Below are positions 1 through 64,000 of a DNA stretch of 64,000 nucleotides, piece by piece. The number at the start of each line of letters is the position of its first letter. The stretch's first letter is position 1. Below the pieces are notes generated by a model. That model ran no database searches and was not told the DNA's origin. It worked only from the letters and a program-made list of their open reading frames with translations. Source of the DNA: Bdellovibrio bacteriovorus str. Tiberius (GTDB taxonomy: Bacteria; Bdellovibrionota; Bdellovibrionia; Bdellovibrionales; Bdellovibrionaceae); assembly GCF_000317895.1 (NCBI RefSeq), contig NC_019567.1:434001-498000 (forward strand). Reading direction: 5' to 3'. Both the position numbers and the translations under genes were made by a program.

Positions 1-123
1 GCCTTTCAGCGCAGCGTGATTGAGGGGCAGAATATTGATGAACAGGCCGGTCATACTATTTTGGACATGATTGAAAAGCACGTCCAAGAACACAACCAGA
101 TGCCGATGGCCCGAGCGGCTTAA
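1..123 (+). CDS. C-terminal end of an unidentified protein (partial)
   Basis: The window opens inside a plus-strand reading frame. Frame 1 is open from base 1 and ends with TAA at 121-123, giving the last 40 residues of a protein with a basic, helical-looking tail ending in MPMARAA. A strong hairpin terminator follows within 10 bases, so this is a genuine gene end. The fragment is too short to assign. The stretch AFQRSVIEGQ is faintly reminiscent of the C-terminus of ParA/MinD-type ATPases, but that is only an impression. Confidence 0.6.
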   Translation, partial: AFQRSVIEGQNIDEQAGHTILDMIEKHVQEHNQMPMARAA

Positions 124-131
124 AAAACAAA

Positions 132-157
132 AGACCCGGTTCGCACCGGGTCTTTTT
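132..157. terminator. Bidirectional Rho-independent terminator
   Basis: A 9-bp perfect stem (AGACCCGGT/ACCGGGTCT) with a TCGC loop is followed by T5 on the plus strand and preceded by an A-rich run that reads as T's on the minus strand. It lies between two convergent genes and probably serves both. Confidence 0.85.
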
Positions 158-178
158 CTTTATCCTTTTACTTTCATT

Positions 179-535
179 CTATTTACATTCGGCAGCGTTT
201 TCGCCTTTAACAATTTTGCAGGCCAGGATTCTCAGGTTTGATACTTCCAGCCAGGCTTCGTTCACTTCGTCGCTGGATTCTGAAAGGTCCGCAGACTCTC
301 TTAGCATTTCTGCTTCAACGATGATCTTGCCCAGTTGGCCCACGCGTTCGATGCCATCTTGTTCGTAGGCGATATCGGCCTGATCCTGCAGATTCGCTAT
401 TTCGTGAACCATCTCGGTCATTTGGCGAACTTGCGCCGCCATAATTCGAGTGTCTTCCAGACTTTCTTCCGCCATGACAGACATTGGAGTCAGCAGGCAG
501 AAAATCAACAGGGGCTTCAACATGATTTTCTTCAC
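179..535 (-). CDS. Small secreted hypothetical protein
   Basis: 118 residues. A clear Sec signal peptide (about residues 1-22, cleavage after SVMA) is followed by an acidic, strongly helical domain and two cysteines near the C-terminus (C106, C117) that could form a disulfide in the periplasm. The start is GTG at 535. The Shine-Dalgarno TAAGGAGA overlaps the stop codon of the upstream gene (545-1045), so the two are translationally coupled and probably co-transcribed. I do not recognise a family. The alternating charged and hydrophobic residues would suit a short coiled coil. Confidence 0.8.
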   Translation of the reverse strand: MKKIMLKPLLIFCLLTPMSVMAEESLEDTRIMAAQVRQMTEMVHEIANLQDQADIAYEQDGIERVGQLGKIIVEAEMLRESADLSESSDEVNEAWLEVSNLRILACKIVKGENAAECK

Positions 536-544
536 GGGATCTCC

Positions 545-1045
545 TTAGTATCTCAGTTCAGGGTGTACACGCAGACCCTGAATTTGGTTTCTTTCGTCCA
601 TTTCGTTCAGAGACTGCCATCTTTCATCCAGGTCACCGGAAAGCTTCTGCAGCATTTTGGAGTTGTGTTTGTTCATGTCGCGCAGTTTTTTAGCTTCGCC
701 GACAGTTCTAAGAATTTCTTTGTTCAGCTGTGGCTGGCTTGCGTCTTTCAATCTTTCGATTTTAGAGATCTTTACGCTGACTTCGCTGATGAGCTGTCTT
801 TCTTTCATGTCTTCTTCTGCGGCGTAAGTTTTGGTGAGCTGATTCAGATTGTCGAATTCCACGGCATCAAGCTTGCCATCAGTATTCAGGGCGCACTCTT
901 CGCAGCCGTTGGCGGCTTCAGTGGCGTCAATTTTTCCCAATTGGATTTCACGGTAGATTTCATCCTGTTCGTAATCCTCTGCCATCGCTTTAACAGAACC
1001 CAGAACCATAATGATAGCCATCGCCAATACAATCTTCTTTTTCAT
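545..1045 (-). CDS. Secreted helical hypothetical protein with a CEEC motif
   Basis: 166 residues. Signal peptide at 1-22 (cleavage after KAMA), then a mature protein rich in Glu, Lys, Gln and Leu that looks helical or coiled-coil throughout, with one CxxC motif (C48-E-E-C51). ATG start at 1045 with an AAGGAG ribosome site seven bases upstream. It is the first gene of a two-gene unit with the smaller secreted protein at 179-535, which has a similar size class and helical character. They may form a periplasmic pair, but this is inference. No known domain recognised. A long plus-strand frame across both genes is a shadow. Confidence 0.8.
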   Translation of the reverse strand: MKKKIVLAMAIIMVLGSVKAMAEDYEQDEIYREIQLGKIDATEAANGCEECALNTDGKLDAVEFDNLNQLTKTYAAEEDMKERQLISEVSVKISKIERLKDASQPQLNKEILRTVGEAKKLRDMNKHNSKMLQKLSGDLDERWQSLNEMDERNQIQGLRVHPELRY

Positions 1046-1203
1046 GCTCTCTCTCCTTAATAAAAGTTTTTCTCCAACTTTGAAGAGTGCGAGCTTTGTG
1101 CCCCGGTCAAACCAAGCCTGGAAGAACTGGGCGTCTAAAGATATGACAGAGGCCTTGCAACGGCATACAGCTGTAAACGAGGGTTTCAGAATGAGACAAT
1201 AAG

Positions 1204-1228
1204 AAAAGCCCGCTTTTGGCGGGCTTTT
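1204..1228. terminator. Rho-independent terminator
   Basis: A 10-bp stem (AAAAGCCCGC/GCGGGCTTTT) with a 5-base loop lies just downstream of the minus-strand gene at 1237-1824. On the minus strand it is followed by TTTTCTTATT. The 1046-1236 interval otherwise holds only the upstream region of the 545-1045 gene. Confidence 0.8.
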
Positions 1229-1236
1229 AGGGGAGC

Positions 1237-1824
1237 TTAGTTCTGGTAGTTTCTTTGAATATCAAAGTCTCTTTCGTCATACTTCCGGATGTCCTTGTTC
1301 GGATCGCCAAAGACTTTTCGCATGCTGTATTCAGCCGCTTTGTAAGCAACTGTTCCGGCGACAGCAGTTCCCACAGCAGCCGGTGTCAGCGCTACGGGGC
1401 CGATGTCGCGTCCGCCAACTTTCGGTTGATCGGCCGGCAATACGGGTACAGTGCCGGGACGAATATCAAAATATTCTTCCTGAATATAACGATCACTCGG
1501 GCCGTTACCAACATAGCGATCCCAAACATACTCCACAACGGAAGCGGCGGCTCCGGCTGCTGCGGCGGCAACAAAGGCATTGGCGTTAATGCCTTTGGGG
1601 TCCATCTCAGAATACTTGTCCAGTGAAACCAAGACAGGTCTTCCTAAAATTTCTTCCAGTTTGCGGTCGCCCAGTTCCTGCCGGAGTTCTTTAAGTCGTT
1701 CTTTCACGACAATGGGTGGAACAAAGCCGCCTGCAGGGCGGGTGACCGGGCTGCACAATTGAGCGTGCGCGGTTGAAGAGACAAGAACCAAGCCGGCCAG
1801 TGCCCCAGTGATAAACTTTTTCAT
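1237..1824 (-). CDS. Secreted hypothetical protein with Ala/Gly-rich segments
   Basis: 195 residues from the ATG at 1824. An AAGGAGG site six bases upstream overlaps the stop codon of the serine hydrolase gene, so I prefer this start over one ten codons earlier. Signal peptide about 1-21 (cleavage after AHA). The mature part has two Ala/Gly-rich weakly hydrophobic segments (about 81-98 and 147-162) that could be membrane-inserting helices or glycine-zipper-like stretches, and a very charged C-terminus. It is the last gene of the minus-strand operon that includes an HTTM protein. No family recognised. Confidence 0.75.
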   Translation of the reverse strand: MKKFITGALAGLVLVSSTAHAQLCSPVTRPAGGFVPPIVVKERLKELRQELGDRKLEEILGRPVLVSLDKYSEMDPKGINANAFVAAAAAGAAASVVEYVWDRYVGNGPSDRYIQEEYFDIRPGTVPVLPADQPKVGGRDIGPVALTPAAVGTAVAGTVAYKAAEYSMRKVFGDPNKDIRKYDERDFDIQRNYQN

Positions 1825-1834
1825 TTTTTCCTCC

Positions 1835-2851
1835 TTAGTAAAGGTATTGTTCAAATACTTCGGCCCTGTCGGACCAGTGTTTTATAAATTTATAGTTGTC
1901 AGTCAGAATCACGATCTTCAAATCTGATTCAGGAATCACCGCGACCAGCGAGTAAAACCCCGGTGTCGCCCCATTGTGCCAGTAAGCCTGATAAGACTGC
2001 TTTTCAGAGCGCACCCAGCCCAGTGAGTAGTGCTTGTCCTTGTTCAGCAGTGGCAGCGTCTGTCGCTGTTGTCCCAGCCACCGCATAAGATCCAGGGCGG
2101 AAGACTTGATGCCTCCGGCACCAGCGGATTTATACAAAGAACTTTCCTTGTTCAGATGCCACTGTATTGAGCTTCCCGGTATCAGTGCATATGCCGGAAG
2201 TCTGTCACCTTTTTGAATCGCGGCCGTTGTGGAAGTGGGCACGTGATTCTGCAGGATTTGGGAAAAGTTTTTCTGCTCAATGATTTCCAGAACCCGGGAC
2301 AGAACCAGATATCCAAAGTTGGAATATCCGAATTCTTCCCCGGGTGCTGAATTCAGGTCCTTGTCTTCCAGAACCAGTGTGTCGATATCCTGCAAGTTCC
2401 AGTCAGCACTCATGGAGCGTTTTAAAAAGCTTACCAGGCTCAGATCCCGGCCAAAGCCGGACTTATGATCCAACAGCTGTTGAAGAGTGATCTTCTGCAA
2501 GTCTCCGGCGCAGAAGTTTTTCAGCCAGTGGCAGACCGGGGTGTCGAGTTTTAAACCCTGCTGCGATTTATGAAAGTAAATCAAACCCACAAAGGACTTC
2601 GATATGCTGGCGATGGGATAAACCTTATTCAGGTCCCCGTCGGCAAATAGCACGTCAGAGCCTTTTTGGATCAGAATGCTTCCGTGAATCAGATTGTCTT
2701 TCTTTAGCTCCTGCCAAGTGTTCTGCAGGTGGGTGGCTAATTCATTTTCCTTCACTTTCTGAACGTCAGGGCTGCACGAAAAGAACTGCAGGCCCACCCA
2801 GGAATAGATCAGGACGGTGAAAGTATGGCTCAAAATTTTTCTGACTTTCAT
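1835..2851 (-). CDS. Serine hydrolase lipoprotein, class C beta-lactamase / DD-peptidase fold
   Basis: 338 residues. It starts with a lipoprotein signal ending at C26 (QFFSC), so it is probably lipid-anchored. The catalytic signatures of the beta-lactamase/PBP-like superfamily are visible: SxxK (S82-I-S-K85), an LLxHxSG segment near 126-132, YSN (Y176-S177-N178) and HNG (H292-N293-G294) in the place of the KTG box. Such enzymes are acyl-serine esterases, peptidases or amidases; the substrate cannot be read from sequence. The gene overlaps the HTTM gene upstream by the four bases ATGA and is tightly coupled to the secreted protein downstream, so all are one operon. An antibiotic-resistance role is not implied. 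Confidence 0.85.
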   Translation of the reverse strand: MKVRKILSHTFTVLIYSWVGLQFFSCSPDVQKVKENELATHLQNTWQELKKDNLIHGSILIQKGSDVLFADGDLNKVYPIASISKSFVGLIYFHKSQQGLKLDTPVCHWLKNFCAGDLQKITLQQLLDHKSGFGRDLSLVSFLKRSMSADWNLQDIDTLVLEDKDLNSAPGEEFGYSNFGYLVLSRVLEIIEQKNFSQILQNHVPTSTTAAIQKGDRLPAYALIPGSSIQWHLNKESSLYKSAGAGGIKSSALDLMRWLGQQRQTLPLLNKDKHYSLGWVRSEKQSYQAYWHNGATPGFYSLVAVIPESDLKIVILTDNYKFIKHWSDRAEVFEQYLY

Positions 2852-3723
2852 GCCCGCACCTTTTTCAGTAAGGATCCAAACAGTCCTTTTTCTTCGTCTT
2901 CATAGAAAAAGAAGTAACTTACGCACATGGCAAATCCGAACATGAACAGACCCATCACCAAAGAAATCGAAAGATGCAAAACCGTTCCCATCAGCACGAT
3001 GTAGGGTCTCCAGTTGCGCTGCCAGATCAGATAAGGCAGCGAGATTTGAAACAGAACAGTTCCCAACGTCATTGCTGCCAGCAGCAGGGGATAGTTGGAA
3101 AGGGTGTTAAAGATCCCGTGGTTGCCGTATTCACTGACCCCCATGGTGTAGTAAAGGGCGACCCCTTTGTTCCACAAAGGCCCCATGACCTTCAAAAGAC
3201 CGGCGGTAGCGTAGACCAGAGTGACCTGGATTTTGATCATCAGTGCTGCAAGATTCGTCAGGGTGATTGAAAACGCGGATTGTGTTTCTTTGGTGTTGAT
3301 GAAGATCAGATAGAATGTCACCAGATGCATCAGGTTGTTACCTCCATCCAAAGTCACATAAGCCTTGTTATCCAGATTCATCATCAGAAAGTAAACCACC
3401 GCCGCAGAGGTGCGGGGGGCCTTTTCAAAGAAGGCAATAGCAGTCACTACCAGAGTTAGCGTCAGAAAAACGGGATAAGCGTCGGCGAAGGGCCCCCAGT
3501 GCAGAAGATTCAGGGATTTTTCCAACAGATTCAGACTGTCGAAATCCTTGGCCGGAATGTAAGCACTGCTGGAATAGAAATAGGCGGCCTTTGTCGCAAG
3601 AATGCCGTAGTTGATAAAGGCCCAGGCATACACCAGGCGGCGGGCAAAGCGCAGTGCCTGCAGGGATTTTACTTCCAGATGCAGCTTTAGATAGAATTCT
3701 TTCAGTTGCTGAATCAGTTCCAT
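2848..3723 (-). CDS. HTTM-domain membrane protein (vitamin K-dependent gamma-carboxylase-like)
   Basis: 291 residues with about six to seven transmembrane helices. The motifs DGGNNLMH (central) and the following QVTLVYATAGLLKVMGPLW with NKGVALYY match the HTTM domain, the membrane part shared with vitamin K-dependent gamma-glutamyl carboxylase. Bacterial HTTM proteins without the carboxylase lumenal domain are common and mostly uncharacterised. The gene overlaps the upstream DUF5819-like gene by ten bases and the downstream serine hydrolase by four. HTTM genes next to genes of the QNWxLFAP type are a recurrent pair, which strengthens both calls. Substrate and reaction are unknown. Confidence 0.8.
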   Translation of the reverse strand: MELIQQLKEFYLKLHLEVKSLQALRFARRLVYAWAFINYGILATKAAYFYSSSAYIPAKDFDSLNLLEKSLNLLHWGPFADAYPVFLTLTLVVTAIAFFEKAPRTSAAVVYFLMMNLDNKAYVTLDGGNNLMHLVTFYLIFINTKETQSAFSITLTNLAALMIKIQVTLVYATAGLLKVMGPLWNKGVALYYTMGVSEYGNHGIFNTLSNYPLLLAAMTLGTVLFQISLPYLIWQRNWRPYIVLMGTVLHLSISLVMGLFMFGFAMCVSYFFFYEDEEKGLFGSLLKKVRA

Positions 3724-4262
3724 GCGAAGGACTCCTGTTTGATACCGAAGGTGAAGGTTTCGGTGCGCACTTCGGTGTTAGAGAAGCGCTTGGAATAGTC
3801 TTGAGTGAACACGCGCTGAAGTCGCACTTCGGCGGCGGCTTGTTCGCCGCACTGGTCTTGCAAGTATCTTTGCAGGATGTGCAGTTCATCCATGGCAGCG
3901 TCTGTTTTTTTTAGAATCTTGCTGTTAAAAATTTCGCGGGCTAAATGTTGCAGAACGTAGGTCTGCTTTCCTTTGGCTGTCACGGGAAGGGACTTGTGGG
4001 AATCAAGTAGGTCGTTCAAAGGAAACTTCCAGGCTTGCAGACTGTCGCAGCGATAGGACAATTGCAGGCTTGAGGTGGCCGGTTCTGGTGCGAACAGGTG
4101 CCAGTTCTGGGTGAAGAACGTTCCCATGTAAGTGTCGACAAAGTTCATATATTGAGGTGTCGCAGGGTTGTTGGGCGCCAGATACAGGGCATGGACTGCC
4201 AGATGCAGGCCCAGAATGCCCAGCAAAGTCAGTTTCAATGTGTGAAGAGTGAATGCTTTCAT
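3714..4262 (-). CDS. DUF5819-like membrane-anchored protein, partner of HTTM protein
   Basis: 182 residues from the ATG at 4262 (GGAG seven bases upstream). A longer frame to 4397 exists, but the start at MKAFTLH places an N-terminal signal-anchor helix correctly. After the helix comes TQNWHLFAPEP (within the first 60 residues), the hallmark I associate with DUF5819-type proteins encoded beside HTTM genes. The remainder is a soluble, presumably periplasmic domain with two cysteines. First gene of the 4262-1237 operon. Function unknown; probably works with the HTTM protein. Confidence 0.7.
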   Translation of the reverse strand: MKAFTLHTLKLTLLGILGLHLAVHALYLAPNNPATPQYMNFVDTYMGTFFTQNWHLFAPEPATSSLQLSYRCDSLQAWKFPLNDLLDSHKSLPVTAKGKQTYVLQHLAREIFNSKILKKTDAAMDELHILQRYLQDQCGEQAAAEVRLQRVFTQDYSKRFSNTEVRTETFTFGIKQESFAWN

Positions 4263-4442
4263 TTGAACTCCGTTACTGACTGGAACATTAAGCAGTGGCT
4301 GTGCCGGGCTCAGTTTCAATAGGTTCTTTATGAAGGGTCTTTGGTGTGGTTCTGATCTTAAATGCGGGACCTGGTCCAAGAATCTGGAAGAATGCAAACG
4401 GGTCTCGGCCAGTGGCGTCCGGCATGGGGTTAGGTCGGAGAT

Positions 4443-4471
4443 TTGAGGGGCTAAGCACTCGGGAGTAGAAT
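4443..4471 (+). promoter_or_regulatory. Sigma70-type promoter for the cupin gene
   Basis: TTGAGG (4443-4448), a 17-base spacer, and TAGAAT (4466-4471). Transcription would begin near 4478, just upstream of the AGGAGG site and the ATG at 4491. This also argues against a start at 4470. Confidence 0.5.
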
Positions 4472-4490
4472 GTGTCTACAGGAGGTTATT

Positions 4491-4925
4491 ATGGCTACAC
4501 AACAAACTTCCGATTCGACCCAGAAACCGAATTCTTCGGCGGGATTTGCGAAGGTCAGCGGAACGCTTTCTTCATTGAATTTTGATTCCGCCGATGAAGT
4601 TCGGGAATTTCCAAACGGGCGTCTGGAGCTGGTTCGTTTCGGTGAGGCCGTGGTGGGACGTGCCACCTTGCAGCCAGGCTGGCGCTGGTCCAAATCAGTG
4701 AAAGAGATCGCGCAAACCGACAGCTGTGAAGCTCCGCACTTTCAGTACCATGTTTCAGGAGTACTCAGAATCAAGATGGATGATGGCACAGAAATAGACT
4801 GTAAACCCGGAGATGTATCTTTGGTTCCACCGGGACATGATGCCTGGGTGGTGGGTGATGAGCCTGTTGTGATTGTGGATTTCCAGGGAATGGTGGACTA
4901 CGCGATTCAAGCCCACAAACATTAA
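4491..4925 (+). CDS. Cupin-domain protein
   Basis: 144 residues. The start at 4491 has an ideal AGGAGG six bases upstream. The C-terminal 90 residues form a single cupin barrel: GRATLQPGWRWSKSV (motif 1 region), HFQYHVSGVLRIKMDDGTE, then GDVSLVPPGHDAW (motif 2, with the G-D-x6-P-x-G-H pattern). Cupins of this type bind a metal and act as dioxygenases, isomerases or sensors; no specific substrate is evident. The gene stands alone, divergent from the HTTM operon and followed by a terminator. Confidence 0.8.
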   Translation: MATQQTSDSTQKPNSSAGFAKVSGTLSSLNFDSADEVREFPNGRLELVRFGEAVVGRATLQPGWRWSKSVKEIAQTDSCEAPHFQYHVSGVLRIKMDDGTEIDCKPGDVSLVPPGHDAWVVGDEPVVIVDFQGMVDYAIQAHKH

Positions 4926-4929
4926 AAGG

Positions 4930-4966
4930 AAATGTCCACCGCCAGAAAAGCAGTGGACATTTTTTT
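4930..4966. terminator. Rho-independent terminator between convergent genes
   Basis: A 10-bp stem (AAATGTCCAC/GTGGACATTT) is followed by a T run on the plus strand. It follows the cupin gene and faces the end of the S1/P1 nuclease gene. Confidence 0.85.
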
Positions 4967-4969
4967 GAA

Positions 4970-6040
4970 CTATTTTTTATCTTCTGTTTTCGGAACTTCG
5001 ATATAGTCCGGAGTCACGAAATCAACCGTGAACGGATATTTGTAGGACTTGTAAGCCCCGATTTTTGGTTTGCCAGCAGAAGCATAGGCTTCATCCCAAA
5101 GCGCTGCCAAAAGAACCGCACCACGAGCCATTTCAGTGACGATCATTGGCTTCATTTTTTTGAAGGCCACAGAGGACGGTTGGCGTTCTGCCGCGGTTTT
5201 AAGTTCCATGCCTTTTTCTTTCACCAAAGTGGATTTTTTGGTGACCGGATCCATTTTCAGGATTTTAGGAATCTCTTTGTTTGAGATCACGCTAAGGACT
5301 TTCATTTTCTCAATGGCTGTTTTCGGCTTCATGAATTCCGGATTCTTCATTCCGCGAGCCGCCTTCAGTACCAGATAGTCAAGGTCCCCATCAAACTGAC
5401 CGACAACCTGATCTTCAAAGTAAGCATGGATGCCACCGTGGCCGGCGGCATAGCCGTCATAGTCGGCTGTGGTGTGGAATGGCTGACAGTTGTCGCCGAC
5501 AAAGTGACCCATCAGACCCATGGATACAACCATATCGTAAGCCAGCTTGTTGTAAGGAAGCTCGTTGTCCTGTTCTTCTTTGAAGTTCGTTGGCGCTTTG
5601 GCTTTCGCGAAGTCTTCTTTCAGGCCGGCGATATGGCGCATGAACTGGTCAGCTCTCCACCAGGAAGATCCGAATTCCTGAGGGATGGACTTGATCGTGG
5701 AGCCGTCATTTTTGAATTTGTTCGGTTTGCCGGTGAAGTCAGTCATCAGTTGTTTGTAATCAACAGTGATGTCTTTTACATCCAGGCCAATAACTTCGAT
5801 GTCGATGAAGTGGGTGGAATTACCCAGCTTTGCAGCATCGCCACCAAGGCTTTTCCAGTAAAAATCCGGCATGTTGCACAGGTGTCCCATCATCTGGGGT
5901 TTGTGCTGCAGGTATTCTTTCAGGCCCGGTTCTTTCACCAGGAAAGTGGCAACACGGCAAATGGTGTCGTGACCACGGCCACCCCAGGCAAACGCCTGTG
6001 AAGATCCAAGAAGAAGCAATGCCAACAGAATATTTCTCAT
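4970..6040 (-). CDS. Secreted S1/P1-type zinc nuclease
   Basis: 356 residues from the ATG at 6040. Signal peptide 1-18 leaves W19 as the mature N-terminus, exactly as in S1/P1 nucleases whose N-terminal Trp coordinates zinc. Further ligand motifs in order: WGGRGH (W19, H24), MPDF (D59), THFID (H77, D80), MGHFVGDNCQPFH (H179, D183, H189) and HAYFED (H205). The family cleaves single-stranded DNA and RNA to 5'-nucleotides and has 3'-nucleotidase activity. It is exported to the periplasm or outside. Only 14 bases separate it from the stop codon of the upstream nucleoside-transporter permease gene, so it appears to be the last gene of that operon. This suggests coupled degradation and uptake of nucleic acids. 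Identification is firm; substrate preference is inference. Confidence 0.9.
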   Translation of the reverse strand: MRNILLALLLLGSSQAFAWGGRGHDTICRVATFLVKEPGLKEYLQHKPQMMGHLCNMPDFYWKSLGGDAAKLGNSTHFIDIEVIGLDVKDITVDYKQLMTDFTGKPNKFKNDGSTIKSIPQEFGSSWWRADQFMRHIAGLKEDFAKAKAPTNFKEEQDNELPYNKLAYDMVVSMGLMGHFVGDNCQPFHTTADYDGYAAGHGGIHAYFEDQVVGQFDGDLDYLVLKAARGMKNPEFMKPKTAIEKMKVLSVISNKEIPKILKMDPVTKKSTLVKEKGMELKTAAERQPSSVAFKKMKPMIVTEMARGAVLLAALWDEAYASAGKPKIGAYKSYKYPFTVDFVTPDYIEVPKTEDKK

Positions 6041-6054
6041 AGAGACCTCGTAAA

Positions 6055-6927
6055 TTATTGGTGACCCAGTGCTTTTGGAGCCCGGCTTTTGCCGATAAAG
6101 CCCGCAAGAGCAATGACAGTCACGATGTAAGGTAAAATCTGAACAAACTGAACTGGAATTTCCACACCGCCGATTTGCACGCCCTGCAGACGGATTTGCA
6201 CGGCATCTGCAAAGGCGAACAACAAACAGGCCGCAAAGGCCGGAACCGGCTTCCATTTGCCGAAGATCAGCGCCGCCAAGGCCATGAAGCCTCGGCCGCC
6301 CGTCATCATCGGCGAATAAGACGAAGCCAGGAACAACGAAAGGCTGGCGCCACCCATCGCCGCGAACGCCCCGCTCAAGGTCACCGCCGACCAGCGGACT
6401 TTACGAACACTGACACCACTGGCAGTCAGTGCCTCAGGATTTTCACCGGCAAACAGAATCCACAGGCCAGAACGCGTGCGGAACATCCAGAAGCTGATTG
6501 CGGCAACCAAAAGGCCCGCCATCAATAACGGCTCAAAGGTAAAACGGTCTTCCACCAACAAGGCTGGGGTCGATCCCGTGGAGCTGAAAAGAATCTTTGT
6601 CACAAACGGGATAAAGCCCATCACAAAAAGATTCACGGCCATACCGGTGATGATCTGATCGGCTTTGAGTTCGATCACAAAAAAAGCATAAACGGCGCCA
6701 ATAGCAAGACCGGCCAATAAGGCAAAGCCCCAGCCCATCCACGCTGACGCAAAATACTGACCGGCGATCGCACCGGCGAAGGCGCCGATCAGCATGAAGC
6801 CCTCAAGGGCGACATTGACCACGCCCGAGCGTTCACTCATCAATCCACCCATAGAGGCAAACACCAGCGGAGTCGCCAGGCGCAGGGTGGCCAAAGTCAA
6901 AGACAGAATCCAGGTCATTGTTTCCAT
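6055..6927 (-). CDS. ABC transporter permease, nucleoside/BMP type (second permease)
   Basis: 290 residues, eight or so membrane helices. The N-terminal segment ATPLVFASMGGLMSERSGV followed by VNVALEGFMLIGAF is the conserved signature of the branched permease family (BPD_transp_2) that works with BMP-type binding proteins, as in the YufQ/NupQ nucleoside permease. It is one half of a heterodimeric inner-membrane channel with the product of 6928-7956. The genes are directly adjacent with no gap. Substrate is inferred from family (nucleosides or purines), supported by the nuclease gene next door. Confidence 0.9.
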   Translation of the reverse strand: METMTWILSLTLATLRLATPLVFASMGGLMSERSGVVNVALEGFMLIGAFAGAIAGQYFASAWMGWGFALLAGLAIGAVYAFFVIELKADQIITGMAVNLFVMGFIPFVTKILFSSTGSTPALLVEDRFTFEPLLMAGLLVAAISFWMFRTRSGLWILFAGENPEALTASGVSVRKVRWSAVTLSGAFAAMGGASLSLFLASSYSPMMTGGRGFMALAALIFGKWKPVPAFAACLLFAFADAVQIRLQGVQIGGVEIPVQFVQILPYIVTVIALAGFIGKSRAPKALGHQ

Positions 6928-7956
6928 TTAACCTTTTCTCCTTTTGATTTTGATCCATTCCCAATAGCCCTGAGCCACCACTCCCAAGATCACCAAAGCC
7001 TGGATGATACGAGAAAAGTCGCGGGTGATCGTGGTCGTTTCAAGATCCAGATCTGAAGCGCCCTTATGAAGCGCGCCCATCAGGAAGGCCGCCACGATAA
7101 TCCCCAACGGATTGTTGCTGGCAAGCAGGGCGACGGCGATGCCGATAAAGCCATAGTCCGGAGAAAAGCCAATACGATATTGTCCGGCACTGCCCAGAAC
7201 TTCAGACAAAGCAACGAAGCCTGCCATCACTCCGGCCAAGGTCATTGCCAGAATGCGCACTTTCTTTTCCGAAATTCCCGCGCGGTGGGCGGCTTCGGGA
7301 TTGGAGCCCACTGCCCGCAATTCAAAGCCCCATGTGGTTTTCCAGAGGAATATCCACATCAAAACCGCCAGCACAACCGCAAAACCCAAAGAGGCATTCG
7401 CCGGGGTGTCCGGGAACAGACGGGCAATCAGATCATAGTCCTTGAACATGTACTGAGGCGCCACCATGGCCGTTTCAGGATTCTGGGATTCAGGATTGGG
7501 AATGATCTTCAGAGTGAACCAGCTGGCAAGGCCTGCGGCGATAAAGTTCATCATGATGGTGATGATGACTTCGTGACTGCCACGCACGGCGCGCAGCCAA
7601 CCCGCAATCCAGCCCCACAGACCGGCAGCCACAAGACCCGCCAGCAGCGCAATGACTGGAGCCAGCGGGAAAGGAATTTGTGGGAACAGCACACCGATAG
7701 CTGCGGTCGTGACCACGGCCATGGTCAACTGACCTTCAGCGCCGATATTGAAAAGACCGGCATGGAAGCCGATGGCAACGGAAAGGCCACAGAAAATCAA
7801 AGGCGTGGTGTAAGAAAGGGTCAGTCCCAGATCGTACATGGAGCCAAAAGCACTGCGCACCAGAATCATAAAGACATTCCACGGATTTTCACCTGCGAAC
7901 AAAGTCAGCAGCAAAGCCAGTGTCAATCCCAGGAAGAAACCAAAGACCCGTTTCAA
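6928..7956 (-). CDS. ABC transporter permease, nucleoside/BMP type (first permease)
   Basis: 342 residues. It is an integral membrane protein of the same permease family as its neighbour, resembling YufP/NupP: TTPLIFCGLSVAIGFHAGLF followed by NIGAEGQLTM near residue 50-80, then further paired helices and SNPEAAHRAGISEKKVR, the cytoplasmic loop that contacts the ATPase. The stop of the ATPase gene at 7953 overlaps this start codon at 7956 by four bases, so translation is coupled. Part of the five-gene minus-strand operon from 10418 to 4970. Confidence 0.9.
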   Translation of the reverse strand: MKRVFGFFLGLTLALLLTLFAGENPWNVFMILVRSAFGSMYDLGLTLSYTTPLIFCGLSVAIGFHAGLFNIGAEGQLTMAVVTTAAIGVLFPQIPFPLAPVIALLAGLVAAGLWGWIAGWLRAVRGSHEVIITIMMNFIAAGLASWFTLKIIPNPESQNPETAMVAPQYMFKDYDLIARLFPDTPANASLGFAVVLAVLMWIFLWKTTWGFELRAVGSNPEAAHRAGISEKKVRILAMTLAGVMAGFVALSEVLGSAGQYRIGFSPDYGFIGIAVALLASNNPLGIIVAAFLMGALHKGASDLDLETTTITRDFSRIIQALVILGVVAQGYWEWIKIKRRKG

Positions 7957-9425
7957 TGTCCACCTCCCATGGCTTTACCAAGGGAAATTTCATTGAAGGC
8001 GGAGCGGGTGAACTCGGCCACCAGATGGCCTTTGTAAAGAACAACAATGCGATCAGAAAGGGCCATCAGTTCATCCAGCTCAGAAGAGATCAAAAGCACA
8101 CCGGCGCCTTCATCACGGCAGCGGCGCAGTTCATTGTGAATAAATTCAATAGCCCCAATATCCACGCCACGGGTTGGTTGAGCGGCGACGATCACATCGG
8201 GTTTCTGAGTCAGAGCGCGGGCCACGACAAGTTTTTGCTGATTTCCACCGGACAGTTTTTCAAAAGGCAGATGTTCATCGTGAGGACGGACATCGTATTC
8301 CTTCATGATCTCGCGGGTGCGCTCAATCAAAGCGCGGGTTTTCAGCAGCAAGCCGGAATTGAACAGGCCGGAGCGCTGTTGCCCCAGCAGGAAGTTTTCA
8401 TATACAGGGCGGGAAGGCAGTACGCCGAAACGCAGACGGTCTTCAGGGAAGGCCTGAAGTGTTCCTTCGCGAAGCACCTGCCCCTGAAGGGAATGTTTGT
8501 TCAGTGACTTTTGATCCAGCAAGGCGCGAATCAGAATGTCCTGGCCGTTGCCTTCAACACCGGCTACGCCGACGATTTCGCGGGCATGAACTTTTAAAGA
8601 GATATTTTCAATGCGATGGTTCCCCATGGCGGCCGAGAGGTTTTCAAAGTTCAGCAGCACATGGTTGTGGTCCACTGAGCTGGTGCGTTCCTGCGGATTT
8701 TGCAAACAGCGTCCGACCATCAGTTCTGCCAGCTCTTCCACGGAGGTTTCGCGGGTTGCTTTGTGTGCGACCATGCGGCCTGCGCGGAAGATGGTCACGG
8801 CATCAGACAGGGCCATCACTTCCTTCAGTTTGTGGGTGATGATCAGGATGGTTTTACCTTCAGCTTTCAGCTTGCGAAGATTGGTGAAGAGCTCCTGGAC
8901 TTCCTGCGGAGTCAGAACCGCGGTGGGTTCATCCAGAATCAGAATCTTTGAATCCTGGGACAGGATCTTCAGGATTTCAATGCGCTGTTGTTCGCCGACG
9001 GACAGATCCTCGACTTTGGCATCCAGATCGACCTCAAAGCCATACCGTGCGGCAATGTCATTCAGGCGTTGTCTTTGTTCGGCGCGTGGAAGCAGGGAAA
9101 AGGCAGAGCCTTTTTGCTGCAGCAGAATGTTGTCCAGGGCCGTGAAGGGTTCGGCCAGCATGAAGTGCTGATGAACCATGCCGATACCGGCAGCCATGGC
9201 ATCAATCGGGGTTTCAAATGTGACGGGGTTTCCGTGAATCAGAATGTCACCGCCATCAGGCTGATACATTCCAAAAAGGATTTTCATGGCGGTGGATTTG
9301 CCGGCCCCGTTTTCACCCACGATAGCATGGATGGAGCCGGAAGGTATTGCGAAAGAGATGTCCGAGTTGGCGCGAACGGAGCCAAAGTATTTGCTGATGC
9401 CTTTGAATTCAACCGCCATGGACAT
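7953..9425 (-). CDS. ABC transporter ATP-binding protein, duplicated ATPase (nucleoside/sugar type)
   Basis: About 490 residues with two ATPase domains in one chain. The first has a perfect Walker A (GENGAGKST), signature LSVGEQQRIE and Walker B ILILDEPT. The second has the degenerate Walker A (GVEGNGQ) and signature LSGGNQQKLVVARAL typical of the RbsA/YufO class. It energises the two permeases. Start choice is uncertain: a GTG at 9437 directly abuts the upstream stop codon, but the ATG at 9425 has TAGGTG at a suitable distance; I chose 9425. The ATG at 9419 is also possible. Confidence 0.9.
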   Translation of the reverse strand: MSMAVEFKGISKYFGSVRANSDISFAIPSGSIHAIVGENGAGKSTAMKILFGMYQPDGGDILIHGNPVTFETPIDAMAAGIGMVHQHFMLAEPFTALDNILLQQKGSAFSLLPRAEQRQRLNDIAARYGFEVDLDAKVEDLSVGEQQRIEILKILSQDSKILILDEPTAVLTPQEVQELFTNLRKLKAEGKTILIITHKLKEVMALSDAVTIFRAGRMVAHKATRETSVEELAELMVGRCLQNPQERTSSVDHNHVLLNFENLSAAMGNHRIENISLKVHAREIVGVAGVEGNGQDILIRALLDQKSLNKHSLQGQVLREGTLQAFPEDRLRFGVLPSRPVYENFLLGQQRSGLFNSGLLLKTRALIERTREIMKEYDVRPHDEHLPFEKLSGGNQQKLVVARALTQKPDVIVAAQPTRGVDIGAIEFIHNELRRCRDEGAGVLLISSELDELMALSDRIVVLYKGHLVAEFTRSAFNEISLGKAMGGGH

Positions 9426-9437
9426 GTTAACAGGCAC

Positions 9438-10418
9438 CTATTTCTTTTTGTAGTAATCAGGAACCTGGATCTGGCCAGCGATGATTTTCTTTTTGATCTC
9501 TTCGACCTTTTTCTTCATGTCGGCAGTGATCAGTTTTTCGTTGTGCTTGTCCAGAGTGTAGTTCACGCCCTGATTTTTCAGGCCGTAACGAATTTCACCC
9601 GCCGTGAATTTACCGGCTTGAGCTTCTTTGATGGTGTCATACACCGCCACATCGACGGCTTTCATCATGCTGGTCAGGATCACACCCGGCTTGATCCAGT
9701 TCTGGTTAGAATCAACCCCGATGGCAAATTTCTTTTTTTCTTCAGCGGCATCAAAGACGCCGGTGTTGGAAGCACCTGCTGCCACAAAGATCACGTCGCT
9801 GCCTTTGGCAATTTGTGCCAGGGCAAGTTCTTTGGCCTTGGCCGGATTGTTCCAGGCCTCGCCGGTCACACCCACGTAGTTTTCAGTGATATTGATTTTC
9901 GGGTTTACATATTTGGCACCTGCCACATAACCCATAGAGAATCTGCGGATCAGCGGAATATCCATCCCGCCAACAAAGCCCACCGAGTTGGACTTGGAAG
10001 CCATCGCCGCCAGCGCACCCACCAGGAACGAGCCTTCATGTTCTTCAAAAAGCAGTGAGCGCACATTCGGTGCTTTGACATCACTGTCGATAACCGCGAA
10101 CTTAATTTTCGGGAATTGCGCGGCTACTTTTTTAACCGCTTCCTGCTGGGCAAAGCCCACGCCGATGATCAGATCAAAATTTTTGCGAGCAAAAGCACGG
10201 TGCAGATTTTCAATGGCATTGGTGTCAGTGGCTTCAACGTACTTCAGGTCGATCTTCAGATCCTGCTCTGCTTTTTTTGCTCCAAGATACGCAGCGGAGT
10301 TGAAAGACTTGTCGTCTTTGCCGCCTTTATCGAGAACCAAACCAACTTTTAGGGAATTTGCGTGGGAAAATGTGCCGATTGACAGGAATAACAGCATCGT
10401 AACGAAGCTTTTTGCCAT
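9438..10418 (-). CDS. BMP-family substrate-binding protein of nucleoside ABC transporter
   Basis: 326 residues. Signal peptide 1-20 (cleavage after SHA) without a lipobox cysteine, so it should be a soluble periplasmic receptor. The mature start LKVGLVLDKGGKDDKSFN is the family signature of Bmp/PnrA/Med proteins, which bind purine nucleosides. Later motifs include IIGVGFAQQ, KFAVID and GFVGGMD. It is the first gene of the operon and has a GGAG ribosome site. The region upstream, shared with the divergent Crp/Fnr gene, contains a CRP-like palindrome. Nucleoside specificity is known for the family and inferred here. Confidence 0.9.
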   Translation of the reverse strand: MAKSFVTMLLFLSIGTFSHANSLKVGLVLDKGGKDDKSFNSAAYLGAKKAEQDLKIDLKYVEATDTNAIENLHRAFARKNFDLIIGVGFAQQEAVKKVAAQFPKIKFAVIDSDVKAPNVRSLLFEEHEGSFLVGALAAMASKSNSVGFVGGMDIPLIRRFSMGYVAGAKYVNPKINITENYVGVTGEAWNNPAKAKELALAQIAKGSDVIFVAAGASNTGVFDAAEEKKKFAIGVDSNQNWIKPGVILTSMMKAVDVAVYDTIKEAQAGKFTAGEIRYGLKNQGVNYTLDKHNEKLITADMKKKVEEIKKKIIAGQIQVPDYYKKK

Positions 10419-10529
10419 TTTTGGACTCCACTAAAACCACTCTTACAGCGATGTCATATGCTGAATAAGAGCATGAAATTACGAAAAAATTCCATTTTTG
10501 AATTGGGCTGAAAGTAGGGGAGGCCCCTG

Positions 10530-10545
10530 TATGAGTCAAGTCATA
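10530..10545. promoter_or_regulatory. CRP-like palindromic operator candidate
   Basis: TATGA-GTCAAG-TCATA: perfect 5-base arms with a 6-base centre, the same architecture as a CRP/FNR half-site pair (consensus TGTGA-N6-TCACA). It lies between the nucleoside-transport operon and the Crp/Fnr-family gene and could serve either. Prediction only. Confidence 0.4.
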
Positions 10546-10589
10546 AGTATGTTTGTGCGTAAACAGGAGGCCGTTACAAGAGTGTTATG

Positions 10590-10618
10590 TCGAAATTTCA
10601 ATTAGGAGGCTGTATAAT
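10590..10618 (+). promoter_or_regulatory. Sigma70-type promoter for the Crp/Fnr gene
   Basis: A perfect TATAAT at 10613-10618 with a 17-base spacer to TCGAAA (10590-10595, 4 of 6 matches to TTGACA). The leader to the ATG at 10678 would be about 50 bases. Confidence 0.5.
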
Positions 10619-10677
10619 ACCAGTTTAGGATGACCTCAACAATTAACCCAACGAAGAAAGCTCGGAGGTAAAAGAGT

Positions 10678-11394
10678 ATGGAATCTCAGACAATACTCAA
10701 CGGCGGAGTAAACTCCCTTGGTTTTATGGGTGGTCAAAACCTAAGTATTCCGAATACTTCAAACGTTCCCTATGAAGTCATTCATCTCAAAGAAGAGGAG
10801 ATGATCTTCAAAGAAGGGGAGCCGGCGAAGGGTCTGTATTACGTTCAGTCGGGATGTGTTAAAGTTGTTGTAAATCGATCCCACGCGCGCGGCCGCACCA
10901 CGACTAACGAATACGTGACGAAGCTTGTATCACCAGGTGAATACTTTGGCTATAAGTCACTTGTGAAAGGTGCTGTAACACAAAGTCACGCCAAAGCTGT
11001 GAAATCCACAGTTCTTTGGTTGTATCCACGTGAACTTATTCAAGTGGCGATGGCACAATCCAGCCCCCTGATTAAGTTGCTTTTGAATCAGGCTGTTAAC
11101 GATCTTGAATCTTTCGAAACCATCAGTCAGCTTCACTACCTGGCATCTGTTCAGGAACGTATTGCTTATCAACTGGTGCTTTTGGCTGACAGATTCGGGG
11201 TTCAGACACCGAATGGTATTTCTTTGAATTTGAAACTGACAAGAAATGAGTTCGCTCAGCTTGCCAGCACGATCAATGAGTCCTTGTCTCGTCATTTGAC
11301 AGAGTTTAAAAATGAAGGCCTTATCGACCTCAATGGTAAAGAAATCATCATCAAGAATAAAGACGGTCTGATGAGAAGATCTGGCAATTTCTAG
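10678..11394 (+). CDS. Crp/Fnr-family transcriptional regulator
   Basis: 238 residues. After a flexible N-terminus of about 30 residues comes a cyclic-nucleotide-binding-type beta-barrel (about 35-120, including IFKEGEPAKGLYYVQSG and PGEYFGYKSL), a dimerisation helix, and a winged helix-turn-helix (about 186-225) with LTRNEFAQLASTINESLSRH as the recognition unit. There is no N-terminal cysteine cluster, so it is not a classical oxygen-sensing FNR. The ligand is unknown; PGEYFGYKSL is less conserved than the cAMP phosphate-binding cassette. Good ribosome site (GGAGG). It is divergent from the nucleoside-uptake and nuclease operon, which makes that operon a plausible target. A terminator follows. 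Confidence 0.9.
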   Translation: MESQTILNGGVNSLGFMGGQNLSIPNTSNVPYEVIHLKEEEMIFKEGEPAKGLYYVQSGCVKVVVNRSHARGRTTTNEYVTKLVSPGEYFGYKSLVKGAVTQSHAKAVKSTVLWLYPRELIQVAMAQSSPLIKLLLNQAVNDLESFETISQLHYLASVQERIAYQLVLLADRFGVQTPNGISLNLKLTRNEFAQLASTINESLSRHLTEFKNEGLIDLNGKEIIIKNKDGLMRRSGNF

Positions 11395-11425
11395 TCGCAA
11401 CGCTACTGCTGACGAAATTGTGAAG

Positions 11426-11454
11426 ACCCCGGGGTGAAAACTCGGGGTTTTTTT
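11426..11454. terminator. Rho-independent terminator
   Basis: Stem ACCCCG/CGGGGT with an 11-base loop, followed by T7 on the plus strand, between the convergent Crp/Fnr gene and the phospholipase D family gene. Confidence 0.75.
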
Positions 11455-11459
11455 ATGCC

Positions 11460-13004
11460 CTACAACCAGGATTCAGGAACGAACACGGAGCAAAATCCGG
11501 CTTTAAAGCGTTTCCACCAGCTGGTCTCTGGATCTTTGGTAAATATTTGCTCGTGCCCCTGTTCATCGGTGGTTTTCCAGATCAGGTTCTTTTTGGCGTT
11601 CAGTAAAACTTGATAGCTGTCTTCGCGAAGATTGGCGATCAGATTCTTACTGATTATTTCGGCCAGTTCCGGGCTGTCAACCACCACGCCCATTTCGCTG
11701 TTTAAAGTGGCGGAACGAGGATCCAGGTTCATAGAGCCTACAAAAACTTTCTTTCGGTCAAAAATAAAGACTTTCCCGTGCAAACCGGCGCTGGAAAAGC
11801 TCGAGCCGACACGATTTTTCTTGGGCATGGTTTTCTGGGGAGTGGGTTTTAGTTCATACAGACTGACACCGTGACCCAGCAAGTCCTTGCGATAGCCCTT
11901 GTAACCGGAAAAGACGGTGGCCACATCACTGGAAGCCAGCGAGTTGGTCAGAACCAGCGATTGAACTCCGCGGTCGTTCAGATTTTTGAAGAACTTCACT
12001 CCTTTTTTTCCTGGAATGAAATAAGGCGAAACCAGAATCAGCTCTTTCTCGGTTTTTTCAATCAAAGGATAAAGCTGATGGGCCAGGTTGCTGGTTTGTT
12101 CCGTGGAATCCTGGCGGAATTTTTCCGGCGGATCAATCACCACTTCGGCTTTGCCCCAGTAAAGGGTCAAAGGTTCGCGGGTGAATTTTTTCACCATCGG
12201 AGTTTCCTTCAAGGCGGCGGCGTACTGGGTCTTTTCCGCTTCCTCGACGGCGGCTGCGGCATCGGCTTTCAGTTTTTGCAGATCTTCGGCGGTGGGCTGG
12301 AATCCATTTACCAACACAGAAATAGGATAGGCGATTTCGCTGTTCCAGTAAGAATCAAATTCCCTCGAAAGATCCTGCACCACCGGACCGATGGCCCACA
12401 GATCGAAATCACCAAAGTTCATTTCTTCGCTGGCCCAGAAGTATTCATTGCCAATATTGCGCCCACCCACGATCGCGGTTTGATTGTCGACGACAAAGAC
12501 CTTGTTGTGCATGCGACGGTTGACGGTGGAAAATCTCATCGCATCCAGGATGCGCCAGCTTCTTCCCGCGAAAGGATTTGCCATGCGAACTTCGATGTTG
12601 GGGTGCGAATCCAAAATGGCAAGGCCTCGTTCATAGCGGCCTTGATTCAGATCGTCCAGCAGAACGCGCACGCGCACACCCCGATCGGCGGCCAGCAGCA
12701 CTTCGTGCACCAGCATTCTTCCGGTCAGGTCATTTTCCCAAATATAGTATTGCAGATCGATGCTGCGATCAGAAACTGCGACCGCCGCCATGCGAGCGAC
12801 TAACGCCTCGAGGCCGGAAGCCAGCGGGTAAAAGCCCGACTGTCCGGGATGTTTTTTAAGCTGATCTTCTGTGGCCTGTGCCAGCTGGGTCTTTGGATCT
12901 GGCGGCAGGGCTTCAGAATAAGGACGATTTGTATTGGGTGGGAGCGAGGCGCACCCCAGATAGAAACCAAGAACAATGGGAATGGGTAAAAGTTTTTTTA
13001 TCAC
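11460..13004 (-). CDS. Phospholipase D family lipoprotein, ClsC-like cardiolipin synthase
   Basis: 514 residues from the GTG at 13004. This start gives a lipoprotein signal ending in YLGC18; the longer frame to 13055 runs through a terminator hairpin and is unlikely. Two HKD motifs are complete: H166-N-K168-x4-D173 and H409-G-K411-x4-D416, each followed by the conserved G-G/S-N region. The segment LTNSLASSDVATVFSGYKGY with ELKP matches ClsC/YmdC-type enzymes, which make cardiolipin from phosphatidylglycerol and phosphatidylethanolamine. A secreted phospholipase role on prey membranes is an alternative. The start codon lies six bases after the terminator of the upstream redoxin gene and has no clear Shine-Dalgarno, which is unusual. 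Confidence 0.88.
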   Translation of the reverse strand: MIKKLLPIPIVLGFYLGCASLPPNTNRPYSEALPPDPKTQLAQATEDQLKKHPGQSGFYPLASGLEALVARMAAVAVSDRSIDLQYYIWENDLTGRMLVHEVLLAADRGVRVRVLLDDLNQGRYERGLAILDSHPNIEVRMANPFAGRSWRILDAMRFSTVNRRMHNKVFVVDNQTAIVGGRNIGNEYFWASEEMNFGDFDLWAIGPVVQDLSREFDSYWNSEIAYPISVLVNGFQPTAEDLQKLKADAAAAVEEAEKTQYAAALKETPMVKKFTREPLTLYWGKAEVVIDPPEKFRQDSTEQTSNLAHQLYPLIEKTEKELILVSPYFIPGKKGVKFFKNLNDRGVQSLVLTNSLASSDVATVFSGYKGYRKDLLGHGVSLYELKPTPQKTMPKKNRVGSSFSSAGLHGKVFIFDRKKVFVGSMNLDPRSATLNSEMGVVVDSPELAEIISKNLIANLREDSYQVLLNAKKNLIWKTTDEQGHEQIFTKDPETSWWKRFKAGFCSVFVPESWL

Positions 13005-13010
13005 AAATAA

Positions 13011-13040
13011 AAACCCCGTACTTAAAAGGGTACGGGGTTT
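13011..13040 (-). terminator. Rho-independent terminator after the redoxin gene, abutting the next start codon
   Basis: An 11-bp stem (AAACCCCGTAC/GTACGGGGTTT) with an 8-base loop is followed by a T-rich run on the minus strand. It ends the dsbD-redoxin transcript and stands directly before the GTG of the phospholipase D family gene. Confidence 0.8.
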
Positions 13041-13074
13041 TGGTGGCAGTCTCAAATTGTAAGTGAGCAGGTGT

Positions 13075-13671
13075 TTAGTACTTCACGCTGCAGCCATAAG
13101 GCTTGCTGGTTTCTTTGGCGATCTTTTCGCCTTTTTCGGCACTGGCCACGGCACGGATGATGTAATTTTCAGAAGAAGCGATTGTCGCCGGGTCCGCAGA
13201 ATCATTGCTGTCAATCGCACCGTTGTAGCGAAGCACGCCCTGTGGATCAATCAGGTACATGTGCGGAGTCGTTTTTGCGCCGTAGGCTTTGCCCATTTTA
13301 CCGTTTTCATCGACCAGGATGGCCGTGGCTTTCGAGGATTCTTTGGTTCCGTTTTTAACCACATCAGCAGCTGGCATATAGCCTTGTTTGCCCTTGGCAG
13401 ACGAGATCACCGACAGCCATACGATGCCTTTGCCGGTCATTTCAGTCTGGATGTTTTGCATATTTTTGCTGTCATAGTGTTTACGCACATACGGACAGTC
13501 TTTGTTGTACCACTCAAGCACCACGTATTTTCCTTTATAGTCGGAAAGTTTGTGGGTCTTTCCGTTGGCGTCAGTTACAGAAAAGTCCGGGGCTGGCGCG
13601 CCGATTTTTGCGTCAGCAAATGCAAGGGTTCCGGTGAAGGTCAAAGCCAGTGCAAGTATCAGTTTTTTCAT
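13075..13671 (-). CDS. Periplasmic redoxin (AhpC/TSA-type thioredoxin-fold protein)
   Basis: 198 residues. Signal peptide 1-19, then a thioredoxin fold: IGAPAPDFSVTDANGKTHKL is the usual redoxin N-terminus, and WYNKDCPYVRKHY carries a single peroxidatic-type cysteine (C59) instead of CxxC. TTPHMYLIDPQGVLRYNGAI contains the cis-Pro loop (TTP). The C-terminus PYGCSVKY, with a second cysteine, is characteristic of this subgroup. It overlaps the dsbD-like gene upstream by four bases, so it is almost certainly reduced by, or works with, that protein. Likely a periplasmic peroxide or disulfide reductase. Confidence 0.88.
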   Translation of the reverse strand: MKKLILALALTFTGTLAFADAKIGAPAPDFSVTDANGKTHKLSDYKGKYVVLEWYNKDCPYVRKHYDSKNMQNIQTEMTGKGIVWLSVISSAKGKQGYMPAADVVKNGTKESSKATAILVDENGKMGKAYGAKTTPHMYLIDPQGVLRYNGAIDSNDSADPATIASSENYIIRAVASAEKGEKIAKETSKPYGCSVKY

Positions 13672-15686
13672 GGTTCATTCTCCTTGTTGAATAATTCGAG
13701 CACGATACTTTTGGTTAAAATTTCAGGCAGCAGCAATGCCTTGCGGCTGCCTGCTTGGTAATAGACATACAGAGGCAGTGAATTGCGACCATCCTGGGCC
13801 AGAGCTTCCGTGATTTTCGGATCCTTGTCAGTCCAGTCGGCTTTGTAAAGCTGCACGTTGTTTTCGGTGAAGGCCTTTTGGATGTCAGTGGTGTGCAGGA
13901 CCAGCTTTTTATTCACCTGACAGGTGATGCACCAAGCTGCGGTGAAGTCGATGAAAACGGCTTTGCCTTCGTCCACATCCTTTTGCACTTGTTCCACGCT
14001 GAAGGGCTTCCACACATCCACGGCGGCAGAGCTTGGCGTGGATGCGGAGGCAGGATCCCTTGGCAGGAACGACAAAATGACAAAGGAAAGAACGAAACCG
14101 GCAAGCAGCATCAGCTGGCGCAGTTTTTCGTGGCGAATGGTGTGAACAAACCAGATCCACAGCGCAACCAGCAGGAAGACGCCCAGCAGATACAATAGTG
14201 AATCCACGACGACCTGATGGGAAAGGACCCACATCAGCCACAGCACAGTGGCGAACAGTGGGAACGCCAAAAACTCTTTCAGCTTTTGCATCCACATTCC
14301 GGGCTTGGGCAGAAACTTCAAGGCCTGGGGTGCATAAGATAAAATCAAAAACGGCAAAGCCATTCCCAATCCCAGTCCTGCAAACACCATCAGCGTGTTC
14401 ATGGCAGGCATGGCAAGTGAGGCCCCCAGGGCGGCGCCCATGAACGGGGCAGTGCACGGAGTAGCCACCACCGTCGCCAGCACTCCGGTCATGAAGGAAC
14501 CCCACAATGACTGCGAGGTTTTCTTCGCCCCCAAGTAACTTAAGGACTGACCGATTTCAAAAGTCCCCAAAAAATTCAGTCCCAGCCAGAAGAAGAGCAA
14601 GGCAATTGCGGCGGCTATAAGTGGTGACTGCAGCTGGAAACCCCAGCCGATCTGCTCGCCACCCGCACGCAATGCCAGCAGCAGTCCACCCAAGGCAAGG
14701 AATGAACACATCACACCCATGGTGTAGTAAAGACCCGAGGTGCGAAGCTTCTGTTTGTCCTGATCCGGTCCCAGGAAGCTTAAGACTTTGATGGAAAGAA
14801 CCGGGAACACACACGGCATAAAGTTCAGAATGAACCCACCCAACAAAGCCCAGATCAGAATGGCTGCCAAGGCCGTGGGAGCGGCTTTTTCAAGGGCCAT
14901 CTCATAGCCCTTTTTATTGCCTGCGCTGTCTTCCGTGACCAGTAAAAAACGGGATCCGGCAAAATCTGTTTTGGAAGTGTCCTGCAGTGGCAGTTGAATC
15001 AGATACTGCGATCCTTGCGGTTCCAGAGCGGGAACGCTGCTTTTGAATGTTTCGCCATCTTCGGGGAAAACTTCGAGATTCTTAAGCTGAATCTCTGCTG
15101 GCAGGGACAGGGTGGTTTTCAGGATCTGGTCGGTGCGACCATCCACGGACCAGCGGAAAGAAGAGGGGGCGTTTTCAGGATAAATGAACGTGGAAAAGAT
15201 CGCCGCGGGCGGGCCGGTTTGGGCGGCGAAAGGAATTTCTTTACGAAGTTCGGTGAAGTAGGGAATGCATTCGACTTTGCAGATCAGGAACTCCAGATTC
15301 AAAACCACGCTGATGGGTTTTGCCGGATCCTGGGGGGCCAGGTCAAAGATGAAAAGACTTTCGTGGGAATAGCCCAGATTGGTCAGGCCCTCGATGTTGA
15401 TTCGTTCAGGCAGGGGCCATTGTTCGCCAGTTATCTTGGCATTTTCAACGGTCCACTTCCACTTGGGTGCGGCGCCAGAATCACCGGAGTTCTTCCAGTA
15501 GATATGCCAGTGTTCATTCATTTTGAAATGCAGACCCAGTGAATTTTTCTGCGCAGGATTCCAGCCCGCGTGCGAGCTGATCAGTTCCAATGTTCCTTGC
15601 GGGAATTTAAACGAAGAAGAGCCCGCTGCAAATGCAGGGGAGACTCCGATGCAGATCAAAAGAAGAAAGCTCATCAGAAATGTCAT
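13668..15686 (-). CDS. DsbD/ScsB-like transmembrane thiol-disulfide reductase
   Basis: 672 residues in three parts. A signal peptide (1-20) and periplasmic N-terminal domain with a cysteine pair C136/C140 come first. Next is an eight-helix membrane domain from about 275 to 545 with the electron-relay cysteines C292 (NFMPCVFP) and C411 (VATPCTAP). Last is a C-terminal thioredoxin domain with WCITC (C586, C589). The three Cys pairs are the complete DsbD relay carrying electrons from cytoplasmic thioredoxin to the periplasm. The N-terminal domain resembles that of ScsB-type proteins more than classical DsbD. Translationally coupled to the redoxin. The ATG at 15686 is six bases after a TATAAT and lacks a Shine-Dalgarno, so the mRNA may be leaderless. 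Confidence 0.92.
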   Translation of the reverse strand: MTFLMSFLLLICIGVSPAFAAGSSSFKFPQGTLELISSHAGWNPAQKNSLGLHFKMNEHWHIYWKNSGDSGAAPKWKWTVENAKITGEQWPLPERINIEGLTNLGYSHESLFIFDLAPQDPAKPISVVLNLEFLICKVECIPYFTELRKEIPFAAQTGPPAAIFSTFIYPENAPSSFRWSVDGRTDQILKTTLSLPAEIQLKNLEVFPEDGETFKSSVPALEPQGSQYLIQLPLQDTSKTDFAGSRFLLVTEDSAGNKKGYEMALEKAAPTALAAILIWALLGGFILNFMPCVFPVLSIKVLSFLGPDQDKQKLRTSGLYYTMGVMCSFLALGGLLLALRAGGEQIGWGFQLQSPLIAAAIALLFFWLGLNFLGTFEIGQSLSYLGAKKTSQSLWGSFMTGVLATVVATPCTAPFMGAALGASLAMPAMNTLMVFAGLGLGMALPFLILSYAPQALKFLPKPGMWMQKLKEFLAFPLFATVLWLMWVLSHQVVVDSLLYLLGVFLLVALWIWFVHTIRHEKLRQLMLLAGFVLSFVILSFLPRDPASASTPSSAAVDVWKPFSVEQVQKDVDEGKAVFIDFTAAWCITCQVNKKLVLHTTDIQKAFTENNVQLYKADWTDKDPKITEALAQDGRNSLPLYVYYQAGSRKALLLPEILTKSIVLELFNKENEP

Positions 15687-15714
15687 TCCCGGATTATATG
15701 GAAAAAATCCGGGA
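15687..15714. repeat. Perfect 9-bp inverted repeat over the dsbD promoter
   Basis: Arms TCCCGGATT (15687-15695) and AATCCGGGA (15706-15714) with a 10-base centre. It begins at the base next to the start codon and covers the -10 element, so it could be an operator or an mRNA hairpin. It has no T run typical of a terminator. Confidence 0.55.
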
Positions 15715-15721
15715 AGTTAAA
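15693..15721 (-). promoter_or_regulatory. Promoter candidate for the dsbD-redoxin operon
   Basis: On the minus strand: TTTAAC, 17 bases, then a perfect TATAAT (15693-15698). The predicted start of transcription falls at or very near the A of the ATG at 15686. Confidence 0.45.
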
Positions 15722-15764
15722 AACATAAGTGCTTAGGCCTGCATCGTATGGTGACGAACAGCAA

Positions 15765-17345
15765 TTACAGACGGAAGTTTTTGCCGTTGACCGGAGTCGG
15801 ACGGCAAAGACCTGCTTCCAGCGGACGCTGGAAGATTTCCACCGCACCCGGAGGAATCATCGCACGGCGATTGAAGATGCCGTATCCGCCCTGAGGCAAA
15901 GCCACGATCATGTCATTCAAAAGCTGACGCTGCAGATGTGGAGCAAGCAAGATGGGATCAAATGCAACCATCACACGAATCGCCGCCGTGGTTTGCACGG
16001 GCACACCACCACGAGCAACGACATCACGGATTTGTTCTGGAATTGGATTGAAAGAGACATCAAGGAAGCAATTCGGACCTGTCGGACCAAAGCCCAACAA
16101 GTTCAAAGACAGACCACGCTGTTCCCAGTTGTGTTTGGAGCTGACAGCATCCAGTAAATCTTTGCGAGTCATGCGAGGTTCACGGGATTTTAAAATTCCC
16201 AAACCCGCAGCCACAATCGCCGCCGAATTGGAGCTGCCACGATATTCAGTTCCATCAGAAAGCTTTATGGAAGAAGGCGCCAGCAAATCCGGTTTGTCCT
16301 TGAAGAAAGAAGTCGAAGAACGATCTGAATCACTCGCTCCCACCGTAATTACCGTTGGGTTGTCAGCTGGATTCAAGATGCTTTCGCCGCGGGAATGGGA
16401 AGGCATCACCAAACCATCACCATCAGCCGTGATTCGCAATTGATCGCGGTTGGTGAAATTGTTGGATCTGTTTTTCACACGCAGGAAATAAAGCCCCGGA
16501 GAAAGTTCAGCAGAGATGATTTCACGCGGGTATTTGGAAAAACCCGGTCGGCCTTCATTGCGGTCGGCGGATTGTTTTAAGGCACTGTTCTGAATTACAT
16601 TCAGCATGTCATCAGTAAGGGCCAGATCCAGATCCTTGGTGGTGCCTTCTTCAACATCATCTTTGAAGTCATTCCAGGAAAGAACAATCTTAGCCGAACA
16701 TTTTTTCCCAGCCGCAGCCTGACAGCGCAAAGCCAAAGCATTGTTCTGATCCGGCAGCAAAACCCAATTGTCCTGAACTGTCGTCAGCGGACCATTGTAA
16801 GTGGTCAAGGCAAAGTTACCAGCCGCATTCACCCAGATCACACCCGCACGAGTCGCACGGTTGACCTCTGCATTGATAAAGCCACCCCCATCGCCATTGC
16901 CCCCGTATTCCCAAACTTCAGAATAAAGAACCAGGTCATATTGGCGGGCAATCACATCATCAATAGCCGCTTTGAAATTGGAATACCCAAAAGCATTATA
17001 CAAAGTCAGCTCAGGCATCCACTGCGAAGCCCGCATATCATTGGTCATCATGGCCGTCAGAATCTGCGCCATCTTCAACCCATGCACGACCTTCAAATTT
17101 TCAGGATTAGCCACCGGCCCGGCAACATAACGAGTCCCCGCGGGCAAAGTACGCCCAATTTCTTTTTCATACCCAAAGAAACCTTTATCAAGAACCGCAA
17201 CCTTCAACTTGCGCCCAGGATTCTGCGAAGAATAGTAGGGAGTGAACCCCAATGAATTTTTCAATGAATCCGTATTAGTGAATGGAGACGCCACGCTGAC
17301 TGTTGTCAGACCAAGCATCAAAGCGCAAAACACGAAAATTTTCAT
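15765..17345 (-). CDS. Secreted S8-family (subtilisin-like) serine protease
   Basis: 526 residues from the ATG at 17345 (AGGAG eight bases upstream). Signal peptide about 1-20. The catalytic triad can be placed: D53 in KVAVLDKGFFG, H88 in VVHGLKMAQ, and S372 in RGSSNSAAIVAAG, with the oxyanion Asn in NAAGN (N177). The His motif HGLKMA and Ser motif GSSNSAA deviate from the classical HGTHVA and GTSMAAP, so this is a divergent S8 enzyme. A beta-rich insert (about 195-315) containing a Cys pair separates the Asn and Ser motifs. Exported, possibly degrading prey protein; that role is inference. Monocistronic. Confidence 0.85.
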   Translation of the reverse strand: MKIFVFCALMLGLTTVSVASPFTNTDSLKNSLGFTPYYSSQNPGRKLKVAVLDKGFFGYEKEIGRTLPAGTRYVAGPVANPENLKVVHGLKMAQILTAMMTNDMRASQWMPELTLYNAFGYSNFKAAIDDVIARQYDLVLYSEVWEYGGNGDGGGFINAEVNRATRAGVIWVNAAGNFALTTYNGPLTTVQDNWVLLPDQNNALALRCQAAAGKKCSAKIVLSWNDFKDDVEEGTTKDLDLALTDDMLNVIQNSALKQSADRNEGRPGFSKYPREIISAELSPGLYFLRVKNRSNNFTNRDQLRITADGDGLVMPSHSRGESILNPADNPTVITVGASDSDRSSTSFFKDKPDLLAPSSIKLSDGTEYRGSSNSAAIVAAGLGILKSREPRMTRKDLLDAVSSKHNWEQRGLSLNLLGFGPTGPNCFLDVSFNPIPEQIRDVVARGGVPVQTTAAIRVMVAFDPILLAPHLQRQLLNDMIVALPQGGYGIFNRRAMIPPGAVEIFQRPLEAGLCRPTPVNGKNFRL

Positions 17346-17397
17346 AAAAATGACTCCTATCACTTTCTTCGAAGTGCAAGAACAAGGACTTGCTTAA

Positions 17398-17526
17398 GCC
17401 CTTAGGAATGGGGATCTCCGCTGGAATCGACCTCCAGCCAGCGGATGCGTTGGCCGCCAAAGGCGGACAGGCTGGCGAGGGCAGGAGCCCGTGTCGATGC
17501 AAGCGGAGATCCCCATTCCTAAGGGC
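17398..17526. repeat. 25-bp perfect inverted repeat enclosing smaller hairpins
   Basis: Left arm 17398-17422 and right arm 17502-17526 are exact reverse complements (core AGGAATGGGGATCTCCGCT). The 79-base interior holds further self-complementary pieces: CCGCTGG/CCAGCGG and CCGCC-AAA-GGCGG. A GC hairpin (GGCGGCC/GGCCGCC) follows at 17525-17542. The element lies between the start of the S8 protease gene and the end of the Tyr-rich protein gene and lacks a terminator T run. It occupies most of this 205-base gene-free interval. Confidence 0.7.
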
Positions 17527-17550
17527 GGCCCGGAAGGCCGCCGTTAGTTT

Positions 17551-17946
17551 CTACCAGTAGTAATTAGAGTAATAGTAGTAGGAATAGTACCCGTAGTTGT
17601 ACGTGTAGCATGGTGTGTACCAGTTCCCGTACCAGTAGACGTAGCTGTAGTAGTTGTAACCGCTGTAGAAGTACCAGCTGGAAGCCCCACCATCCTGATC
17701 AAGTTCGTTGCGAACGTGTGCAGACTGGTCGAAGGAACCGGTTTGTGCCAGAACCTGCGCCTGAGCGTCACTGGTCACAGCTTGTTCAGATGCCAGAACC
17801 GCCGTTTGGTTGTTGCGGTTATCAACACGGATCACCACAGTGCCGTTCATGGACTGATTGGTTACGGAAGATTCGTTGTCCAGCTCGCCCGCAAACGCAG
17901 AGCCAGTGCCCAAAACAAGGGCTGCGACCAAAATAAGGTGTTTCAT
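17551..17946 (-). CDS. Secreted protein with a tyrosine-rich C-terminal tail
   Basis: 131 residues from the ATG at 17946 (AGGAGG five bases upstream). Signal peptide about 1-19 (cleavage after AFA). The middle is polar and rich in Asn, Gln, Ser and Val. The last 38 residues are dominated by Tyr, with Trp, Asn, Gly and Ser (for example SGYNYYSYVYWYGNWY and YGYYSYYYYSNYYW), plus one cysteine. Such Tyr-rich tails occur in adhesive or cross-linked surface and matrix proteins, and tyrosine clusters also promote self-assembly. No domain recognised. Monocistronic. Confidence 0.8.
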   Translation of the reverse strand: MKHLILVAALVLGTGSAFAGELDNESSVTNQSMNGTVVIRVDNRNNQTAVLASEQAVTSDAQAQVLAQTGSFDQSAHVRNELDQDGGASSWYFYSGYNYYSYVYWYGNWYTPCYTYNYGYYSYYYYSNYYW

Positions 17947-18074
17947 CAATGCCTCCTAAAATGGCTGTTAAATGTGCCTTCGTTTTATGCTTTCAGGGGC
18001 TCATGTCATCTGAAAAAGCCTTGTTATTCGAAAGTCCTTGACGCAGGAAGACCGCGAGCGGTACGGGCTAGCAT

Positions 18075-18782
18075 ATGGAACCTATTGGCTACTTGGAGTC
18101 TTGCTTTAAAGATAAATTTGGAACGCCGCGACAGCCTGGGCTTGTTAAGCGGGCCGAAGCACGTCTGAAAATCCGCGCGGATCTTCAGCCTGAAGAATCT
18201 TTGCAGGGCCTTGAGGGTTTCAGTCATGTGTGGCTGATTTGGGTCTTCCATCAAAACAAAGTGGCGCGCTTCCATGCGAAAGTGCATCCGCCACGTTTGG
18301 GTGGGGAAAGCATGGGTCTTTTTGCGACCCGCACTCCGCATCGTCCGAATCCGATCGGGCTGTCTTTGGTGGAACTGGTGCGCGTGGAAAAAGACGGCAT
18401 CGTGGTCGCTGGAGCAGATCTGGTGGATGGCACTCCGATTCTGGACATCAAACCTTATTTGCCGGAAGTGGAATCCATTCCCAATGCCCGTACTGGCTGG
18501 CCGGCAGAGATTGCCAAGAACCCGATCACGGTGACTTTTGACGACAAGGCCGAGCAACTTTTACAAGAGTGGCAGGTGCGAAACCCTGACAAAGCTTTGC
18601 GTGAAGTCATCGAAGAAACCCTGAAGCAGGATCCGCGTCCTGTCGTTTATCGTGGTTTTGAAGAGGGCGATTCCCCTTATAGAAGCTCTCACGCGGTTCG
18701 CCTGTACGACGTGGATGTCCATTTCAAATTTGAAAGCCCCACCCAGGTGCGCGTATTCGATATTCTTTTTATGCATAATTAG
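18075..18782 (+). CDS. trmO: tRNA (N6-threonylcarbamoyladenosine-N6)-methyltransferase TrmO
   Basis: 235 residues, the usual length for the TrmO/YaeB/TsaA family. It is a beta-barrel SAM-dependent enzyme that methylates t6A37 in threonine tRNA. Family motifs are present: an N-terminal IGYLES, then DKFGTPRQPGLV, EGFSHVWLIWVFHQ, and the most conserved block LFATRTPHRPNPIGLSLVEL, followed by DLVDGTPILDIKPYLP. The ATG at 18075 lacks a strong Shine-Dalgarno but matches the family start. Confidence 0.93.
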   Translation: MEPIGYLESCFKDKFGTPRQPGLVKRAEARLKIRADLQPEESLQGLEGFSHVWLIWVFHQNKVARFHAKVHPPRLGGESMGLFATRTPHRPNPIGLSLVELVRVEKDGIVVAGADLVDGTPILDIKPYLPEVESIPNARTGWPAEIAKNPITVTFDDKAEQLLQEWQVRNPDKALREVIEETLKQDPRPVVYRGFEEGDSPYRSSHAVRLYDVDVHFKFESPTQVRVFDILFMHN

Positions 18783-18846
18783 TTGCAGTTGCCTTTTAAT
18801 TGCGCAGCAGGCTACTCTCCGGATGAACCAATACAAGGGAGGATTC

Positions 18847-19830
18847 GTGAGAACACTGGAAACTGCTTCTCATTCTGAAAACAGCACTCTTCGCAAAGTG
18901 CCAACATTGAGCCTTGCAAGTTACACCAAAGGGACTGCCGGTGAACGCTCAGAGTTCATCGACAAACTTTTCACTGGTCTGAAAGAATATGGCTTCATCA
19001 TTCTTAAAGATCACAACGTCCAAGCCGCAGATCTGCACAAAGCTTACGACATCCTTAAGAACTTCTACGCACTTCCGACAGAAGTTAAAAAATCCTATAT
19101 TTCTCCAAAAGCCGGCTTCCAGCGCGGTTACACTCCATTCGGTCAGGAACACGCCAAAGATTCTCCAGTGATGGACTTGAAAGAGTTCTGGCACGTGGGT
19201 CGTGAGCTTGCTGAGGGCAGCGCCCTGAAAGCGGTTTACCCAGCCAACGTATGGCCGTCTGAACTGCCAGAGTTCCAGGCGCATTTCTCCAAGTTGTTTG
19301 CGGCTTTGGAAGAAGCGGGCGATGTGATGCTGGAAGCACTGACGATGCCTTTGGAAGTTGAAAAAGACTTCTTCGCAAAAATGACCAAAGATGGAAACTC
19401 CATCCTAAGACTTTTGCATTACCCACCAATCCCTGAAGGTGTTGATCCTCGTTGTGTTCGCGCAGCGGCTCACGAAGACATCAACTTCATTACAATTCTT
19501 CCAGCTGCAACCGCTTCCGGTCTGCAATTGAAAGATCGTGATGGCACTTGGTTGGATATCGACTCTGAACCAGACACTTTGATCGTGGACGTGGGTGATA
19601 TGCTGGCTCGCCTGACGAATGACGTTTTGCCATCCACTACACACCGTGTGATCAATCCACAGGATGGTACAAATCAAAGCCGTTATTCCATGCCGTTCTT
19701 CATGCACCCGCATCCGGATGCAATGCTAAGCTGCTTGCCATCTTGTAAAGGGACAGGCGCGAAGTACGCTGATATTACTGGACAGGATTTCTTGATGCAG
19801 CGACTGCGCGAGATTGGCTTGCTGAAGTAA
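18847..19830 (+). CDS. Isopenicillin N synthase-family Fe(II)/2-oxoglutarate-type oxygenase
   Basis: 327 residues from a GTG at 18847 with GGGAGG four bases upstream; an upstream ATG at 18823 has no ribosome site. Typical N-terminal DIOX_N region (about 18-125: VPTLSLASYT, GFIILKDH, FQRGYTPFGQEHA), then the double-stranded beta-helix with the iron ligands H209-E-D211 and H266, and the R279-x-S281 pair that binds the cosubstrate carboxylate. All metal ligands are intact, so it should be active. Its substrate cannot be deduced; bacterial members hydroxylate or oxidise small molecules. It follows trmO closely but there is no obvious link. Confidence 0.88.
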   Translation: MRTLETASHSENSTLRKVPTLSLASYTKGTAGERSEFIDKLFTGLKEYGFIILKDHNVQAADLHKAYDILKNFYALPTEVKKSYISPKAGFQRGYTPFGQEHAKDSPVMDLKEFWHVGRELAEGSALKAVYPANVWPSELPEFQAHFSKLFAALEEAGDVMLEALTMPLEVEKDFFAKMTKDGNSILRLLHYPPIPEGVDPRCVRAAAHEDINFITILPAATASGLQLKDRDGTWLDIDSEPDTLIVDVGDMLARLTNDVLPSTTHRVINPQDGTNQSRYSMPFFMHPHPDAMLSCLPSCKGTGAKYADITGQDFLMQRLREIGLLK

Positions 19831-19867
19831 GCCCAAACTTGTCACCACAGTTGAAATGACTTCAAGG

Positions 19868-19895
19868 AAGGGATCCACACGGATCCCTTTCTTGC
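19868..19895 (+). terminator. Rho-independent terminator
   Basis: A 9-bp stem (AAGGGATCC/GGATCCCTT) with an ACAC loop and a weak T-rich tail, after the oxygenase gene. Confidence 0.65.
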
Positions 19896-19955
19896 GTTTT
19901 AGCCCTGAGGGCCACTAGAACAAAGTCACCTGCGAATTTCACATGAGGGGGAATC

Positions 19956-20435
19956 ATGCGATATTTGATGTTTGTGGTGATGGTCCTGACGGTTCTGTGG
20001 TCGGCGTATGGCCAGGCGATGGAATCCATGGAGGCCAACCGTATGAGCTTCCGCATTCAACCTTTGGGTGGCAAGGGTTATGACTATTCGTCGATCTGGA
20101 ATCCGCTCAGCGAAACCGCGATGTTGCGCATCGGTCTGGTGCTGAATACGGCGGATGCATTCCTGGTGAACAAATCCATTTCTTTTGCCTCTGCCAGTGA
20201 GGTTGATTTTGAAACCAACCGTGGCTCGTCCGTGCGGGGGTACTGCGAAGTGAATCAGTGGTATTTGGAATACGAGCCTGGTTTGCCGAATTATCTGATG
20301 TATGTCGGCATGAAGGGCCCGGGGTGCGAAGACGTGGCCAGAAAATTTGATATCATGCAGGTTCGCTTTAACTTTAAAGGAATTTCCCTGCCGCAGTTTG
20401 TACCCATTGACGTCGCTGTTGATATCAGTCGATAA
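19956..20435 (+). CDS. Secreted hypothetical protein
   Basis: 159 residues. Signal peptide about 1-20 (cleavage near YGQA). The mature part looks beta-rich, with MSFRIQPLGGKGYDYSSIWN near the start and two cysteines (in RGYCEV and GPGCED) that may pair. It may be a lipid-binding or surface-fold protein, but I recognise no family. GAGGGGG ribosome site four bases before the ATG. The next gene starts seven bases after its stop, so the two form an operon and may act together in the envelope. Confidence 0.75.
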   Translation: MRYLMFVVMVLTVLWSAYGQAMESMEANRMSFRIQPLGGKGYDYSSIWNPLSETAMLRIGLVLNTADAFLVNKSISFASASEVDFETNRGSSVRGYCEVNQWYLEYEPGLPNYLMYVGMKGPGCEDVARKFDIMQVRFNFKGISLPQFVPIDVAVDISR

Positions 20436-20442
20436 ATAAGGG

Positions 20443-21213
20443 ATGAGCAAGAAATCAGCCTTGATTCTATCCCTTGTTGTTGCCGTTCTTTTAATTGTCT
20501 CTTTCTGTCATTTCTATCAGTCAGCGCCTCCAGATAATGCCGGGACTGATTCTGAAGCCATGGGTGTTCCGGCTCAGCCGGAACAAACGGCGACAGTTTC
20601 GTCAAAGGCCGAACCTCCTCCGGTGGATGTGGCGGCGGCTCCAGCGGCGACGGGCTTTTTGCCGACGGAAATGGAAGATCCTGCCAAGTTCGCAGCTTAC
20701 CAGCAAAAATTAAAAGAGATGGCGGTTTGTCTGAACATGCAGATGAACGCTCTGGATCCCAATGTTGAAATCAACTTTGAAACTTTCAATCAGGTGATCA
20801 ATCCGGATTTGGGTGACGTGGTCACGCAGTCGGAAGAATGGGTCGCGACGGATCTGCGCACGAAGTCCGGTGAAATGCGCCGTATTTATATAGAAAATGC
20901 TCCCAGTATTGAAATGGAGTCTTCTCGCACGCTGAAATATTATTCCTTTGATGCGGGCGGGGCACAGAAAGAGATTTCTTTGTCCAAAGAACAGATGGCC
21001 AATCCATCCGACACCCTGGTGGCAAGCCTTGAGGCAGACGGGGAAGTGGTGGGTCGCTCTATTTCCCGTAAGATTTTCTATTCCAATGGGGATGATCTTT
21101 TGCTGGTGGAAAGAAACGGAAAGATCTTTTCCTTTGAGCTGGCTCATGATGGGGCGGTCTTCCGCTGCACGGGGGCCGACAAGTCCGCGACCTTCCAGTG
21201 TCAGTGCAAGTAG
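20443..21213 (+). CDS. Membrane-anchored hypothetical protein
   Basis: 256 residues. A single N-terminal hydrophobic helix (about 5-22) is followed by a Pro/Ala/Glu-rich linker to residue 70 and then a periplasmic domain with cysteines in VCLNMQ near the start and at FRCTG and QCQCK at the end. The helix could be an uncleaved anchor. AAGGG precedes the ATG, and the gap from the upstream secreted-protein gene is only seven bases. The domain shows alternating beta segments and no recognisable catalytic motif. Function unknown. Confidence 0.75.
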   Translation: MSKKSALILSLVVAVLLIVSFCHFYQSAPPDNAGTDSEAMGVPAQPEQTATVSSKAEPPPVDVAAAPAATGFLPTEMEDPAKFAAYQQKLKEMAVCLNMQMNALDPNVEINFETFNQVINPDLGDVVTQSEEWVATDLRTKSGEMRRIYIENAPSIEMESSRTLKYYSFDAGGAQKEISLSKEQMANPSDTLVASLEADGEVVGRSISRKIFYSNGDDLLLVERNGKIFSFELAHDGAVFRCTGADKSATFQCQCK

Positions 21214-21282
21214 CCAATTACGGTAAAGATATACCTGCTGTTGGTGGGATTAAACTGGTTATAAATTTCTTCAGGAGGAATC

Positions 21283-21711
21283 ATGGAAACAAATGAATTG
21301 CACCGTGGACGTTTGATTGATCACCTGCAACTGGTGGTTCAGGATTTGGAAAAGACCAAAAAGTTTTATTCGGCGGTTTTTGAAACCCTGGGTGTTCCCA
21401 TGGGCGGCGAGGGGCCCGGATTTTTCTGGTGTGATGAACTGTTTATTTCTTCGACGGACAGTCCGGCCAGCGCAGGCAAGTTGACCGGCAGAACTCATCT
21501 GGCATTTCAGGCCAAAGACCGCGACATGGTAAAAAAGTTTTATGAAGTCGCGTTGAAGTCCGGTGGTCAGGATAACGGAGCTCCCGGAGAGCGTCCTTAT
21601 CATCCGGGATATTTTGCAGCCTTTGTGCTGGATCCGGATGGAAACAACATCGAAGCCGTCTTCCATGGTCCGGCGAAAAAGTCGGCAGATTCGGTGAAGA
21701 TCACCTTCTAA
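21283..21711 (+). CDS. VOC-family (glyoxalase-fold) protein
   Basis: 142 residues. One vicinal-oxygen-chelate module pair: RLIDHLQLVVQDLEKTKKFY starts the first half and HLAFQAKDRDMVKKFYEVAL the second, and the end FVLDPDGNNIEAVFHG carries the typical metal-ligand Glu (IEAVFH). The metal positions H14, H65 and E124 (approximate) are consistent with a metal-dependent lyase, dioxygenase or resistance protein. Perfect AGGAGGA ribosome site. Substrate unknown. Stands alone, with a terminator after it. Confidence 0.85.
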   Translation: METNELHRGRLIDHLQLVVQDLEKTKKFYSAVFETLGVPMGGEGPGFFWCDELFISSTDSPASAGKLTGRTHLAFQAKDRDMVKKFYEVALKSGGQDNGAPGERPYHPGYFAAFVLDPDGNNIEAVFHGPAKKSADSVKITF

Positions 21712-21737
21712 CTGACAGTAACATGTTGAAATGCATG

Positions 21738-21762
21738 AAAGGCTCTTTGCTTTGGCAAAGGG
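21738..21762 (+). terminator. Rho-independent terminator
   Basis: An imperfect stem AAAGGCTCTTTGC/GGCAAAGGGCCTTT is followed by TTGCTTTCTTG, after the VOC gene. Confidence 0.65.
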
Positions 21763-21829
21763 CCTTTTGCTTTCTTGAGGGTGACTTCGGCGGCCCTTAA
21801 AATAAGTCGTTCACCCCAAGGAGGATTTC

Positions 21830-22399
21830 ATGGAAAGAAATCGACACAGAGATCAGGATGAGTACCGTCGGCGTCCCGAGCGCGAGCCTGACTATAGCGA
21901 GTTTATTGATGAATACGACCGCTATCAGCCGCCACCTCAGTCTTCTGACGAACGCGGCCGCTATCGTCGCGAAGCCCAGGTGCCGGATGATTATGTGGAT
22001 TATCGCAGCCGCAGTCGTGGTGACAGCCGAGAGTACCGCGACGAGCGTGAGTATCGCCTGCGTCGCCGGGATAACTATGACAATCGCGACTTTGCGATGA
22101 ATCGTGACTATGAGCGCGGCACCGAGATGGACTATCGTGATTATGAACCTCATCGCGAAAGACATCCCGATGAAAGAGCTTATGGCCAGTCCGACTGGAC
22201 GCCGCGGGATTCGTATGAAGCTGAGCGCATTCGCAATGGCTATCGTCATTCTTATGAGGCGCGCCATCCCGAGCTGGACCGGCACTATGACCGTCATTTT
22301 GATTATCGGTATGGCAGTGATGATATTGATTTCGACAGCCGGGAAGAACGGCCTTTGCGCCGCCCTCGTCGTCATCCGCGCCATCGCTCGGGTTACTGA
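21830..22399 (+). CDS. Arg/Tyr/Asp/Glu-rich disordered protein
   Basis: 189 residues with an excellent AAGGAGG site. The composition is extreme: Arg, Tyr, Asp, Glu, His and Ser make up most of the chain, in loosely repeated units such as YRDYEPHRERHPDER and SREYRDEREYRLRRRD. It has no signal peptide, no membrane segment and almost no aliphatic residues, so it is probably cytoplasmic and intrinsically disordered. The final 20 residues are strongly basic (PLRRPRRHPRHRSGY). Such Arg/Tyr-rich sequences bind nucleic acids or form condensates; this is inference. Both flanks have terminators, so it is transcribed alone. No family recognised. Confidence 0.75.
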   Translation: MERNRHRDQDEYRRRPEREPDYSEFIDEYDRYQPPPQSSDERGRYRREAQVPDDYVDYRSRSRGDSREYRDEREYRLRRRDNYDNRDFAMNRDYERGTEMDYRDYEPHRERHPDERAYGQSDWTPRDSYEAERIRNGYRHSYEARHPELDRHYDRHFDYRYGSDDIDFDSREERPLRRPRRHPRHRSGY

Positions 22400-22413
22400 A
22401 TTTCGAGCATAAA

Positions 22414-22447
22414 AAAAGCCTCCGTGATTTGTGGCACGGAGGCTTTT
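22414..22447. terminator. Bidirectional Rho-independent terminator
   Basis: A 13-bp stem (AAAAGCCTCCGTG/CACGGAGGCTTTT) with A and T runs on the two sides, between the convergent disordered-protein gene and valS. Confidence 0.88.
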
Positions 22448-22458
22448 GATTTTTCAGA

Positions 22459-25137
22459 TTACTGGAAGCGGGTCAAAGCATCACGCAATGAATCCAGCTG
22501 AACCTTGGACTGTGCCAGCAAGACACGGTCGGCGGCGACAACTTCTTCATCTGCGTTGGCGACAAACTTTTCATTGGAAAGCTTGCCGGAAAGCATGCCG
22601 ATATCGCGAGTCAGTTTTTCAATGGACTTGTTGATACGTTTTACTTCCTCGTCGAAGTCCACCAGGCCTTCAAGCGGGATGATCACTTTCACGCTGGCGT
22701 CTTTCACCACCACCGGAGCCACGGCACATTTCATCATGTCGCCTTCAGGTCCGATTTCCATGTTTTCCAGACGACCCATGGTCATCAAAGCCGTGCGGTT
22801 GTTGCCAAGGATCTTTTGCGTTTGATCGTTGGTCACACCCAGGCGCACGTTCAATTTGACAGCCGGGCTGATGCGGTTTTCACCACGGATATTGCGGATC
22901 GCGGTGATCACTTCCTTCACGATGTCGATTTCCAAAGCGGCTTGGGCAGAACCTAGGCTGAGGAATTCTTTGTCGTTACGGGTGTTCGGATACTGATCCA
23001 CGATACATGCGGCGCCTTTGATCGGAAGCTTCTGGTAAATCTCTTCAGAGATAAACGGAGCAAACGGGTGCAGCAGGCGCATGATACGGTTCAGAACCTG
23101 AGCGATCACCAGCTGAGTTGCGGCTTTTTCTTCTGCGTTGTTGCCGTTCAGAATCGGTTTGGTGAACTCGATGTACCAGTCACAGAACTGATTCCAGATA
23201 AACTGGTACAGAGCTGTGGATGCATCAGAGAATCGGTCCTGTTCCATCGCTTCTTCAACAGTTTTGGTCACTTCCTCAAGTTTGGAGATGATCCATTGGT
23301 CAAAGACGCTGATGTGGGCTTTATTCGGCAAAGCTTTCACGCCTTCAGCCGGAGCCTTGAAATCAGACAGATTGGAAAGCGCGAAACGAGCCGCATTCCA
23401 CACTTTGTTCATGAAGTTACGGTAGCCTTCAAGACGCTGTTCGCTGAACTTGAAGTCTTTGCCTGAATACAGGTGCGCCGCAAAGGTGAAGCGCAAAGCA
23501 TCGGCACCGTGTTTTTCAATCATTTCAACCGGGTCAATGGAGTTACCCAAAGACTTGGACATCTTGCGCCCTTGAGAATCACGTACCAGACCGTGGATGT
23601 AGACCGTGCGGAATGGAACGTCTCTTTGGAACTCAAGACCCATCATGATCATACGAGCCACCCAGAAGAAGATGATATCGTGACCAGTCACCAGATAGCT
23701 GGTTGGGTAGAATGTTTTCAGTGTTTCAGATTCATTCGGCCAGCCCATTGTTGAGAACGGCCACAAAGCAGAACTGAACCATGTATCCAGAACGTCATCG
23801 TCCTGGTGAAGTTTTGTGCTGCCGCACTTTTCACAGGCGGTAACATCTGCTTCAGCCACTGTCTGATGGTTGCAGTCTTCACAGTACCAAACTGGAATAC
23901 GGTGACCCCACCACAATTGACGGGAAATACACCAGTCTTCGATGTTGTTCAGCCAGTGCAGGTAAACTTTTGTCCAGGATTCCGGTTCAAAGCGGATCGT
24001 ACCGTTTTCAGCAACACGTTTTGCCGGAACTGCCAAAGCTTCCATTTTCACGAACCATTGTTCAGAAAGGAACGGTTCTACCACCGCACCCGAACGCGAG
24101 CAGTGACCTACGGAGTGAACGTGGGGTTCTTCTTTTTCCAGAAGGTCCTGGGCTTTCAGGTCTTCAAGGATGCGCTTGCGTGCTTCTTGAACTTTCAAGC
24201 CGGCATAAGCGCCGCCGTTTTCGTTGATTTCGGCTTTTTTCGTCAGGATGTTAATGAACTCAAGATTGTGGGTTTTCCCGATCTTGTAGTCATTGAAGTC
24301 ATGCGCCGGAGTGATTTTCACCACGCCAGAACCGAATTCCTTGTCCACGTATGTGTCAGCAATGATCTTGATTTTTCTGTTGGTCAAAGGCAGCAGAACG
24401 TTTTGGCCAATCAGGTGTTTGTAGCGTTCATCTTCAGGATGCACACACACTGCAGAGTCACCCAGCATGGTTTCTGGACGAGTCGTCGCCACAATCAGGA
24501 AGCCGGAACCGTCTTCCAGTGGGTACTTCACGTGATACAAAGAACCCTTGATCTGCTTGTGTTCGACTTCCAGGTCGGAAATCGCTGTTTCCAAAGGACC
24601 TGACCAGTTCACCAGACGCTGACCACGATAGATCAGGCCTTTTTTGTGAAGGGATACGAACACCTTGCGAACAGCTTTGGAAACACCTTCGTCCAAAGTG
24701 AACACGGCGCGATCCCAGTCACAGGAATCACCCAGGCGGCGCATTTGTCCATAGATGCGGTTTCCGTACTGGTGTTTCCAGTCCCAAACTTTTTCCACGA
24801 ATTTTTCACGACCCAGATCGTGACGAGTGACACCGTCTTTTTTCAATTCACGCTCTACCACGGATTGAGTGGCGATACCGGCGTGATCTGTTCCCGGCAG
24901 CCACATGGTGTTGTAGCCGTTCATTCTTTTCCAGCGGATCATCATGTCCTGGATTGTGTGATCCAGAGCGTGACCCATGTGCAGGAAACCCGTGACGTTC
25001 GGAGGCGGAAGGATGATGGAGAATGGAGGTTTTGTGGATTGATCCTGGGCTTTGAAGTACCCGTTCTTTTCCCACCATTCATACGTGCGCGATTCAACAT
25101 CTGTGGGATTATAACGATCTGATAACTGTTCTGACAT
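22459..25137 (-). CDS. valS: Valine-tRNA ligase
   Basis: 892 residues, full length for bacterial ValRS. Class I synthetase signatures: PPPNVTGFLHMGHALD (HIGH motif as HMGH, around residue 55) and GRKMSKSLGNSIDP (KMSKS motif). The CP1 editing region contains the conserved GTDHAGIATQ and TTRPETMLGD. The C-terminal coiled-coil tRNA-binding arm (LEGLVDFDEEVKRINKSIEK onward) is present. The start is the ATG at 25137, with GAGGT nine bases upstream, rather than the in-frame TTG at 25143. Cytoplasmic, essential. Confidence 0.97.
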   Translation of the reverse strand: MSEQLSDRYNPTDVESRTYEWWEKNGYFKAQDQSTKPPFSIILPPPNVTGFLHMGHALDHTIQDMMIRWKRMNGYNTMWLPGTDHAGIATQSVVERELKKDGVTRHDLGREKFVEKVWDWKHQYGNRIYGQMRRLGDSCDWDRAVFTLDEGVSKAVRKVFVSLHKKGLIYRGQRLVNWSGPLETAISDLEVEHKQIKGSLYHVKYPLEDGSGFLIVATTRPETMLGDSAVCVHPEDERYKHLIGQNVLLPLTNRKIKIIADTYVDKEFGSGVVKITPAHDFNDYKIGKTHNLEFINILTKKAEINENGGAYAGLKVQEARKRILEDLKAQDLLEKEEPHVHSVGHCSRSGAVVEPFLSEQWFVKMEALAVPAKRVAENGTIRFEPESWTKVYLHWLNNIEDWCISRQLWWGHRIPVWYCEDCNHQTVAEADVTACEKCGSTKLHQDDDVLDTWFSSALWPFSTMGWPNESETLKTFYPTSYLVTGHDIIFFWVARMIMMGLEFQRDVPFRTVYIHGLVRDSQGRKMSKSLGNSIDPVEMIEKHGADALRFTFAAHLYSGKDFKFSEQRLEGYRNFMNKVWNAARFALSNLSDFKAPAEGVKALPNKAHISVFDQWIISKLEEVTKTVEEAMEQDRFSDASTALYQFIWNQFCDWYIEFTKPILNGNNAEEKAATQLVIAQVLNRIMRLLHPFAPFISEEIYQKLPIKGAACIVDQYPNTRNDKEFLSLGSAQAALEIDIVKEVITAIRNIRGENRISPAVKLNVRLGVTNDQTQKILGNNRTALMTMGRLENMEIGPEGDMMKCAVAPVVVKDASVKVIIPLEGLVDFDEEVKRINKSIEKLTRDIGMLSGKLSNEKFVANADEEVVAADRVLLAQSKVQLDSLRDALTRFQ

Positions 25138-25181
25138 TTTCAACGACCTCTAAAGGTTTTAAGGATATGAAATTCTTAAGT

Positions 25182-25210
25182 TTTTAACCCCTAGAGGCTA
25201 ACAAATTCAA
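25182..25210 (-). promoter_or_regulatory. Promoter candidate for valS
   Basis: On the minus strand TTGAAT (25205-25210), 17 bases, TTAAAA (25182-25187), about 45 bases ahead of the ATG. No T-box or other leader structure is apparent between it and valS. Confidence 0.4.
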
Positions 25211-25296
25211 GCACTTTGGGATAGGCCAAATCGGCAGAAGTTCAGGTGAAAATAGACGAGGGAAGGTGCTGGGGTGGGGAGCGGTGCGAAATAAAA

Positions 25297-25319
25297 AAGG
25301 GAGGCTTGGGGCCTCCCTT
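25297..25319 (-). terminator. Rho-independent terminator after the porin gene
   Basis: A 9-bp stem (AAGGGAGGC/GCCTCCCTT) with a T run on the minus strand, 35 bases after the porin stop codon. Confidence 0.88.
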
Positions 25320-25352
25320 GATCTAAGTCTGTGTGAACAGTGCTTATTTTCC

Positions 25353-26402
25353 TTATTTTAGGAAGTCCGCCATCAAGCGGGCACCTAGAACGATTTCCTG
25401 GCTTGTGATGTCGTCGCCAGTTTCTGGCTCTTCTTTCACGTTGTTGTAGGAAAGGTGATAGCGGAAGTTCGTGTCAGTGTACGGTTTGTACTCAACAACT
25501 ACACCGTAACCGATGAATTTGTTGGTTTCTTCAACGCCAATTTCGCGCTTTTCTTCAGAAGTCTGGAATTCCAAACGTGGAGTCCATTGTTCCATGCCAG
25601 TGTAAGCGAATTTCGCCACGATGGAAGTCACAGTGTCTTTGTCGCCAGCATCCAGTTTGTTCTCAGACATCAAATAGTCCAAAGAGAACATCATTGGTTT
25701 TGCATTCCACATCACACCCGCAGTCATGAACTGGTTTTTGTCGCCGCTCGCAACGCCGTTCATGGTGTGGTAAGAAAGGTTTGTCATCAGGGCTTTTTCC
25801 ATCCAGCCACCTCTCCACACGATACCCATCATGGAAGTGTTTTGGTCGAATGCAGCTCCCGCAGCACCTTCATCAGCTTTTTCGTTGGTCGCCATGATGT
25901 ACACATTCTGATCGCCAAAGGTCAAAGTTCCTTTAACACCAGTCATGTACAACAGATTCGCTGTGCCGAAGTTGTCGCCAGCAAGAGCACCAGCAGGGCC
26001 GGACATTGTGTAGAATTGGGAAGTCAGGTACAAATCCGCACCGCTCGTAGCGCCTTCGAAGCCACCGAATTCAGTGTTGAAGCGACCAACGGACAAAGCG
26101 AACATTTCAGACATTTTGTGAGTCAGGAAAGCATACTCAACCGCAGTTTGTGCGCTGTCGGTGGCAAGCTGGGTTGCACTCTTGTTGAATGCAAGACGAA
26201 CGCGGAAGGAAAGATCTTCCGTAGCTTTGCCTTGATAATCCAAGCGACCCGTCTTGAAGTAGAACTTGGAGAAATCCTGCAAAGGGGATTCATCGTAAGA
26301 GGTTGAGTTGTAGTCTGCACGCAGGTCCAAATTCAAAGTTCCGGCCTGAGCTGCAGAAGTCATCGTTGTTGTAGCAAGAGCTGCAATCAAAAACTTTTTC
26401 AT
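25353..26402 (-). CDS. Outer-membrane porin-like beta-barrel protein
   Basis: 349 residues. Signal peptide 1-20 (cleavage after AQA), then alternating aromatic and polar beta strands throughout: FYFKTGRLDYQGKATEDLSF early, LSVGRFNTEFGGFEGATSGA in the middle, and YHLSYNNVKEE near the end. The C-terminus is LMADFLK rather than a terminal Phe. The SVGRFNTEFG segment is typical of phosphate-selective or general porin-like proteins of delta- and gammaproteobacteria. It has its own strong promoter (perfect TTGACA) and a strong terminator, which suggests an abundant monocistronic message. Transport specificity unknown. Confidence 0.82.
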   Translation of the reverse strand: MKKFLIAALATTTMTSAAQAGTLNLDLRADYNSTSYDESPLQDFSKFYFKTGRLDYQGKATEDLSFRVRLAFNKSATQLATDSAQTAVEYAFLTHKMSEMFALSVGRFNTEFGGFEGATSGADLYLTSQFYTMSGPAGALAGDNFGTANLLYMTGVKGTLTFGDQNVYIMATNEKADEGAAGAAFDQNTSMMGIVWRGGWMEKALMTNLSYHTMNGVASGDKNQFMTAGVMWNAKPMMFSLDYLMSENKLDAGDKDTVTSIVAKFAYTGMEQWTPRLEFQTSEEKREIGVEETNKFIGYGVVVEYKPYTDTNFRYHLSYNNVKEEPETGDDITSQEIVLGARLMADFLK

Positions 26403-26476
26403 GTTACTTCCTTGTTTAAAGTTCTAAGTTTTGATGTAGCCAGTATGGTATAAAGTCTTGCCTTCAACAACAATGC

Positions 26477-26505
26477 TTTAAAATTTTGTGTTGGTTCTGT
26501 GTCAA
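26477..26505 (-). promoter_or_regulatory. Promoter for the porin gene
   Basis: On the minus strand a perfect TTGACA (26500-26505), a 17-base spacer and TTTAAA (26477-26482). The mRNA leader would be about 65-70 bases. The -35 box begins two bases past the upstream gene's stop codon. Confidence 0.55.
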
Positions 26506-26506
26506 A

Positions 26507-26842
26507 TTATTGTTGGCGTTCTTTCAAGAGGCCTTCAAGACCACCTTTAACATAGAAACTATTGATGAATCCGGCTTGTTCCAACATGGCCGCAACCTGC
26601 GGCGCTGACTTTTCATCACGATCCAGAACCACGACGGCAAAGTGCGGAGGCAGACTTTTTCCTTTTACCGCCTCCAACGCCCCCTCGGGGGTGGATGGCA
26701 AACTGATGTTGTCCAAATGCATTTTGGTCACGCTTTTGTACCAGTCATTCAGATCCACATTGTCCAGTATAACCAGTAAAAAAGGCGTGCGGGTTTGAAT
26801 CAGATTGTCGAATTGAAAATAACCGATTGAATTAAAGTCCAT
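26507..26842 (-). CDS. Rhodanese-like-fold protein lacking the catalytic cysteine
   Basis: 111 residues without a signal peptide. The C-terminal half FAVVVLDRDEKSAPQVAAML followed by EQAGFINSFYVKGGLEGLL follows the rhodanese pattern (hydrophobic strand, active-site loop, helix, AGF-x-N-V-x-x-L-x-GG). The cysteine expected at the start of the active-site loop is Asp (VVLDRDEKSA). If the fold call is right it cannot carry sulfur as persulfide and may be regulatory. It starts three bases after the stop of the MFS gene, so it is co-transcribed and could modulate that transporter; this is speculation. Confidence 0.6.
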   Translation of the reverse strand: MDFNSIGYFQFDNLIQTRTPFLLVILDNVDLNDWYKSVTKMHLDNISLPSTPEGALEAVKGKSLPPHFAVVVLDRDEKSAPQVAAMLEQAGFINSFYVKGGLEGLLKERQQ

Positions 26843-26845
26843 GAT

Positions 26846-28063
26846 TTATCCTACGCGCCCGTGTTCCGGGATGAATTTGTAAATGATAAGGACGATGGCA
26901 AGTCCAAGGAACGCCATCAGACCTGATGCCCAGAATGGAGCGGTGATCGCCACGGCTCCGTAAAGTGCGCCACCCAGTGCGGGGCCGATGATGCGCCCCA
27001 GGGAGGCCATGCTTTGAGTGACACCCATTGCGGCTCCTTGTTCGTTGGAGTCTGAAAGCAAACTGACGCTTCCCATGATTGATGGGTTGGTCAGGCCATT
27101 ACCCAGTGATAACAAAGTCATGGTGATCGCCATACCGGTGATGGAATCCACCACGGCAATGCCGGTCAGCCCCAGGGCAAAAAGCAAAATACCCAGACGC
27201 AGAACCTTGCGCTCGCCCCATTTTGGCAACAGACGACGGACCAGGAAGCCTTGGGTGAAGATGATGATCACACCAATGTATGCAAAACCGAAACTAACCT
27301 GTTTCACATCCCACTGATACTTTTCACCCATGAACAAAATCAAAGTCGCTTCCATCGAGGACATGGCCAGTGACGAAAGCATGAACACGGTCACCAGGGC
27401 ACCGACTGTTTTTTTGTTCAGATACTGCCACATGACCGAGAAACGTCTTTTCTTGGCGGCAGATTCGCTTTTTTCGCTCAGGGATTCTTTCAGGAACTTC
27501 AAGCCGAACAGGAAGTTCGCAAAGCACAAAGCCGCCACCCAGTAAGAGGCAAACGAAGTGTCAAAGTGCGGGGCTGGATTGATGTGGTGACCCCACACTG
27601 CTAAACCGCCACCCAAAGCCGGGCCGACAACAAAGCCCAAACCAAATGCGGCACCGATCAGAGCCATGCCTTTGGAGCGCTCATGTTTTGGGGTGATGTC
27701 TGAAATGTAAGCCGATGCGGTGGAAAGGCTGGCGCCAAAGAAGCCCGCAAGGATGCGTGCAACAAAAAGCCATTCTAAGGACCTTGCCCAGGCAAACATG
27801 ATGTAAGACAGAGTTTCGCCGACCAAGCAGAACAGCAGAATCGGGCGACGACCCAGGCGATCGCTGAGGCGGCCCCAGAACGGAGCAAACAGGAATTGCA
27901 TCAGGGAATAAACTGAAAGCAGCAAGCCTGTTTCAAGCGCCGTGGCGCCGAAGTTGCGACTTAGGATGGGGAGGATTGGGATAACCACACCAAAGCCCAC
28001 TAAATACAGGAAAACAGTGAAAAAGATGATGGCCAGCTGTGATTTGTTTGATGTCGCAGTCAT
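26846..28063 (-). CDS. Major facilitator superfamily drug-efflux-type transporter
   Basis: 405 residues and twelve predicted membrane helices. The loop between helices 2 and 3 has the MFS motif GRLSDRLGRRPILL, and VARILAGFFGASLSTASAYI with SDITPKHERSKGMALIGAAF is characteristic of the TetA/DHA1 drug-proton antiporter branch. FVVGPALGG in helix 5 is antiporter motif C. The substrate is unknown and a tetracycline role should not be assumed. It is followed immediately by the rhodanese-like gene and is divergent from the gene at 28087, with only 23 bases between the start codons. Confidence 0.88.
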   Translation of the reverse strand: MTATSNKSQLAIIFFTVFLYLVGFGVVIPILPILSRNFGATALETGLLLSVYSLMQFLFAPFWGRLSDRLGRRPILLFCLVGETLSYIMFAWARSLEWLFVARILAGFFGASLSTASAYISDITPKHERSKGMALIGAAFGLGFVVGPALGGGLAVWGHHINPAPHFDTSFASYWVAALCFANFLFGLKFLKESLSEKSESAAKKRRFSVMWQYLNKKTVGALVTVFMLSSLAMSSMEATLILFMGEKYQWDVKQVSFGFAYIGVIIIFTQGFLVRRLLPKWGERKVLRLGILLFALGLTGIAVVDSITGMAITMTLLSLGNGLTNPSIMGSVSLLSDSNEQGAAMGVTQSMASLGRIIGPALGGALYGAVAITAPFWASGLMAFLGLAIVLIIYKFIPEHGRVG

Positions 28064-28086
28064 AGGGTTGTTAATATTAGGAAGTT

Positions 28087-29241
28087 ATGAAAATGGCAAA
28101 TAATCTTCCGCGTTGGGCGTGTGTCGCTCTGTCTATTTTTTCGATCTCATTGCCAGCTCTGGCTGTGGATAACTACAAGGAATTTCGCCGGGATCACTGG
28201 GATTTCGAGGTGAATGCCAACTATTTCTATTCTGAGGCCAATTATCCGGCTTCAGGGGGCGGCAGTCAGAGCCTGGTAAGCGGCAACAGTTACTCATTGA
28301 TCGATACTTCTTTTGGGACTCGCTATGTTCCGAAAAGAAACTGGTCGATTTTGGGCTGGGGAACGATCAGTAATGCCGAAAGCAAGGACTCGGTCGCAAG
28401 CCGTTCCAACAGCTCGATCAGCGAAGCGGCTGTAGGTTTTGATTTCCTGATGTATTCCGATGCGTTTCAGCTGATTCCGGAAGTCATCGCGGTCATGCCT
28501 TTTGAAGAGGTCAACCCTGCTTCGGATACCGTATTGAATTCTGAAGGGGTTTTTGAGGTTCGCTCCCGTTTGATTGCACAGAAAGATTTCGGAACCATGC
28601 GGGGCTATGGCTGGCTGGGTTTCAACTATCGCGGCAGCGGTCGTTCATTCCTGATGCCTTGGGGCGTGGGGGCGCAGATGAAACTGCAGCGCCTGCGTTT
28701 GGGGGCCGAGCTTTTCGGCTATCAAAGTGTTTCTGATGACACAACCGATGTGACTGAAGCTTTGCGGACTTCCTACATAAACAGCGTCAATGCCGGATCC
28801 ATGAAGTTCTATTCTGTGAAGCCAAACCTGATGGACAGCCAGCTGTATGCAACCTGGCTGATCAGTCCGAAGCTGAGTGTGCAGGCCAACGGGGGTATGA
28901 CCCTGACTGGTTCTAACTCGGCGGCGGGATTCCATGTGGGCGGATTCATTCGCTACAGCTTTGATATGAGTGAGGGCTATTCAGAACCTGAATATGTTGC
29001 GCCGGTTGAAAATCCGGTGCCGAACTATCGCTCCAATATGTATGAAGAAAGCGATCTGAGTTCTGAAAAGAAAGTCCGTCGCTTCAAAGAACAGACGGGT
29101 GACGGTGTGGATCAGAATCTGTTCAAAGCCCGTCCCACGCAGCCGAAGAAGCGACCGCCAGTGGATGATGGCTTGCAACAGCAGCTGGATGATACGGAAT
29201 TCCAGATCGAGCTGAAAACCAACAAAAAGAAACGTCGTTAG
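28087..29241 (+). CDS. Outer-membrane beta-barrel-like protein with a basic disordered tail
   Basis: 384 residues. Signal peptide about 1-26 (cleavage after ALA). Residues 30-300 show regular beta strands (DHWDFEVNANYFYSEANY, GYGWLGFNYRGSGRSF, HVGGFIRYSFDM) consistent with a small outer-membrane barrel. The C-terminal 85 residues are charged and low-complexity, ending in KTNKKKRR, which would sit outside the barrel. Start codon: ATG at 28087, or the ATG at 28093, which has better spacing from AGGAAG. The end overlaps the convergent DUF167 gene by four bases. No named family recognised. Confidence 0.75.
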   Translation: MKMANNLPRWACVALSIFSISLPALAVDNYKEFRRDHWDFEVNANYFYSEANYPASGGGSQSLVSGNSYSLIDTSFGTRYVPKRNWSILGWGTISNAESKDSVASRSNSSISEAAVGFDFLMYSDAFQLIPEVIAVMPFEEVNPASDTVLNSEGVFEVRSRLIAQKDFGTMRGYGWLGFNYRGSGRSFLMPWGVGAQMKLQRLRLGAELFGYQSVSDDTTDVTEALRTSYINSVNAGSMKFYSVKPNLMDSQLYATWLISPKLSVQANGGMTLTGSNSAAGFHVGGFIRYSFDMSEGYSEPEYVAPVENPVPNYRSNMYEESDLSSEKKVRRFKEQTGDGVDQNLFKARPTQPKKRPPVDDGLQQQLDDTEFQIELKTNKKKRR

Positions 29242-29528
29242 TTTTTGGGAAGCCTGAGGGCTTCCCTTATTTTTTCCGCGTCCAGGCCTGTCAGCTCCAC
29301 CACTTTGTGGCGCCCGGTTTCACCTTTGATCAAATGCACATCACGCTTGGGAATATCGAACAAATCCGAAAGAAATTCGATCAGGCATTCGTTGGCTTTT
29401 CCGTCGACAGGCGGGGCGGTCAGTTTGATTTTGATTTCGCCGTTGTGGGGACCCACAACTTCGTTCCTGGAGGACTTGGGCTGAATAAAAAGGTGGAGTC
29501 GAGCTCCACCTTTTGTTGCTTCAATCAT
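29238..29528 (-). CDS. DUF167/YggU-family protein
   Basis: 96 residues, full length for the family. Motifs: LHLFIQPKSSRNEVVG, IKIKLTAPPVDGKANECLIEF and the C-terminal segment around KGETGRHKVVEL. YggU-type proteins are small cytoplasmic proteins of uncertain function; in many genomes they are neighbours of yggS, proC and ftsZ-related or yggT genes. Here it sits 17 bases downstream of the divIVA gene and continues that yggS-proC-divIVA operon, which is a well-known arrangement. Confidence 0.9.
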   Translation of the reverse strand: MIEATKGGARLHLFIQPKSSRNEVVGPHNGEIKIKLTAPPVDGKANECLIEFLSDLFDIPKRDVHLIKGETGRHKVVELTGLDAEKIREALRLPKN

Positions 29529-29545
29529 GAAGATCTTTGTACTGA

Positions 29546-30082
29546 TTATTCAGCAGAAAGAGGGGACACGTTTGGAGAACGGCCTGCGCCATTTCCATTC
29601 ACGATATTGTGATTTGGAAGCTGAGCCTGTGGCATGTACTTTTCACCTTGTTCCAGCAAAGACAGATGCGCCTGTGCCAAAGCTTTCAGGTTGGCTTCAA
29701 ACTGCATGCGTGCGCGCTTCAGTTCAGTCACTTCCTGGTACATTTTCTTCAAAGAGTCGCGGGAATCACGAGTGATGATTTCGGCCTTTTGCTGAGCATC
29801 GGCGATGATCAATTTCGCTTCACGGTCTGCATCCTGACGAAGGCGGTCTGCCATCTGAGTTGCAGTGGCGATAGTCTCTTTCAAAACCTGATCGCGCTCT
29901 TTGTATTCCATCAAAGAAAGTTCTTTTTCGCGAATGGCTTCTTTCAGGGTGTTTCTTTCCTGAATCAAGGACTCCATCTGGGCAGCGATTTGCTGAAGGA
30001 AATCCATAACCTCGTCAGCATCAAGACCCATCATCTTTTTACCAAAAGATTTGTGAGCGATATCGATAGGAGTAATTCTCAT
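29546..30082 (-). CDS. DivIVA-domain cell-pole/division protein
   Basis: 178 residues. The N-terminus MRITPIDIAHKSFGKKMMGL is the DivIVA membrane-binding motif with the conserved I-x-x-K-x-F pattern, followed by DADEVMDFLQQ and a long coiled coil to about 140, then a Pro/Asn-rich tail. DivIVA proteins recognise negative membrane curvature and organise poles or septa. This matches my memory of the B. bacteriovorus DivIVA (Bd0464), reported to affect progeny cell morphology. It lies downstream of yggS and proC and upstream of the DUF167 gene on the minus strand, mirroring the Gram-positive ylmE-ylmG-ylmH-divIVA cluster. An unusual gene for a Gram-negative. Confidence 0.93.
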   Translation of the reverse strand: MRITPIDIAHKSFGKKMMGLDADEVMDFLQQIAAQMESLIQERNTLKEAIREKELSLMEYKERDQVLKETIATATQMADRLRQDADREAKLIIADAQQKAEIITRDSRDSLKKMYQEVTELKRARMQFEANLKALAQAHLSLLEQGEKYMPQAQLPNHNIVNGNGAGRSPNVSPLSAE

Positions 30083-30141
30083 TTTGTTCCTCCTTGAACA
30101 ATATGATTAAGGATAAAGGCCGAGTCTGTGCCTGGGCAAGG

Positions 30142-30969
30142 TTATTTGATTTCCCGGGCCATTTCTTTGTTTCTCATCGCCGCTTTCTCAAAGCTGATGC
30201 GAAGAGCGCGTTCAATCTCAAGCTCTCTCATGGACTGAAGTCCAGCCGCAGTGACACCTTTTTTGGAAGTGACTCGGGCCTGCAGGTCTTCAACCCCTTC
30301 GCGGGCTTGTGCTGCCAGCAAAGAAGCGCCAACAAAAGTTTCAATGGTCATCATGCGGGCCTCTTCGACCGAAAAGCCGTGCTCTTCGATCCAGTCCTGC
30401 CAGTACATCATCATTTCAAAGACAAATCCGGTGCCGCTGGAGCAGGAAACCATCAAAGCTTCAAACTGATCCTCGTCGTGAACCTGAATCACGCGACCCA
30501 GAGGTGCGAACAAATCTTCGACGGTGGCATCAAGTCCCCCGTCATCGTCATCGTTCAAAAGATAACCGATGACTCCGCGGCCGATCAGGGACGGGGTGTT
30601 GGGCATCACGCGCGCAAGGCGGGCCCCCTGAATGTAACGTTCCAGTTTTTCCATGCGGATGCCAGCAGCAACACTGATGACGATTTTGTGTTCGTCAAAG
30701 CTGCGGGTGACTGGTTCCAGCGCCAATAACAGATCCTGGGGTTTGATCGCCAGGATGATGATGTCGCAGGTGTCGACCAGTTCATCATTGCTGAAGACAG
30801 GGTTTATTTTGAATGTCTCAGCAAGTTTGTGAAGTTTTCCTTCGGAGCGGTTGGAAGCGAAGATGTTTTTGGCAGGAAAGCCTCCTTCGATGAGACCTTT
30901 GATCATGGCTTGCGCCATATTCCCTGCACCCAGAAAGCCGATTTTTTGCGATTTCAACAAGGGATTCAT
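30142..30969 (-). CDS. proC: Pyrroline-5-carboxylate reductase
   Basis: 275 residues, the normal length. The N-terminal NAD(P)-binding motif IGFLGAGNMAQAMIKGLI, then AIKPQD, the VISVAAGIRMEKL segment, LARVMPNTPSLIGRGV and a C-terminal dimerisation domain with TSKKGVTAAGLQSM, corresponding to the TSPGGTTxAG block (here with KK in place of PG). It catalyses the last step of proline synthesis. Located between yggS (nine-base gap) and divIVA (59-base gap). Confidence 0.95.
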   Translation of the reverse strand: MNPLLKSQKIGFLGAGNMAQAMIKGLIEGGFPAKNIFASNRSEGKLHKLAETFKINPVFSNDELVDTCDIIILAIKPQDLLLALEPVTRSFDEHKIVISVAAGIRMEKLERYIQGARLARVMPNTPSLIGRGVIGYLLNDDDDGGLDATVEDLFAPLGRVIQVHDEDQFEALMVSCSSGTGFVFEMMMYWQDWIEEHGFSVEEARMMTIETFVGASLLAAQAREGVEDLQARVTSKKGVTAAGLQSMRELEIERALRISFEKAAMRNKEMAREIK

Positions 30970-30978
30970 ATAGTGATC

Positions 30979-31638
30979 CTACCCTTTGGCGGGACGTTCG
31001 CCAAATAAAATAGTCCCAAGGCGCACGATTGTGGCGCCTTCCTCAACGGCAACCGGATAATCGTGACTCGTGCCCATTGACAGCTCACTCAGTGGATGGA
31101 CTGTCGTGTCCGTAGTCGCTTTCAGTCGGTCGCGCAGTTGGCGCAGCTCTGCAAAGTAAGGACGTACTTCGACCCCGGTTTCGGTTAATGGTGGCATGGT
31201 CATCAGGCCATAAATATGAAGATGGGGCAGGCTTGTCAGTTCAGCCCACTGGCTTTCGAGGGTTTCTGCGGAAAAGCCCTCTTTGCTGGCTTCGCCTGCC
31301 AGATTGACCTGAATCAGGATGTTCTGGGTGACGCCCTTTTGTTCACATTGGCGGCTGATCACATGAGCCAGTTCCAGGGAATCCACAGAGTGAATCAGAT
31401 GGAACTTTCCGACGACCATTTTGGCTTTGTTCTTTTGAAGATGACCAATCAGGTGCCACTGGATGTCGGCAAGGTCAGAAAGCACACTTTGTTTTTCAAG
31501 GGCTTCCTGAACGTAATTTTCACCAAACAGGCGCTGACCCTCGGCGTGCAGGGCGCGCACCTTTTCAGCCGGCTGAAGTTTCGAAACGGCCAGGATCTTG
31601 GCGGGTTTTGCTTTTTCTATGATCTCTTTTAATGCCAT
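30979..31638 (-). CDS. yggS: YggS-family pyridoxal-phosphate homeostasis protein (PLPBP)
   Basis: 219 residues from the ATG at 31638; the longer frame upstream overlaps a divergent gene and adds no conserved sequence. Alanine-racemase-like N-terminal TIM barrel: AKILAVSKLQP with the PLP lysine K20, FGENYVQEALEK, WHLIGHLQKNKAK, HSVDSLELA, then GLMTMPP and LSMGTSHDYPVAVEEGAT for phosphate binding. It binds PLP and buffers its level rather than catalysing a reaction. Upstream gene of the yggS-proC-divIVA-DUF167 unit. Confidence 0.95.
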   Translation of the reverse strand: MALKEIIEKAKPAKILAVSKLQPAEKVRALHAEGQRLFGENYVQEALEKQSVLSDLADIQWHLIGHLQKNKAKMVVGKFHLIHSVDSLELAHVISRQCEQKGVTQNILIQVNLAGEASKEGFSAETLESQWAELTSLPHLHIYGLMTMPPLTETGVEVRPYFAELRQLRDRLKATTDTTVHPLSELSMGTSHDYPVAVEEGATIVRLGTILFGERPAKG

Positions 31639-31737
31639 GACGTGAAACCTATCATTCCGATTGCGAAAATGTCCAATAGAAATACCATCGCTACTTTTTT
31701 TGTTGACGACACCGGAAATGGTGGTAGAACATGGTTC

Positions 31738-32268
31738 ATGAGACGCTCCTCCCGAAGAGCCACAACCCGTATAGATAACCCCCGTCTGCATCTTGCGAAG
31801 CAGTTCGGGGGTAAGCTTTTAAGAAACAGCCACGCCAAAACGGCGCGGCCGCTTTCTTTGAAGAAAACCATGCATGTTGTGTTGTCGTCAGAATCAGCCC
31901 GGGGCGAATGGGCCTTTGAAAAATCGAAGAACAAGAAAATCATCGAAACAGTTTTAAAAAGTCAGGCGCGCAAGTACGGCATTTCGCTGAATGAAATCGC
32001 CTGTGCGGGGGAAAGTCTGCATGTGCGGATTCGCCTGCGCAAGCGGCGCACCTTTGCGCCGTTCATTCGTGCGGTCAGTGGGATGCTGGCCCTGATGATC
32101 ACGGGGGCGGGTAAAACACGAAAACTGAAAAAGAAGTTCTGGGATCAGCGCCCGTGGACCCGGATCTTGGAAGAAATTCGCGGTTATTCAGTCATTGCTG
32201 ACCGCGAAATATTCGAATATCTAAAAAAAATAGGACTGCAATCACAGTCCTATCCTTTAAGAATCTAA
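31738..32268 (+). CDS. Transposase-like protein of the RAYT / IS200-type (Y1) family, probably degenerate
   Basis: 176 residues from the ATG at 31738. The layout FGGKLLRNSHAKTARPLSLK, MHVVLSSESARGEWAF, LHVRIRLRKRRTFAPFIRAV, SGMLALMITG, KKKFWDQRPWTRILEE, RGYSVIADREIFEYL matches single-domain tyrosine (HUH) transposase-like proteins common in Bdellovibrio-type genomes. The position of the usual N-H-x-H metal motif reads E-S-L-H, so the first His is missing; the candidate catalytic Tyr is in RGYSVI. It may be inactive or repurposed. TTGACG at 31703 with TAGAAC at 31725 would give an almost leaderless message. Its stop codon overlaps the 29-bp inverted repeat that follows. A longer start at 31642 is possible but adds no family sequence. 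Confidence 0.6.
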   Translation: MRRSSRRATTRIDNPRLHLAKQFGGKLLRNSHAKTARPLSLKKTMHVVLSSESARGEWAFEKSKNKKIIETVLKSQARKYGISLNEIACAGESLHVRIRLRKRRTFAPFIRAVSGMLALMITGAGKTRKLKKKFWDQRPWTRILEEIRGYSVIADREIFEYLKKIGLQSQSYPLRI

Positions 32269-32341
32269 AAGGTACCTGCTTACTTTTGCAGAAGCGCCGC
32301 GTTTTATGCAGGGCTTCTGCAAAAGTAAGCAGGTACCTTTT
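32267..32341. repeat. 29-bp perfect inverted repeat (long hairpin) after the transposase-like gene
   Basis: Left arm 32267-32295 and right arm 32313-32341 are exact reverse complements, with a 17-base loop. The outer part is AAAAGGTACCTGCTTAC and the inner part TTTTGCAGAAGC. It begins within the stop codon of the transposase-like gene and ends four bases before the deacetylase stop codon. A terminator role for both convergent genes is possible (A4/T4 ends), but the length is far beyond a normal terminator and fits a REP/REPIN or MITE-like element. Confidence 0.8.
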
Positions 32342-32345
32342 GGGG

Positions 32346-33221
32346 TTAGCGGCGGTTTAGTTTTGGGAAGATGTTGCGGTCGGTGAGGGACACGAAACGG
32401 TAGCCGTCTTGTTCCAGCATCGTCATCAGGCGATCCAGGCTTTGAGCGGTGTTGCGGTGAATGTCGTGCATCAGCAGAACGCCACCGTTTGTTTGTGCAA
32501 CAGCGTTGGCGACATAGCCGGCATAGTCACGGCGCAGGCTTTGCGGAGCCTGGCAGGTTGCATTTTCTTTGTCGCTGACCTGGCCGTCAGCATAGGCCCA
32601 GTCACAAGTATCGATATCCCAACCCACGTTCACATAACCCAAAGAGCTGACCAGCTCGTTGCTGGAACATGTCGAGTTTCCGTAGGGATAACGGAAGAAT
32701 CTTGGCGTGCCCACCGTGCGAAGCAGACGGTCGGTTTGCGAGATTTCAGAGTTCATGCGCGAAGAGCTCAACTCGTGGAAGTTCGGATGGCTGTAAGAAT
32801 GATTCGCCAGTTGGTGACCTTCCGCCACCATACGGCGCAGGATTGCTTCGTTGCCTTTGATTTTGCTTCCCAAAATAAAGAATGTGGCTTTGGCGCCGTG
32901 AGCTTTCAGTACATCCAAAATCAAAGGCGTGGTTTCCGGGTTCGGGCCGTCATCGAAAGTCAGAGCGATCGTACCGCGAGTGACAGAGTCAGGAATCTGT
33001 ATGGCGTACTTGCAGCGGTTCGGTTTGAATTTATCGAAGATGCCCCACTCAATGCCGTGCTGCTTGAGGATCTTTTCCATCGACTTGTTCATACCCTCAG
33101 TCGTCTGACGCTCGATCAGTTCTTCGTTGGAGGGTGCTTGTGGCAGAACTTCTTCCTGTGCGTGAGCCAGAGAAGCGGTCAATGTCAGAGCGGACAGGGC
33201 CAAAGCGATAGGGCGTTTCAT
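32346..33221 (-). CDS. Secreted polysaccharide (peptidoglycan) deacetylase, NodB domain
   Basis: 291 residues. Signal peptide 1-21 (cleavage after AHA), a helical linker, then a complete CE4 NodB domain (about 82-285): motif 1 LTFDDGPNP (D90, D91), motif 2 HSYSHP (H141, H145), motif 3 RYPYG (R177), motif 4 around DIDTCDW (D203, D207) and motif 5 LLMHDIH (H252). All metal and catalytic residues are present. It removes N-acetyl groups from peptidoglycan GlcNAc. The position next to the DivIVA cluster fits Bd0468, which I recall as one of two deacetylases that mark prey wall during invasion; I could not verify the identity. Monocistronic. Confidence 0.93.
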   Translation of the reverse strand: MKRPIALALSALTLTASLAHAQEEVLPQAPSNEELIERQTTEGMNKSMEKILKQHGIEWGIFDKFKPNRCKYAIQIPDSVTRGTIALTFDDGPNPETTPLILDVLKAHGAKATFFILGSKIKGNEAILRRMVAEGHQLANHSYSHPNFHELSSSRMNSEISQTDRLLRTVGTPRFFRYPYGNSTCSSNELVSSLGYVNVGWDIDTCDWAYADGQVSDKENATCQAPQSLRRDYAGYVANAVAQTNGGVLLMHDIHRNTAQSLDRLMTMLEQDGYRFVSLTDRNIFPKLNRR

Positions 33222-33300
33222 GAATCAAGACCTCCGGTTAAAAGCTGAAAGGCGCACCATAACAGAGGATGCGCCGAAGGCCCCAGAGATCTTTCAGTGT

Positions 33301-33879
33301 TTAAAATTTGGACAGTAGATTTTTCACCAGCTCGATGGGAAGTCCCACGACGTTGTCGAAGGGGCCGTCGAAGCGTTCGATGAATTTTCCGCCCTGACCC
33401 TGAATCCCGTAAGCACCGGCCTTGTCCATCGGTTCGCCGGTGTCTATGTAGGTCCAGATTTCATCATCGGTCAGATTGCGGAAGTGAATTTTTGTGGTCT
33501 CAGTCTGAGACACTTCCTTGCCGGTGCTGGACTCGACCAGGCACACCGCCGTGATGACTTCATGATATTTACCCGACAAAAGTTTAAGAATCCGGTAGGC
33601 ATCCTGACGATCGGCGGGCTTACCCAGGGGGGCCCCGTCGAAAATCACCTCTGTGTCCGCGCAAAGCACGATAAACGCGTCTGTACGGCTGGACTTTAGC
33701 AGGGGCAAAGCCGCACTCGCTTTTCGTCTGGCGATATCTAAAATCTGATCGTTTACATTCAGGTTTTTGTTAGGAATTTCCGATACTTTAACTGGAACCA
33801 CGTCGAATGAAAAACCCGCTTCACTTAGAAGCTGTTTTCGGCGCGGTGACTCTGAGGCCAAGATCAATGCTGGTTTCAT
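33301..33879 (-). CDS. Maf-family nucleotide pyrophosphatase
   Basis: 192 residues from the ATG at 33879. Family motifs: LILASESPRRKQLLSEAGF (phosphate loop), CADTEVIFDGAPLGKP with the catalytic Asp, ETTKIHFRNLTDDEI, and YIDTGEPMDKAGAYGIQGQG. Maf proteins hydrolyse dTTP, UTP or modified nucleotides and have been tied to septum control. The pattern GAYGIQG suggests the YhdE (dTTP/UTP) group, but I leave the symbol blank. Divergent from the TadC-like gene, with 28 bases between the starts. Confidence 0.92.
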   Translation of the reverse strand: MKPALILASESPRRKQLLSEAGFSFDVVPVKVSEIPNKNLNVNDQILDIARRKASAALPLLKSSRTDAFIVLCADTEVIFDGAPLGKPADRQDAYRILKLLSGKYHEVITAVCLVESSTGKEVSQTETTKIHFRNLTDDEIWTYIDTGEPMDKAGAYGIQGQGGKFIERFDGPFDNVVGLPIELVKNLLSKF

Positions 33880-33907
33880 GAGGATACTTGAACACGAAGA
33901 GGCGAAA

Positions 33908-34816
33908 ATGGGAAGTGCAGAGTTAATGCTGATTCTGGGATTGCTGCTCGCAGGAGTTGCGGTCTTCCTTTTTGTCAGTTCCATCTTTGCAAGTAACACG
34001 GACAAGCAGCAGCTTTCATGGGCGAACAATGATGAACCGGTAAAATCCAAAAACCCGGTGATCAATTTCTCGCGTCCGCTGGTGCATCAGTTCACCCTGC
34101 AGCACGCGATGAAAATTCGCAGTGAATCCTATCGCAAAAAAGTTCGCAAGTTCATCAAAACCTCGGGCCTGTCATCAGAGCTGAACGAGGATGAATTCAT
34201 CGGGTTGCAGTTCCTGTGGGGGATCATGTTCCCGATCTTCCTGCTGGTCATGAACTTCTCGCTGCAGCTGGGTTTGTCCCCGATGGTTGTGGTGGGTATG
34301 GGTCTGATTGGTTTCTATCTGCCGCAGATTCACGCACGCGGTGAAAAGAAGCGCCGTGAGCTTTCAGTGCGCGCGGACCTGCCGTTCTTCATCGATCTGC
34401 TGGCGCTGTCGGTGGAAGCGGGTCTGGACTTTTTCTCGGCGATCCAGAAGATCGTGGATAAAGCCAACGGCACGGACAGTGTGCTGGCGGAAGAGTTTTC
34501 AATTGTTTTGAAAGATATCAAAATCGGTTCCTCCAAGGCGCAGGCTTTGAAGGAAATGGCCGAGCGCCTGGACATGAACGAGATCACAAGCTTTGTGGCG
34601 GTTCTGATCGATGCAGAGTCCACGGGTGCCAGTATTTCCCAGGTCCTGAAAGACCAGTCAGTGCAGATGCGTCTGGAAAGATTCGTCCGTGCCGAGAAAG
34701 CCGGTGCCCAGGCTTCCCAGACCATGCTGATTCCGCTGATGTTGTTCATTCTGCCGGCGGTTTTCATCATCGTTTTCGGTCCGGTGGCGGTTTCATTTAT
34801 GTATGGTGGAAAGTAA
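33908..34816 (+). CDS. TadC-like type II secretion F-domain membrane protein
   Basis: 302 residues from the ATG at 33908 (GAGG five bases upstream). An N-terminal helix (about 5-27), two central helices (about 112-150), then the T2SSF domain: RADLPFFIDLLALSVEAGLD, EEFSIVLKDIKIGSSKAQAL, VLIDAESTGASISQVLKDQS, and a terminal helix LIPLMLFILPAVFIIVFGP. This matches TadC, an inner-membrane platform protein of Flp/Tad pili. No tadA, tadB or pilin gene is nearby; it heads a cluster of FHA proteins. It may act with a Tad machine encoded elsewhere or be a repurposed platform. Confidence 0.88.
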   Translation: MGSAELMLILGLLLAGVAVFLFVSSIFASNTDKQQLSWANNDEPVKSKNPVINFSRPLVHQFTLQHAMKIRSESYRKKVRKFIKTSGLSSELNEDEFIGLQFLWGIMFPIFLLVMNFSLQLGLSPMVVVGMGLIGFYLPQIHARGEKKRRELSVRADLPFFIDLLALSVEAGLDFFSAIQKIVDKANGTDSVLAEEFSIVLKDIKIGSSKAQALKEMAERLDMNEITSFVAVLIDAESTGASISQVLKDQSVQMRLERFVRAEKAGAQASQTMLIPLMLFILPAVFIIVFGPVAVSFMYGGK

Positions 34817-34821
34817 CAGTG

Positions 34822-35169
34822 ATGGCTAAGTTGATGAATACAACCAACAACCAAACTTTGATTGCGGATCTGGAAGTGGCTTCCACTTTCATGAGCCGTG
34901 GCAAAGGTCTTTTGGGCCGCGAAAATCTGCCGGCTGAAAAGGCGTTGTGGATTCATCACTGCAACAGCATCCACACTTTCTTTATGAAGTTTGCGATTGA
35001 TTGCGTGTTTGTGGATAAAAATCTTAAGGTGCGTGCGATCCGCAGGGACGTGCGTCCCTGGAGATTGGTGCTCCCGGTATGGGGAGCCGCTTCGGTGATA
35101 GAGATGGCATCAGGTACGGTCAGCAACGGGAATGTCAGCGTGGGAGATCAACTTTATGTGGGCGCTTAG
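34822..35169 (+). CDS. DUF192-domain protein
   Basis: 115 residues from the ATG at 34822 (an in-frame GTG precedes it). Full DUF192 pattern: TFMSRGKGLLGRENLPAEKA, LWIHHCNSIHTFFMKFAIDC, FVDKNLKVRAI and SVIEMASGTVSNGNVSVGD. DUF192 proteins are small beta-rich proteins of unknown function, usually exported, but this copy lacks a signal peptide, so it is probably cytoplasmic. Its stop overlaps the next FHA gene, which starts at 35156, so it is part of the coupled cluster. Confidence 0.88.
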   Translation: MAKLMNTTNNQTLIADLEVASTFMSRGKGLLGRENLPAEKALWIHHCNSIHTFFMKFAIDCVFVDKNLKVRAIRRDVRPWRLVLPVWGAASVIEMASGTVSNGNVSVGDQLYVGA

Positions 35170-36829
35170 AATCTTGTCCGGCCCGCAGGCGGGTTCAGTG
35201 CTGGAGCTGAAGATGGGGAGGAACCTCATCGGTCGGGCTCCTCAGTGTGACATAAAACTTATCAGTTCCGGTGTTTCCAAAGAACACACCGAGATTTCTG
35301 TATTCAAAGACAAAATTGTTGTGACGGATCTTCGTTCCAGCAACGGTACTTACCTGAATGGTGTCCGTGTGCAGAGCGGTGTGATGCGTTTGGGTGACAA
35401 GCTGGGCATTCACGATGTGATTGCCGATGTGATCCCGGCGCAGGAATCCCGTGCGCAGCGTCCGCAGGGACAGCCAAGTGCGCAGGCACCAATGCCATAT
35501 TATGGGGGTGGGGCGGCTCCGCAGATGCCGCAACCTATGCACATGGGTATGCCACAGCAGAACATGGGCATGCCTCAGGGGATGCCGCAGCCAATGGCAG
35601 GTATGGGGATGCCGGGCGCAGGCCCCGCACCGACGCCAGCCCCGGCTTTCCAGCAGGGTGGCTTCAAAGGCCTGGTGGATAAATTCAATGAATATATGGA
35701 CCGCGTGGCTTTGCCCGGGGTTTACAAGCTTCCACAGTTTGTGGAAATGAAAATGGTTCTGCTGGGCTTTGTGGTGATGTTCATCTTCTCCACAACGCTG
35801 CTTTCAATGATCCCGATGGTGCAGATCACCCGCGCCAGCATCATCAATGAAAGTAAACGTCGGGCCGCTTCCATTGCCCGCACCGTGGCGACATTGAATC
35901 AGGCAGCTCTTTTGCAAAACAGCTATTCATCCTTAAGCACCAACGCGGCGGAATCCGAAGACGGTGTGAAGCAGGTTCTGATTGTGCAGCAGTCTGACGG
36001 TATGATCCTGGCTCCGGCTTCGCGCGCGGGAACCACACCGGATCTGCCGTTTGTGCATTCAGCCCGCCGGGAAATGCGCCCACAGTCCGTTGAAGTGGAT
36101 TCATCCACTATCGGCGCGAGCTTCCCCATTGGTCTGTTTGATCCGAACACGGGCGAGCAGTCGGTGAAGGCTCATGCGATTGTGCTTTATGATATCGGCA
36201 GTCTGGCCTTCGATGACGGCCGGGCGATCAGTCTGTTCATGCAGACGCTGGTGATTGCATCGTTGATTGGTCTGTTGTTGTTCTTCTTCATGTACAAGCT
36301 GATTGAATATCCGCTGGTCACGTTGAATGCGCAGCTGGACGCGGCGATGCGTGAAAAGACCGACAATACGGTGGTGGACTTCCAGTTCCCGCCATTGCAG
36401 GCCTTGATTGGCAATATCAACAGTCTGCTGACAAGATATATCAACGGTGACACCGACAAGGGCGGTGGTGCTGCAGGATTTGTGAACAAGGACGGCGAGG
36501 CTGAAAATCTGATGCAGATGATCGGCTACCCGTGTGTGGCGATCGCGAAGGAAGGCCGGATTATTTCCTGCAATCCGTCGTTCCTGCAGGTGGCTCGTGC
36601 GGAAATGGCGCAGATTCAGGGGCAGATGTACAAAGCAATCCCCGATGTGGCTTTGCAGCAGAACATCGAAGGTCTGGTGGCGCGTTCCCGTGAAAATCCA
36701 CGCGGCATCCACACCGATCAGCTCGAGTTCAGCGGACATCTTTGTATTCTGAGCTGTCAGGCATTCTGCACAGGTCAGGAAGTGGACTATTATGTGATCA
36801 CAGTGTCACCAACTGAAGGAGGCTCGTGA
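35156..36829 (+). CDS. FHA-domain membrane sensor-like protein with PAS-like C-terminus
   Basis: 557 residues from the ATG at 35156. N-terminal FHA domain (about 5-95: RNLIGRAPQCDIKLISSGVS, KEHTEI, RSSNGTYLNG), which binds phosphothreonine. Next is a Met/Pro/Gln-rich linker (MPQPMHMGMPQQNMGMPQGM), two transmembrane helices (about 200-222 and 360-382) enclosing a periplasmic domain, a HAMP-like segment after helix 2, and a PAS-like domain (VAIAKEGRIISCNPSFLQVA) at the end. There is no kinase or cyclase domain. It overlaps the DUF192 gene by 14 bases and the next FHA gene by one base (TGATG). Probably a phosphorylation-dependent scaffold at the inner membrane. Confidence 0.85.
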   Translation: MWALRILSGPQAGSVLELKMGRNLIGRAPQCDIKLISSGVSKEHTEISVFKDKIVVTDLRSSNGTYLNGVRVQSGVMRLGDKLGIHDVIADVIPAQESRAQRPQGQPSAQAPMPYYGGGAAPQMPQPMHMGMPQQNMGMPQGMPQPMAGMGMPGAGPAPTPAPAFQQGGFKGLVDKFNEYMDRVALPGVYKLPQFVEMKMVLLGFVVMFIFSTTLLSMIPMVQITRASIINESKRRAASIARTVATLNQAALLQNSYSSLSTNAAESEDGVKQVLIVQQSDGMILAPASRAGTTPDLPFVHSARREMRPQSVEVDSSTIGASFPIGLFDPNTGEQSVKAHAIVLYDIGSLAFDDGRAISLFMQTLVIASLIGLLLFFFMYKLIEYPLVTLNAQLDAAMREKTDNTVVDFQFPPLQALIGNINSLLTRYINGDTDKGGGAAGFVNKDGEAENLMQMIGYPCVAIAKEGRIISCNPSFLQVARAEMAQIQGQMYKAIPDVALQQNIEGLVARSRENPRGIHTDQLEFSGHLCILSCQAFCTGQEVDYYVITVSPTEGGS

Positions 36830-37956
36830 TGAGCGCGGCCCCTCAGGTGAAGGATTCCATGAAGTTTGATATTGAGATTATCAAAGGCCCGCATATTGGT
36901 CAGAAGCTTTCTTTTGAAAAGGCTTCTGTATCCATGGGCCGTGGTCCGGAAAACGACATTGTCCTTTCCCAGGATCCGCGCGTCAGTCGTCAGCACGCGG
37001 AAATCAAACAGCGTGGCAATGAATTTGTGCTCGTCAATCTGAGTCAGAAAAACTTCGTTATGGTCAATGGCCAGAGCGTTCAATCCGAAGTTCTTACGAA
37101 CGATTCGGTGATTCAGATTGGTGAGACAGAAATTCTGTTCAAAGTCGACATGCCAGTGGTGCAGGCGCCACCGCCAACACCAGCAGCGACTCCGTCTCCG
37201 CTATTGACGCCGAATCCATTCCCGGCGCCGACTCCGCCGCGTCCGCAGCAGATGCCGGCTTATCAACAGCCTCGTCCGATGCCGGCCATGCCGAATCCTT
37301 CAATGCCTCCGGCCCAGCCGATGGCTTATGGTGGGTATACTCCACCTCCGAATCACGGCATGCCCAACATGGGTGCGCCGATGGGTGGCCCCTCCGGTGG
37401 TGGCGGACTGCTTTCCAATCCGAAGGCAAGATTCTATGGAATCATCGCCATCGTGGGCTTGGCAGCGTGGTTCTTCCTGTCGGACTCCGGCAATAAGAAC
37501 AAAAAAGACCCGAATGCTTTCAGAACTTCTGCTTTGTCCATGGCGGACGTGGCTGAAGCTGAAAAGCGGTCGCAGGAGCTTTTGACCATCAAGAAAGAAA
37601 AATACGACTCGGTTCAATACCGCCGGGCTCAGGAAAACTTCATCAAGGGCTTCCGCGACTTCCAGCAGGGCCAGTATGCCCGTGCGCGCGAGGCTTTCCA
37701 GGTTGTTTTGAATCTGGATCCGGACAACGAGCTGGCAAAACGGTATTTCCATCTTTCGAAGATCAAGTTTGACGAGCTGGTGAAATTCAACATGATTCAA
37801 GGCAACAGATACCGCGAGAAAAAGAACTGGAGAATGTGCCAGTCGAATTATTCCAACGTGATGACCATGCTTCAGCACCGCAAGGACGATCCTTCATTCA
37901 AGGAAGCCAAGCAGTTCTATGAAGAGTGCACGCTTAATCTGGAGGGCAGGTTCTAA
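36829..37956 (+). CDS. FHA-transmembrane-TPR protein
   Basis: 375 residues from the ATG at 36829 (AGGAGG six bases upstream). FHA domain (about 12-105: VSMGRGPENDIVLSQDPRVS, RQHAEI, MVNGQSV), a Pro-rich linker (about 110-200), one transmembrane helix (about 205-222, GIIAIVGLAAWFFL), then a periplasmic TPR-like helical region with FRDFQQGQYARAREAFQVVL and NLDPDNELAKRYF. The topology puts the phospho-binding domain inside and the TPR outside. It resembles the next protein so closely in plan that they may be ancient duplicates. Translationally coupled on both sides. Confidence 0.88.
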   Translation: MSAAPQVKDSMKFDIEIIKGPHIGQKLSFEKASVSMGRGPENDIVLSQDPRVSRQHAEIKQRGNEFVLVNLSQKNFVMVNGQSVQSEVLTNDSVIQIGETEILFKVDMPVVQAPPPTPAATPSPLLTPNPFPAPTPPRPQQMPAYQQPRPMPAMPNPSMPPAQPMAYGGYTPPPNHGMPNMGAPMGGPSGGGGLLSNPKARFYGIIAIVGLAAWFFLSDSGNKNKKDPNAFRTSALSMADVAEAEKRSQELLTIKKEKYDSVQYRRAQENFIKGFRDFQQGQYARAREAFQVVLNLDPDNELAKRYFHLSKIKFDELVKFNMIQGNRYREKKNWRMCQSNYSNVMTMLQHRKDDPSFKEAKQFYEECTLNLEGRF

Positions 37957-39980
37957 TGGCTCTTCTGCGCGTGCGCCTGCGTGGCAAAACAGTTTGTGAA
38001 GTGAATCTGACGGAGGACCGCTCTTATGTGGCTGGCCGCAAAGAGGACTGTGATATCGTTTTGCAGCCGGAAAAGGGCATTTCCCGCGAGCATTTCAAAG
38101 TTTTCTTCAATGGCAGCTGGAATGTCGAGGTTGTGTCCCGTTATGGTGAAGTGATCCATAACGGCGAACAGGTTCAGCAGTTCCAGCTTGAGCACGGGGC
38201 GATGTTCACCGTGCCTCCTTACGAATTTGACTTCCTGAATACCGTGGCGGAAGCGCCGGTGTATCAGGAAGCTCCCGTCATGAACAGTGGCGAAAACCTG
38301 CCCGCAGTCCTTGGTTCCGCACCGGAATCATTCGACGGCAGCGATGAAAAAACCATGATTGGGGTGGCGCCGACCGCGGCCTTCATCAAGATTGTTGATG
38401 CTCAGAATGACACCAAAGAGATGATCCGCCTTGATGCGGGTGACGCCTGGATTGCAGGACGGGATTCGACCTGTCACATCCAGATTCGCGATCAGCGAGT
38501 CAGCCGTCGTCAGTTTGAAATCCGCCGTGCCGGATCCCAGTTTGTGATTCTGGATCTGGGCAGCGTGAATGGGACGCTTTTAAACGGCAATCCGATTTCT
38601 TCCACGGACATGACGCCGATCAAGTCCGGGGACGCGATCAGTGTGCTGGAAAATTATCTTTATTTTGAATTGCACGATGCCAGTTTCCAGAGCCGTCTGG
38701 AAATGGTGAATGTGGCTCCGCCAAGTCCGCTGGTGCCAACCAGCTATGACAACGTACCCATGGAATATCAGCAGCAGTCCCATGAAATGATGCCGTATCA
38801 GGGGGCAATGCCGCCGATGCCGTATCAACAGCCGATGCAGTATCCGGGCATGGGGGCGCCGATGCCAGGGCAGATGCCGCAGGCTTCGGGTAAATTTGAT
38901 TTCCAGAAACACCGTCCGAAGCTGATTGTGGGTGCGGTGGTGCTTTTGGCCGTGGCGTATCTGTTCAGCGGCGGGGAAAAGTCTGCTCCTCCTGCGCAGC
39001 CGGGTCAGGTGATGGCTCCGGGTTCGCCGCAAGAGCTGTTCTCGAAACTGAAGCCTGAACAGCAGGCCCTGGTTCGTCAGCGCTATAAAGACGCGAAGAA
39101 TCTGTACATGCAGGGTAAATACCAGTTGGCCCAGGATGAAATCGTAAAGATCCAGGAGATCATCCCGGACTACGAGGACATCCGCGAGATCGAGCGTCTG
39201 TCCAAAGAGGCGATCTTCATTCAGGAACAGCAGCGTCGTCAGGATGAAATTGAAAAAGCCAAAGCCGAAGCTGAGGATAAAATCCAAAAGCAGGTTGTGG
39301 AATGTCAGAAGAAAATCAATCCAGCTATCACGGCCGCCGAGATGGAAGATTGTCTAAGTCCCGTTCTGCAGTTCAATCCAGAGCATCCACGCATTCTTGA
39401 TCTGAAATCCCAGGTCGATATGCTCAATGCCCAGCGCGAGGCGAAAGAGGCTGAAAGAGCCGCTTACCAGTCCCTGGTGTCGAAGATGCGCGGACTGTAT
39501 GGCTGGGCTGAAGGGGTGCACAAAAAAGGCAAACCGTTGGATGCCATTGCCGCTTATGAAAAGGTGCTGGAATCAAAACTTCCGGATCCAAGTGGCTATA
39601 AAGGTCAGGCTAAGCGCAATATCGCTTCAATTCGTCAGATGATGAATTCGAAAACGGCCAGCTTCCAGGCCGAGGCTGAAAAGAACTATCAGGCCCAGAA
39701 TCTGAAAGGGGCGATTCAGGCTTTGCGTAAAGCGCGCAGTCTGGATCCTACAAATGATGAACTTCCGGACCGCATTGAACGATACACAACGGAACTGCGC
39801 AAGCAGATGATGACGCTGTATCAGGAGGGCATCCTGGAAGAAAGCTTTGGTAACGTCGATGGCGGCGAATCCAAGGCCGGCGCCAAGGACAAGTGGAAAA
39901 AGATCCTGGAGCTGGATATCCCGGATGGTGAGTACTACAAGAAGGCTTACATCAAGTTGAAAAAATACGGAGCATTGTAA
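37956..39980 (+). CDS. Tandem-FHA, transmembrane, TPR protein
   Basis: 674 residues; ATG overlaps the previous stop (TAATG). Two FHA domains: the first (about 1-90: YVAGRKEDCDIVLQPEKGIS, REHFKV) is weaker in its NG loop, while the second (about 145-245: WIAGRDSTCHIQIRDQRVS, RRQFEI, LGSVNGTLLNG) is canonical. A Met/Pro linker follows, a transmembrane helix (about 325-342), then a long periplasmic region with a coiled coil (IEKAKAEAEDKIQKQV) and TPR-like repeats (YMQGKYQLAQDEIVKIQ, KKGKPLDAIAAYEKVLESK, YQAQNLKGAIQALRKARSLD). It seems to be the main scaffold of the cluster. Confidence 0.88.
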   Translation: MALLRVRLRGKTVCEVNLTEDRSYVAGRKEDCDIVLQPEKGISREHFKVFFNGSWNVEVVSRYGEVIHNGEQVQQFQLEHGAMFTVPPYEFDFLNTVAEAPVYQEAPVMNSGENLPAVLGSAPESFDGSDEKTMIGVAPTAAFIKIVDAQNDTKEMIRLDAGDAWIAGRDSTCHIQIRDQRVSRRQFEIRRAGSQFVILDLGSVNGTLLNGNPISSTDMTPIKSGDAISVLENYLYFELHDASFQSRLEMVNVAPPSPLVPTSYDNVPMEYQQQSHEMMPYQGAMPPMPYQQPMQYPGMGAPMPGQMPQASGKFDFQKHRPKLIVGAVVLLAVAYLFSGGEKSAPPAQPGQVMAPGSPQELFSKLKPEQQALVRQRYKDAKNLYMQGKYQLAQDEIVKIQEIIPDYEDIREIERLSKEAIFIQEQQRRQDEIEKAKAEAEDKIQKQVVECQKKINPAITAAEMEDCLSPVLQFNPEHPRILDLKSQVDMLNAQREAKEAERAAYQSLVSKMRGLYGWAEGVHKKGKPLDAIAAYEKVLESKLPDPSGYKGQAKRNIASIRQMMNSKTASFQAEAEKNYQAQNLKGAIQALRKARSLDPTNDELPDRIERYTTELRKQMMTLYQEGILEESFGNVDGGESKAGAKDKWKKILELDIPDGEYYKKAYIKLKKYGAL

Positions 39981-39981
39981 A

Positions 39982-40668
39982 GTGAAACTGCAGGAGCGCT
40001 CGTACAGCACCAAGATTCTTCGTCCCAAACCGCTCATTCATCGTGAAGATGACGGCAGTCTGTTTGTGATTGCCACCTCATGGGGGCAGCCTGAACACGC
40101 CCAAAGAGCCCTGGATGAAGTGGTGAAGTATGTCAGCGCGGCGAAAGCGGACGTGGAAGTGACTTCCCCGTTTGAGTTTCTGACCTGTCTTTCGGATGAA
40201 GTGAACTATGTGCGCACCGGGATTCTGATCGCCAATGATCTGCTTTATCGCGGTGAAAACCGTGCAGAGTATTTTTCCGGCGTGGAGCTGATGGCGATCT
40301 TCAAACGCGGCCCGCAAGTCGCGTGGGCGCATGTGGGTTGTCCAAGTTTGTTCATTCAAAGAAGAAATCAAAGGCTGCAACCGCTGTCGATCGGACAGGA
40401 TCTGTCCAGCGAACTGCCAAGACCGCAGGCTTTGCCACCTTTGCCTTCCCAGCTTTTGGGATTGGATCCGACCTGCTATATTCAGTGCGGACATACCTAC
40501 GTGAACGAAGGGGATCGTCTGGTTCTGCTGGCAAGTTCCAGTGTGGCAACGACCCTGTGGACCCGTGACGGGGATTCCCTGGATCTGGGCTCTGTCACCA
40601 CGGGCATGATTCAGGAAGATCCGGATTCGCCCTTCTGGCTGGGTCTGATCGACGTTTCCGCCGAATAA
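39982..40668 (+). CDS. PP2C-like phosphatase-fold protein, probably inactive
   Basis: 228 residues; GTG start at 39982, one base after the stop of the FHA-TPR gene. The pattern YFSGVELMAIFKRGPQVAWA then HVGCPSLFIQRRNQRLQPLS resembles the PP2C core (SG-x-T-hydrophobic, hhhh-x-VGDSR-hY-h-R), and GDRLVLLASSSVATTLW resembles the GD-x-hhhh-SDG segment. The metal-binding Asp residues of VGD and SDG are replaced (VGC, ASS), and no DGMGG motif is seen. If the fold is right it is a pseudophosphatase. Together with the FHA genes this suggests a Thr-phosphorylation-related module without a visible kinase. Last gene of the cluster. Confidence 0.5.
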   Translation: MKLQERSYSTKILRPKPLIHREDDGSLFVIATSWGQPEHAQRALDEVVKYVSAAKADVEVTSPFEFLTCLSDEVNYVRTGILIANDLLYRGENRAEYFSGVELMAIFKRGPQVAWAHVGCPSLFIQRRNQRLQPLSIGQDLSSELPRPQALPPLPSQLLGLDPTCYIQCGHTYVNEGDRLVLLASSSVATTLWTRDGDSLDLGSVTTGMIQEDPDSPFWLGLIDVSAE

Positions 40669-40677
40669 TCCAGGAAA

Positions 40678-42489
40678 TTAAAGTTCTTCGATCGTCAGGG
40701 ACTTGTAAACCTGATTGCGCAGTTTTGAAAACTCCGGCAATGCCAGTGCCAGTTCCACGCGCGATGGGGCGAAGATATTGTCGCGGGATGTATCCCAGAT
40801 CAGACCGGCGGCAATGTTATTACGCTGAATCTGCTGATCCATCATATAGTTGCGGAAGGATCTTTCAAAGCGCTTGCGCTGGGTTTCGCGTGAAAGTCCG
40901 CGGGCATCAGCGCGGATCCAGTCGATCCATTCCAAAAACAGTGCATCGTTGCAGTTTTTCAGATTGTCAGTGCCAATGGTCTTCACCGTCACCAGATCAA
41001 AGCAGGCATCGGTGACTTTCGCGGTTTTTATATTCAGATTTTTTTCCGCGACAAACTGCCAGGTTGAAATCTTATTTTTCTGACCCAGTTGCTTTAAAGT
41101 ATCCCAGTCTTTGCGGTTCAAGGCGATCTGTGCTGTCCAGTTCAAAAGATCCAGACTGCCGGGTTGCTGGCTTTGCAGGCGTTTCAGATCTTTCAAAAGC
41201 AGATCTTCCTGATCGGCGCGCATCCAGCGGGAATAGGGCAGGCTCAGTTTGGTGGTCCATTCCGACAGCAGGGGCGGGAAGGACACGAACTGATTGCGAT
41301 AAAGCAGGTTTTGCAGCTTTTGCGTGGTTGGCAAAATACTTTCCTGCAACAGCGGCAATGGGTTTGTTTCAAAGCGGTCCACCAGAGTGTTGTACAGGCG
41401 GGGCTTTTCATCGTTGATATAAAGAACGTGATTGGAAATCGCTGCTGTTTTTAAAGGACCGGCTTTGCGCCACAGACCCCACCCGGATTCCAATAGCAAT
41501 GGACGGTCTTCCGGCCAAGTGGCCGTGGCACTTTTCATCACTTCAGTCAGTGACTGTGCCGGGAAGGATTGCGGTGCCTGATCCACGATGCTTTCACCCA
41601 ATAGATGGAACAGCGTGCGCCCGACATCCACCAAGCTGACATTTTGATCGATCTTCCAGTGAATGGCTTCGTCGCGCTTTTTCTTTTGGGACGGTTTGAT
41701 GAACAACGCCACCTGGGTATTTTCACCGTGCAAGTTCATGGAGCTGAGTTCTTTAGGGCGATCGTTGCCGGTGTGCCCGTTCAGGCCGACCAGGAAAATA
41801 GTGGTGCTGTCCCAGTGGCCGCTGGATTTCAGTTCCTGGAACAGTTCAAAAAGGCTTTCATCAAGTTCTTCGCGCTGACTTTCGAAGCTTAAGTTGCGGG
41901 CTTCGCCCAGATCCGTCAGGGTCTCAGTTGTGGTGAACAGCAAATCCGGAACATAGATCACGCTGAAAAAGGACATACCTCCGACATCCTGAGAAACCCA
42001 TTGTCGAAAAGCATCGGCATTTTGTTTAAAAGGGCGAATCAGGCTGCGGAAGCTGGGAACTATATTGTCATCAAAAAGTTCAAAGCCCTGATTCAGCCCG
42101 GTACGACGAAAGACGGGGGCGCCCCCAGAAAAGAAGCTGGTTCGGTAGTCCTGATCCAAGGCGACCTCGGAAGCCAGCTCGACTTCGGCAGCCAAGCCCG
42201 GACCACCGTTGTGGCGAACCTTGTGTTGATAAGGATAAAGACCCGTCAGCAGGGAGGCCAACGCCGGAACTGATAACGGTGATGGGGAAAAGGCATGAGT
42301 GAAGCGGACCGATTCACTGCAAAGTAATTGAAAACCAGACCTCTCGGAAGGATCCTGACTGCAATTGACGTCGCTGATGGTCAATTCGTCCACCGCGATG
42401 ATCAATATAGAGTTCCTGTCTTTTGTTTGGCACGAGAGCTGGACCAAACTCAGAAGGAAGAGTGTGAGAGTTAAAATGATTTTCCGCAT
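40678..42489 (-). CDS. Sulfatase/alkaline-phosphatase-superfamily lipoprotein
   Basis: 603 residues. Lipoprotein signal ends at C20 (VQLSC). The N-terminal half has the sulfatase-like fold: SILIIAVDELTISDV (metal-binding D), SPSPLSVPALASLLTGLYPY (nucleophile region, Ser/Thr type rather than the CxPSR formylglycine type), STTIFLVGLNGHTGND (second metal site, where G-L-N-G-H-T replaces the usual S-D-H-G) and LHGENTQVALFIK. The substitution of the Asp-His pair means activity is doubtful or altered. The C-terminal 250 residues are helical and not part of the sulfatase core. It probably sits in the envelope. Convergent with the FHA cluster. Confidence 0.78.
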   Translation of the reverse strand: MRKIILTLTLFLLSLVQLSCQTKDRNSILIIAVDELTISDVNCSQDPSERSGFQLLCSESVRFTHAFSPSPLSVPALASLLTGLYPYQHKVRHNGGPGLAAEVELASEVALDQDYRTSFFSGGAPVFRRTGLNQGFELFDDNIVPSFRSLIRPFKQNADAFRQWVSQDVGGMSFFSVIYVPDLLFTTTETLTDLGEARNLSFESQREELDESLFELFQELKSSGHWDSTTIFLVGLNGHTGNDRPKELSSMNLHGENTQVALFIKPSQKKKRDEAIHWKIDQNVSLVDVGRTLFHLLGESIVDQAPQSFPAQSLTEVMKSATATWPEDRPLLLESGWGLWRKAGPLKTAAISNHVLYINDEKPRLYNTLVDRFETNPLPLLQESILPTTQKLQNLLYRNQFVSFPPLLSEWTTKLSLPYSRWMRADQEDLLLKDLKRLQSQQPGSLDLLNWTAQIALNRKDWDTLKQLGQKNKISTWQFVAEKNLNIKTAKVTDACFDLVTVKTIGTDNLKNCNDALFLEWIDWIRADARGLSRETQRKRFERSFRNYMMDQQIQRNNIAAGLIWDTSRDNIFAPSRVELALALPEFSKLRNQVYKSLTIEEL

Positions 42490-42492
42490 ACC

Positions 42493-42522
42493 TTGACCGT
42501 ATGTAATGGTTTTAGTGATAAT
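42493..42522 (+). promoter_or_regulatory. Promoter for exbB-exbD pair
   Basis: TTGACC (42493-42498), an 18-base spacer, GATAAT (42517-42522). Transcription from about 42529 leaves a 37-base leader to the ATG at 42566 and rules out the upstream ATGs. Confidence 0.55.
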
Positions 42523-42565
42523 GGATCAATTAGACAGCGCAGTCAAAGATTTGGAGGAATCACCC

Positions 42566-43195
42566 ATGCTCACGGAAAAGATATTTACTATTGCTCACTT
42601 GGCGGATCAGGTCGTTTTGTGGATCTTGCTTGTTCTCAGCGTATTGAGCATCGGCATGATTCTGGAGCGTTATTTTGCCCTGAAGAAAATCTCCGCAGAG
42701 TCGCAAAGAGTGCGCGCTCGCATCAAGCTGGCACTTCAAAGTAACAGCCTTGAAGACGTGGAGGATCTGGCGAAAGATCCAAACTCTATCGAAGGCCGTG
42801 CCGCAGGTTACGCTTTGAAGCACATGAGAGACGCTGGCAGCAAAGGTCTTTCTGAAATCTTCAACACCTTTGCTTTGACTGAGCGTCCAGAGCTGGAAAA
42901 ATTCCTGGGTTTCCTGGCAACAGTTGGTTCCAATGCTCCGTATATCGGTTTGTTCGGTACGGTTTTGGGTATCATGAAAGCCTTTAACGATCTGGCGACA
43001 GCTCCTGAAGCGGGTCAACAGACGGTGATGGCGGGTATCTCTATGGCCCTTGTGGCAACGGCAGCGGGTCTGTTCGTGGCGATCCCGGCGGTGGCCGCGT
43101 ACAACTATTACAGCAAACAGGTTCGTGGTGTGTTCCAGAATCTGGAAAGCGTGAAAGAGTTGTGCCTGGCTTACGCTAAGAAAAAAGGTGTTTAA
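42566..43195 (+). CDS. ExbB/TolQ/MotA-family proton-channel protein
   Basis: 209 residues from the ATG at 42566 (GGAGG eight bases upstream). Three membrane helices: about 12-32 (VVLWILLVLSVLSIGMILE), then about 117-140 in GFLATVGSNAPYIGLFGTVL, and about 160-182 in GISMALVATAAGLFVAIPAV. The GTV-x-GIM-x-AF and AL-x-AT-x-xGL-x-xAIPA motifs are family signatures. It forms the pentameric channel that converts proton flow into mechanical work with ExbD. Which periplasmic partner it drives (TonB, TolA or gliding Agl/Gld-type) cannot be told; no tonB or tolA gene is in the window. Confidence 0.92.
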   Translation: MLTEKIFTIAHLADQVVLWILLVLSVLSIGMILERYFALKKISAESQRVRARIKLALQSNSLEDVEDLAKDPNSIEGRAAGYALKHMRDAGSKGLSEIFNTFALTERPELEKFLGFLATVGSNAPYIGLFGTVLGIMKAFNDLATAPEAGQQTVMAGISMALVATAAGLFVAIPAVAAYNYYSKQVRGVFQNLESVKELCLAYAKKKGV

Positions 43196-43197
43196 AA

Positions 43198-43602
43198 ATG
43201 GCATTTAATAACAGCGACAATAATGAAGCCATAGCGGACATTAACGTCGTTCCGCTCGTGGACATCATTCTTGTGGTTCTGATCATCTTCATGGTGACGG
43301 CACCCATGTTTATGAAGCCCACGATCAACGTGAATCTGCCAAAAGCAGCCAGCGGTGATCAGACAGCTCCGAGCAAGCTGAATATTGCTTTGACTGCTGA
43401 CGGACGCATCAACCTGAATGGAACCTTCGTGACGGAAGAGGATGTTCGCGCCAAAGCCACGGAAGAAGTGGGCAAGAACGCGGATGTTCAGGCCATCATT
43501 TCAGCGGACAAAGATGTGCCGCACGGAAAAGTGGTCGGACTTCTGGATATCGTCAAAGGGTCCGGGGTCAAAAAGTTCGCGATCAGTATCGATAAAAAAT
43601 AG
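43198..43602 (+). CDS. ExbD/TolR-family protein
   Basis: 134 residues. One N-terminal membrane helix with the proton-carrying Asp D22 (INVVPLVDIILVVLIIFMVT), the conserved APMF, then the periplasmic domain with NLPKAASGDQ, the strand IALTADGRINLNG and the end VVGLLDIVKGSGVKKFAISI. It starts three bases after the stop of the ExbB gene and pairs with it. Confidence 0.93.
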   Translation: MAFNNSDNNEAIADINVVPLVDIILVVLIIFMVTAPMFMKPTINVNLPKAASGDQTAPSKLNIALTADGRINLNGTFVTEEDVRAKATEEVGKNADVQAIISADKDVPHGKVVGLLDIVKGSGVKKFAISIDKK

Positions 43603-43609
43603 AAATGAA

Positions 43610-43637
43610 AAAGGGCTCTTCAAGAGCCCTTTTTTTT
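43610..43637. terminator. Bidirectional Rho-independent terminator
   Basis: An 11-bp near-palindrome (AAAGGGCTCTT-C-AAGAGCCCTTT) with a T8 run on the plus strand, between exbD and the convergent Gly/Ser-rich lipoprotein gene. It overlaps the last bases of that gene's stop codon. Confidence 0.88.
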
Positions 43638-44694
43638 ATCTTCGCACCCATTTGCAGGTGTTTGAAATCATCTTCAGTTTCTTGTTGCGGCACTCAAAGG
43701 CGATATTGCCGTCATACTTCCATTCAGACGTATCATCATAGCGATCCCCGTAATCATAGTAATTCGGATTAACCGCTGGTGTGTGAATGCGCGGAATCGT
43801 TGAACGGCAGCTGATCCAGGTCTTGTCCAGATAGTTCAAGTTCGACGGAACGTTGAAGTAAGTCAGCTGACTGTAGCTGGGATACGGGAACAGCATATTG
43901 TAAATGTCATAGCTTTGATGCAGCAGGAATTTCCCGCGCGGACCATCAAAGAACTCAGTGAAATAGTTGTATCCCTGATCGTAGGTGCCGTTGGTGAAAG
44001 TGAAGTACTTGCCGGCAGTGCAACCCACGGTGGGCTCAAGAATCGTCACACGCGCCATCGTGCTTTGCAGGCTCTGTCCTTTGGAGTCTTTAATAATCAC
44101 ATAATAGGTGCCTTCGTTTTTCCAGCTGTCAGCACTGCCGGAATAGAACGCATAGTTGCCAAAGCCGCCGGAAATGGCCTTGCTGTTGACATACCATTGA
44201 TAAGAATAAGGCTGAGTTCCCCCGGCAATCGTGACATCCAATTGGAAGTCGCCGTTTTCCTGGACACTGACGCCTTCAGGCTGACGGGTGATGCGGAAGG
44301 TGCCATCGGAAGAACCGCTGCCGCCGGAAGAGCTGCCTCCGCCAGTACTGATGCCGCCACCACTGGAGGAACCGCCACTGCCGCCACCACCAATATTGAC
44401 GGCGCCACCGCCACCCGTGGAAGAGCTGGAACCAGAACCTGAAGAGTTGGAGCCGCCACCCATATTCACGCCACCAGAGCCGCCGGGACGGGAGCCCCAA
44501 ATATCGGTGCGGCCGCCCGAGCTGCTGCCGCTGCCTTTGGAAGCCTCGGTGCTGGAGCCTTCTTCAGCGCATTCGCCACTGCAAAATGAATTTTGTGGAG
44601 CACAGTTTTGGAAACTGACAATAGTAAGGGAAGCGATGATCAACGCCGAAAGGACGCGAAAATTCCGAATTTTCCGAAGAATACGGCCATTCAT
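43636..44694 (-). CDS. Gly/Ser-rich lipoprotein with an Ig-like domain
   Basis: 352 residues. Lipoprotein signal with lipobox SFQN-C31. Residues about 45-130 are almost pure Gly and Ser (GGGGAVNIGGGGSGG and similar), a flexible spacer. Residues 132-215 form an Ig-like fold: ITRQPEGVSVQENGDFQLDV, YSYQWYVNSKAI, EGTYYVIIKDSKGQS. The last 130 residues are Tyr- and Asn-rich with several cysteines. The design (lipid anchor, long stalk, Ig-like head) suggests a surface-exposed adhesin. The FQNC lipobox recurs at 61902. Possibly repeat-length variable. No exact family recognised. Confidence 0.8.
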   Translation of the reverse strand: MNGRILRKIRNFRVLSALIIASLTIVSFQNCAPQNSFCSGECAEEGSSTEASKGSGSSSGGRTDIWGSRPGGSGGVNMGGGSNSSGSGSSSSTGGGGAVNIGGGGSGGSSSGGGISTGGGSSSGGSGSSDGTFRITRQPEGVSVQENGDFQLDVTIAGGTQPYSYQWYVNSKAISGGFGNYAFYSGSADSWKNEGTYYVIIKDSKGQSLQSTMARVTILEPTVGCTAGKYFTFTNGTYDQGYNYFTEFFDGPRGKFLLHQSYDIYNMLFPYPSYSQLTYFNVPSNLNYLDKTWISCRSTIPRIHTPAVNPNYYDYGDRYDDTSEWKYDGNIAFECRNKKLKMISNTCKWVRR

Positions 44695-44832
44695 AGTTAC
44701 TTTCCCCCAAGTACCTGGACTTTAATACGGAAGAAATGTGGAAAAACTAAAGCAAATTGGCTGTTTTTTGATCGGTGGATCTCAAAATGACACAGCTAAA
44801 GTCCTGCGCCGGTATTCCGATGATTAAAAGGT

Positions 44833-45336
44833 ATGTTTAAAGCACAACCTTCAGACACTCAGTTCATTATAGTCACTTTCGTGTTGGTTCTCCTTTTGGG
44901 AATTCCGACGTTTATGAATTTGACCGAGGATTCAGCTGTCGTGGCGGAAGAAGAGGTGTTTGAAACAGCCAATGCACCCGCACTTGCCGGGGGCCGAGAA
45001 CCCGCCAGCATTCCGAGTGCTAAAGTGGCGGCGGTCAGCCGTCTGACGCAGTTTGATCTGAGCTGTGCAAAAAAAGCCCTGAGCCCGTTAAGCGTGGACA
45101 GCGGTTATGTCCAGTTCGAGGGTAAAAACTGTCTGCGTGGCTTCAAGGAAGGCGACGTAGAGATCATTAATAAGAGCAACGGTTACACGGCTTCTATTTT
45201 CCTGCGTGGTACTGACAAATATCAAACGGATCTGATCCAGCTTAAAAAGGGCGATAATGAAATCACGATTCGCTATCGTGAACGTTCCGGGAAGGCTGTC
45301 GAGGAAGTCCTTTTGGTTCACTCCAGCCAGATTTAG
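44833..45336 (+). CDS. Membrane-anchored hypothetical protein
   Basis: 167 residues. A single N-terminal helix (about 10-28, FIIVTFVLVLLLGIPTFMN) with a short cytoplasmic lead, then an acidic Ala/Pro linker and a beta-rich periplasmic domain of about 95 residues with two cysteines (LSCAKK and KNCLRG) that can pair. The ribosome site is poor (AAAGG one base before the ATG). No family recognised. It is transcribed alone and separated by a palindrome from the next gene. Confidence 0.7.
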   Translation: MFKAQPSDTQFIIVTFVLVLLLGIPTFMNLTEDSAVVAEEEVFETANAPALAGGREPASIPSAKVAAVSRLTQFDLSCAKKALSPLSVDSGYVQFEGKNCLRGFKEGDVEIINKSNGYTASIFLRGTDKYQTDLIQLKKGDNEITIRYRERSGKAVEEVLLVHSSQI

Positions 45337-45370
45337 TCCTTTAAAATCAACATCTTAATGCATCCAGCTA

Positions 45371-45404
45371 GAGTAAGATCAATTAAATTGATCTTCAGTT
45401 ACTC
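45371..45404. repeat. Palindromic element upstream of the polyprenol-kinase-like gene
   Basis: AAGATCAATT-A-AATTGATCTT (45375-45395) is a perfect 10-base palindrome around one base, with outer GAGTA/TACTC pairing. It has no T run, so it is more like an operator or processing hairpin than a terminator. Confidence 0.45.
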
Positions 45405-45464
45405 TGCCTTTAAGTTAGCCCCCGTCCCTGCGTTGAAGCGCGGACAATAAGTGGATTTATACTG

Positions 45465-46130
45465 ATGCTAATTGAAGGATTGACCCAACCTGTGGATCTA
45501 AAAAAACGTTCGGACATTCATTATGCTCGAAAGATCTGGCATATGTCTGGAGTCTTCGCGATGTTCCTGGCTTATGTGTACATGCCACCGGCTGTTTCCA
45601 TGACCGTGTTGATCGTCGCGTGGAGTCTGTTTGTTCCTTTTGATTTTCTTCGTTTGAAATACCCTGCTTTGAATGACTGGGCGATGCACGCATTTAAGCC
45701 CATCATGCGTCAAAGCGAAGTGAAAAAACTGGCGGGAACAACCTTCCTGCTCAGCGGTGTTTTGATTGTTAATATCCTGTTCCCTCGTCCGATCGTGGCG
45801 TTGACGCTGTTGTTCCTGGCTTTTGCCGATCCAATCGCGAGCTACTTCGGGATTCTTTACGGCAAAGACAAGATCTTCGGTCATAAATCCATTCAAGGAT
45901 TCATGGCGGCGTTCTTTGTTTGCGCAGCTGTCACGTTCATTTATCTGATCTACCATAATTACCTTATGGATCGTCTGATTGTGGTCAGCTTGTTTGCCGG
46001 TTTGGTTGGGGCTTTTGCAGAATTGATTCCTATCGCCAAGCTTGATGACAATCTGACTTTGCCTCTGATGAGCGCTGTCGGATTGACTATCCTGTTTTAT
46101 TTCTTTGGATTTTTCGCAGCCGTAAGCTAA
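45465..46130 (+). CDS. CTP/ATP-dependent polyprenol or diacylglycerol kinase-like membrane protein
   Basis: 221 residues with six to seven membrane helices. HYARKIWHMSGV near residue 20 and the block FADPIASYFGILYGKDKIF then GHKSIQGFMAAFFVCA match the CDP-diglyceride synthase/dolichol-kinase superfamily (yeast Dgk1, Sec59 type): GD-x-xAS-x-x-G-x-x-x-GK and KS-x-EG (here KSIQG). Substrate is diacylglycerol or a polyprenol. It is followed after 72 bases by pssA, so a role in phospholipid supply is plausible. A start further downstream is possible because TATACT lies immediately before the ATG. Confidence 0.78.
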   Translation: MLIEGLTQPVDLKKRSDIHYARKIWHMSGVFAMFLAYVYMPPAVSMTVLIVAWSLFVPFDFLRLKYPALNDWAMHAFKPIMRQSEVKKLAGTTFLLSGVLIVNILFPRPIVALTLLFLAFADPIASYFGILYGKDKIFGHKSIQGFMAAFFVCAAVTFIYLIYHNYLMDRLIVVSLFAGLVGAFAELIPIAKLDDNLTLPLMSAVGLTILFYFFGFFAAVS

Positions 46131-46202
46131 TGTCTTTGAGGCTGGAGCAGGGCCCATCCGCCTTTCCAGCCGCATACATTTTCTAGCTTAGGTGGACGAA
46201 AA

Positions 46203-47060
46203 ATGGCTACTGATACTCATCTTGATAAAATTGATTCCGACGATGCCAAAGCTCAGCGTTTGGCGATGTACATTTATATTCTTCCAAACTTGATGACCAC
46301 GGGGAATTTGTTTTCCGGTTTCTTTGCGGTCATCCAATCCATCAAAGGTAACTATCTTTACGCAGCTTACGCGATCGTTGTCGCAGCCGTGTTTGACCAG
46401 TTGGACGGCCGTCTGGCGCGTTTGACCCGCTCGACTTCCAAGTTTGGTGCGGAATACGATTCTTTGTGTGACCTGGTCAGCTTCGGTATGGCTCCGGGTG
46501 TGTTGTTGTTCTTGTGGGCTTTGCAACCGTTCGGCCGTTTGGGTTGGGTGGCGTGCTTCCTGTTCGTAGCCTGCGGTGCTCTTCGTTTGGCGCGTTTCAA
46601 TGTTCAGGCGAACGTGGTTGAAAAGAACTACTTCCAGGGTCTGCCGATTCCAATGGCGGCGGGTATCGTGGCTTCCTCCGTTCTGGCATTCCAGGATCTG
46701 GAATTGGAGCCGCTGGGTAATTATGGTTTGTTGGTAATGACTATTTTGCTGGCGTTGGTGATGGTTTCCAACTTCCGCTTCCGCAGCTTTAAAGATCTGG
46801 ATCTGAAAGAGCGTCTGCCGTTCCGTTACCTGATTCTGGGTGTCGGTGTTCTGGTTGTCGTGGCACTTCGTCCGGAAGTAATGCTGTTCGTTCTCTTCAT
46901 GGCTTACGCGGTTTTGGGCGCTGTATTCGGTGTCTTCAAACTTGGAAAAAACATCCGTAAGATCAAGCCAAGCGTGTACGCTCCTGCATCTGTGCATGAA
47001 AGCGATCTGGTCCTCGAAGACGAGGAAGAAGAGGCGAAGAAAGATGAAAAGAAAACTTAA
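46203..47060 (+). CDS. pssA: CDP-diacylglycerol-serine O-phosphatidyltransferase
   Basis: 285 residues. The CDP-alcohol phosphotransferase motif is complete: D-Q-L-D-G-R-L-A-R-x8-G-x3-D-x3-D (FDQLDGRLARLTRS, then KFGAEYDSLCD). PNLMTTGNLFSGFFAVI is the usual N-terminal helix of bacterial PssA of the Bacillus type. Eight helices predicted. The C-terminal 25 residues are an unusual charged tail (EDEEEEAKKDEKKT). It makes phosphatidylserine, precursor of phosphatidylethanolamine. Overlaps the asd gene by 17 bases. Confidence 0.92.
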   Translation: MATDTHLDKIDSDDAKAQRLAMYIYILPNLMTTGNLFSGFFAVIQSIKGNYLYAAYAIVVAAVFDQLDGRLARLTRSTSKFGAEYDSLCDLVSFGMAPGVLLFLWALQPFGRLGWVACFLFVACGALRLARFNVQANVVEKNYFQGLPIPMAAGIVASSVLAFQDLELEPLGNYGLLVMTILLALVMVSNFRFRSFKDLDLKERLPFRYLILGVGVLVVVALRPEVMLFVLFMAYAVLGAVFGVFKLGKNIRKIKPSVYAPASVHESDLVLEDEEEEAKKDEKKT

Positions 47061-48051
47061 AGTCGGTGTGGTGGGCGCGACCGGAATGGTCGGCCAAACC
47101 TTCATGAACATCCTGTCAGAGCGCAGCTTCCCCATTGAAGAACTGCGCCCCTTTGCTTCAGAAAACTCCCTGGGTAAGAAAATTGAATTGCAAGGTCAGC
47201 AATGGCCTTGCCAGGTTTTGAAGGACGGCTGCTTTGACGGGCTGGATCTGGTTTTCTTTTCATCCGGAGACGACATCTCTGCTGAATGGGCCCCAAAGGC
47301 CGTGGCAGCAGGGGCTTTTGCCGTGGACAACTCGGCAGCCTTTCGCATGGATCCCAACACCGTGTTGATCGTTCCTGAAGTGAACGGCGATCTGGTGAAC
47401 AAGGATTCCAAACCTCAGATCATTGCCAATCCAAACTGCTCCACAATTCAGTTGGTGGTGGCATTGAAACCTCTGCTTGAAAAATTCGGTCTGGAAGAAG
47501 TGCGTGTCAGCACGTACCAGGCGGTGAGCGGAGCAGGTCAGGGCGGTCATGATGAATTGATCGAACAGACGTCCAATCATCCAAAACCAACGGATCCAAA
47601 AACTTTCCCGCACACGATTTTGTTCAACTGCATCCCGCAAATTGGTTCCTTCAACGACGAAGGCTACAGCAGCGAAGAAGTAAAGATCATGAAAGAGACC
47701 CGTAAGATTTTGGGTCAAAAAGATCTTAAAGTGTCCGCATTCGCCGTGCGTATCCCTGCTTTGAATGCTCACAGTGAATCCGTTTGGGTGACTTTGAACA
47801 AATCCGTCAGCCGTGATGAAGTTCTGGCGGCATTGTCCGGGCAAGAAGGCATCGTCGTTCAGGATGAACCCAAGAAAAGCGTTTATCCTTTAGCCCGCGA
47901 TGTTTCTGGCAAGGACCCGGTCTATGTGGGCCGTGTTCACCGTGATCCGGAAAATCCCAAGATGTGGCTGATGTGGGTCGTTTCTGACAACATCCGCAAA
48001 GGAGCTGCCTTGAACGGCATCCAGATCGCGGAAAAGATCTTCTTTAGCTGA
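47044..48051 (+). CDS. asd: Aspartate-semialdehyde dehydrogenase
   Basis: 335 residues from the ATG at 47044, inside the end of pssA. NADP-binding GVVGATGMVGQTFMNIL (residues 8-24), then FFSSGDDIS, FAVDNSAAFRMD and the catalytic Cys132 in IANPNCSTIQLVVA, with VSGAGQGG and the base His in RIPALNAHSESVWV. Produces aspartate semialdehyde for lysine/diaminopimelate, threonine and methionine synthesis, hence peptidoglycan precursors. Terminator follows immediately. Confidence 0.95.
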   Translation: MKRKLKVGVVGATGMVGQTFMNILSERSFPIEELRPFASENSLGKKIELQGQQWPCQVLKDGCFDGLDLVFFSSGDDISAEWAPKAVAAGAFAVDNSAAFRMDPNTVLIVPEVNGDLVNKDSKPQIIANPNCSTIQLVVALKPLLEKFGLEEVRVSTYQAVSGAGQGGHDELIEQTSNHPKPTDPKTFPHTILFNCIPQIGSFNDEGYSSEEVKIMKETRKILGQKDLKVSAFAVRIPALNAHSESVWVTLNKSVSRDEVLAALSGQEGIVVQDEPKKSVYPLARDVSGKDPVYVGRVHRDPENPKMWLMWVVSDNIRKGAALNGIQIAEKIFFS

Positions 48052-48052
48052 T

Positions 48053-48080
48053 AAAAAGGCCATCTGACGATGGCCTTTTT
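48053..48080 (+). terminator. Rho-independent terminator after asd
   Basis: A 12-bp stem (AAAAAGGCCATC/GATGGCCTTTTT) with a TGAC loop. Three further small GC hairpins follow to 48151 (GAAGC-T-GCTTC, GCGCC-TGCC-GGCGC, CCGAC-TTAG-GTCGG). Confidence 0.9.
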
Positions 48081-48201
48081 AATTTGAAGCTGCTTCAGCT
48101 TGCGCGCCTGCCGGCGCTCCAGCTCTGCCCGGCTGTGCCGACTTAGGTCGGGGCGGGGGGCAGTTTTTGACTTCCGGACCTTAGCATGGTTCGATTAAAG
48201 G

Positions 48202-49575
48202 ATGAGACTTCCATGGACGGGATATCAGCATCACCTTAGAACTTTTGCACTTTCCACCTTGTTGGGGGGAATGCTGCTTTCCGCGCCGGCTTTAGCCACG
48301 ATCACACTTGTTTCTGTGGATGGAGCCTCTCGCATTGACCTGGCAACAACTGAAACCAAGACCACGCTGTATGCGGGTTTTGCCGGAACTTGTACTGCCG
48401 ATGCGAACTCGGCCGCGACTTGTGACAGCTGCAGCGGTGAAACGGTTTCCAGTTCCAAGCTATGGCCGTGCAATAAGAAAAATGCCTATAACAATCTTCG
48501 TATCACGATCCGCGTTCAATCCAGCAACACGTCAGCCGTACTGGCCGATGCGATTGTTAAAGTGGGTGAAGACACGCTGACCCCTTCCATCAATCCAACT
48601 CTGGCTGATGGTATTTTGAATGTGCAGGTCACCTGGGGTGAGCTGTGCCAGAAGCTGGGTCAAAGCGGTGGATGTGTTGCGGATTTCAGTGGTGAACTTT
48701 CTGTGGGCTTTAAAACCACGACCGATTCAACGACCACCAATGACCTGATGACTTTCAAAGTGATGGGTCGTGTGGCGAAAACCGATGGGTCAGACTGGGT
48801 TTACGCCAACTGTCCGACGGACGACGACACGGCTTTGGCAGGATCGGGTTATTGCTATTTCAGTTCTTATCGTGGGGATGAAAAGATTTACGCCGATCAG
48901 TTGCGCAGATCTCCGGATTATCCAGCAACGACGGCTCCGGGAATTGAATACGCAGGTCCGGTGTTCTTCTATGAACAACAGCTGGATGGTGAAGACGACA
49001 ACACCACCATCGCGCGCATCTCAAATGCCTCTGGTTATATTCAGCTGGTCGATCCGGAAAGAGACAACCGCATCGATGGTTTAACAAATGACATCCGCTA
49101 TTGCATGGTCATGGCCAATCAGGACAAGACCGGAATTGTCTCTTATTATTCCCCACTGCCAGGAACAACCGGTGGAGTGGATGCAATCAGCCTGTGTGCG
49201 ACACCTTCTAAAGTTGTCGGCCTTCTGGATGACAAAAGCTGCTTTATCGCCACCGCAGCTTTTGGCAGCGACATGGCCCCGGAAGTTCAAAGCTTCCGTG
49301 ACTTCCGCAACAAATACCTTCTGAGCAACAGTGTCGGTACCAAGTTTGTTAAACTTTATTACAAGCACAGTCCGTTCTATGCCAATTTGATCGCTGAAAA
49401 TGAATTCGCAAAATCGGCGGTGCGCACAGCTTTGTGGCCGTTGCTGTTCTTTGCCCGCCTGAGTGTGACTTTCGGTTTATGGGCGACTTTGCTGTTTGCA
49501 GTTCTGACAGGTGTGTCCGTTTATGAAATGTACCGTCGTTTTGTCGTCGGTCGCAGAACACGGGGTGAAGCGTGA
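48202..49575 (+). CDS. Secreted protein with C-terminal CFI-box domain and membrane anchor
   Basis: 457 residues. Signal peptide about 1-32 (cleavage after ALA). Mature residues to about 340 are beta-rich and Thr/Ser-rich with many cysteines (CTADAN, CDSCSG, WPCNKK). At about 347 the motif DDKSCFIATAAFGSDMAPEV begins a conserved C-terminal domain that ends in SVTFGLWATLLFAVLTGVS, a membrane helix, and a basic tail. I know this tail as the CFI-box C-terminal domain found at the end of diverse exported proteins, thought to be a sorting or anchoring signal. The start ATG at 48202 has a poorly spaced AAAGG. Overlaps the next gene by four bases. Confidence 0.8.
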   Translation: MRLPWTGYQHHLRTFALSTLLGGMLLSAPALATITLVSVDGASRIDLATTETKTTLYAGFAGTCTADANSAATCDSCSGETVSSSKLWPCNKKNAYNNLRITIRVQSSNTSAVLADAIVKVGEDTLTPSINPTLADGILNVQVTWGELCQKLGQSGGCVADFSGELSVGFKTTTDSTTTNDLMTFKVMGRVAKTDGSDWVYANCPTDDDTALAGSGYCYFSSYRGDEKIYADQLRRSPDYPATTAPGIEYAGPVFFYEQQLDGEDDNTTIARISNASGYIQLVDPERDNRIDGLTNDIRYCMVMANQDKTGIVSYYSPLPGTTGGVDAISLCATPSKVVGLLDDKSCFIATAAFGSDMAPEVQSFRDFRNKYLLSNSVGTKFVKLYYKHSPFYANLIAENEFAKSAVRTALWPLLFFARLSVTFGLWATLLFAVLTGVSVYEMYRRFVVGRRTRGEA

Positions 49576-50642
49576 ATGCCTGGCATAAATATTTTGTAGT
49601 TCTGCTGGCGGTTGTGTCTTTCCAGGCTGCCAAGGCCCAGGAACAGGGTCCTCCGCAAGAACCGCCGTTCGTTCAGGAAGAAACCGAATTTGAAGGTGAA
49701 GACCTGCAAATCGAGGACGAGATTCAAAGTGCCGCTCCAACCAAAGAATCCGGCACCGTGAATCTGAACGAACAGACCCCCAGTGATTCCAATATCGAAG
49801 AAGATCTGATGCTTGAGGAAGAAACCCCGGCAGTGGTTGAAGAAGCGGCTCCGGTTGTTATCCCGGAAGAACCAACTCAACAAGTGGCTCCGGTGAAGAA
49901 AACTCCGCAGGTCGAAGTGGTTCGCAAGTCCAAGAGCGGCGGGGTGGAATACATCCAGCATCCGCAGGCAGCCAAGGGTCTGATGACCATCACCAAAGAT
50001 GGCGCCTACGTTTATCGTGTGAAGCCGCCTTCGGCATCCAAAGAGTCCGGCACTTTCCGTGTGGGGATGATGGATCCTCCGAAGATTGATTCGGCCGATG
50101 GCGTGACGAACTATGATTCCATGTACGGTGGATCGTCTCAGGCGATGTTCATGTTTGATTATGAATGGAAGCCGTTCAACGGCTATGGCAGTCTGGGTGT
50201 TCAAGTCGGTCTTGGATTGATGTATGCCACGGGCCAGGGACGCTTTATCACCCCGGATCCACAGTTCCCGAATCAGGAAGCGAAGGAAGAATATTCTTTC
50301 CTGGCGATTCCGATCAATGTGGGTGGGGTGTATCGTCTGGAGTGGAGTGATCGTCAGTGGATTGCGCCGTATGTTTCTGCCGGTGGCACTTATATCGGTG
50401 TGGCTGAAATTCGTGACGACGGAAAGTCGCCGTCCCTGGTGGGAACGCCGGGTGTGTACGGCGCGGGTGGCATGCTGTTTAATATCGCGGCGATGAGCGA
50501 CGACACCGCTTTCACCCTGAGCTCTGAATACGGAATCAACAACCTGTGGCTGTCTTTGGAATACCGCCAGTTGCAGACGTTCAGCGAAGACGTCGATTTT
50601 TCAGGCGGAATCATCGGCGCCGGCGTAACCGTCGACTACTAG
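49572..50642 (+). CDS. Outer-membrane beta-barrel-like protein with acidic N-terminal linker
   Basis: 356 residues; GTG start at 49572, overlapping the previous stop as GTGA. Signal peptide about 1-22 (cleavage after AKA). Residues 25-125 are an acidic Glu/Pro/Gln-rich linker (FEGEDLQIEDEIQSA, EEETPAVVEEAAPVVIPEEP). The C-terminal 200 residues have strand patterns of a small barrel (MFMFDYEWKPFNGYGSLGVQ, GLGLMYATGQGRF, YSFLAIPINVGGVYRLEW, LWLSLEYRQLQTF). Coupled to the CFI-box protein, so the two probably form one envelope unit. Confidence 0.78.
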   Translation: MNAWHKYFVVLLAVVSFQAAKAQEQGPPQEPPFVQEETEFEGEDLQIEDEIQSAAPTKESGTVNLNEQTPSDSNIEEDLMLEEETPAVVEEAAPVVIPEEPTQQVAPVKKTPQVEVVRKSKSGGVEYIQHPQAAKGLMTITKDGAYVYRVKPPSASKESGTFRVGMMDPPKIDSADGVTNYDSMYGGSSQAMFMFDYEWKPFNGYGSLGVQVGLGLMYATGQGRFITPDPQFPNQEAKEEYSFLAIPINVGGVYRLEWSDRQWIAPYVSAGGTYIGVAEIRDDGKSPSLVGTPGVYGAGGMLFNIAAMSDDTAFTLSSEYGINNLWLSLEYRQLQTFSEDVDFSGGIIGAGVTVDY

Positions 50643-50768
50643 CGGCTGGTGAAAAGGGCCCATCTGACTGCGTTGTCGGCGGGCCTTCTCGCTTCGACGT
50701 GCTTGGAGCACGCCTGCGCTGCGAGGGCCCACCTCCGCCTTGCATATGGACCCTTTTGACCAGCCGCT
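50641..50768. repeat. 23-bp near-perfect inverted repeat around a GC-rich interior
   Basis: Arms 50641-50663 and 50746-50768 match at 21 of 23 positions (outer part AGCGGCTGGT, then AAAAGGG). The left arm begins in the stop codon of the outer-membrane protein gene. The 82-base interior contains more pairing (GGGCCTTCTCGC with GCGAGGGCCC, CGTGCTTGGAGCACG). A separate normal terminator follows at 50802, so this element is not needed for termination. Confidence 0.7.
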
Positions 50769-50801
50769 GGCGCTCGGTTTGAGGGTTGGGATCGGGGAAA
50801 T

Positions 50802-50837
50802 AAAAAAGGTGCCTCCTTCGGAGAGCACCTTTTTTTG
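50802..50837. terminator. Bidirectional Rho-independent terminator
   Basis: Stem AAAAAAGGTGC-CTCC/GGAG-A-GCACCTTTTTT with a TTC loop and a T run, between convergent genes. Confidence 0.88.
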
Positions 50838-50860
50838 TCTTCAATTTTGAAGAATCAGAA

Positions 50861-51121
50861 CTATTTGTCAGAGCAAGCTGCGAAGTAAAGAGTTCTGTTG
50901 TGACGGTGAGTAACTGTCTGGCGGCAAGTTTGAGCGTACTCAGAGCAGTTGTATTTTACGTAAGTTTGGCCTTGGCTGTCCTGGCCCATTACGTTGTTGG
51001 AATCACACCAGCTGATGAAGTCTACATAGTACTCGTCAGAAATACGGGAAGAAACAACTTCAGATGGGGCTGCGAATGCGGAACCGGAAACAAGCATCAA
51101 AACTGCGAAAATAGCTTTCAT
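50861..51121 (-). CDS. Small secreted cysteine-containing protein
   Basis: 86 residues from the ATG at 51121 (GGAG seven bases upstream). Signal peptide 1-17 (cleavage after AFA). The mature 69 residues contain four cysteines (ISWCDSN, YNCSEY, QTCRQT, AACSDK), enough for two disulfides, and many aromatic residues. Small, compact, exported; no family recognised. It has its own promoter and terminator. The upstream region to 51190 also reads in frame, but it lacks a ribosome site and spans the promoter. Confidence 0.78.
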   Translation of the reverse strand: MKAIFAVLMLVSGSAFAAPSEVVSSRISDEYYVDFISWCDSNNVMGQDSQGQTYVKYNCSEYAQTCRQTVTHRHNRTLYFAACSDK

Positions 51122-51161
51122 GGAATAACTCCTTATTTTTTGATTTAAAAAAGTGGGACAG

Positions 51162-51190
51162 GGAATACGCCTTTCACCGGGGGCCGTCAA
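51162..51190 (-). promoter_or_regulatory. Promoter candidate for the small cysteine protein gene
   Basis: On the minus strand TTGACG (51185-51190), 17 bases, TATTCC (51162-51167). An interrupted inverted repeat (TTCACCGGGG/CCCCGTGAA, 51173-51200) overlaps it. The remainder of the 51122-51354 interval shows nothing else recognisable. Confidence 0.4.
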
Positions 51191-51354
51191 TTCCCCGTGA
51201 ATCTTGTGAAAAAAGGGTAATTACCAGATTTCAATCATTACGGACGGAAATTTGGCGGAACACAGATCCACCCGCTGGGCTTTGATTTCCAACAAGTAAC
51301 TAGGGGTTTTTAAAACTATTTTGTATTTACTTATTTAATTCAGAGGAGCTTTGT

Positions 51355-52119
51355 TTGACCCGTCTGTGGTGGATTCTATCAATCCTGCTGGTTTGCGCTT
51401 GTGCGCAGGCCAAGAGCTATCGTGTCCTTGCCGAGGACAACTGGCCGCCGTTTTCCTATGTGGAAGGCGGACGTCTGCAGGGGGTGTCGGTGGATCTGGT
51501 GCGTGCGGCGCTTGAGCTTGAGTCTTCTGAAATAGAGCTGTTGCAGGTGCCTTATCTGCGCTGTCTGGCTTTGACCGCCATCGGGAAAGAACCGGCCTGT
51601 TTTAACTCGGCCAAAAATCAGGAGCTGGTTGAAAAGTATTCGTTCCCTGACGAGCACCTGTTCCGCAGCCGTGGACTGATTGTCACCAACCGCCATGTAA
51701 AAAAGACCAGGACAATCAGGACCGTTCGCGATCTTGAAGGCGAAACTGTGGCTCTGCCCAGTGGCTTTCCGTTCGGGAAGGAATTCGACGACAACAAAAA
51801 GATCCTGAAACACTTCACCGCCAACGACATGACTTCTTTGAAGTTGGTGGTGACTGGCCGGATAAATTACGCTGCCATTGATGAGATGGTTTTGTACTAT
51901 TACCTGGAAAGAAACCCGCAGTTCCGCGGCAAAGTGGCGACAGTTTTAGAGCTGAGCAATGAGCCTATCTATGTTCACTTTTCCCGCTCTCATCCGCAAA
52001 GCCGCGAGCTGCGTGAAAAGCTGGATCGGGGTTTAAGAAAGCTGAAAGCCTCCGACGACTATGCCCGCATCATGTTGCGCTGGCTGGGAAAAGACATCCC
52101 TCTGGAAAACTTCCGATAG
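51355..52119 (+). CDS. Periplasmic solute-binding protein family 3-like
   Basis: 254 residues; TTG start at 51355 with GAGGAGC six bases upstream. Signal peptide about 1-19 (cleavage after AQA). SBP_bac_3 fold: YRVLAEDNWPPFSYVEGGRL (typical strand 1 with W-P-P-F), GVSVDLVRAALEL, RTVRDLEGETVALPSGFPFG (hinge), and a terminal KLDRGLRKLKASDDYARIML. No ABC permease genes are adjacent, so it is an orphan receptor or sensor; polar amino acids are the usual ligands of the family. The Arg that binds the ligand carboxylate is not obvious. Confidence 0.85.
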   Translation: MTRLWWILSILLVCACAQAKSYRVLAEDNWPPFSYVEGGRLQGVSVDLVRAALELESSEIELLQVPYLRCLALTAIGKEPACFNSAKNQELVEKYSFPDEHLFRSRGLIVTNRHVKKTRTIRTVRDLEGETVALPSGFPFGKEFDDNKKILKHFTANDMTSLKLVVTGRINYAAIDEMVLYYYLERNPQFRGKVATVLELSNEPIYVHFSRSHPQSRELREKLDRGLRKLKASDDYARIMLRWLGKDIPLENFR

Positions 52120-52284
52120 ATCCCCCAGGTGCCTATTTTGGGTTTCCTGTCACAGGGCTGACTGGGGCCATCACCTGGCCGTGCCTTATAAGCAATTTAG
52201 CAGAGATAATGGACGTTTAAGGGCTTTTCTCTTATTTGGCAGCTGGTATGCTCGTTGCTCTTTTAAAGGGGAACAGGAGATCCC

Positions 52285-53364
52285 ATGGCCATTCGTACCC
52301 TTTTCAAAAGCCTGCTTTTGATCGCTGCCGTTTCTTTGACCGGGGCTCATGCCTATGCCGAAGACGACGCCAATCTCCTGCTTTTTGAATCTGCTCCCAA
52401 CCAAGCTGAATCCCAGAAAGCCCCGCGCACCGACATGCCTGATGAAGCGGTGATAAAGCTGGATTTGTCTGAAGTGGTGGAAGCTGACAAGGACTTCAAC
52501 CGCAAGGCCTTTGTGGAAAGAGCCCGTGCTGCGATGACGGCTGAAATTCCCGCTGACAAGCTTTATGAATTTGAAGGCCCGCGCACTGAAGCGGAGCTGG
52601 AAAAACTGCTGGAACTTTCTGATGCCGACATCGCCAAGTTCCTGGCGAAGAAGTCAGCGTTTCTGGGTAAGTTCGCGCGCGTGCTGTCTTTCTTCCGTTT
52701 GAAACCAGGCAAGATCAACAAGGCTTTGAATGAACTGAACAATCGTTTCTATGAAAGTTCTCATGTCGTTTCCCGCAGTAATGTGAAAGGCGGGACGATG
52801 ATGGTTTCTGTGGGGGCCGGCTTGGCACTGCCGCAGAAGGTGATGGAAGCGCTTCGTGGCAGAAGCATTGGCCGCTTCATTCCTGAATCCGGTGGATTCT
52901 TTTATATGCTGGGGCTTGGCGCTGGTGTTTCCCGCCAAGTGGGCGCAGACGGCAAATCCAAAATGGTCTTTGAAATTTTCATGGACGTTGAACGCCTGAA
53001 GAAAACCCTGACTGGTGTGGCCGAGATTTCTGCGGCGGGTACTTATGGCCTTGTGTTTGAAAAACGTGACGGTGCTTTCACTCATCAGAAAAACACCACC
53101 ATGTATGGGGGCGCGACGGGTGTCTTCCGCCAGGGGCCGAGTCAGTTCGGTTGGGCGGCTTCGACGGGAATGTCCATGCCTCCGGGGATTGGTATTTTCC
53201 TCGTTTATCAGGATCATGCGACCCGATATTATCTTTTCCGTATGGAGGGCTTAAGAGCGTCTTTGCCGGCCTTGAAAGGATTTAAAGACGGTATTATCTC
53301 GGCCTTAAGAAACTATGCTTACTTCGGCGGCAAAGTCGTGACCTGTCAGGGAGCTTTGCTCTAG
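52285..53364 (+). CDS. Secreted hypothetical protein
   Basis: 359 residues. Signal peptide about 1-25 (cleavage after AYA). An acidic N-terminal third with helical segments (AELEKLLELSDADIAKFLAK) is followed by a Gly-rich, strand-rich C-terminal domain: GGTMMVSVGAGLALPQKVME, FFYMLGLGAGVSRQVG, GLVFEKRDGAFTH, GGATGVFRQGPSQFGWAAST. This looks like a small barrel or lipid-binding fold at the outer membrane. CAGGAGATCCC ribosome site. The closest named family is unknown to me. The 165 bases upstream show no clear feature. Confidence 0.75.
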   Translation: MAIRTLFKSLLLIAAVSLTGAHAYAEDDANLLLFESAPNQAESQKAPRTDMPDEAVIKLDLSEVVEADKDFNRKAFVERARAAMTAEIPADKLYEFEGPRTEAELEKLLELSDADIAKFLAKKSAFLGKFARVLSFFRLKPGKINKALNELNNRFYESSHVVSRSNVKGGTMMVSVGAGLALPQKVMEALRGRSIGRFIPESGGFFYMLGLGAGVSRQVGADGKSKMVFEIFMDVERLKKTLTGVAEISAAGTYGLVFEKRDGAFTHQKNTTMYGGATGVFRQGPSQFGWAASTGMSMPPGIGIFLVYQDHATRYYLFRMEGLRASLPALKGFKDGIISALRNYAYFGGKVVTCQGALL

Positions 53365-53399
53365 GCTGTTAAAAGTTCCCGCCATCTTGCGGCCTTAAG

Positions 53400-53418
53400 G
53401 GGAACCTGATAGGTTCCC
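53400..53418 (+). promoter_or_regulatory. Hairpin in the leader of truA
   Basis: GGGAACCT-GAT-AGGTTCCC, an 8-bp stem four bases before the ATG at 53423, with no T run and no separate Shine-Dalgarno. It could terminate the previous transcript weakly or limit access to the truA start. GTTCCCGCC also recurs about 40 bases upstream. Confidence 0.4.
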
Positions 53419-53422
53419 GCCC

Positions 53423-54211
53423 ATGATGACGAAAGTGCGTTTTACCGTTGCTTATGACGGAACAGGATTCTGCGGCTGGCAGAAACAAAAACCCGAGGAC
53501 CAGATTTCGGTCGCTCAGGTGATCGAAGAGGCCTTGTCCAAGGTCTTCAATGAAAAAATCACCCTGTTTGCTTCCGGGCGCACAGACGCCGGGGTTCATG
53601 CCCTGAACCAAGTTTGCCACTTTTCTACGCATCGCAAGATTGATCCGAGTAAGAAATGGGACCTGTGCTGGGCTTTGAATTCCCACTTGCCCCCGAGCAT
53701 CGTGGCTAAAAAAGCCTGGATTGCCCCGGATGATTTCCATGCGACTTTGTCGGCGACCCATAAAACGTATCGCTATCTAATAGTGAATAAACCCCGTCCC
53801 AGCGCTCATTTGAATCGCTATGCGGACTGGGTGCGCCTGCCCATTAATATCGAACATTTGCAGGAAAGTTCTAAATATCTCTTGGGAAATCAAGACTTTA
53901 AGAGCTTTCAATCGGTCGGAACCCCGGTTCCGGATACGGTTCGCGAGATTTACAGAGCGGATTGGGAGTGGCGTAAGCCCGGTGTCATGCAGTTCACGAT
54001 CACCGGCAGCGGCTTTTTAAAGCAGATGGTGCGAAATATTGTGGGGACCTCAATGTTTTTGGAACGCAAAGGCCTGGCTCCGTCCACGATGAAGGACATT
54101 ATTGCGGCTCAAGACCGCATGAAAGCCGGTCCGCCGGCCCCCGCGCAGGGCCTGTACTTGATGAAGGTTTATTATCCTCAGGACCTTGACATTAGGTGCC
54201 TAGAACTTTAA
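53423..54211 (+). CDS. truA: tRNA pseudouridine(38-40) synthase TruA
   Basis: 262 residues. TruA signatures: RFTVAYDGTGFCGWQKQ at the start, the catalytic Asp55 in FASGRTDAGVHALNQVCHF, then ATHKTYRYLI, and the C-terminal TGSGFLKQMVRNIVGTSM. Converts U38-U40 in the anticodon arm of many tRNAs. Placed directly upstream of rplM-rpsI, an arrangement seen in many bacteria (truA-rplM-rpsI). Confidence 0.95.
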   Translation: MMTKVRFTVAYDGTGFCGWQKQKPEDQISVAQVIEEALSKVFNEKITLFASGRTDAGVHALNQVCHFSTHRKIDPSKKWDLCWALNSHLPPSIVAKKAWIAPDDFHATLSATHKTYRYLIVNKPRPSAHLNRYADWVRLPINIEHLQESSKYLLGNQDFKSFQSVGTPVPDTVREIYRADWEWRKPGVMQFTITGSGFLKQMVRNIVGTSMFLERKGLAPSTMKDIIAAQDRMKAGPPAPAQGLYLMKVYYPQDLDIRCLEL

Positions 54212-54214
54212 AAC
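54186..54214 (+). promoter_or_regulatory. Promoter for rplM-rpsI inside the end of truA
   Basis: A perfect TTGACA (54186-54191), 17 bases, TAAAAC (54209-54214). The -35 lies within the truA coding sequence. The leader to the rplM start would be about 100 bases, long enough for autoregulatory RNA structure (CGGT-AAA-ACCG hairpin near 54285). Confidence 0.5.
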
Positions 54215-54321
54215 ATCCCTTCCCGCAAAATAGTGTAAGAGCCCGTTGTTAAACTCAAACATATTTTTGCCGAGCAGACGGACGGTAAAACCGGCTGTTC
54301 AAAATGAAACTGGAGACTCTA

Positions 54322-54762
54322 ATGAAGACTTTCAATGCTAAGGCAGATGAAGTTGAAAGAAAATGGTGGATTGTCGATGCCGCTGGCCAAAAAGTTGGTC
54401 GTGTAGCTACTCATGTTGCGACTATCCTTCGTGGTAAAAACAAAGCTATCTACACTCCGAACGTTGATACTGGCGATTTCGTAATCGTTATCAACACGGA
54501 CAAGATGGAGCTTTCTGGAACTAAGTGGCAGGATAAGAAGTACTATTCTCACACTCGCTTCTTCGGTTCTATGAAAGAGATGACAGCAGCTCAAGCGAAA
54601 GAGAAAGATTCTACTTTCATCATTCACGAAGCTGTTCGCGGTATGCTTCCAACAAACAAGCTATCCCGTCATGTTATCATGAAAATGAAGACATACACTG
54701 GTGCTGAGCATCCTCATGCTGCTCAAAAGCCGGCTCTTTTCACCCTTCCATCTAAGAAATAA
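54322..54762 (+). CDS. rplM: 50S ribosomal protein L13
   Basis: 146 residues from the ATG at 54322 (GGAG six bases upstream; the in-frame ATG at 54304 lacks a site). Family pattern: WWIVDAAGQKVGRVATHVAT, LRGKNKAIYTPNVDTGDFVI, KMELSGTKWQDKKYYSHTRF and VRGMLPTNKLSRHV. Binds 23S rRNA early in 50S assembly. Codon use (many AAA, GCT, ACT) differs from the GC-rich neighbours, as expected for a highly expressed gene. Operon with rpsI after 13 bases. Confidence 0.98.
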   Translation: MKTFNAKADEVERKWWIVDAAGQKVGRVATHVATILRGKNKAIYTPNVDTGDFVIVINTDKMELSGTKWQDKKYYSHTRFFGSMKEMTAAQAKEKDSTFIIHEAVRGMLPTNKLSRHVIMKMKTYTGAEHPHAAQKPALFTLPSKK

Positions 54763-54775
54763 TCGGAGATAGAAA

Positions 54776-55174
54776 ATGGCAGCAGCTGATAAATTCTATT
54801 ATGCAACTGGAAGAAGAAAAACAAGCGCAGCGCGTGTTTTCCTTAAGCCTGGTAAAGGCACTATCACAATCAACGGTAAAAAATCTGAAGATTATTTGAC
54901 TCGTATGCAATCCCGCATGGTGATTGTACAGCCTCTTGATCTTTTGAACCAAATCGGCAAATTCGACGCAAAAATCACTGTAGCAGGTGGTGGTGAGTCT
55001 GGACAAGCTGGTGCGATCCGTTTGGGTATCACTCGTGCTTTGATCGCTTTCAATCCTGAATTCAAAGGGATCTTGAAGAAAGCTGGATTCGTTACACGTG
55101 ATCCTCGTATGGTTGAGCGTAAAAAATACGGTAAAGCAGGTGCACGCCGTAGATTCCAATACTCCAAGCGTTAA
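54776..55174 (+). CDS. rpsI: 30S ribosomal protein S9
   Basis: 132 residues. [20 protein letters not shown] at the start, then [20 protein letters not shown] and the C-terminal [16 protein letters not shown]; the final Lys-Arg tail reaches the P-site tRNA anticodon loop. GGAGA ribosome site. Second gene after rplM and followed by a terminator. Confidence 0.98.
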
Positions 55175-55215
55175 TTTGCTCGGACGCATTCTTTCGAGAA
55201 TTGCGAATGGAAGAA

Positions 55216-55245
55216 AAAAGGGAGCTTTCGAGCTCCCTTTTTTTT
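55216..55245 (+). terminator. Rho-independent terminator after rpsI
   Basis: An 11-bp stem (AAAAGGGAGCT/AGCTCCCTTTT) with a stable TTCG loop and a long T run. Confidence 0.93.
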
Positions 55246-55382
55246 ATTCAAAATCTGTCTCTTTCAAGTTTCTTTGATCTTTCTAAATACTGCCTGTTTA
55301 TAAGTCTCGTAGAATTGTAATTTTACTCTCATTGCAACGCTGTCATGCGGGTGCTAGTCCTCTATATGGGGGAGGGCGCTGC

Positions 55383-56714
55383 ATGAAAAATGCTGTTGTC
55401 GGATTGTTGTTGTTCTTGGGATGTGTGGGGCATGCTCATCAGGCTTCCATGTATGTGGCGACTCCGAAAACTGTGGAAGAGCGTCTGGCCGAACTGGAAG
55501 CCAATCAAAACCTTCGATACTTCAATCTGTCGGGCTTTCTGATTTCCACTTACGATCATATTTCTGCTGAAGAAAAATATCCCGAAACTTTTGATAATCC
55601 GGATTTGCAGTATCTGCGTCTGCGTCTTTCGTTGAATGCGGATGCCGAGATCAATCCGCAGATTCGCGTCTATACACGACTGACCGCCACGAAGTTTATG
55701 AACAACTGGCGTTCCCAGGGCGGAGACCCCACATACATCCACGATGTGGAGGGTGTGTATTCCAATTCCGGTTCTTTGATATATCTGGAAAAAGCCTATG
55801 TCGATTTGTCCTGCCCTGAATCCGTTTGGACTTTGTCCGTGGGGCGATTGCCGACTGTGAACGGCAGCCCGGAGCATTTCTGGGACATGCTTCCAAGGCA
55901 GGGGACTTATCCGCTGCTGACCTTCGATGCGCCGTTGGACGGGGTTGCTGTCACCTTCCGCGCGGATCCTTATTTGCCCTTAAATCATGAGCTGGCGGTG
56001 CGTGTGCTGTACACGCCATTCACCGATGTCGTGTGGGGTGGAAACCGAAAATTCCTGCGTCCTCCAACGGATGATAGCAACGGCAGTATTCAAGTGGGCG
56101 ACGACACCGAAACTTTGATTAACATGGGTTCGGTCCAGTTGGATTACACTTTGAAGAATCAGTCATGGACGGACGAGCTGGGCGCAATTCTTCAGTACTA
56201 TAAAAGTGGACGCCTGCCTTTCTTCACGGGAACGGGGTCTTCTGATCTGAATATGCAGGGAGATGGCCTGACAGCACTGCTTGAGCTTAACAGCATTGCT
56301 CAGACCGCTGTGGATGTTTCGCTCAGTCACACTTACACCAACACGATCAGTGATGGATTGCTGGCTCCGGGTTTGGGCTTTGGAACAGATCAGGATTATG
56401 GAACGAACTACGGCAGCCTGACGTTGGTTTCCACGCGCTATCGTTTTTCAAATTGGGCGGTGGGTTTGGAATGGCTGACCAGTTCCGGTGTGCCGTTTTA
56501 TTTTTCGGCCGCGCCCGAGGACCTGACAAGATTCTATTCAACCCCGGGTAACAGCGAACATCTGTATGTCACCACCAAGTGGATGAGTCTTGTGACTGTG
56601 CGTGCGGGCTATCGTCAGCAGAACTATTCGGCGATTCCGATCGGGTTTGGTCCGGTGCAAAGCACGGATCGTGTTTTGAAAACTTATTACCTCAGTCTAA
56701 GAACGGACTTCTGA
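55383..56714 (+). CDS. Outer-membrane beta-barrel protein (DUF3373-like)
   Basis: 443 residues from the ATG at 55383 (GGGAGGG upstream). Signal peptide about 1-19 (cleavage after AHA). After a short helix (VEERLAELEANQ) come many beta strands: YLRLRLSLNADAEINPQIRV, YLEKAYVDLSCPESVWTLSV, GRLPTVNGSPEHFWDML, and a C-terminal YYLSLRTDF ending in Phe, the usual barrel-assembly signal. The VGRLPTVNGSP segment resembles DUF3373 proteins of epsilonproteobacteria. Probably a porin-like or surface channel. The stop overlaps the next gene (TGATG). Confidence 0.8.
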   Translation: MKNAVVGLLLFLGCVGHAHQASMYVATPKTVEERLAELEANQNLRYFNLSGFLISTYDHISAEEKYPETFDNPDLQYLRLRLSLNADAEINPQIRVYTRLTATKFMNNWRSQGGDPTYIHDVEGVYSNSGSLIYLEKAYVDLSCPESVWTLSVGRLPTVNGSPEHFWDMLPRQGTYPLLTFDAPLDGVAVTFRADPYLPLNHELAVRVLYTPFTDVVWGGNRKFLRPPTDDSNGSIQVGDDTETLINMGSVQLDYTLKNQSWTDELGAILQYYKSGRLPFFTGTGSSDLNMQGDGLTALLELNSIAQTAVDVSLSHTYTNTISDGLLAPGLGFGTDQDYGTNYGSLTLVSTRYRFSNWAVGLEWLTSSGVPFYFSAAPEDLTRFYSTPGNSEHLYVTTKWMSLVTVRAGYRQQNYSAIPIGFGPVQSTDRVLKTYYLSLRTDF

Positions 56715-56974
56715 TGAGTGGGGTTATGATTTTCTTTTCAATGCTTGTGATGACATTCGTGGTTCTGGGGCCTGCGTCGGCCTATGCCGGCAAGGTCGAG
56801 TCCATTCAGGAAGTCATTGTCCAGGAGTGCAAGAAAAAGATCAGCTATGAAGAAGCGCTGTCTTTGATTCGTCCGTTGTATCTGACGTGTGTGCCGGGAA
56901 CGAAAGTGACCGTGTACGACAGCTGTCAGGTCAAGTGTCTGAAGTCCAACGCCGGTGCCGTCATCGGACGATAA
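56714..56974 (+). CDS. Small secreted hypothetical protein
   Basis: 86 residues from the ATG at 56714, which overlaps the stop of the barrel gene; an ATG at 56726 is an alternative. Signal peptide about 1-25 (cleavage after AYA). The mature 61 residues hold four cysteines (QECKKK, LTCVPG, DSCQVKC) suggesting disulfides. Coupled to the outer-membrane barrel, so possibly an accessory of it. No family recognised. Confidence 0.7.
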   Translation: MSGVMIFFSMLVMTFVVLGPASAYAGKVESIQEVIVQECKKKISYEEALSLIRPLYLTCVPGTKVTVYDSCQVKCLKSNAGAVIGR

Positions 56975-56977
56975 AAA

Positions 56978-57001
56978 AAACGCCTCTTGCGAGGCGCTTT
57001 T
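56978..57001. terminator. Rho-independent terminator
   Basis: Stem CGCCTC/GAGGCG with a TTGC loop, an A8 run before it and CTTTT after it, between convergent genes. Confidence 0.7.
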
Positions 57002-57033
57002 CATTTCATCTTGAAAGCTCTGTTAAGAACAGA

Positions 57034-57423
57034 TTACTTCGTGCAAGACAATGGGTAGATGTTACCGTTAGCAGCCAGGAAGCCACCGAAAGTGCCATCA
57101 GACTCAAGGCTCAGACCCAAGAAACCAGTGTTAGTGATAACACCGTCAACTTGAGAGGACTTTTCAGTCAAAGCCAACAGGTTCAGGAAACCGTTCTGAA
57201 GTTGTTGAGCAATCGTGCCTTTGTCCATCTGAGAGAAGAACACAGCAGATTTAGTGCGCTCATTCAGGTTAACCATTACGAAGTCAGCGGACTGATCATC
57301 AGCCAAATCAACTGCCAAAGTAACAGCGTTAGTTTCGGAAGGAACAACACAAGTCATGATTCTTGAGTCTGCCATCGCGGAAGAACCCATCAGAATCATC
57401 GCAGCCATAACAAGCTTTTTCAT
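57034..57423 (-). CDS. Small secreted hypothetical protein
   Basis: 129 residues. Signal peptide 1-18 (cleavage after AMA), ATG at 57423 with AGGAGG upstream. The mature part is beta-rich: IMTCVVPSETNAVTLAVDLA, SADFVMVNLNERTKSAVFFS, TFGGFLAANGNIYPLSCTK, with one cysteine near each end that probably pair. Size and layout recall small periplasmic beta-sandwich proteins. The upstream interval to 57640 (217 bases) contains an inverted repeat CCTAGAC/GTCTAGG (57467/57502) and a short AT-rich region, but no convincing promoter. Confidence 0.75.
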   Translation of the reverse strand: MKKLVMAAMILMGSSAMADSRIMTCVVPSETNAVTLAVDLADDQSADFVMVNLNERTKSAVFFSQMDKGTIAQQLQNGFLNLLALTEKSSQVDGVITNTGFLGLSLESDGTFGGFLAANGNIYPLSCTK

Positions 57424-57640
57424 TAAAACCTCCTATAAGGTGAACGGGGGGAGGCTATTTCAGTGTCCTAGACCATGCAATGCAAATGCATCGCACTATT
57501 TGTCTAGGCTCTGCGGGCAAAGTTCCACATTGGACGCAAGCTGGTCCTAGTACTAAGTCTTAAGTGCTCTGATTTAAAGGACTTATTCGTATTTATTAGA
57601 TTATTCTTAGTGTTAACGAAATTTTGCATAAGGAACATCT

Positions 57641-59485
57641 GTGAAGAGCTTGATTTCATCTTTGGTCGTCATCTTAGGTTGCCAAACTGTTTTTGCACAA
57701 GAGGCAGCAAAACCCACCACTCCCGAAGCGGCTCCAGCCGCGGCTTCCGCGGAGACTCCTGAAAAAGCTGAGAAAAAAGAGACGGAGTTCACACGGCCTC
57801 TGTTCTTCTCAGTGATGGATCAAGAGCTGAAAATAAAAAATCCAGTGGTCGAATATGACCTGAAAAAGTCCAAGGGAAAACAGCTTGATGTGGGCGGCCT
57901 AGTTTTCGACAACCAATCCCTTGCTGCGAAGGTTGAAACGAACACCCTGAATCTGACATGGAATCATGAACTGGTTCCCGGCGGTGAAGTGTCGGTGATC
58001 AGCCAGCAGGGGAAAGAGCTGTGGAAACAGCCGGTAAAAGGAACAGGCACCTGGTCCTATGCCGGAATCAATGAAAGCAAAGGCCCTCAATGGAAAGACG
58101 GCGAACGTTTCCGTTTCTGTCTGCGTGCTGAAGCCGGCAAAGGTTATTCCAGCATCTGTTCCCAGTGGTACGGGGTGGAAATCAAAGAAGGCAACGTACA
58201 AATTGGTGTGACCAAATCTGAAGCCAGCCCGCGTGTGATCTTCCAAAATGAAGAAAAGAAACTGCAAGGGGCCGAAGAAGTTGCGGTGGGAACTCCGGTG
58301 CAGTTCCTGGCGACACTGGATTCTGATGCGACTTATGAATTCGTTTCTGAACCGGTGGCTCCGGTGATTCGTGACATGATCGAATCTGAAAAGAAAGCCG
58401 GTGATGTGACCCTGACTGGTGATCTGCCCAAGCCTTTGAAGCTGGAATCTGAAAACGTGCTTGGTGAAGACTATGGTTCTGTGACCAGGATGCTGGGCTT
58501 TGAAAGCACGATCGGGGCCCGCGCGGATATGTGGCAGGCTGATGTGACTCAGAAAAATGCCCGTCTGGTGTTGCCGGGGAAATCCGGCGGGGTGTTTGTC
58601 TATAATCTGGAGATCTCTGAACCGCCTCGACAGAAGGACCGCCGCTTTATTTCAACCCGTGCGCTGAAGGGCACTTATCTTTCAAAGGATCAGATGCCGG
58701 TTCGTGATGTTGAAGACAACGTGACGGTCTGGAATTTTGAAACTCCTCAGAAGTTTGCCATGAACACGGCGACTTTGGATGTGCCAGGTGAAAAAGCCAC
58801 GCACAAATCTTATTTTGAAATCTATCGCGCTGGTGCCGGCGAAGCCAGCTTGCGTCTGACTGGCGTTGTGACCAGTGAATCTGACTATGTGGTTCTGGGT
58901 GAAGGTCACGTTTCCTGGTGGTTTAATGATTTGTTTGGCTGGCAGAACTACTGGCTGTCCAAACAGCGCTGGGGTGTCAGTGCGAAATACTTCACGTCCC
59001 TGACGAATCTGCCAGCATCCACTGCGGGCGGAAATTCTGAAGACGTGAAGCTGGCCGTGATGGATGCGGATCTGCGCTATCGCTTTACTCCGGGCCTGTG
59101 GGAAAAAGATGAAACCGTGGGTCTGATTGTGGCATACGAGGCGATGACTTTGGGGGACAACAATGTGCCGAAGATCGGTGCGGGTTTGTTCTGGGCGCGC
59201 TCCATGCCGCGCGCGATTGATTACTGGTTCTCGAAAATCCCGTTCATGAACTATCCAAAATGGGTGGACATGGAATTTATCAAGTATTTCTCTTCCACTG
59301 ACAGCGATATCACTTTGGGTGATGACTATGTGCTGAACTTCCACGGGAAGGTGTTGTGGACTCCGCGCTTCTTCGGTGAAGCCGGATTTGGTTTGAAGAA
59401 CTATTACTATGAAAAGAACTCTGACGGTTCCGGCGCAAAGCTAACCACTTTCTATGGAACTGTTGGATTGGGTGTGAACTTCTAA
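57641..59485 (+). CDS. Large envelope protein with C-terminal beta-barrel
   Basis: 614 residues; GTG start at 57641 with AAGGA six bases upstream. Signal peptide about 1-19, then an Ala/Pro/Glu/Lys linker (about 22-50). The N-terminal half has Fn3-like or other beta-sandwich features (VVEYDLKKSKGKQLDVGGLV, RFCLRAEAGKGYSSICSQWY); the C-terminal 250 residues have barrel strands (LRLTGVVTSESDYVVLGEGH, FWARSMPRAIDYWFSKI) and end in YGTVGLGVNF with a terminal Phe. Twelve bases before the histidine kinase gene, so the two are co-transcribed. A sensor-associated outer-membrane protein is possible. No family recognised. Confidence 0.78.
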   Translation: MKSLISSLVVILGCQTVFAQEAAKPTTPEAAPAAASAETPEKAEKKETEFTRPLFFSVMDQELKIKNPVVEYDLKKSKGKQLDVGGLVFDNQSLAAKVETNTLNLTWNHELVPGGEVSVISQQGKELWKQPVKGTGTWSYAGINESKGPQWKDGERFRFCLRAEAGKGYSSICSQWYGVEIKEGNVQIGVTKSEASPRVIFQNEEKKLQGAEEVAVGTPVQFLATLDSDATYEFVSEPVAPVIRDMIESEKKAGDVTLTGDLPKPLKLESENVLGEDYGSVTRMLGFESTIGARADMWQADVTQKNARLVLPGKSGGVFVYNLEISEPPRQKDRRFISTRALKGTYLSKDQMPVRDVEDNVTVWNFETPQKFAMNTATLDVPGEKATHKSYFEIYRAGAGEASLRLTGVVTSESDYVVLGEGHVSWWFNDLFGWQNYWLSKQRWGVSAKYFTSLTNLPASTAGGNSEDVKLAVMDADLRYRFTPGLWEKDETVGLIVAYEAMTLGDNNVPKIGAGLFWARSMPRAIDYWFSKIPFMNYPKWVDMEFIKYFSSTDSDITLGDDYVLNFHGKVLWTPRFFGEAGFGLKNYYYEKNSDGSGAKLTTFYGTVGLGVNF

Positions 59486-59497
59486 TCTGCGGGAAGA

Positions 59498-61798
59498 ATG
59501 AAAAAGAAGCTGACCTTTGTCCATTTATTCCTGCTGAATCAGCTGGTGACAACCCTGGTGCTTTTAACGGTACTGGGGGTCTATGGCACGCATCTTTTCA
59601 TTCAAGAGCAGCGCGCGATCCGGGAGCGCATGGAGCCGGCTTCGGCCCGCGAAGTGGACCGGATCAACAATGACTTTGCCACGCTGGAAGCCAACGTTCA
59701 GCGCTTGAAAAGCATGGTTGAACTTTTCGATGTGATGCCCAAGGGCACGCGGGTTGAAAAGTTCCGCCAGTTCGCTTCGGCGACTATCGCCAGTCACAGT
59801 ACACAGTTTAACGCCTGGGTCGCTTTAGGGCCCCGTCTGGCGCGGGAATACATGGGACGTGAATCCTATGTCTATGTTGTTCACCGCGATTATTCCCTGT
59901 TTGCCAATCCCAAATACAATGAACCCTCCACCTTCGTGGCGGAAGTGTTTACCGAACCCGGTTACGACAAGGATCCGGATGTTCAGTGGTGGTGGATGAA
60001 CGAAAAGAATTCCGGGGTGAACTATTCGGATTTCTATTTCGACAAGGGCTACATGGAAAAGATCATGTTCAGCACCTCCACCGGAATTTTTAACAATGCC
60101 GGAAAACTTGAAGCCGTGGTGGGAATCGACACCCTGGCCGGGGACATCGCCCATCGCCTGGGGATCTTCAAGCTAGGTGAAACCGGGGGTGCTTTGATCG
60201 TGGATGAACACGGTCGCCCGGTGCTGCCGTTGATCGCCAAAGACACGCCGGTGCTGGGCTTTAAATATCTGCGTGCCATGAATCAGGATGAATTCAAGGC
60301 GATGCCCAAGATTTCGCAAAAAGTTTTTAATATTCAGAATCAGCGCCAGCTTCAGGATTTCCCCGGTTCGGACGGCAAGACTTATCTGACGTATTCCCGT
60401 TCGATCAAAGGCAAGCCATGGCATCTGGTGATCTATCAGGAAAAGTCCGAAGCTTATTCCGGCTTGTACTTCCGTTTGTTCTTCTTTGGTTTTGTGGCCT
60501 TGGTGGCCTATGTGGTTTTCACCCTGATGGTGTGGATGACCGGAAAGTACGTGATCGCGCAGGATAAAGAGGCGTTGGCCCGCCTGCAGGATTCACGTGA
60601 CCGCGCCGAAGCCGCAACACGTGCCAAGTCCCTGTTCCTTTCAACCATGAGTCATGAAATCCGCACGCCGCTGAATGCGATGCTGGGTTCGGCGGAACTT
60701 TTGAATGAAACGCATTTGAATTTCGAACAAAAAGAACTTCTGATTTCCTTGCAAAGTGCGGGGGATACCCTGCTGAGCATGCTTAACAATATCCTGGACT
60801 TCTCGAAGTTTGAATCAGGCCGTATGCAGCTTGAAAGCCGGGAATTCCTGCTGAGTGATCTGGTGCGCGAAGTGCAGGCTTTGATCAGCACATCCATCCT
60901 GCGCAAAAATCTGCAGTTCACTTTTCATCCTCCCGAACATGACCGTTTGATTGTCGGGGATTCTTTGCGCCTGAAGCAGGTGTTGATGAATCTTCTGGGG
61001 AATGCGGTCAAGTTCACCGATCGGGGTGGGATTGAATTGACGGTGCAGCCTTATCCGGGAAAAGAGCCGGGTAAAGAAACCATCTTCTTTGAGGTGAAGG
61101 ACACCGGCATCGGTATCGCCAAAGAAAACCTGAAAAAAGTCTTTGATGAATTCGGGCAGGAGGATTCATCGGTCACCCGTCGCTTCGGGGGCACCGGACT
61201 GGGGTTAAGCATTTCACAAAAGATTGTGCAGTTGATGGGTGGAGAGCTTTACTGTGAAAGCCGCCAGTTCGTGGGATCACGTTTTCATTTCTCGGTGCAA
61301 GTGACTTCGAGCCGGGCCGAGCTGTGGAGCACGCGCTTTAATCTGGAAATGACGCCGCCACCACAGGTCGTGCGCCAGGGGACCGACGCCGGTCGAAAAA
61401 GCATCCTGATTGTGGATGACATGGAAGAAAATCACACGCTGTTGAAGGCTTATATCAAGCGCCTGGATTATGTGACCACTGATTCAGCTTACAACGGCTA
61501 TGAGTGCCTGGAGCTGTGGGAGGTGGGTCATTACGATATGATCTTTATGGATGTGCAGATGCCGAAGATGTCGGGTCTGGACACGATCCGAAAGCTGCGT
61601 GAAATCGAGCGGGCCCGGGGCCTGCGCCGTACGCCGGTGGTGGTGATTTCCGCCAACAGCTTTACTGAAGACATTGAAAAAAGCCTTATGGCCGGGGCGG
61701 ACCAGCACTGTGGCAAGCCCGTGCGCAAACAGACCGTTCTGGAAATCGTTCAAAAATACTGCGCTGAAGACATCAAAACAGCCCCTGCAAACTCTTAA
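59498..61798 (+). CDS. Hybrid sensor histidine kinase with response-regulator receiver domain
   Basis: 766 residues. Membrane helices at about 10-35 and 325-348 bracket a periplasmic dCache-like sensor (WVALGPRLAREYMGRESYVY, FSTSTGIFNNAGKLEAVVGI, GGALIVDEHGRPVLP). A coiled coil leads to HisKA with H386 (FLSTMSHEIRTPLNAMLG), HATPase_c with N, G1 and G2 boxes (LKQVLMNLLGNAVKFTDRGG, VKDTGIGIAKENL, RFGGTGLGLSISQKIVQLMG), then a receiver domain with D685 (MIFMDVQMPKMSG) and the conserved K in HCGKPV. No output domain, so phosphate passes to an Hpt protein encoded elsewhere. It shares a transcript with the outer-membrane protein. Confidence 0.93.
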   Translation: MKKKLTFVHLFLLNQLVTTLVLLTVLGVYGTHLFIQEQRAIRERMEPASAREVDRINNDFATLEANVQRLKSMVELFDVMPKGTRVEKFRQFASATIASHSTQFNAWVALGPRLAREYMGRESYVYVVHRDYSLFANPKYNEPSTFVAEVFTEPGYDKDPDVQWWWMNEKNSGVNYSDFYFDKGYMEKIMFSTSTGIFNNAGKLEAVVGIDTLAGDIAHRLGIFKLGETGGALIVDEHGRPVLPLIAKDTPVLGFKYLRAMNQDEFKAMPKISQKVFNIQNQRQLQDFPGSDGKTYLTYSRSIKGKPWHLVIYQEKSEAYSGLYFRLFFFGFVALVAYVVFTLMVWMTGKYVIAQDKEALARLQDSRDRAEAATRAKSLFLSTMSHEIRTPLNAMLGSAELLNETHLNFEQKELLISLQSAGDTLLSMLNNILDFSKFESGRMQLESREFLLSDLVREVQALISTSILRKNLQFTFHPPEHDRLIVGDSLRLKQVLMNLLGNAVKFTDRGGIELTVQPYPGKEPGKETIFFEVKDTGIGIAKENLKKVFDEFGQEDSSVTRRFGGTGLGLSISQKIVQLMGGELYCESRQFVGSRFHFSVQVTSSRAELWSTRFNLEMTPPPQVVRQGTDAGRKSILIVDDMEENHTLLKAYIKRLDYVTTDSAYNGYECLELWEVGHYDMIFMDVQMPKMSGLDTIRKLREIERARGLRRTPVVVISANSFTEDIEKSLMAGADQHCGKPVRKQTVLEIVQKYCAEDIKTAPANS

Positions 61799-61901
61799 GA
61801 CAGCGTTAAGTTTCTAACAGCTTATCCCGATATTACGAAGGTCCGAGCGCGGAACGGATCTTGCCTCTATTCATTATGAAACGGGCAAACAGGGGGAATT
61901 C

Positions 61902-62489
61902 ATGACTAAACGTTTGGCACTGCTGACCGGGACTGTGTGTCTCATTCTGGGATTCCAGAACTGCAGTCAGAACTCGCTTCAGACATCTGAAATGGCATCA
62001 TTGAATGATGTTTCTGTGGCGCTTCCTCCATCCGGTGGTGGTGATTCCGCAAACACTCCCGCCAAAGTCACTTATGTTGAAATTCCCAATGTGTCTGACA
62101 CCGTGGTTGAAGGCGTTGCTGCCAAAGCCAGTGAGCTGGGTCAGTATCGACTGGTGATTGCGACCGATTCAGGCCGCATTCAGCTGGTGGATGAAGTGAA
62201 CACGGTGATTCAGGAACGCTGCCTGTCTGCGGGCAGTCTGTCGGAACTGAAAACAATCCTGAGCGGTTCTTCCGTGTGCGCGGCACCGGTGAAATCAGCA
62301 GACATGTGCGCGATGAGATACAAGCCGGCGTATGCGTCTTTGTATGCCAATGAAACCCGTGTGAATCTGGGTGAAGAAAAGGATTCCTGCGGGACAGGCC
62401 TGAAGGATCTGTGTGGAGGCCTGGCAGATGTGTTCCAGGCCTATGTTTCCCACGTTCGTAACAACTGGACAGCGATGAACTGCGAATAA
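61902..62489 (+). CDS. Lipoprotein of the FQNC type, hypothetical
   Basis: 195 residues. AGGGGGAATTC ribosome site. Lipoprotein signal with LGFQN-C21, the same lipobox as in the Gly/Ser-rich protein at 43636. After a polar linker with SGGGDSA comes a helical, Cys-containing domain (EVNTVIQERCLSAGSLSELK, SVCAAPVKSADMCAMRY, DSCGTGLKDLCGG) with seven cysteines, suggesting several disulfides. No family recognised. Confidence 0.75.
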   Translation: MTKRLALLTGTVCLILGFQNCSQNSLQTSEMASLNDVSVALPPSGGGDSANTPAKVTYVEIPNVSDTVVEGVAAKASELGQYRLVIATDSGRIQLVDEVNTVIQERCLSAGSLSELKTILSGSSVCAAPVKSADMCAMRYKPAYASLYANETRVNLGEEKDSCGTGLKDLCGGLADVFQAYVSHVRNNWTAMNCE

Positions 62490-62500
62490 GTAGATAAAGA

Positions 62501-62527
62501 AAAAGGGCCCCAAGGGCCCTTTTTTTT
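62501..62527. terminator. Bidirectional Rho-independent terminator
   Basis: Stem AAAGGGCCC/GGGCCCTTT with a CAA loop, A and T runs on the two sides, between convergent genes. Confidence 0.88.
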
Positions 62528-62531
62528 GGTC

Positions 62532-64000
62532 TTAAAGACCCAGCATGGATTTCACTTTGCCGAAGGCTTCGTTCAGTTGCGCACGGTTTGGTGCCGCCCC
62601 TTGAGCAAAGTCCGGACGACCGCCACCTTTGCCACCCATAACACCAGCAACTTCCTTCAGAAGATCACCGGCTTTTGTTTCGCCGGAAATTTCTTTCGAT
62701 ACGCTGACGATGATTGGATGACTGCCGTCACCCTGGCCGACAACAACCACGATGCCGGACTGGATTTTATTTTTTAAGTGATCAGTGACTTCCGCCAGAA
62801 CCTGACGGTCATCCAATGGAACATCCGCCAGAACCAGTTTCGCAGAAGCGCCGGCCTTGGTTTTGAAGGTCAGTGCGTTGGCTGCCAGGTCATCCACATT
62901 CACCTGACCGCCCTGAAGCTTCTTCATTTCCTTTTCAAGCTGCTTCACCTGATCTTTCAGGGACTCCACACGATTTGCCAAAGTGGCATTTTCACCGGTG
63001 GTTTCCAGATGCTTGATGTAGTGCGGGCTTTTTTGGAAGCCGGCAGCAGCCAAAGCATCATCCAGATGGCTCACAGCGCTCATCATGTAAGAAACAGCGT
63101 TGTCAGCCGTAATGGCCTCGATACGGCGAACACCCGAGCTGACGCCCGCTTCTGAAACGACTTTGAACAGACGGATTTCAGAAGTGTTCTTCACGTGAGT
63201 ACCGCCGCAAAGCTCGCAAGAGAAATCACCCATGGTCAGTACACGCACGTCGCTCGCATATTTTTCACCGAACAATGCCATCGCGCCTTTTTCAAGGGCT
63301 GCCTTGTGGGACATCATCTCGGTTTGCACCGGATTGCCGCGGGCGATCTGTTCGTTCACCAGGTCTTCAATTTTTTTGATTTCTTCAGAAGAAACCGGTT
63401 TGTTGTGAGTAAAGTCGAAACGGGTTTTCTGGGAATCAACCAAAGAACCGGCCTGAGTCACGTGAGTGCCCAGAACCTTGCGCAAAGCCGCGTGCAACAA
63501 GTGAGTTGCAGAGTGGTTGGCCGCAGTGTTGCGTCTTTCGACTGGATCCACACCCGTGACAACCGCCGTGCCCACCTTGAAGGAACCGTGTTCGATTTCA
63601 ACGTGGTGAAGGACGATATCGTCGATTTTAGTGGTGTTGATCACGCGGGCACGGTTGGTGTCCTGCATGATGTAACCCACGTCGCCGGACTGGCCGCCGC
63701 CTTCACCATAGAAAGTGGTCGCATTCAGAATCATCAGACCGGTGTCGCCGGTTTTCAGTTCCTGAACTTCGGCCTGACCATTTGAAAGACCCATGACTTT
63801 ACCGTCGCCGATTGTTCCTTCATAGCCCAGGAAGGTCACAGATTTGCCGGACTGAAGATAGTCTTTCGCAAATTTGATCATGTGCGCTTCATCAGCACCC
63901 ATGGATTTGCCTTTCCAGCTGGCTTTGGATTTTGCGCGGTTGTCTTCCATTTCCTTTTCAAACGCGGCCTCGTTCACTTCGATGCCTTGTTCGTTGGCGA
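62532..64000 (-). CDS. alaS: Alanine-tRNA ligase, C-terminal part (runs off the window)
   Basis: The frame is open to the window end and covers about the last 489 of some 880 residues; the N-terminal class II catalytic domain lies beyond 64000. Present are the editing domain with HSATHLLHAALRKVLG (zinc ligands of HxxxH) and CELCGGTHVKNTSEIRLF (C-x-x-x-H site), the coiled-coil (VESLKDQVKQLEKEMKKLQ) and the C-Ala domain ending GGKGGGRPDFAQGAAP. An apparent start near 63977 is an internal GTG, not the true start. Confidence 0.95.
   Translation of the reverse strand, partial: ANEQGIEVNEAAFEKEMEDNRAKSKASWKGKSMGADEAHMIKFAKDYLQSGKSVTFLGYEGTIGDGKVMGLSNGQAEVQELKTGDTGLMILNATTFYGEGGGQSGDVGYIMQDTNRARVINTTKIDDIVLHHVEIEHGSFKVGTAVVTGVDPVERRNTAANHSATHLLHAALRKVLGTHVTQAGSLVDSQKTRFDFTHNKPVSSEEIKKIEDLVNEQIARGNPVQTEMMSHKAALEKGAMALFGEKYASDVRVLTMGDFSCELCGGTHVKNTSEIRLFKVVSEAGVSSGVRRIEAITADNAVSYMMSAVSHLDDALAAAGFQKSPHYIKHLETTGENATLANRVESLKDQVKQLEKEMKKLQGGQVNVDDLAANALTFKTKAGASAKLVLADVPLDDRQVLAEVTDHLKNKIQSGIVVVVGQGDGSHPIIVSVSKEISGETKAGDLLKEVAGVMGGKGGGRPDFAQGAAPNRAQLNEAFGKVKSMLGL

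Follow-up and report, generated by a model that had tools for sequence, protein, structure and literature searches.

Bdellovibrio bacteriovorus str. Tiberius carries an operon that is probably devoted to nucleic-acid scavenging and salvage. It encodes a BMP/PnrA-type ABC importer, predicted to carry nucleosides, and ends with an exported zinc enzyme of the P1-nuclease/phospholipase C superfamily. The linkage of enzyme and importer is conserved within the family Bdellovibrionaceae but is not obligatory. Prey DNA and RNA are a major food of these predators, and the literature examined does not name the importer of the breakdown products. The operon represents a concrete, testable enzyme-importer pair.

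Operon layout

The genome is a single contig of 3.99 Mb, from which a stretch of 64,000 nucleotides (the window) was analysed. All five operon genes lie on its minus strand, with the following features in and around them:

4930-4962, minus strand: terminator-like hairpin of 14 pairs at the operon end, just 3' of the enzyme gene; also in the two closest relatives
4970-6040, minus strand: zinc phosphoesterase, predicted to be secreted, from a divergent HxxxE clade of the P1-nuclease/phospholipase C superfamily, 356 aa (P0001); predicted signal peptide cleavage ahead of Trp19; sub-threshold S1-P1_nuclease match (24.9 bits)
6041-6054, minus strand: gap of 14 bases between permease 2 and the enzyme gene, with a GAGG ribosome-binding site; too short for a promoter
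6055-6927, minus strand: permease 2 (Pfam BPD_transp_2, E 2.6e-30), immediately 3' of permease 1
6928-7956, minus strand: permease 1 (Pfam BPD_transp_2, E 1.2e-42), with a 4-base overlap with the ATPase gene
7953-9437, minus strand: ATPase with two fused nucleotide-binding domains (Pfam ABC_tran, two stretches, E 1.3e-44), starting right after the BMP stop codon
9438-10418, minus strand: BMP/PnrA-type periplasmic protein, predicted to bind nucleosides, 326 aa (Pfam Bmp, E 2.2e-70); signal peptide without a lipobox cysteine
10419-10677, no strand: divergent intergenic region common to the operon and the crp-like gene; 257-297 bases long in 21/21 genus genomes compared
10622-10641, minus strand: candidate operator TGTTGA-N8-TAAACT, near the consensus TGTTTA-N8-TAAACA; a lead only
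10678-11394, plus strand: divergently transcribed Crp/Fnr-type regulator, a possible controller of the operon (cNMP_binding, E 1.7e-14; HTH_Crp_2, E 6.3e-14)

The gaps along the operon are 0, -4, 0 and 14 bases. The first-pass annotation of this DNA had described a secreted zinc nuclease gene placed last, 14 bases after a BMP-type nucleoside permease, and all five genes were found where it put them. The longest open reading frame of the enzyme opens at 6256, but GAGG stands before the ATG at 6040, and translation from there begins with a signal peptide that ends in AFA/W. Judged by these signals, ATG 6040 is most likely the true start, which sets the gap at 14 bases. The annotation had named a promoter or terminator between permease and nuclease as grounds for rejecting its proposal. 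There is no terminator-like site between permease 2 and the enzyme, and the gap leaves no room for a promoter. Among 30 family homologues, terminator-like hairpins followed the enzyme gene in 14 and lay within 130 bases 5' of it in two. The five genes are presumably co-transcribed; no expression data for the operon were found in the literature searched. Bd0446, a Bdellovibrio protein described as 'putative cyclic nucleotide binding' and possibly the product of the crp-like gene, appears in a predation proteome table (PMC12546842).

The operator consensus is a palindrome seen again in many relatives from several genera, at comparable distances from the crp-like start. The candidate in the window matches 10 of its 12 positions (p 0.03 by shuffling), and that of the genome L060, which lacks the transporter, matches all 12. 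As the motif was built from the same sequences used to test it, and several genomes have a weak version or none, we treat it as no more than a lead.

Two neighbouring loci were also recorded. Beyond the crp-like gene, positions 11460-13055 (minus strand) encode a predicted lipoprotein with two PLD-like domains (PLDc_2, E 2.1e-33), whose substrates could be lipids or nucleic acids. Positions 2848-3723 and 3714-4310 (minus strand) hold an overlapping pair, an HTTM-domain protein (match below cut-off) and a DUF5819 protein.

Conservation of the enzyme-importer linkage

The first-pass annotation had proposed a survey of the linkage in other genomes. The enzyme, permease 2 and the BMP protein were each searched in 100 related genomes and the matches joined by their coordinates. 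Where Bdellovibrionaceae genomes held both enzyme and permease, the two genes were adjacent on one strand in 42/47, across many genera and with gaps of 15-225 bases; they were unlinked in the other five. Outside the family both genes occurred in 11 genomes and were linked in none. Linkage within Bdellovibrionaceae is thus far above chance, and the five-gene arrangement is a feature of this family. The gene order crp, bmp, atp, perm1, perm2, enzyme is kept across genera. The enzyme tree requires at least eight changes of the linked state, a count that alone does not separate gain from loss. Several transporter-less genomes are however nested among linked ones, favouring repeated loss. No phage record contained the enzyme. 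Its gene is broken across two frames or contigs in L024 and L072 (G009), G034 and G048, which may reflect decay or assembly error.

The enzyme also occurs without the importer. Ten Bdellovibrionaceae genomes have the enzyme and lack the permease, and one has the permease and lacks the enzyme. In five of the ten, from four genera (L051, L052, L053, L055 and L060), all four importer genes are absent and the enzyme directly adjoins the crp-like gene, their starts 135-345 bases apart. The enzyme therefore does not need the BMP-type importer, and the coupling is not obligatory. These observations would fit a reading in which enzyme and importer have separate tasks and share a promoter region through history, the lasting pair being the crp-like gene and the enzyme. 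We regard this as unlikely, given that adjacency to the importer has been retained in 42 genomes and that nine of the ten enzyme-only genomes have another nucleoside permease.

The latter permease belongs to the CNT family (PF07662), which was searched first in 18 chosen genomes and then in all 100. In the chosen set it was present in 9/10 enzyme-only genomes versus 0/8 with the ABC importer, indicating that the pairing of the enzyme with some nucleoside importer persists and supporting a nucleic-acid-eating role for the cluster. Across the order, 62 of the 100 genomes had a BMP receptor, 32 a CNT permease, none both and six neither (Fisher's test 2e-20, relatedness of the genomes being ignored). 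Well-supported branches of the enzyme tree gave five independent pairs that differ in the BMP receptor; CNT changed in the opposite direction in three and in the same direction in none. When kinship was considered, the three informative independent pairs were all opposite, which is not significant (sign test p 0.25). Two nucleoside importers that can stand in for each other would be expected to show such a pattern, and their exclusion across the order provides comparative evidence on the cargo of the importer. We also checked the ATP/ADP translocase family (PF03219), for which neither the genomes nor the controls gave a match.

The terminal enzyme

The first-pass annotation had called the enzyme an S1/P1 nuclease. 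Its match to Pfam S1-P1_nuclease (PF02265; 24.9 bits, E 2.2e-5) falls short of the curated cut-off of 29.5. The match is weak and broken into pieces, which is why a search of its own genome with this profile returned nothing at E 0.001. NCBIfam assigns it to no family. All 44 family members nevertheless match S1-P1_nuclease at E up to 0.01 (best 8.7e-11). Nine of the 44 also match Zn_dep_PLPC (PF00882), weakly and with a poorer best E-value, whilst the window protein itself gave no such match at E up to 1.

Nine residues (W19, H24, D59, H77, H179, D183, H189, H205 and E209) are invariant in 64/64 homologues. In alignments they match the nine zinc ligands of S1/P1 nucleases and zinc phospholipase C. 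Eight of the nine are identical to the canonical S1/P1 set (Trp, His, Asp, His, His, Asp, His, His, Asp), but the last is Glu in 64/64 homologues versus Asp in 22/22 canonical proteins. The change is conservative, and Glu is used by phospholipase C. The resulting HxxxE pair, H205/E209, aligns with the His and Glu of phospholipase C and is a PF00882 feature. Canonical S1/P1 proteins also occur in the phylum, including some Bdellovibrionaceae genomes. The GGN loop and NLHxxWD, present in 22/22 canonical proteins, were found in 0/20 of the divergent clade, which instead has Gly-x-His-x-x-x-Glu with invariant W62, D264 and R286 in 20/20. In S1, the GGN-loop residue Asn154 contacts the sugar, and its mutant retains part of the activity; Phe81 and Asp83 form the base-site pair (PMC5201275). 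The counterparts of this pair in the enzyme are Phe78 and Asp80.

The AlphaFold model of the enzyme has a mean pLDDT of 94. In VIA alignments it has the S1/P1 fold, with Z 18.7-20.4 against S1/P1 nucleases (rmsd 3.3-3.9, 225-237 aligned residues) and Z 14.3-17.0 against zinc phospholipases C. All listed S1/P1 nucleases ranked above all listed phospholipases, and the comparison leans towards S1/P1 by about 3 Z units. Plant S1/P1 nucleases also ranked first in a profile search of the enzyme.

Taken together, these features place the enzyme in a divergent clade within the P1-nuclease/phospholipase C superfamily; it is not a canonical S1/P1 nuclease. As the ligand set, the GGN loop and the Pfam score all depart from that family, we refer to it as an S1/P1-like enzyme. 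From its modelled fold it most likely works as S1/P1 enzymes do. Given the HxxxE pair and the missing GGN loop, nuclease activity is presumed rather than assured, and what it actually cuts and releases is likewise presumptive. The same two features would fit an enzyme that resembles zinc phospholipase C, or is another phosphodiesterase or phosphatase, acting on prey lipids or small phosphorylated compounds and sharing the operon merely through joint induction during prey digestion. The fixed E209, Asp in every canonical protein, and the nine Zn_dep_PLPC matches point the same way. This is about as improbable as the separation of tasks considered above, or slightly more so, since the S1-P1_nuclease matches, the profile ranking and the fold all lie closer to S1/P1, and a nucleoside importer is the enzyme's regular company. 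The clade stands between two textbook families, and its substrate would show how members of the superfamily change over from nucleic acids to lipids or back.

The earlier interpretation was thus partly supported. It was too specific on the enzyme, which appears secreted, with a complete trinuclear zinc site and a fold nearer S1/P1, but departs from that family in the features above. It was too strong on the coupling of nucleic acid breakdown to nucleoside import: one conserved operon and a nucleoside-type pocket speak for the link, yet ten family genomes keep the enzyme alone.

The binding protein and the nucleotide step

The best PDB matches of the BMP protein were Lbp (1.5e-54), TmpC/PnrA (2.3e-40), pneumococcal PnrA (1e-39), BmpA (4e-38) and BmpD (2e-34). 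The solved structures closest to it are those of nucleoside receptors, whose pocket residues have been described (PMC7093131 and PMC13325309). Mapped onto TmpC/PnrA, Phe39, Asn40, Asp111, Phe160, Trp189, Asp236 and Lys253 fall on the described pocket positions; together with V235 they are identical in 21/21 family homologues. The sole pocket change relative to nucleoside receptors is Trp189, which replaces the second stacking Phe. The Bmp domain, the aromatic cradle, the ribose-binding residues and the four-gene layout with two BPD_transp_2 permeases and a double ATPase are all those of a BMP/PnrA-type importer. A nucleoside-type importer is thus well supported by sequence, with a nucleoside as the probable ligand of the BMP protein. 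The first-pass annotation had regarded a non-nucleoside ligand as damaging to its proposal, and the retained pocket gives no sign of one. NCBIfam suggested a putative B6 ABC importer (NF047927-NF047930), which was rejected as scores were below the cut-offs (103.6/400, 384.7/670, 133.1/465 and 152.7/400 bits).

S1/P1 nucleases mainly yield 5'-nucleotides and also have 3'-nucleotidase activity. 5'-Nucleotides are no cargo for a nucleoside importer, and a phosphatase is required to convert them. The first-pass annotation had anticipated that a nucleotidase would still be needed, and this holds: searches restricted to UshA-type (PF02872) and class B/C (PF03767) phosphatases gave no match in the genome, whilst controls matched. 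If 3'-nucleotides were the natural substrate, supplied perhaps by RNases whose products end in 3'-phosphates, the enzyme would serve a nucleoside importer directly. Four PNP_UDP_1 proteins in the genome are available for salvage.

The importer might alternatively carry nucleoside monophosphates, with the enzyme making 5'-nucleotides that the BMP protein brings in intact, so that no nucleotidase is needed. This explanation stays alive through older physiology: references cited in PMC7529429 report uptake of intact nucleoside monophosphates by Bdellovibrio 109J. It would also suit the absence of the two phosphatase types and the family-specific, invariant residues K31, R158, R159, W189, N240 and W241 of the BMP protein. 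We nonetheless think it improbable, as the ribose-contacting D111, D236 and K253 are all retained, the pockets of nucleoside receptors bury the nucleoside, and receptor-less genomes mostly have CNT permeases, a nucleoside carrier family. The bolder proposal that the operon is the Bdellovibrio route for intact nucleoside monophosphates, in which 5'-nucleotides produced by the new HxxxE clade would be taken up directly through a modified BMP receptor, is more doubtful still.

Proposed role

Under the preferred reading, a nucleic-acid salvage operon with the crp-like regulator transcribed away from it, the zinc phosphoesterase would be exported via Sec. Removal of the signal peptide would expose Trp19, whose main chain would help to hold the zinc cluster. 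The enzyme would then cut RNA or single-stranded DNA and/or strip 3'-phosphates, as S1/P1 enzymes do, either in the periplasm or in the prey. Nucleosides freed by it or by another phosphatase would pass to the BMP protein and be held between Phe39 and Trp189. The ATPase and two permeases would then import them for phosphorylases and other salvage enzymes. The operon is presumably used during predation.

Comparison with known systems

The enzyme resembles the S1/P1 family (S1, P1, TBN1, AtBFN2 and SmNuc1; PF02265) in a signal peptide that ends before Trp, the nine ligand places, the HFxGDxxQPxH motif, the Phe/Asp base-site pair after the His77 ligand and its overall fold. It differs in its last ligand (Glu, not Asp), its lack of a GGN loop, its sub-threshold Pfam score and its invariant W62, K/R63, D264 and R286, which are not found in canonical members. 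With zinc-dependent phospholipase C (PF00882) it shares the superfamily fold, the HxxxE pair and a short loop between the H189 and H205 counterparts, but fold similarity is lower and only 9/44 homologues match, weakly.

BMP/PnrA-type importers include Treponema TmpC/PnrA, pneumococcal PnrA and Borrelia BmpA/BmpD; BmpA-NupABC of Lactococcus is another such nucleoside ABC importer. The importer described here shares their binding protein, double-domain ATPase, two permeases and conserved nucleoside pocket. It differs in that Trp takes the place of the second stacking Phe, the receptor is predicted to be soluble rather than lipid-anchored, and a fifth gene encodes an exported zinc enzyme.

The closest precedent for the pairing is MAG_5040 of Mycoplasma agalactiae, an exported nuclease co-transcribed with an ABC importer proposed for nucleic acid precursors, for which an equivalent model was put forward (PMC3585158). 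There too a nuclease is paired with an importer and the linkage is conserved within a clade. However, MAG_5040 is a staphylococcal-type Mg nuclease encoded upstream rather than last, the binding lipoprotein is different, and the organism is a host-dependent parasite rather than a bacterial predator. In M. bovis, a permease of an ABC operon was shown to affect nucleoside uptake and the use of extracellular DNA (PMC12838404). The idea of nuclease-importer coupling is thus already known; what is new here is the enzyme clade, the BMP-type importer and the predatory setting.
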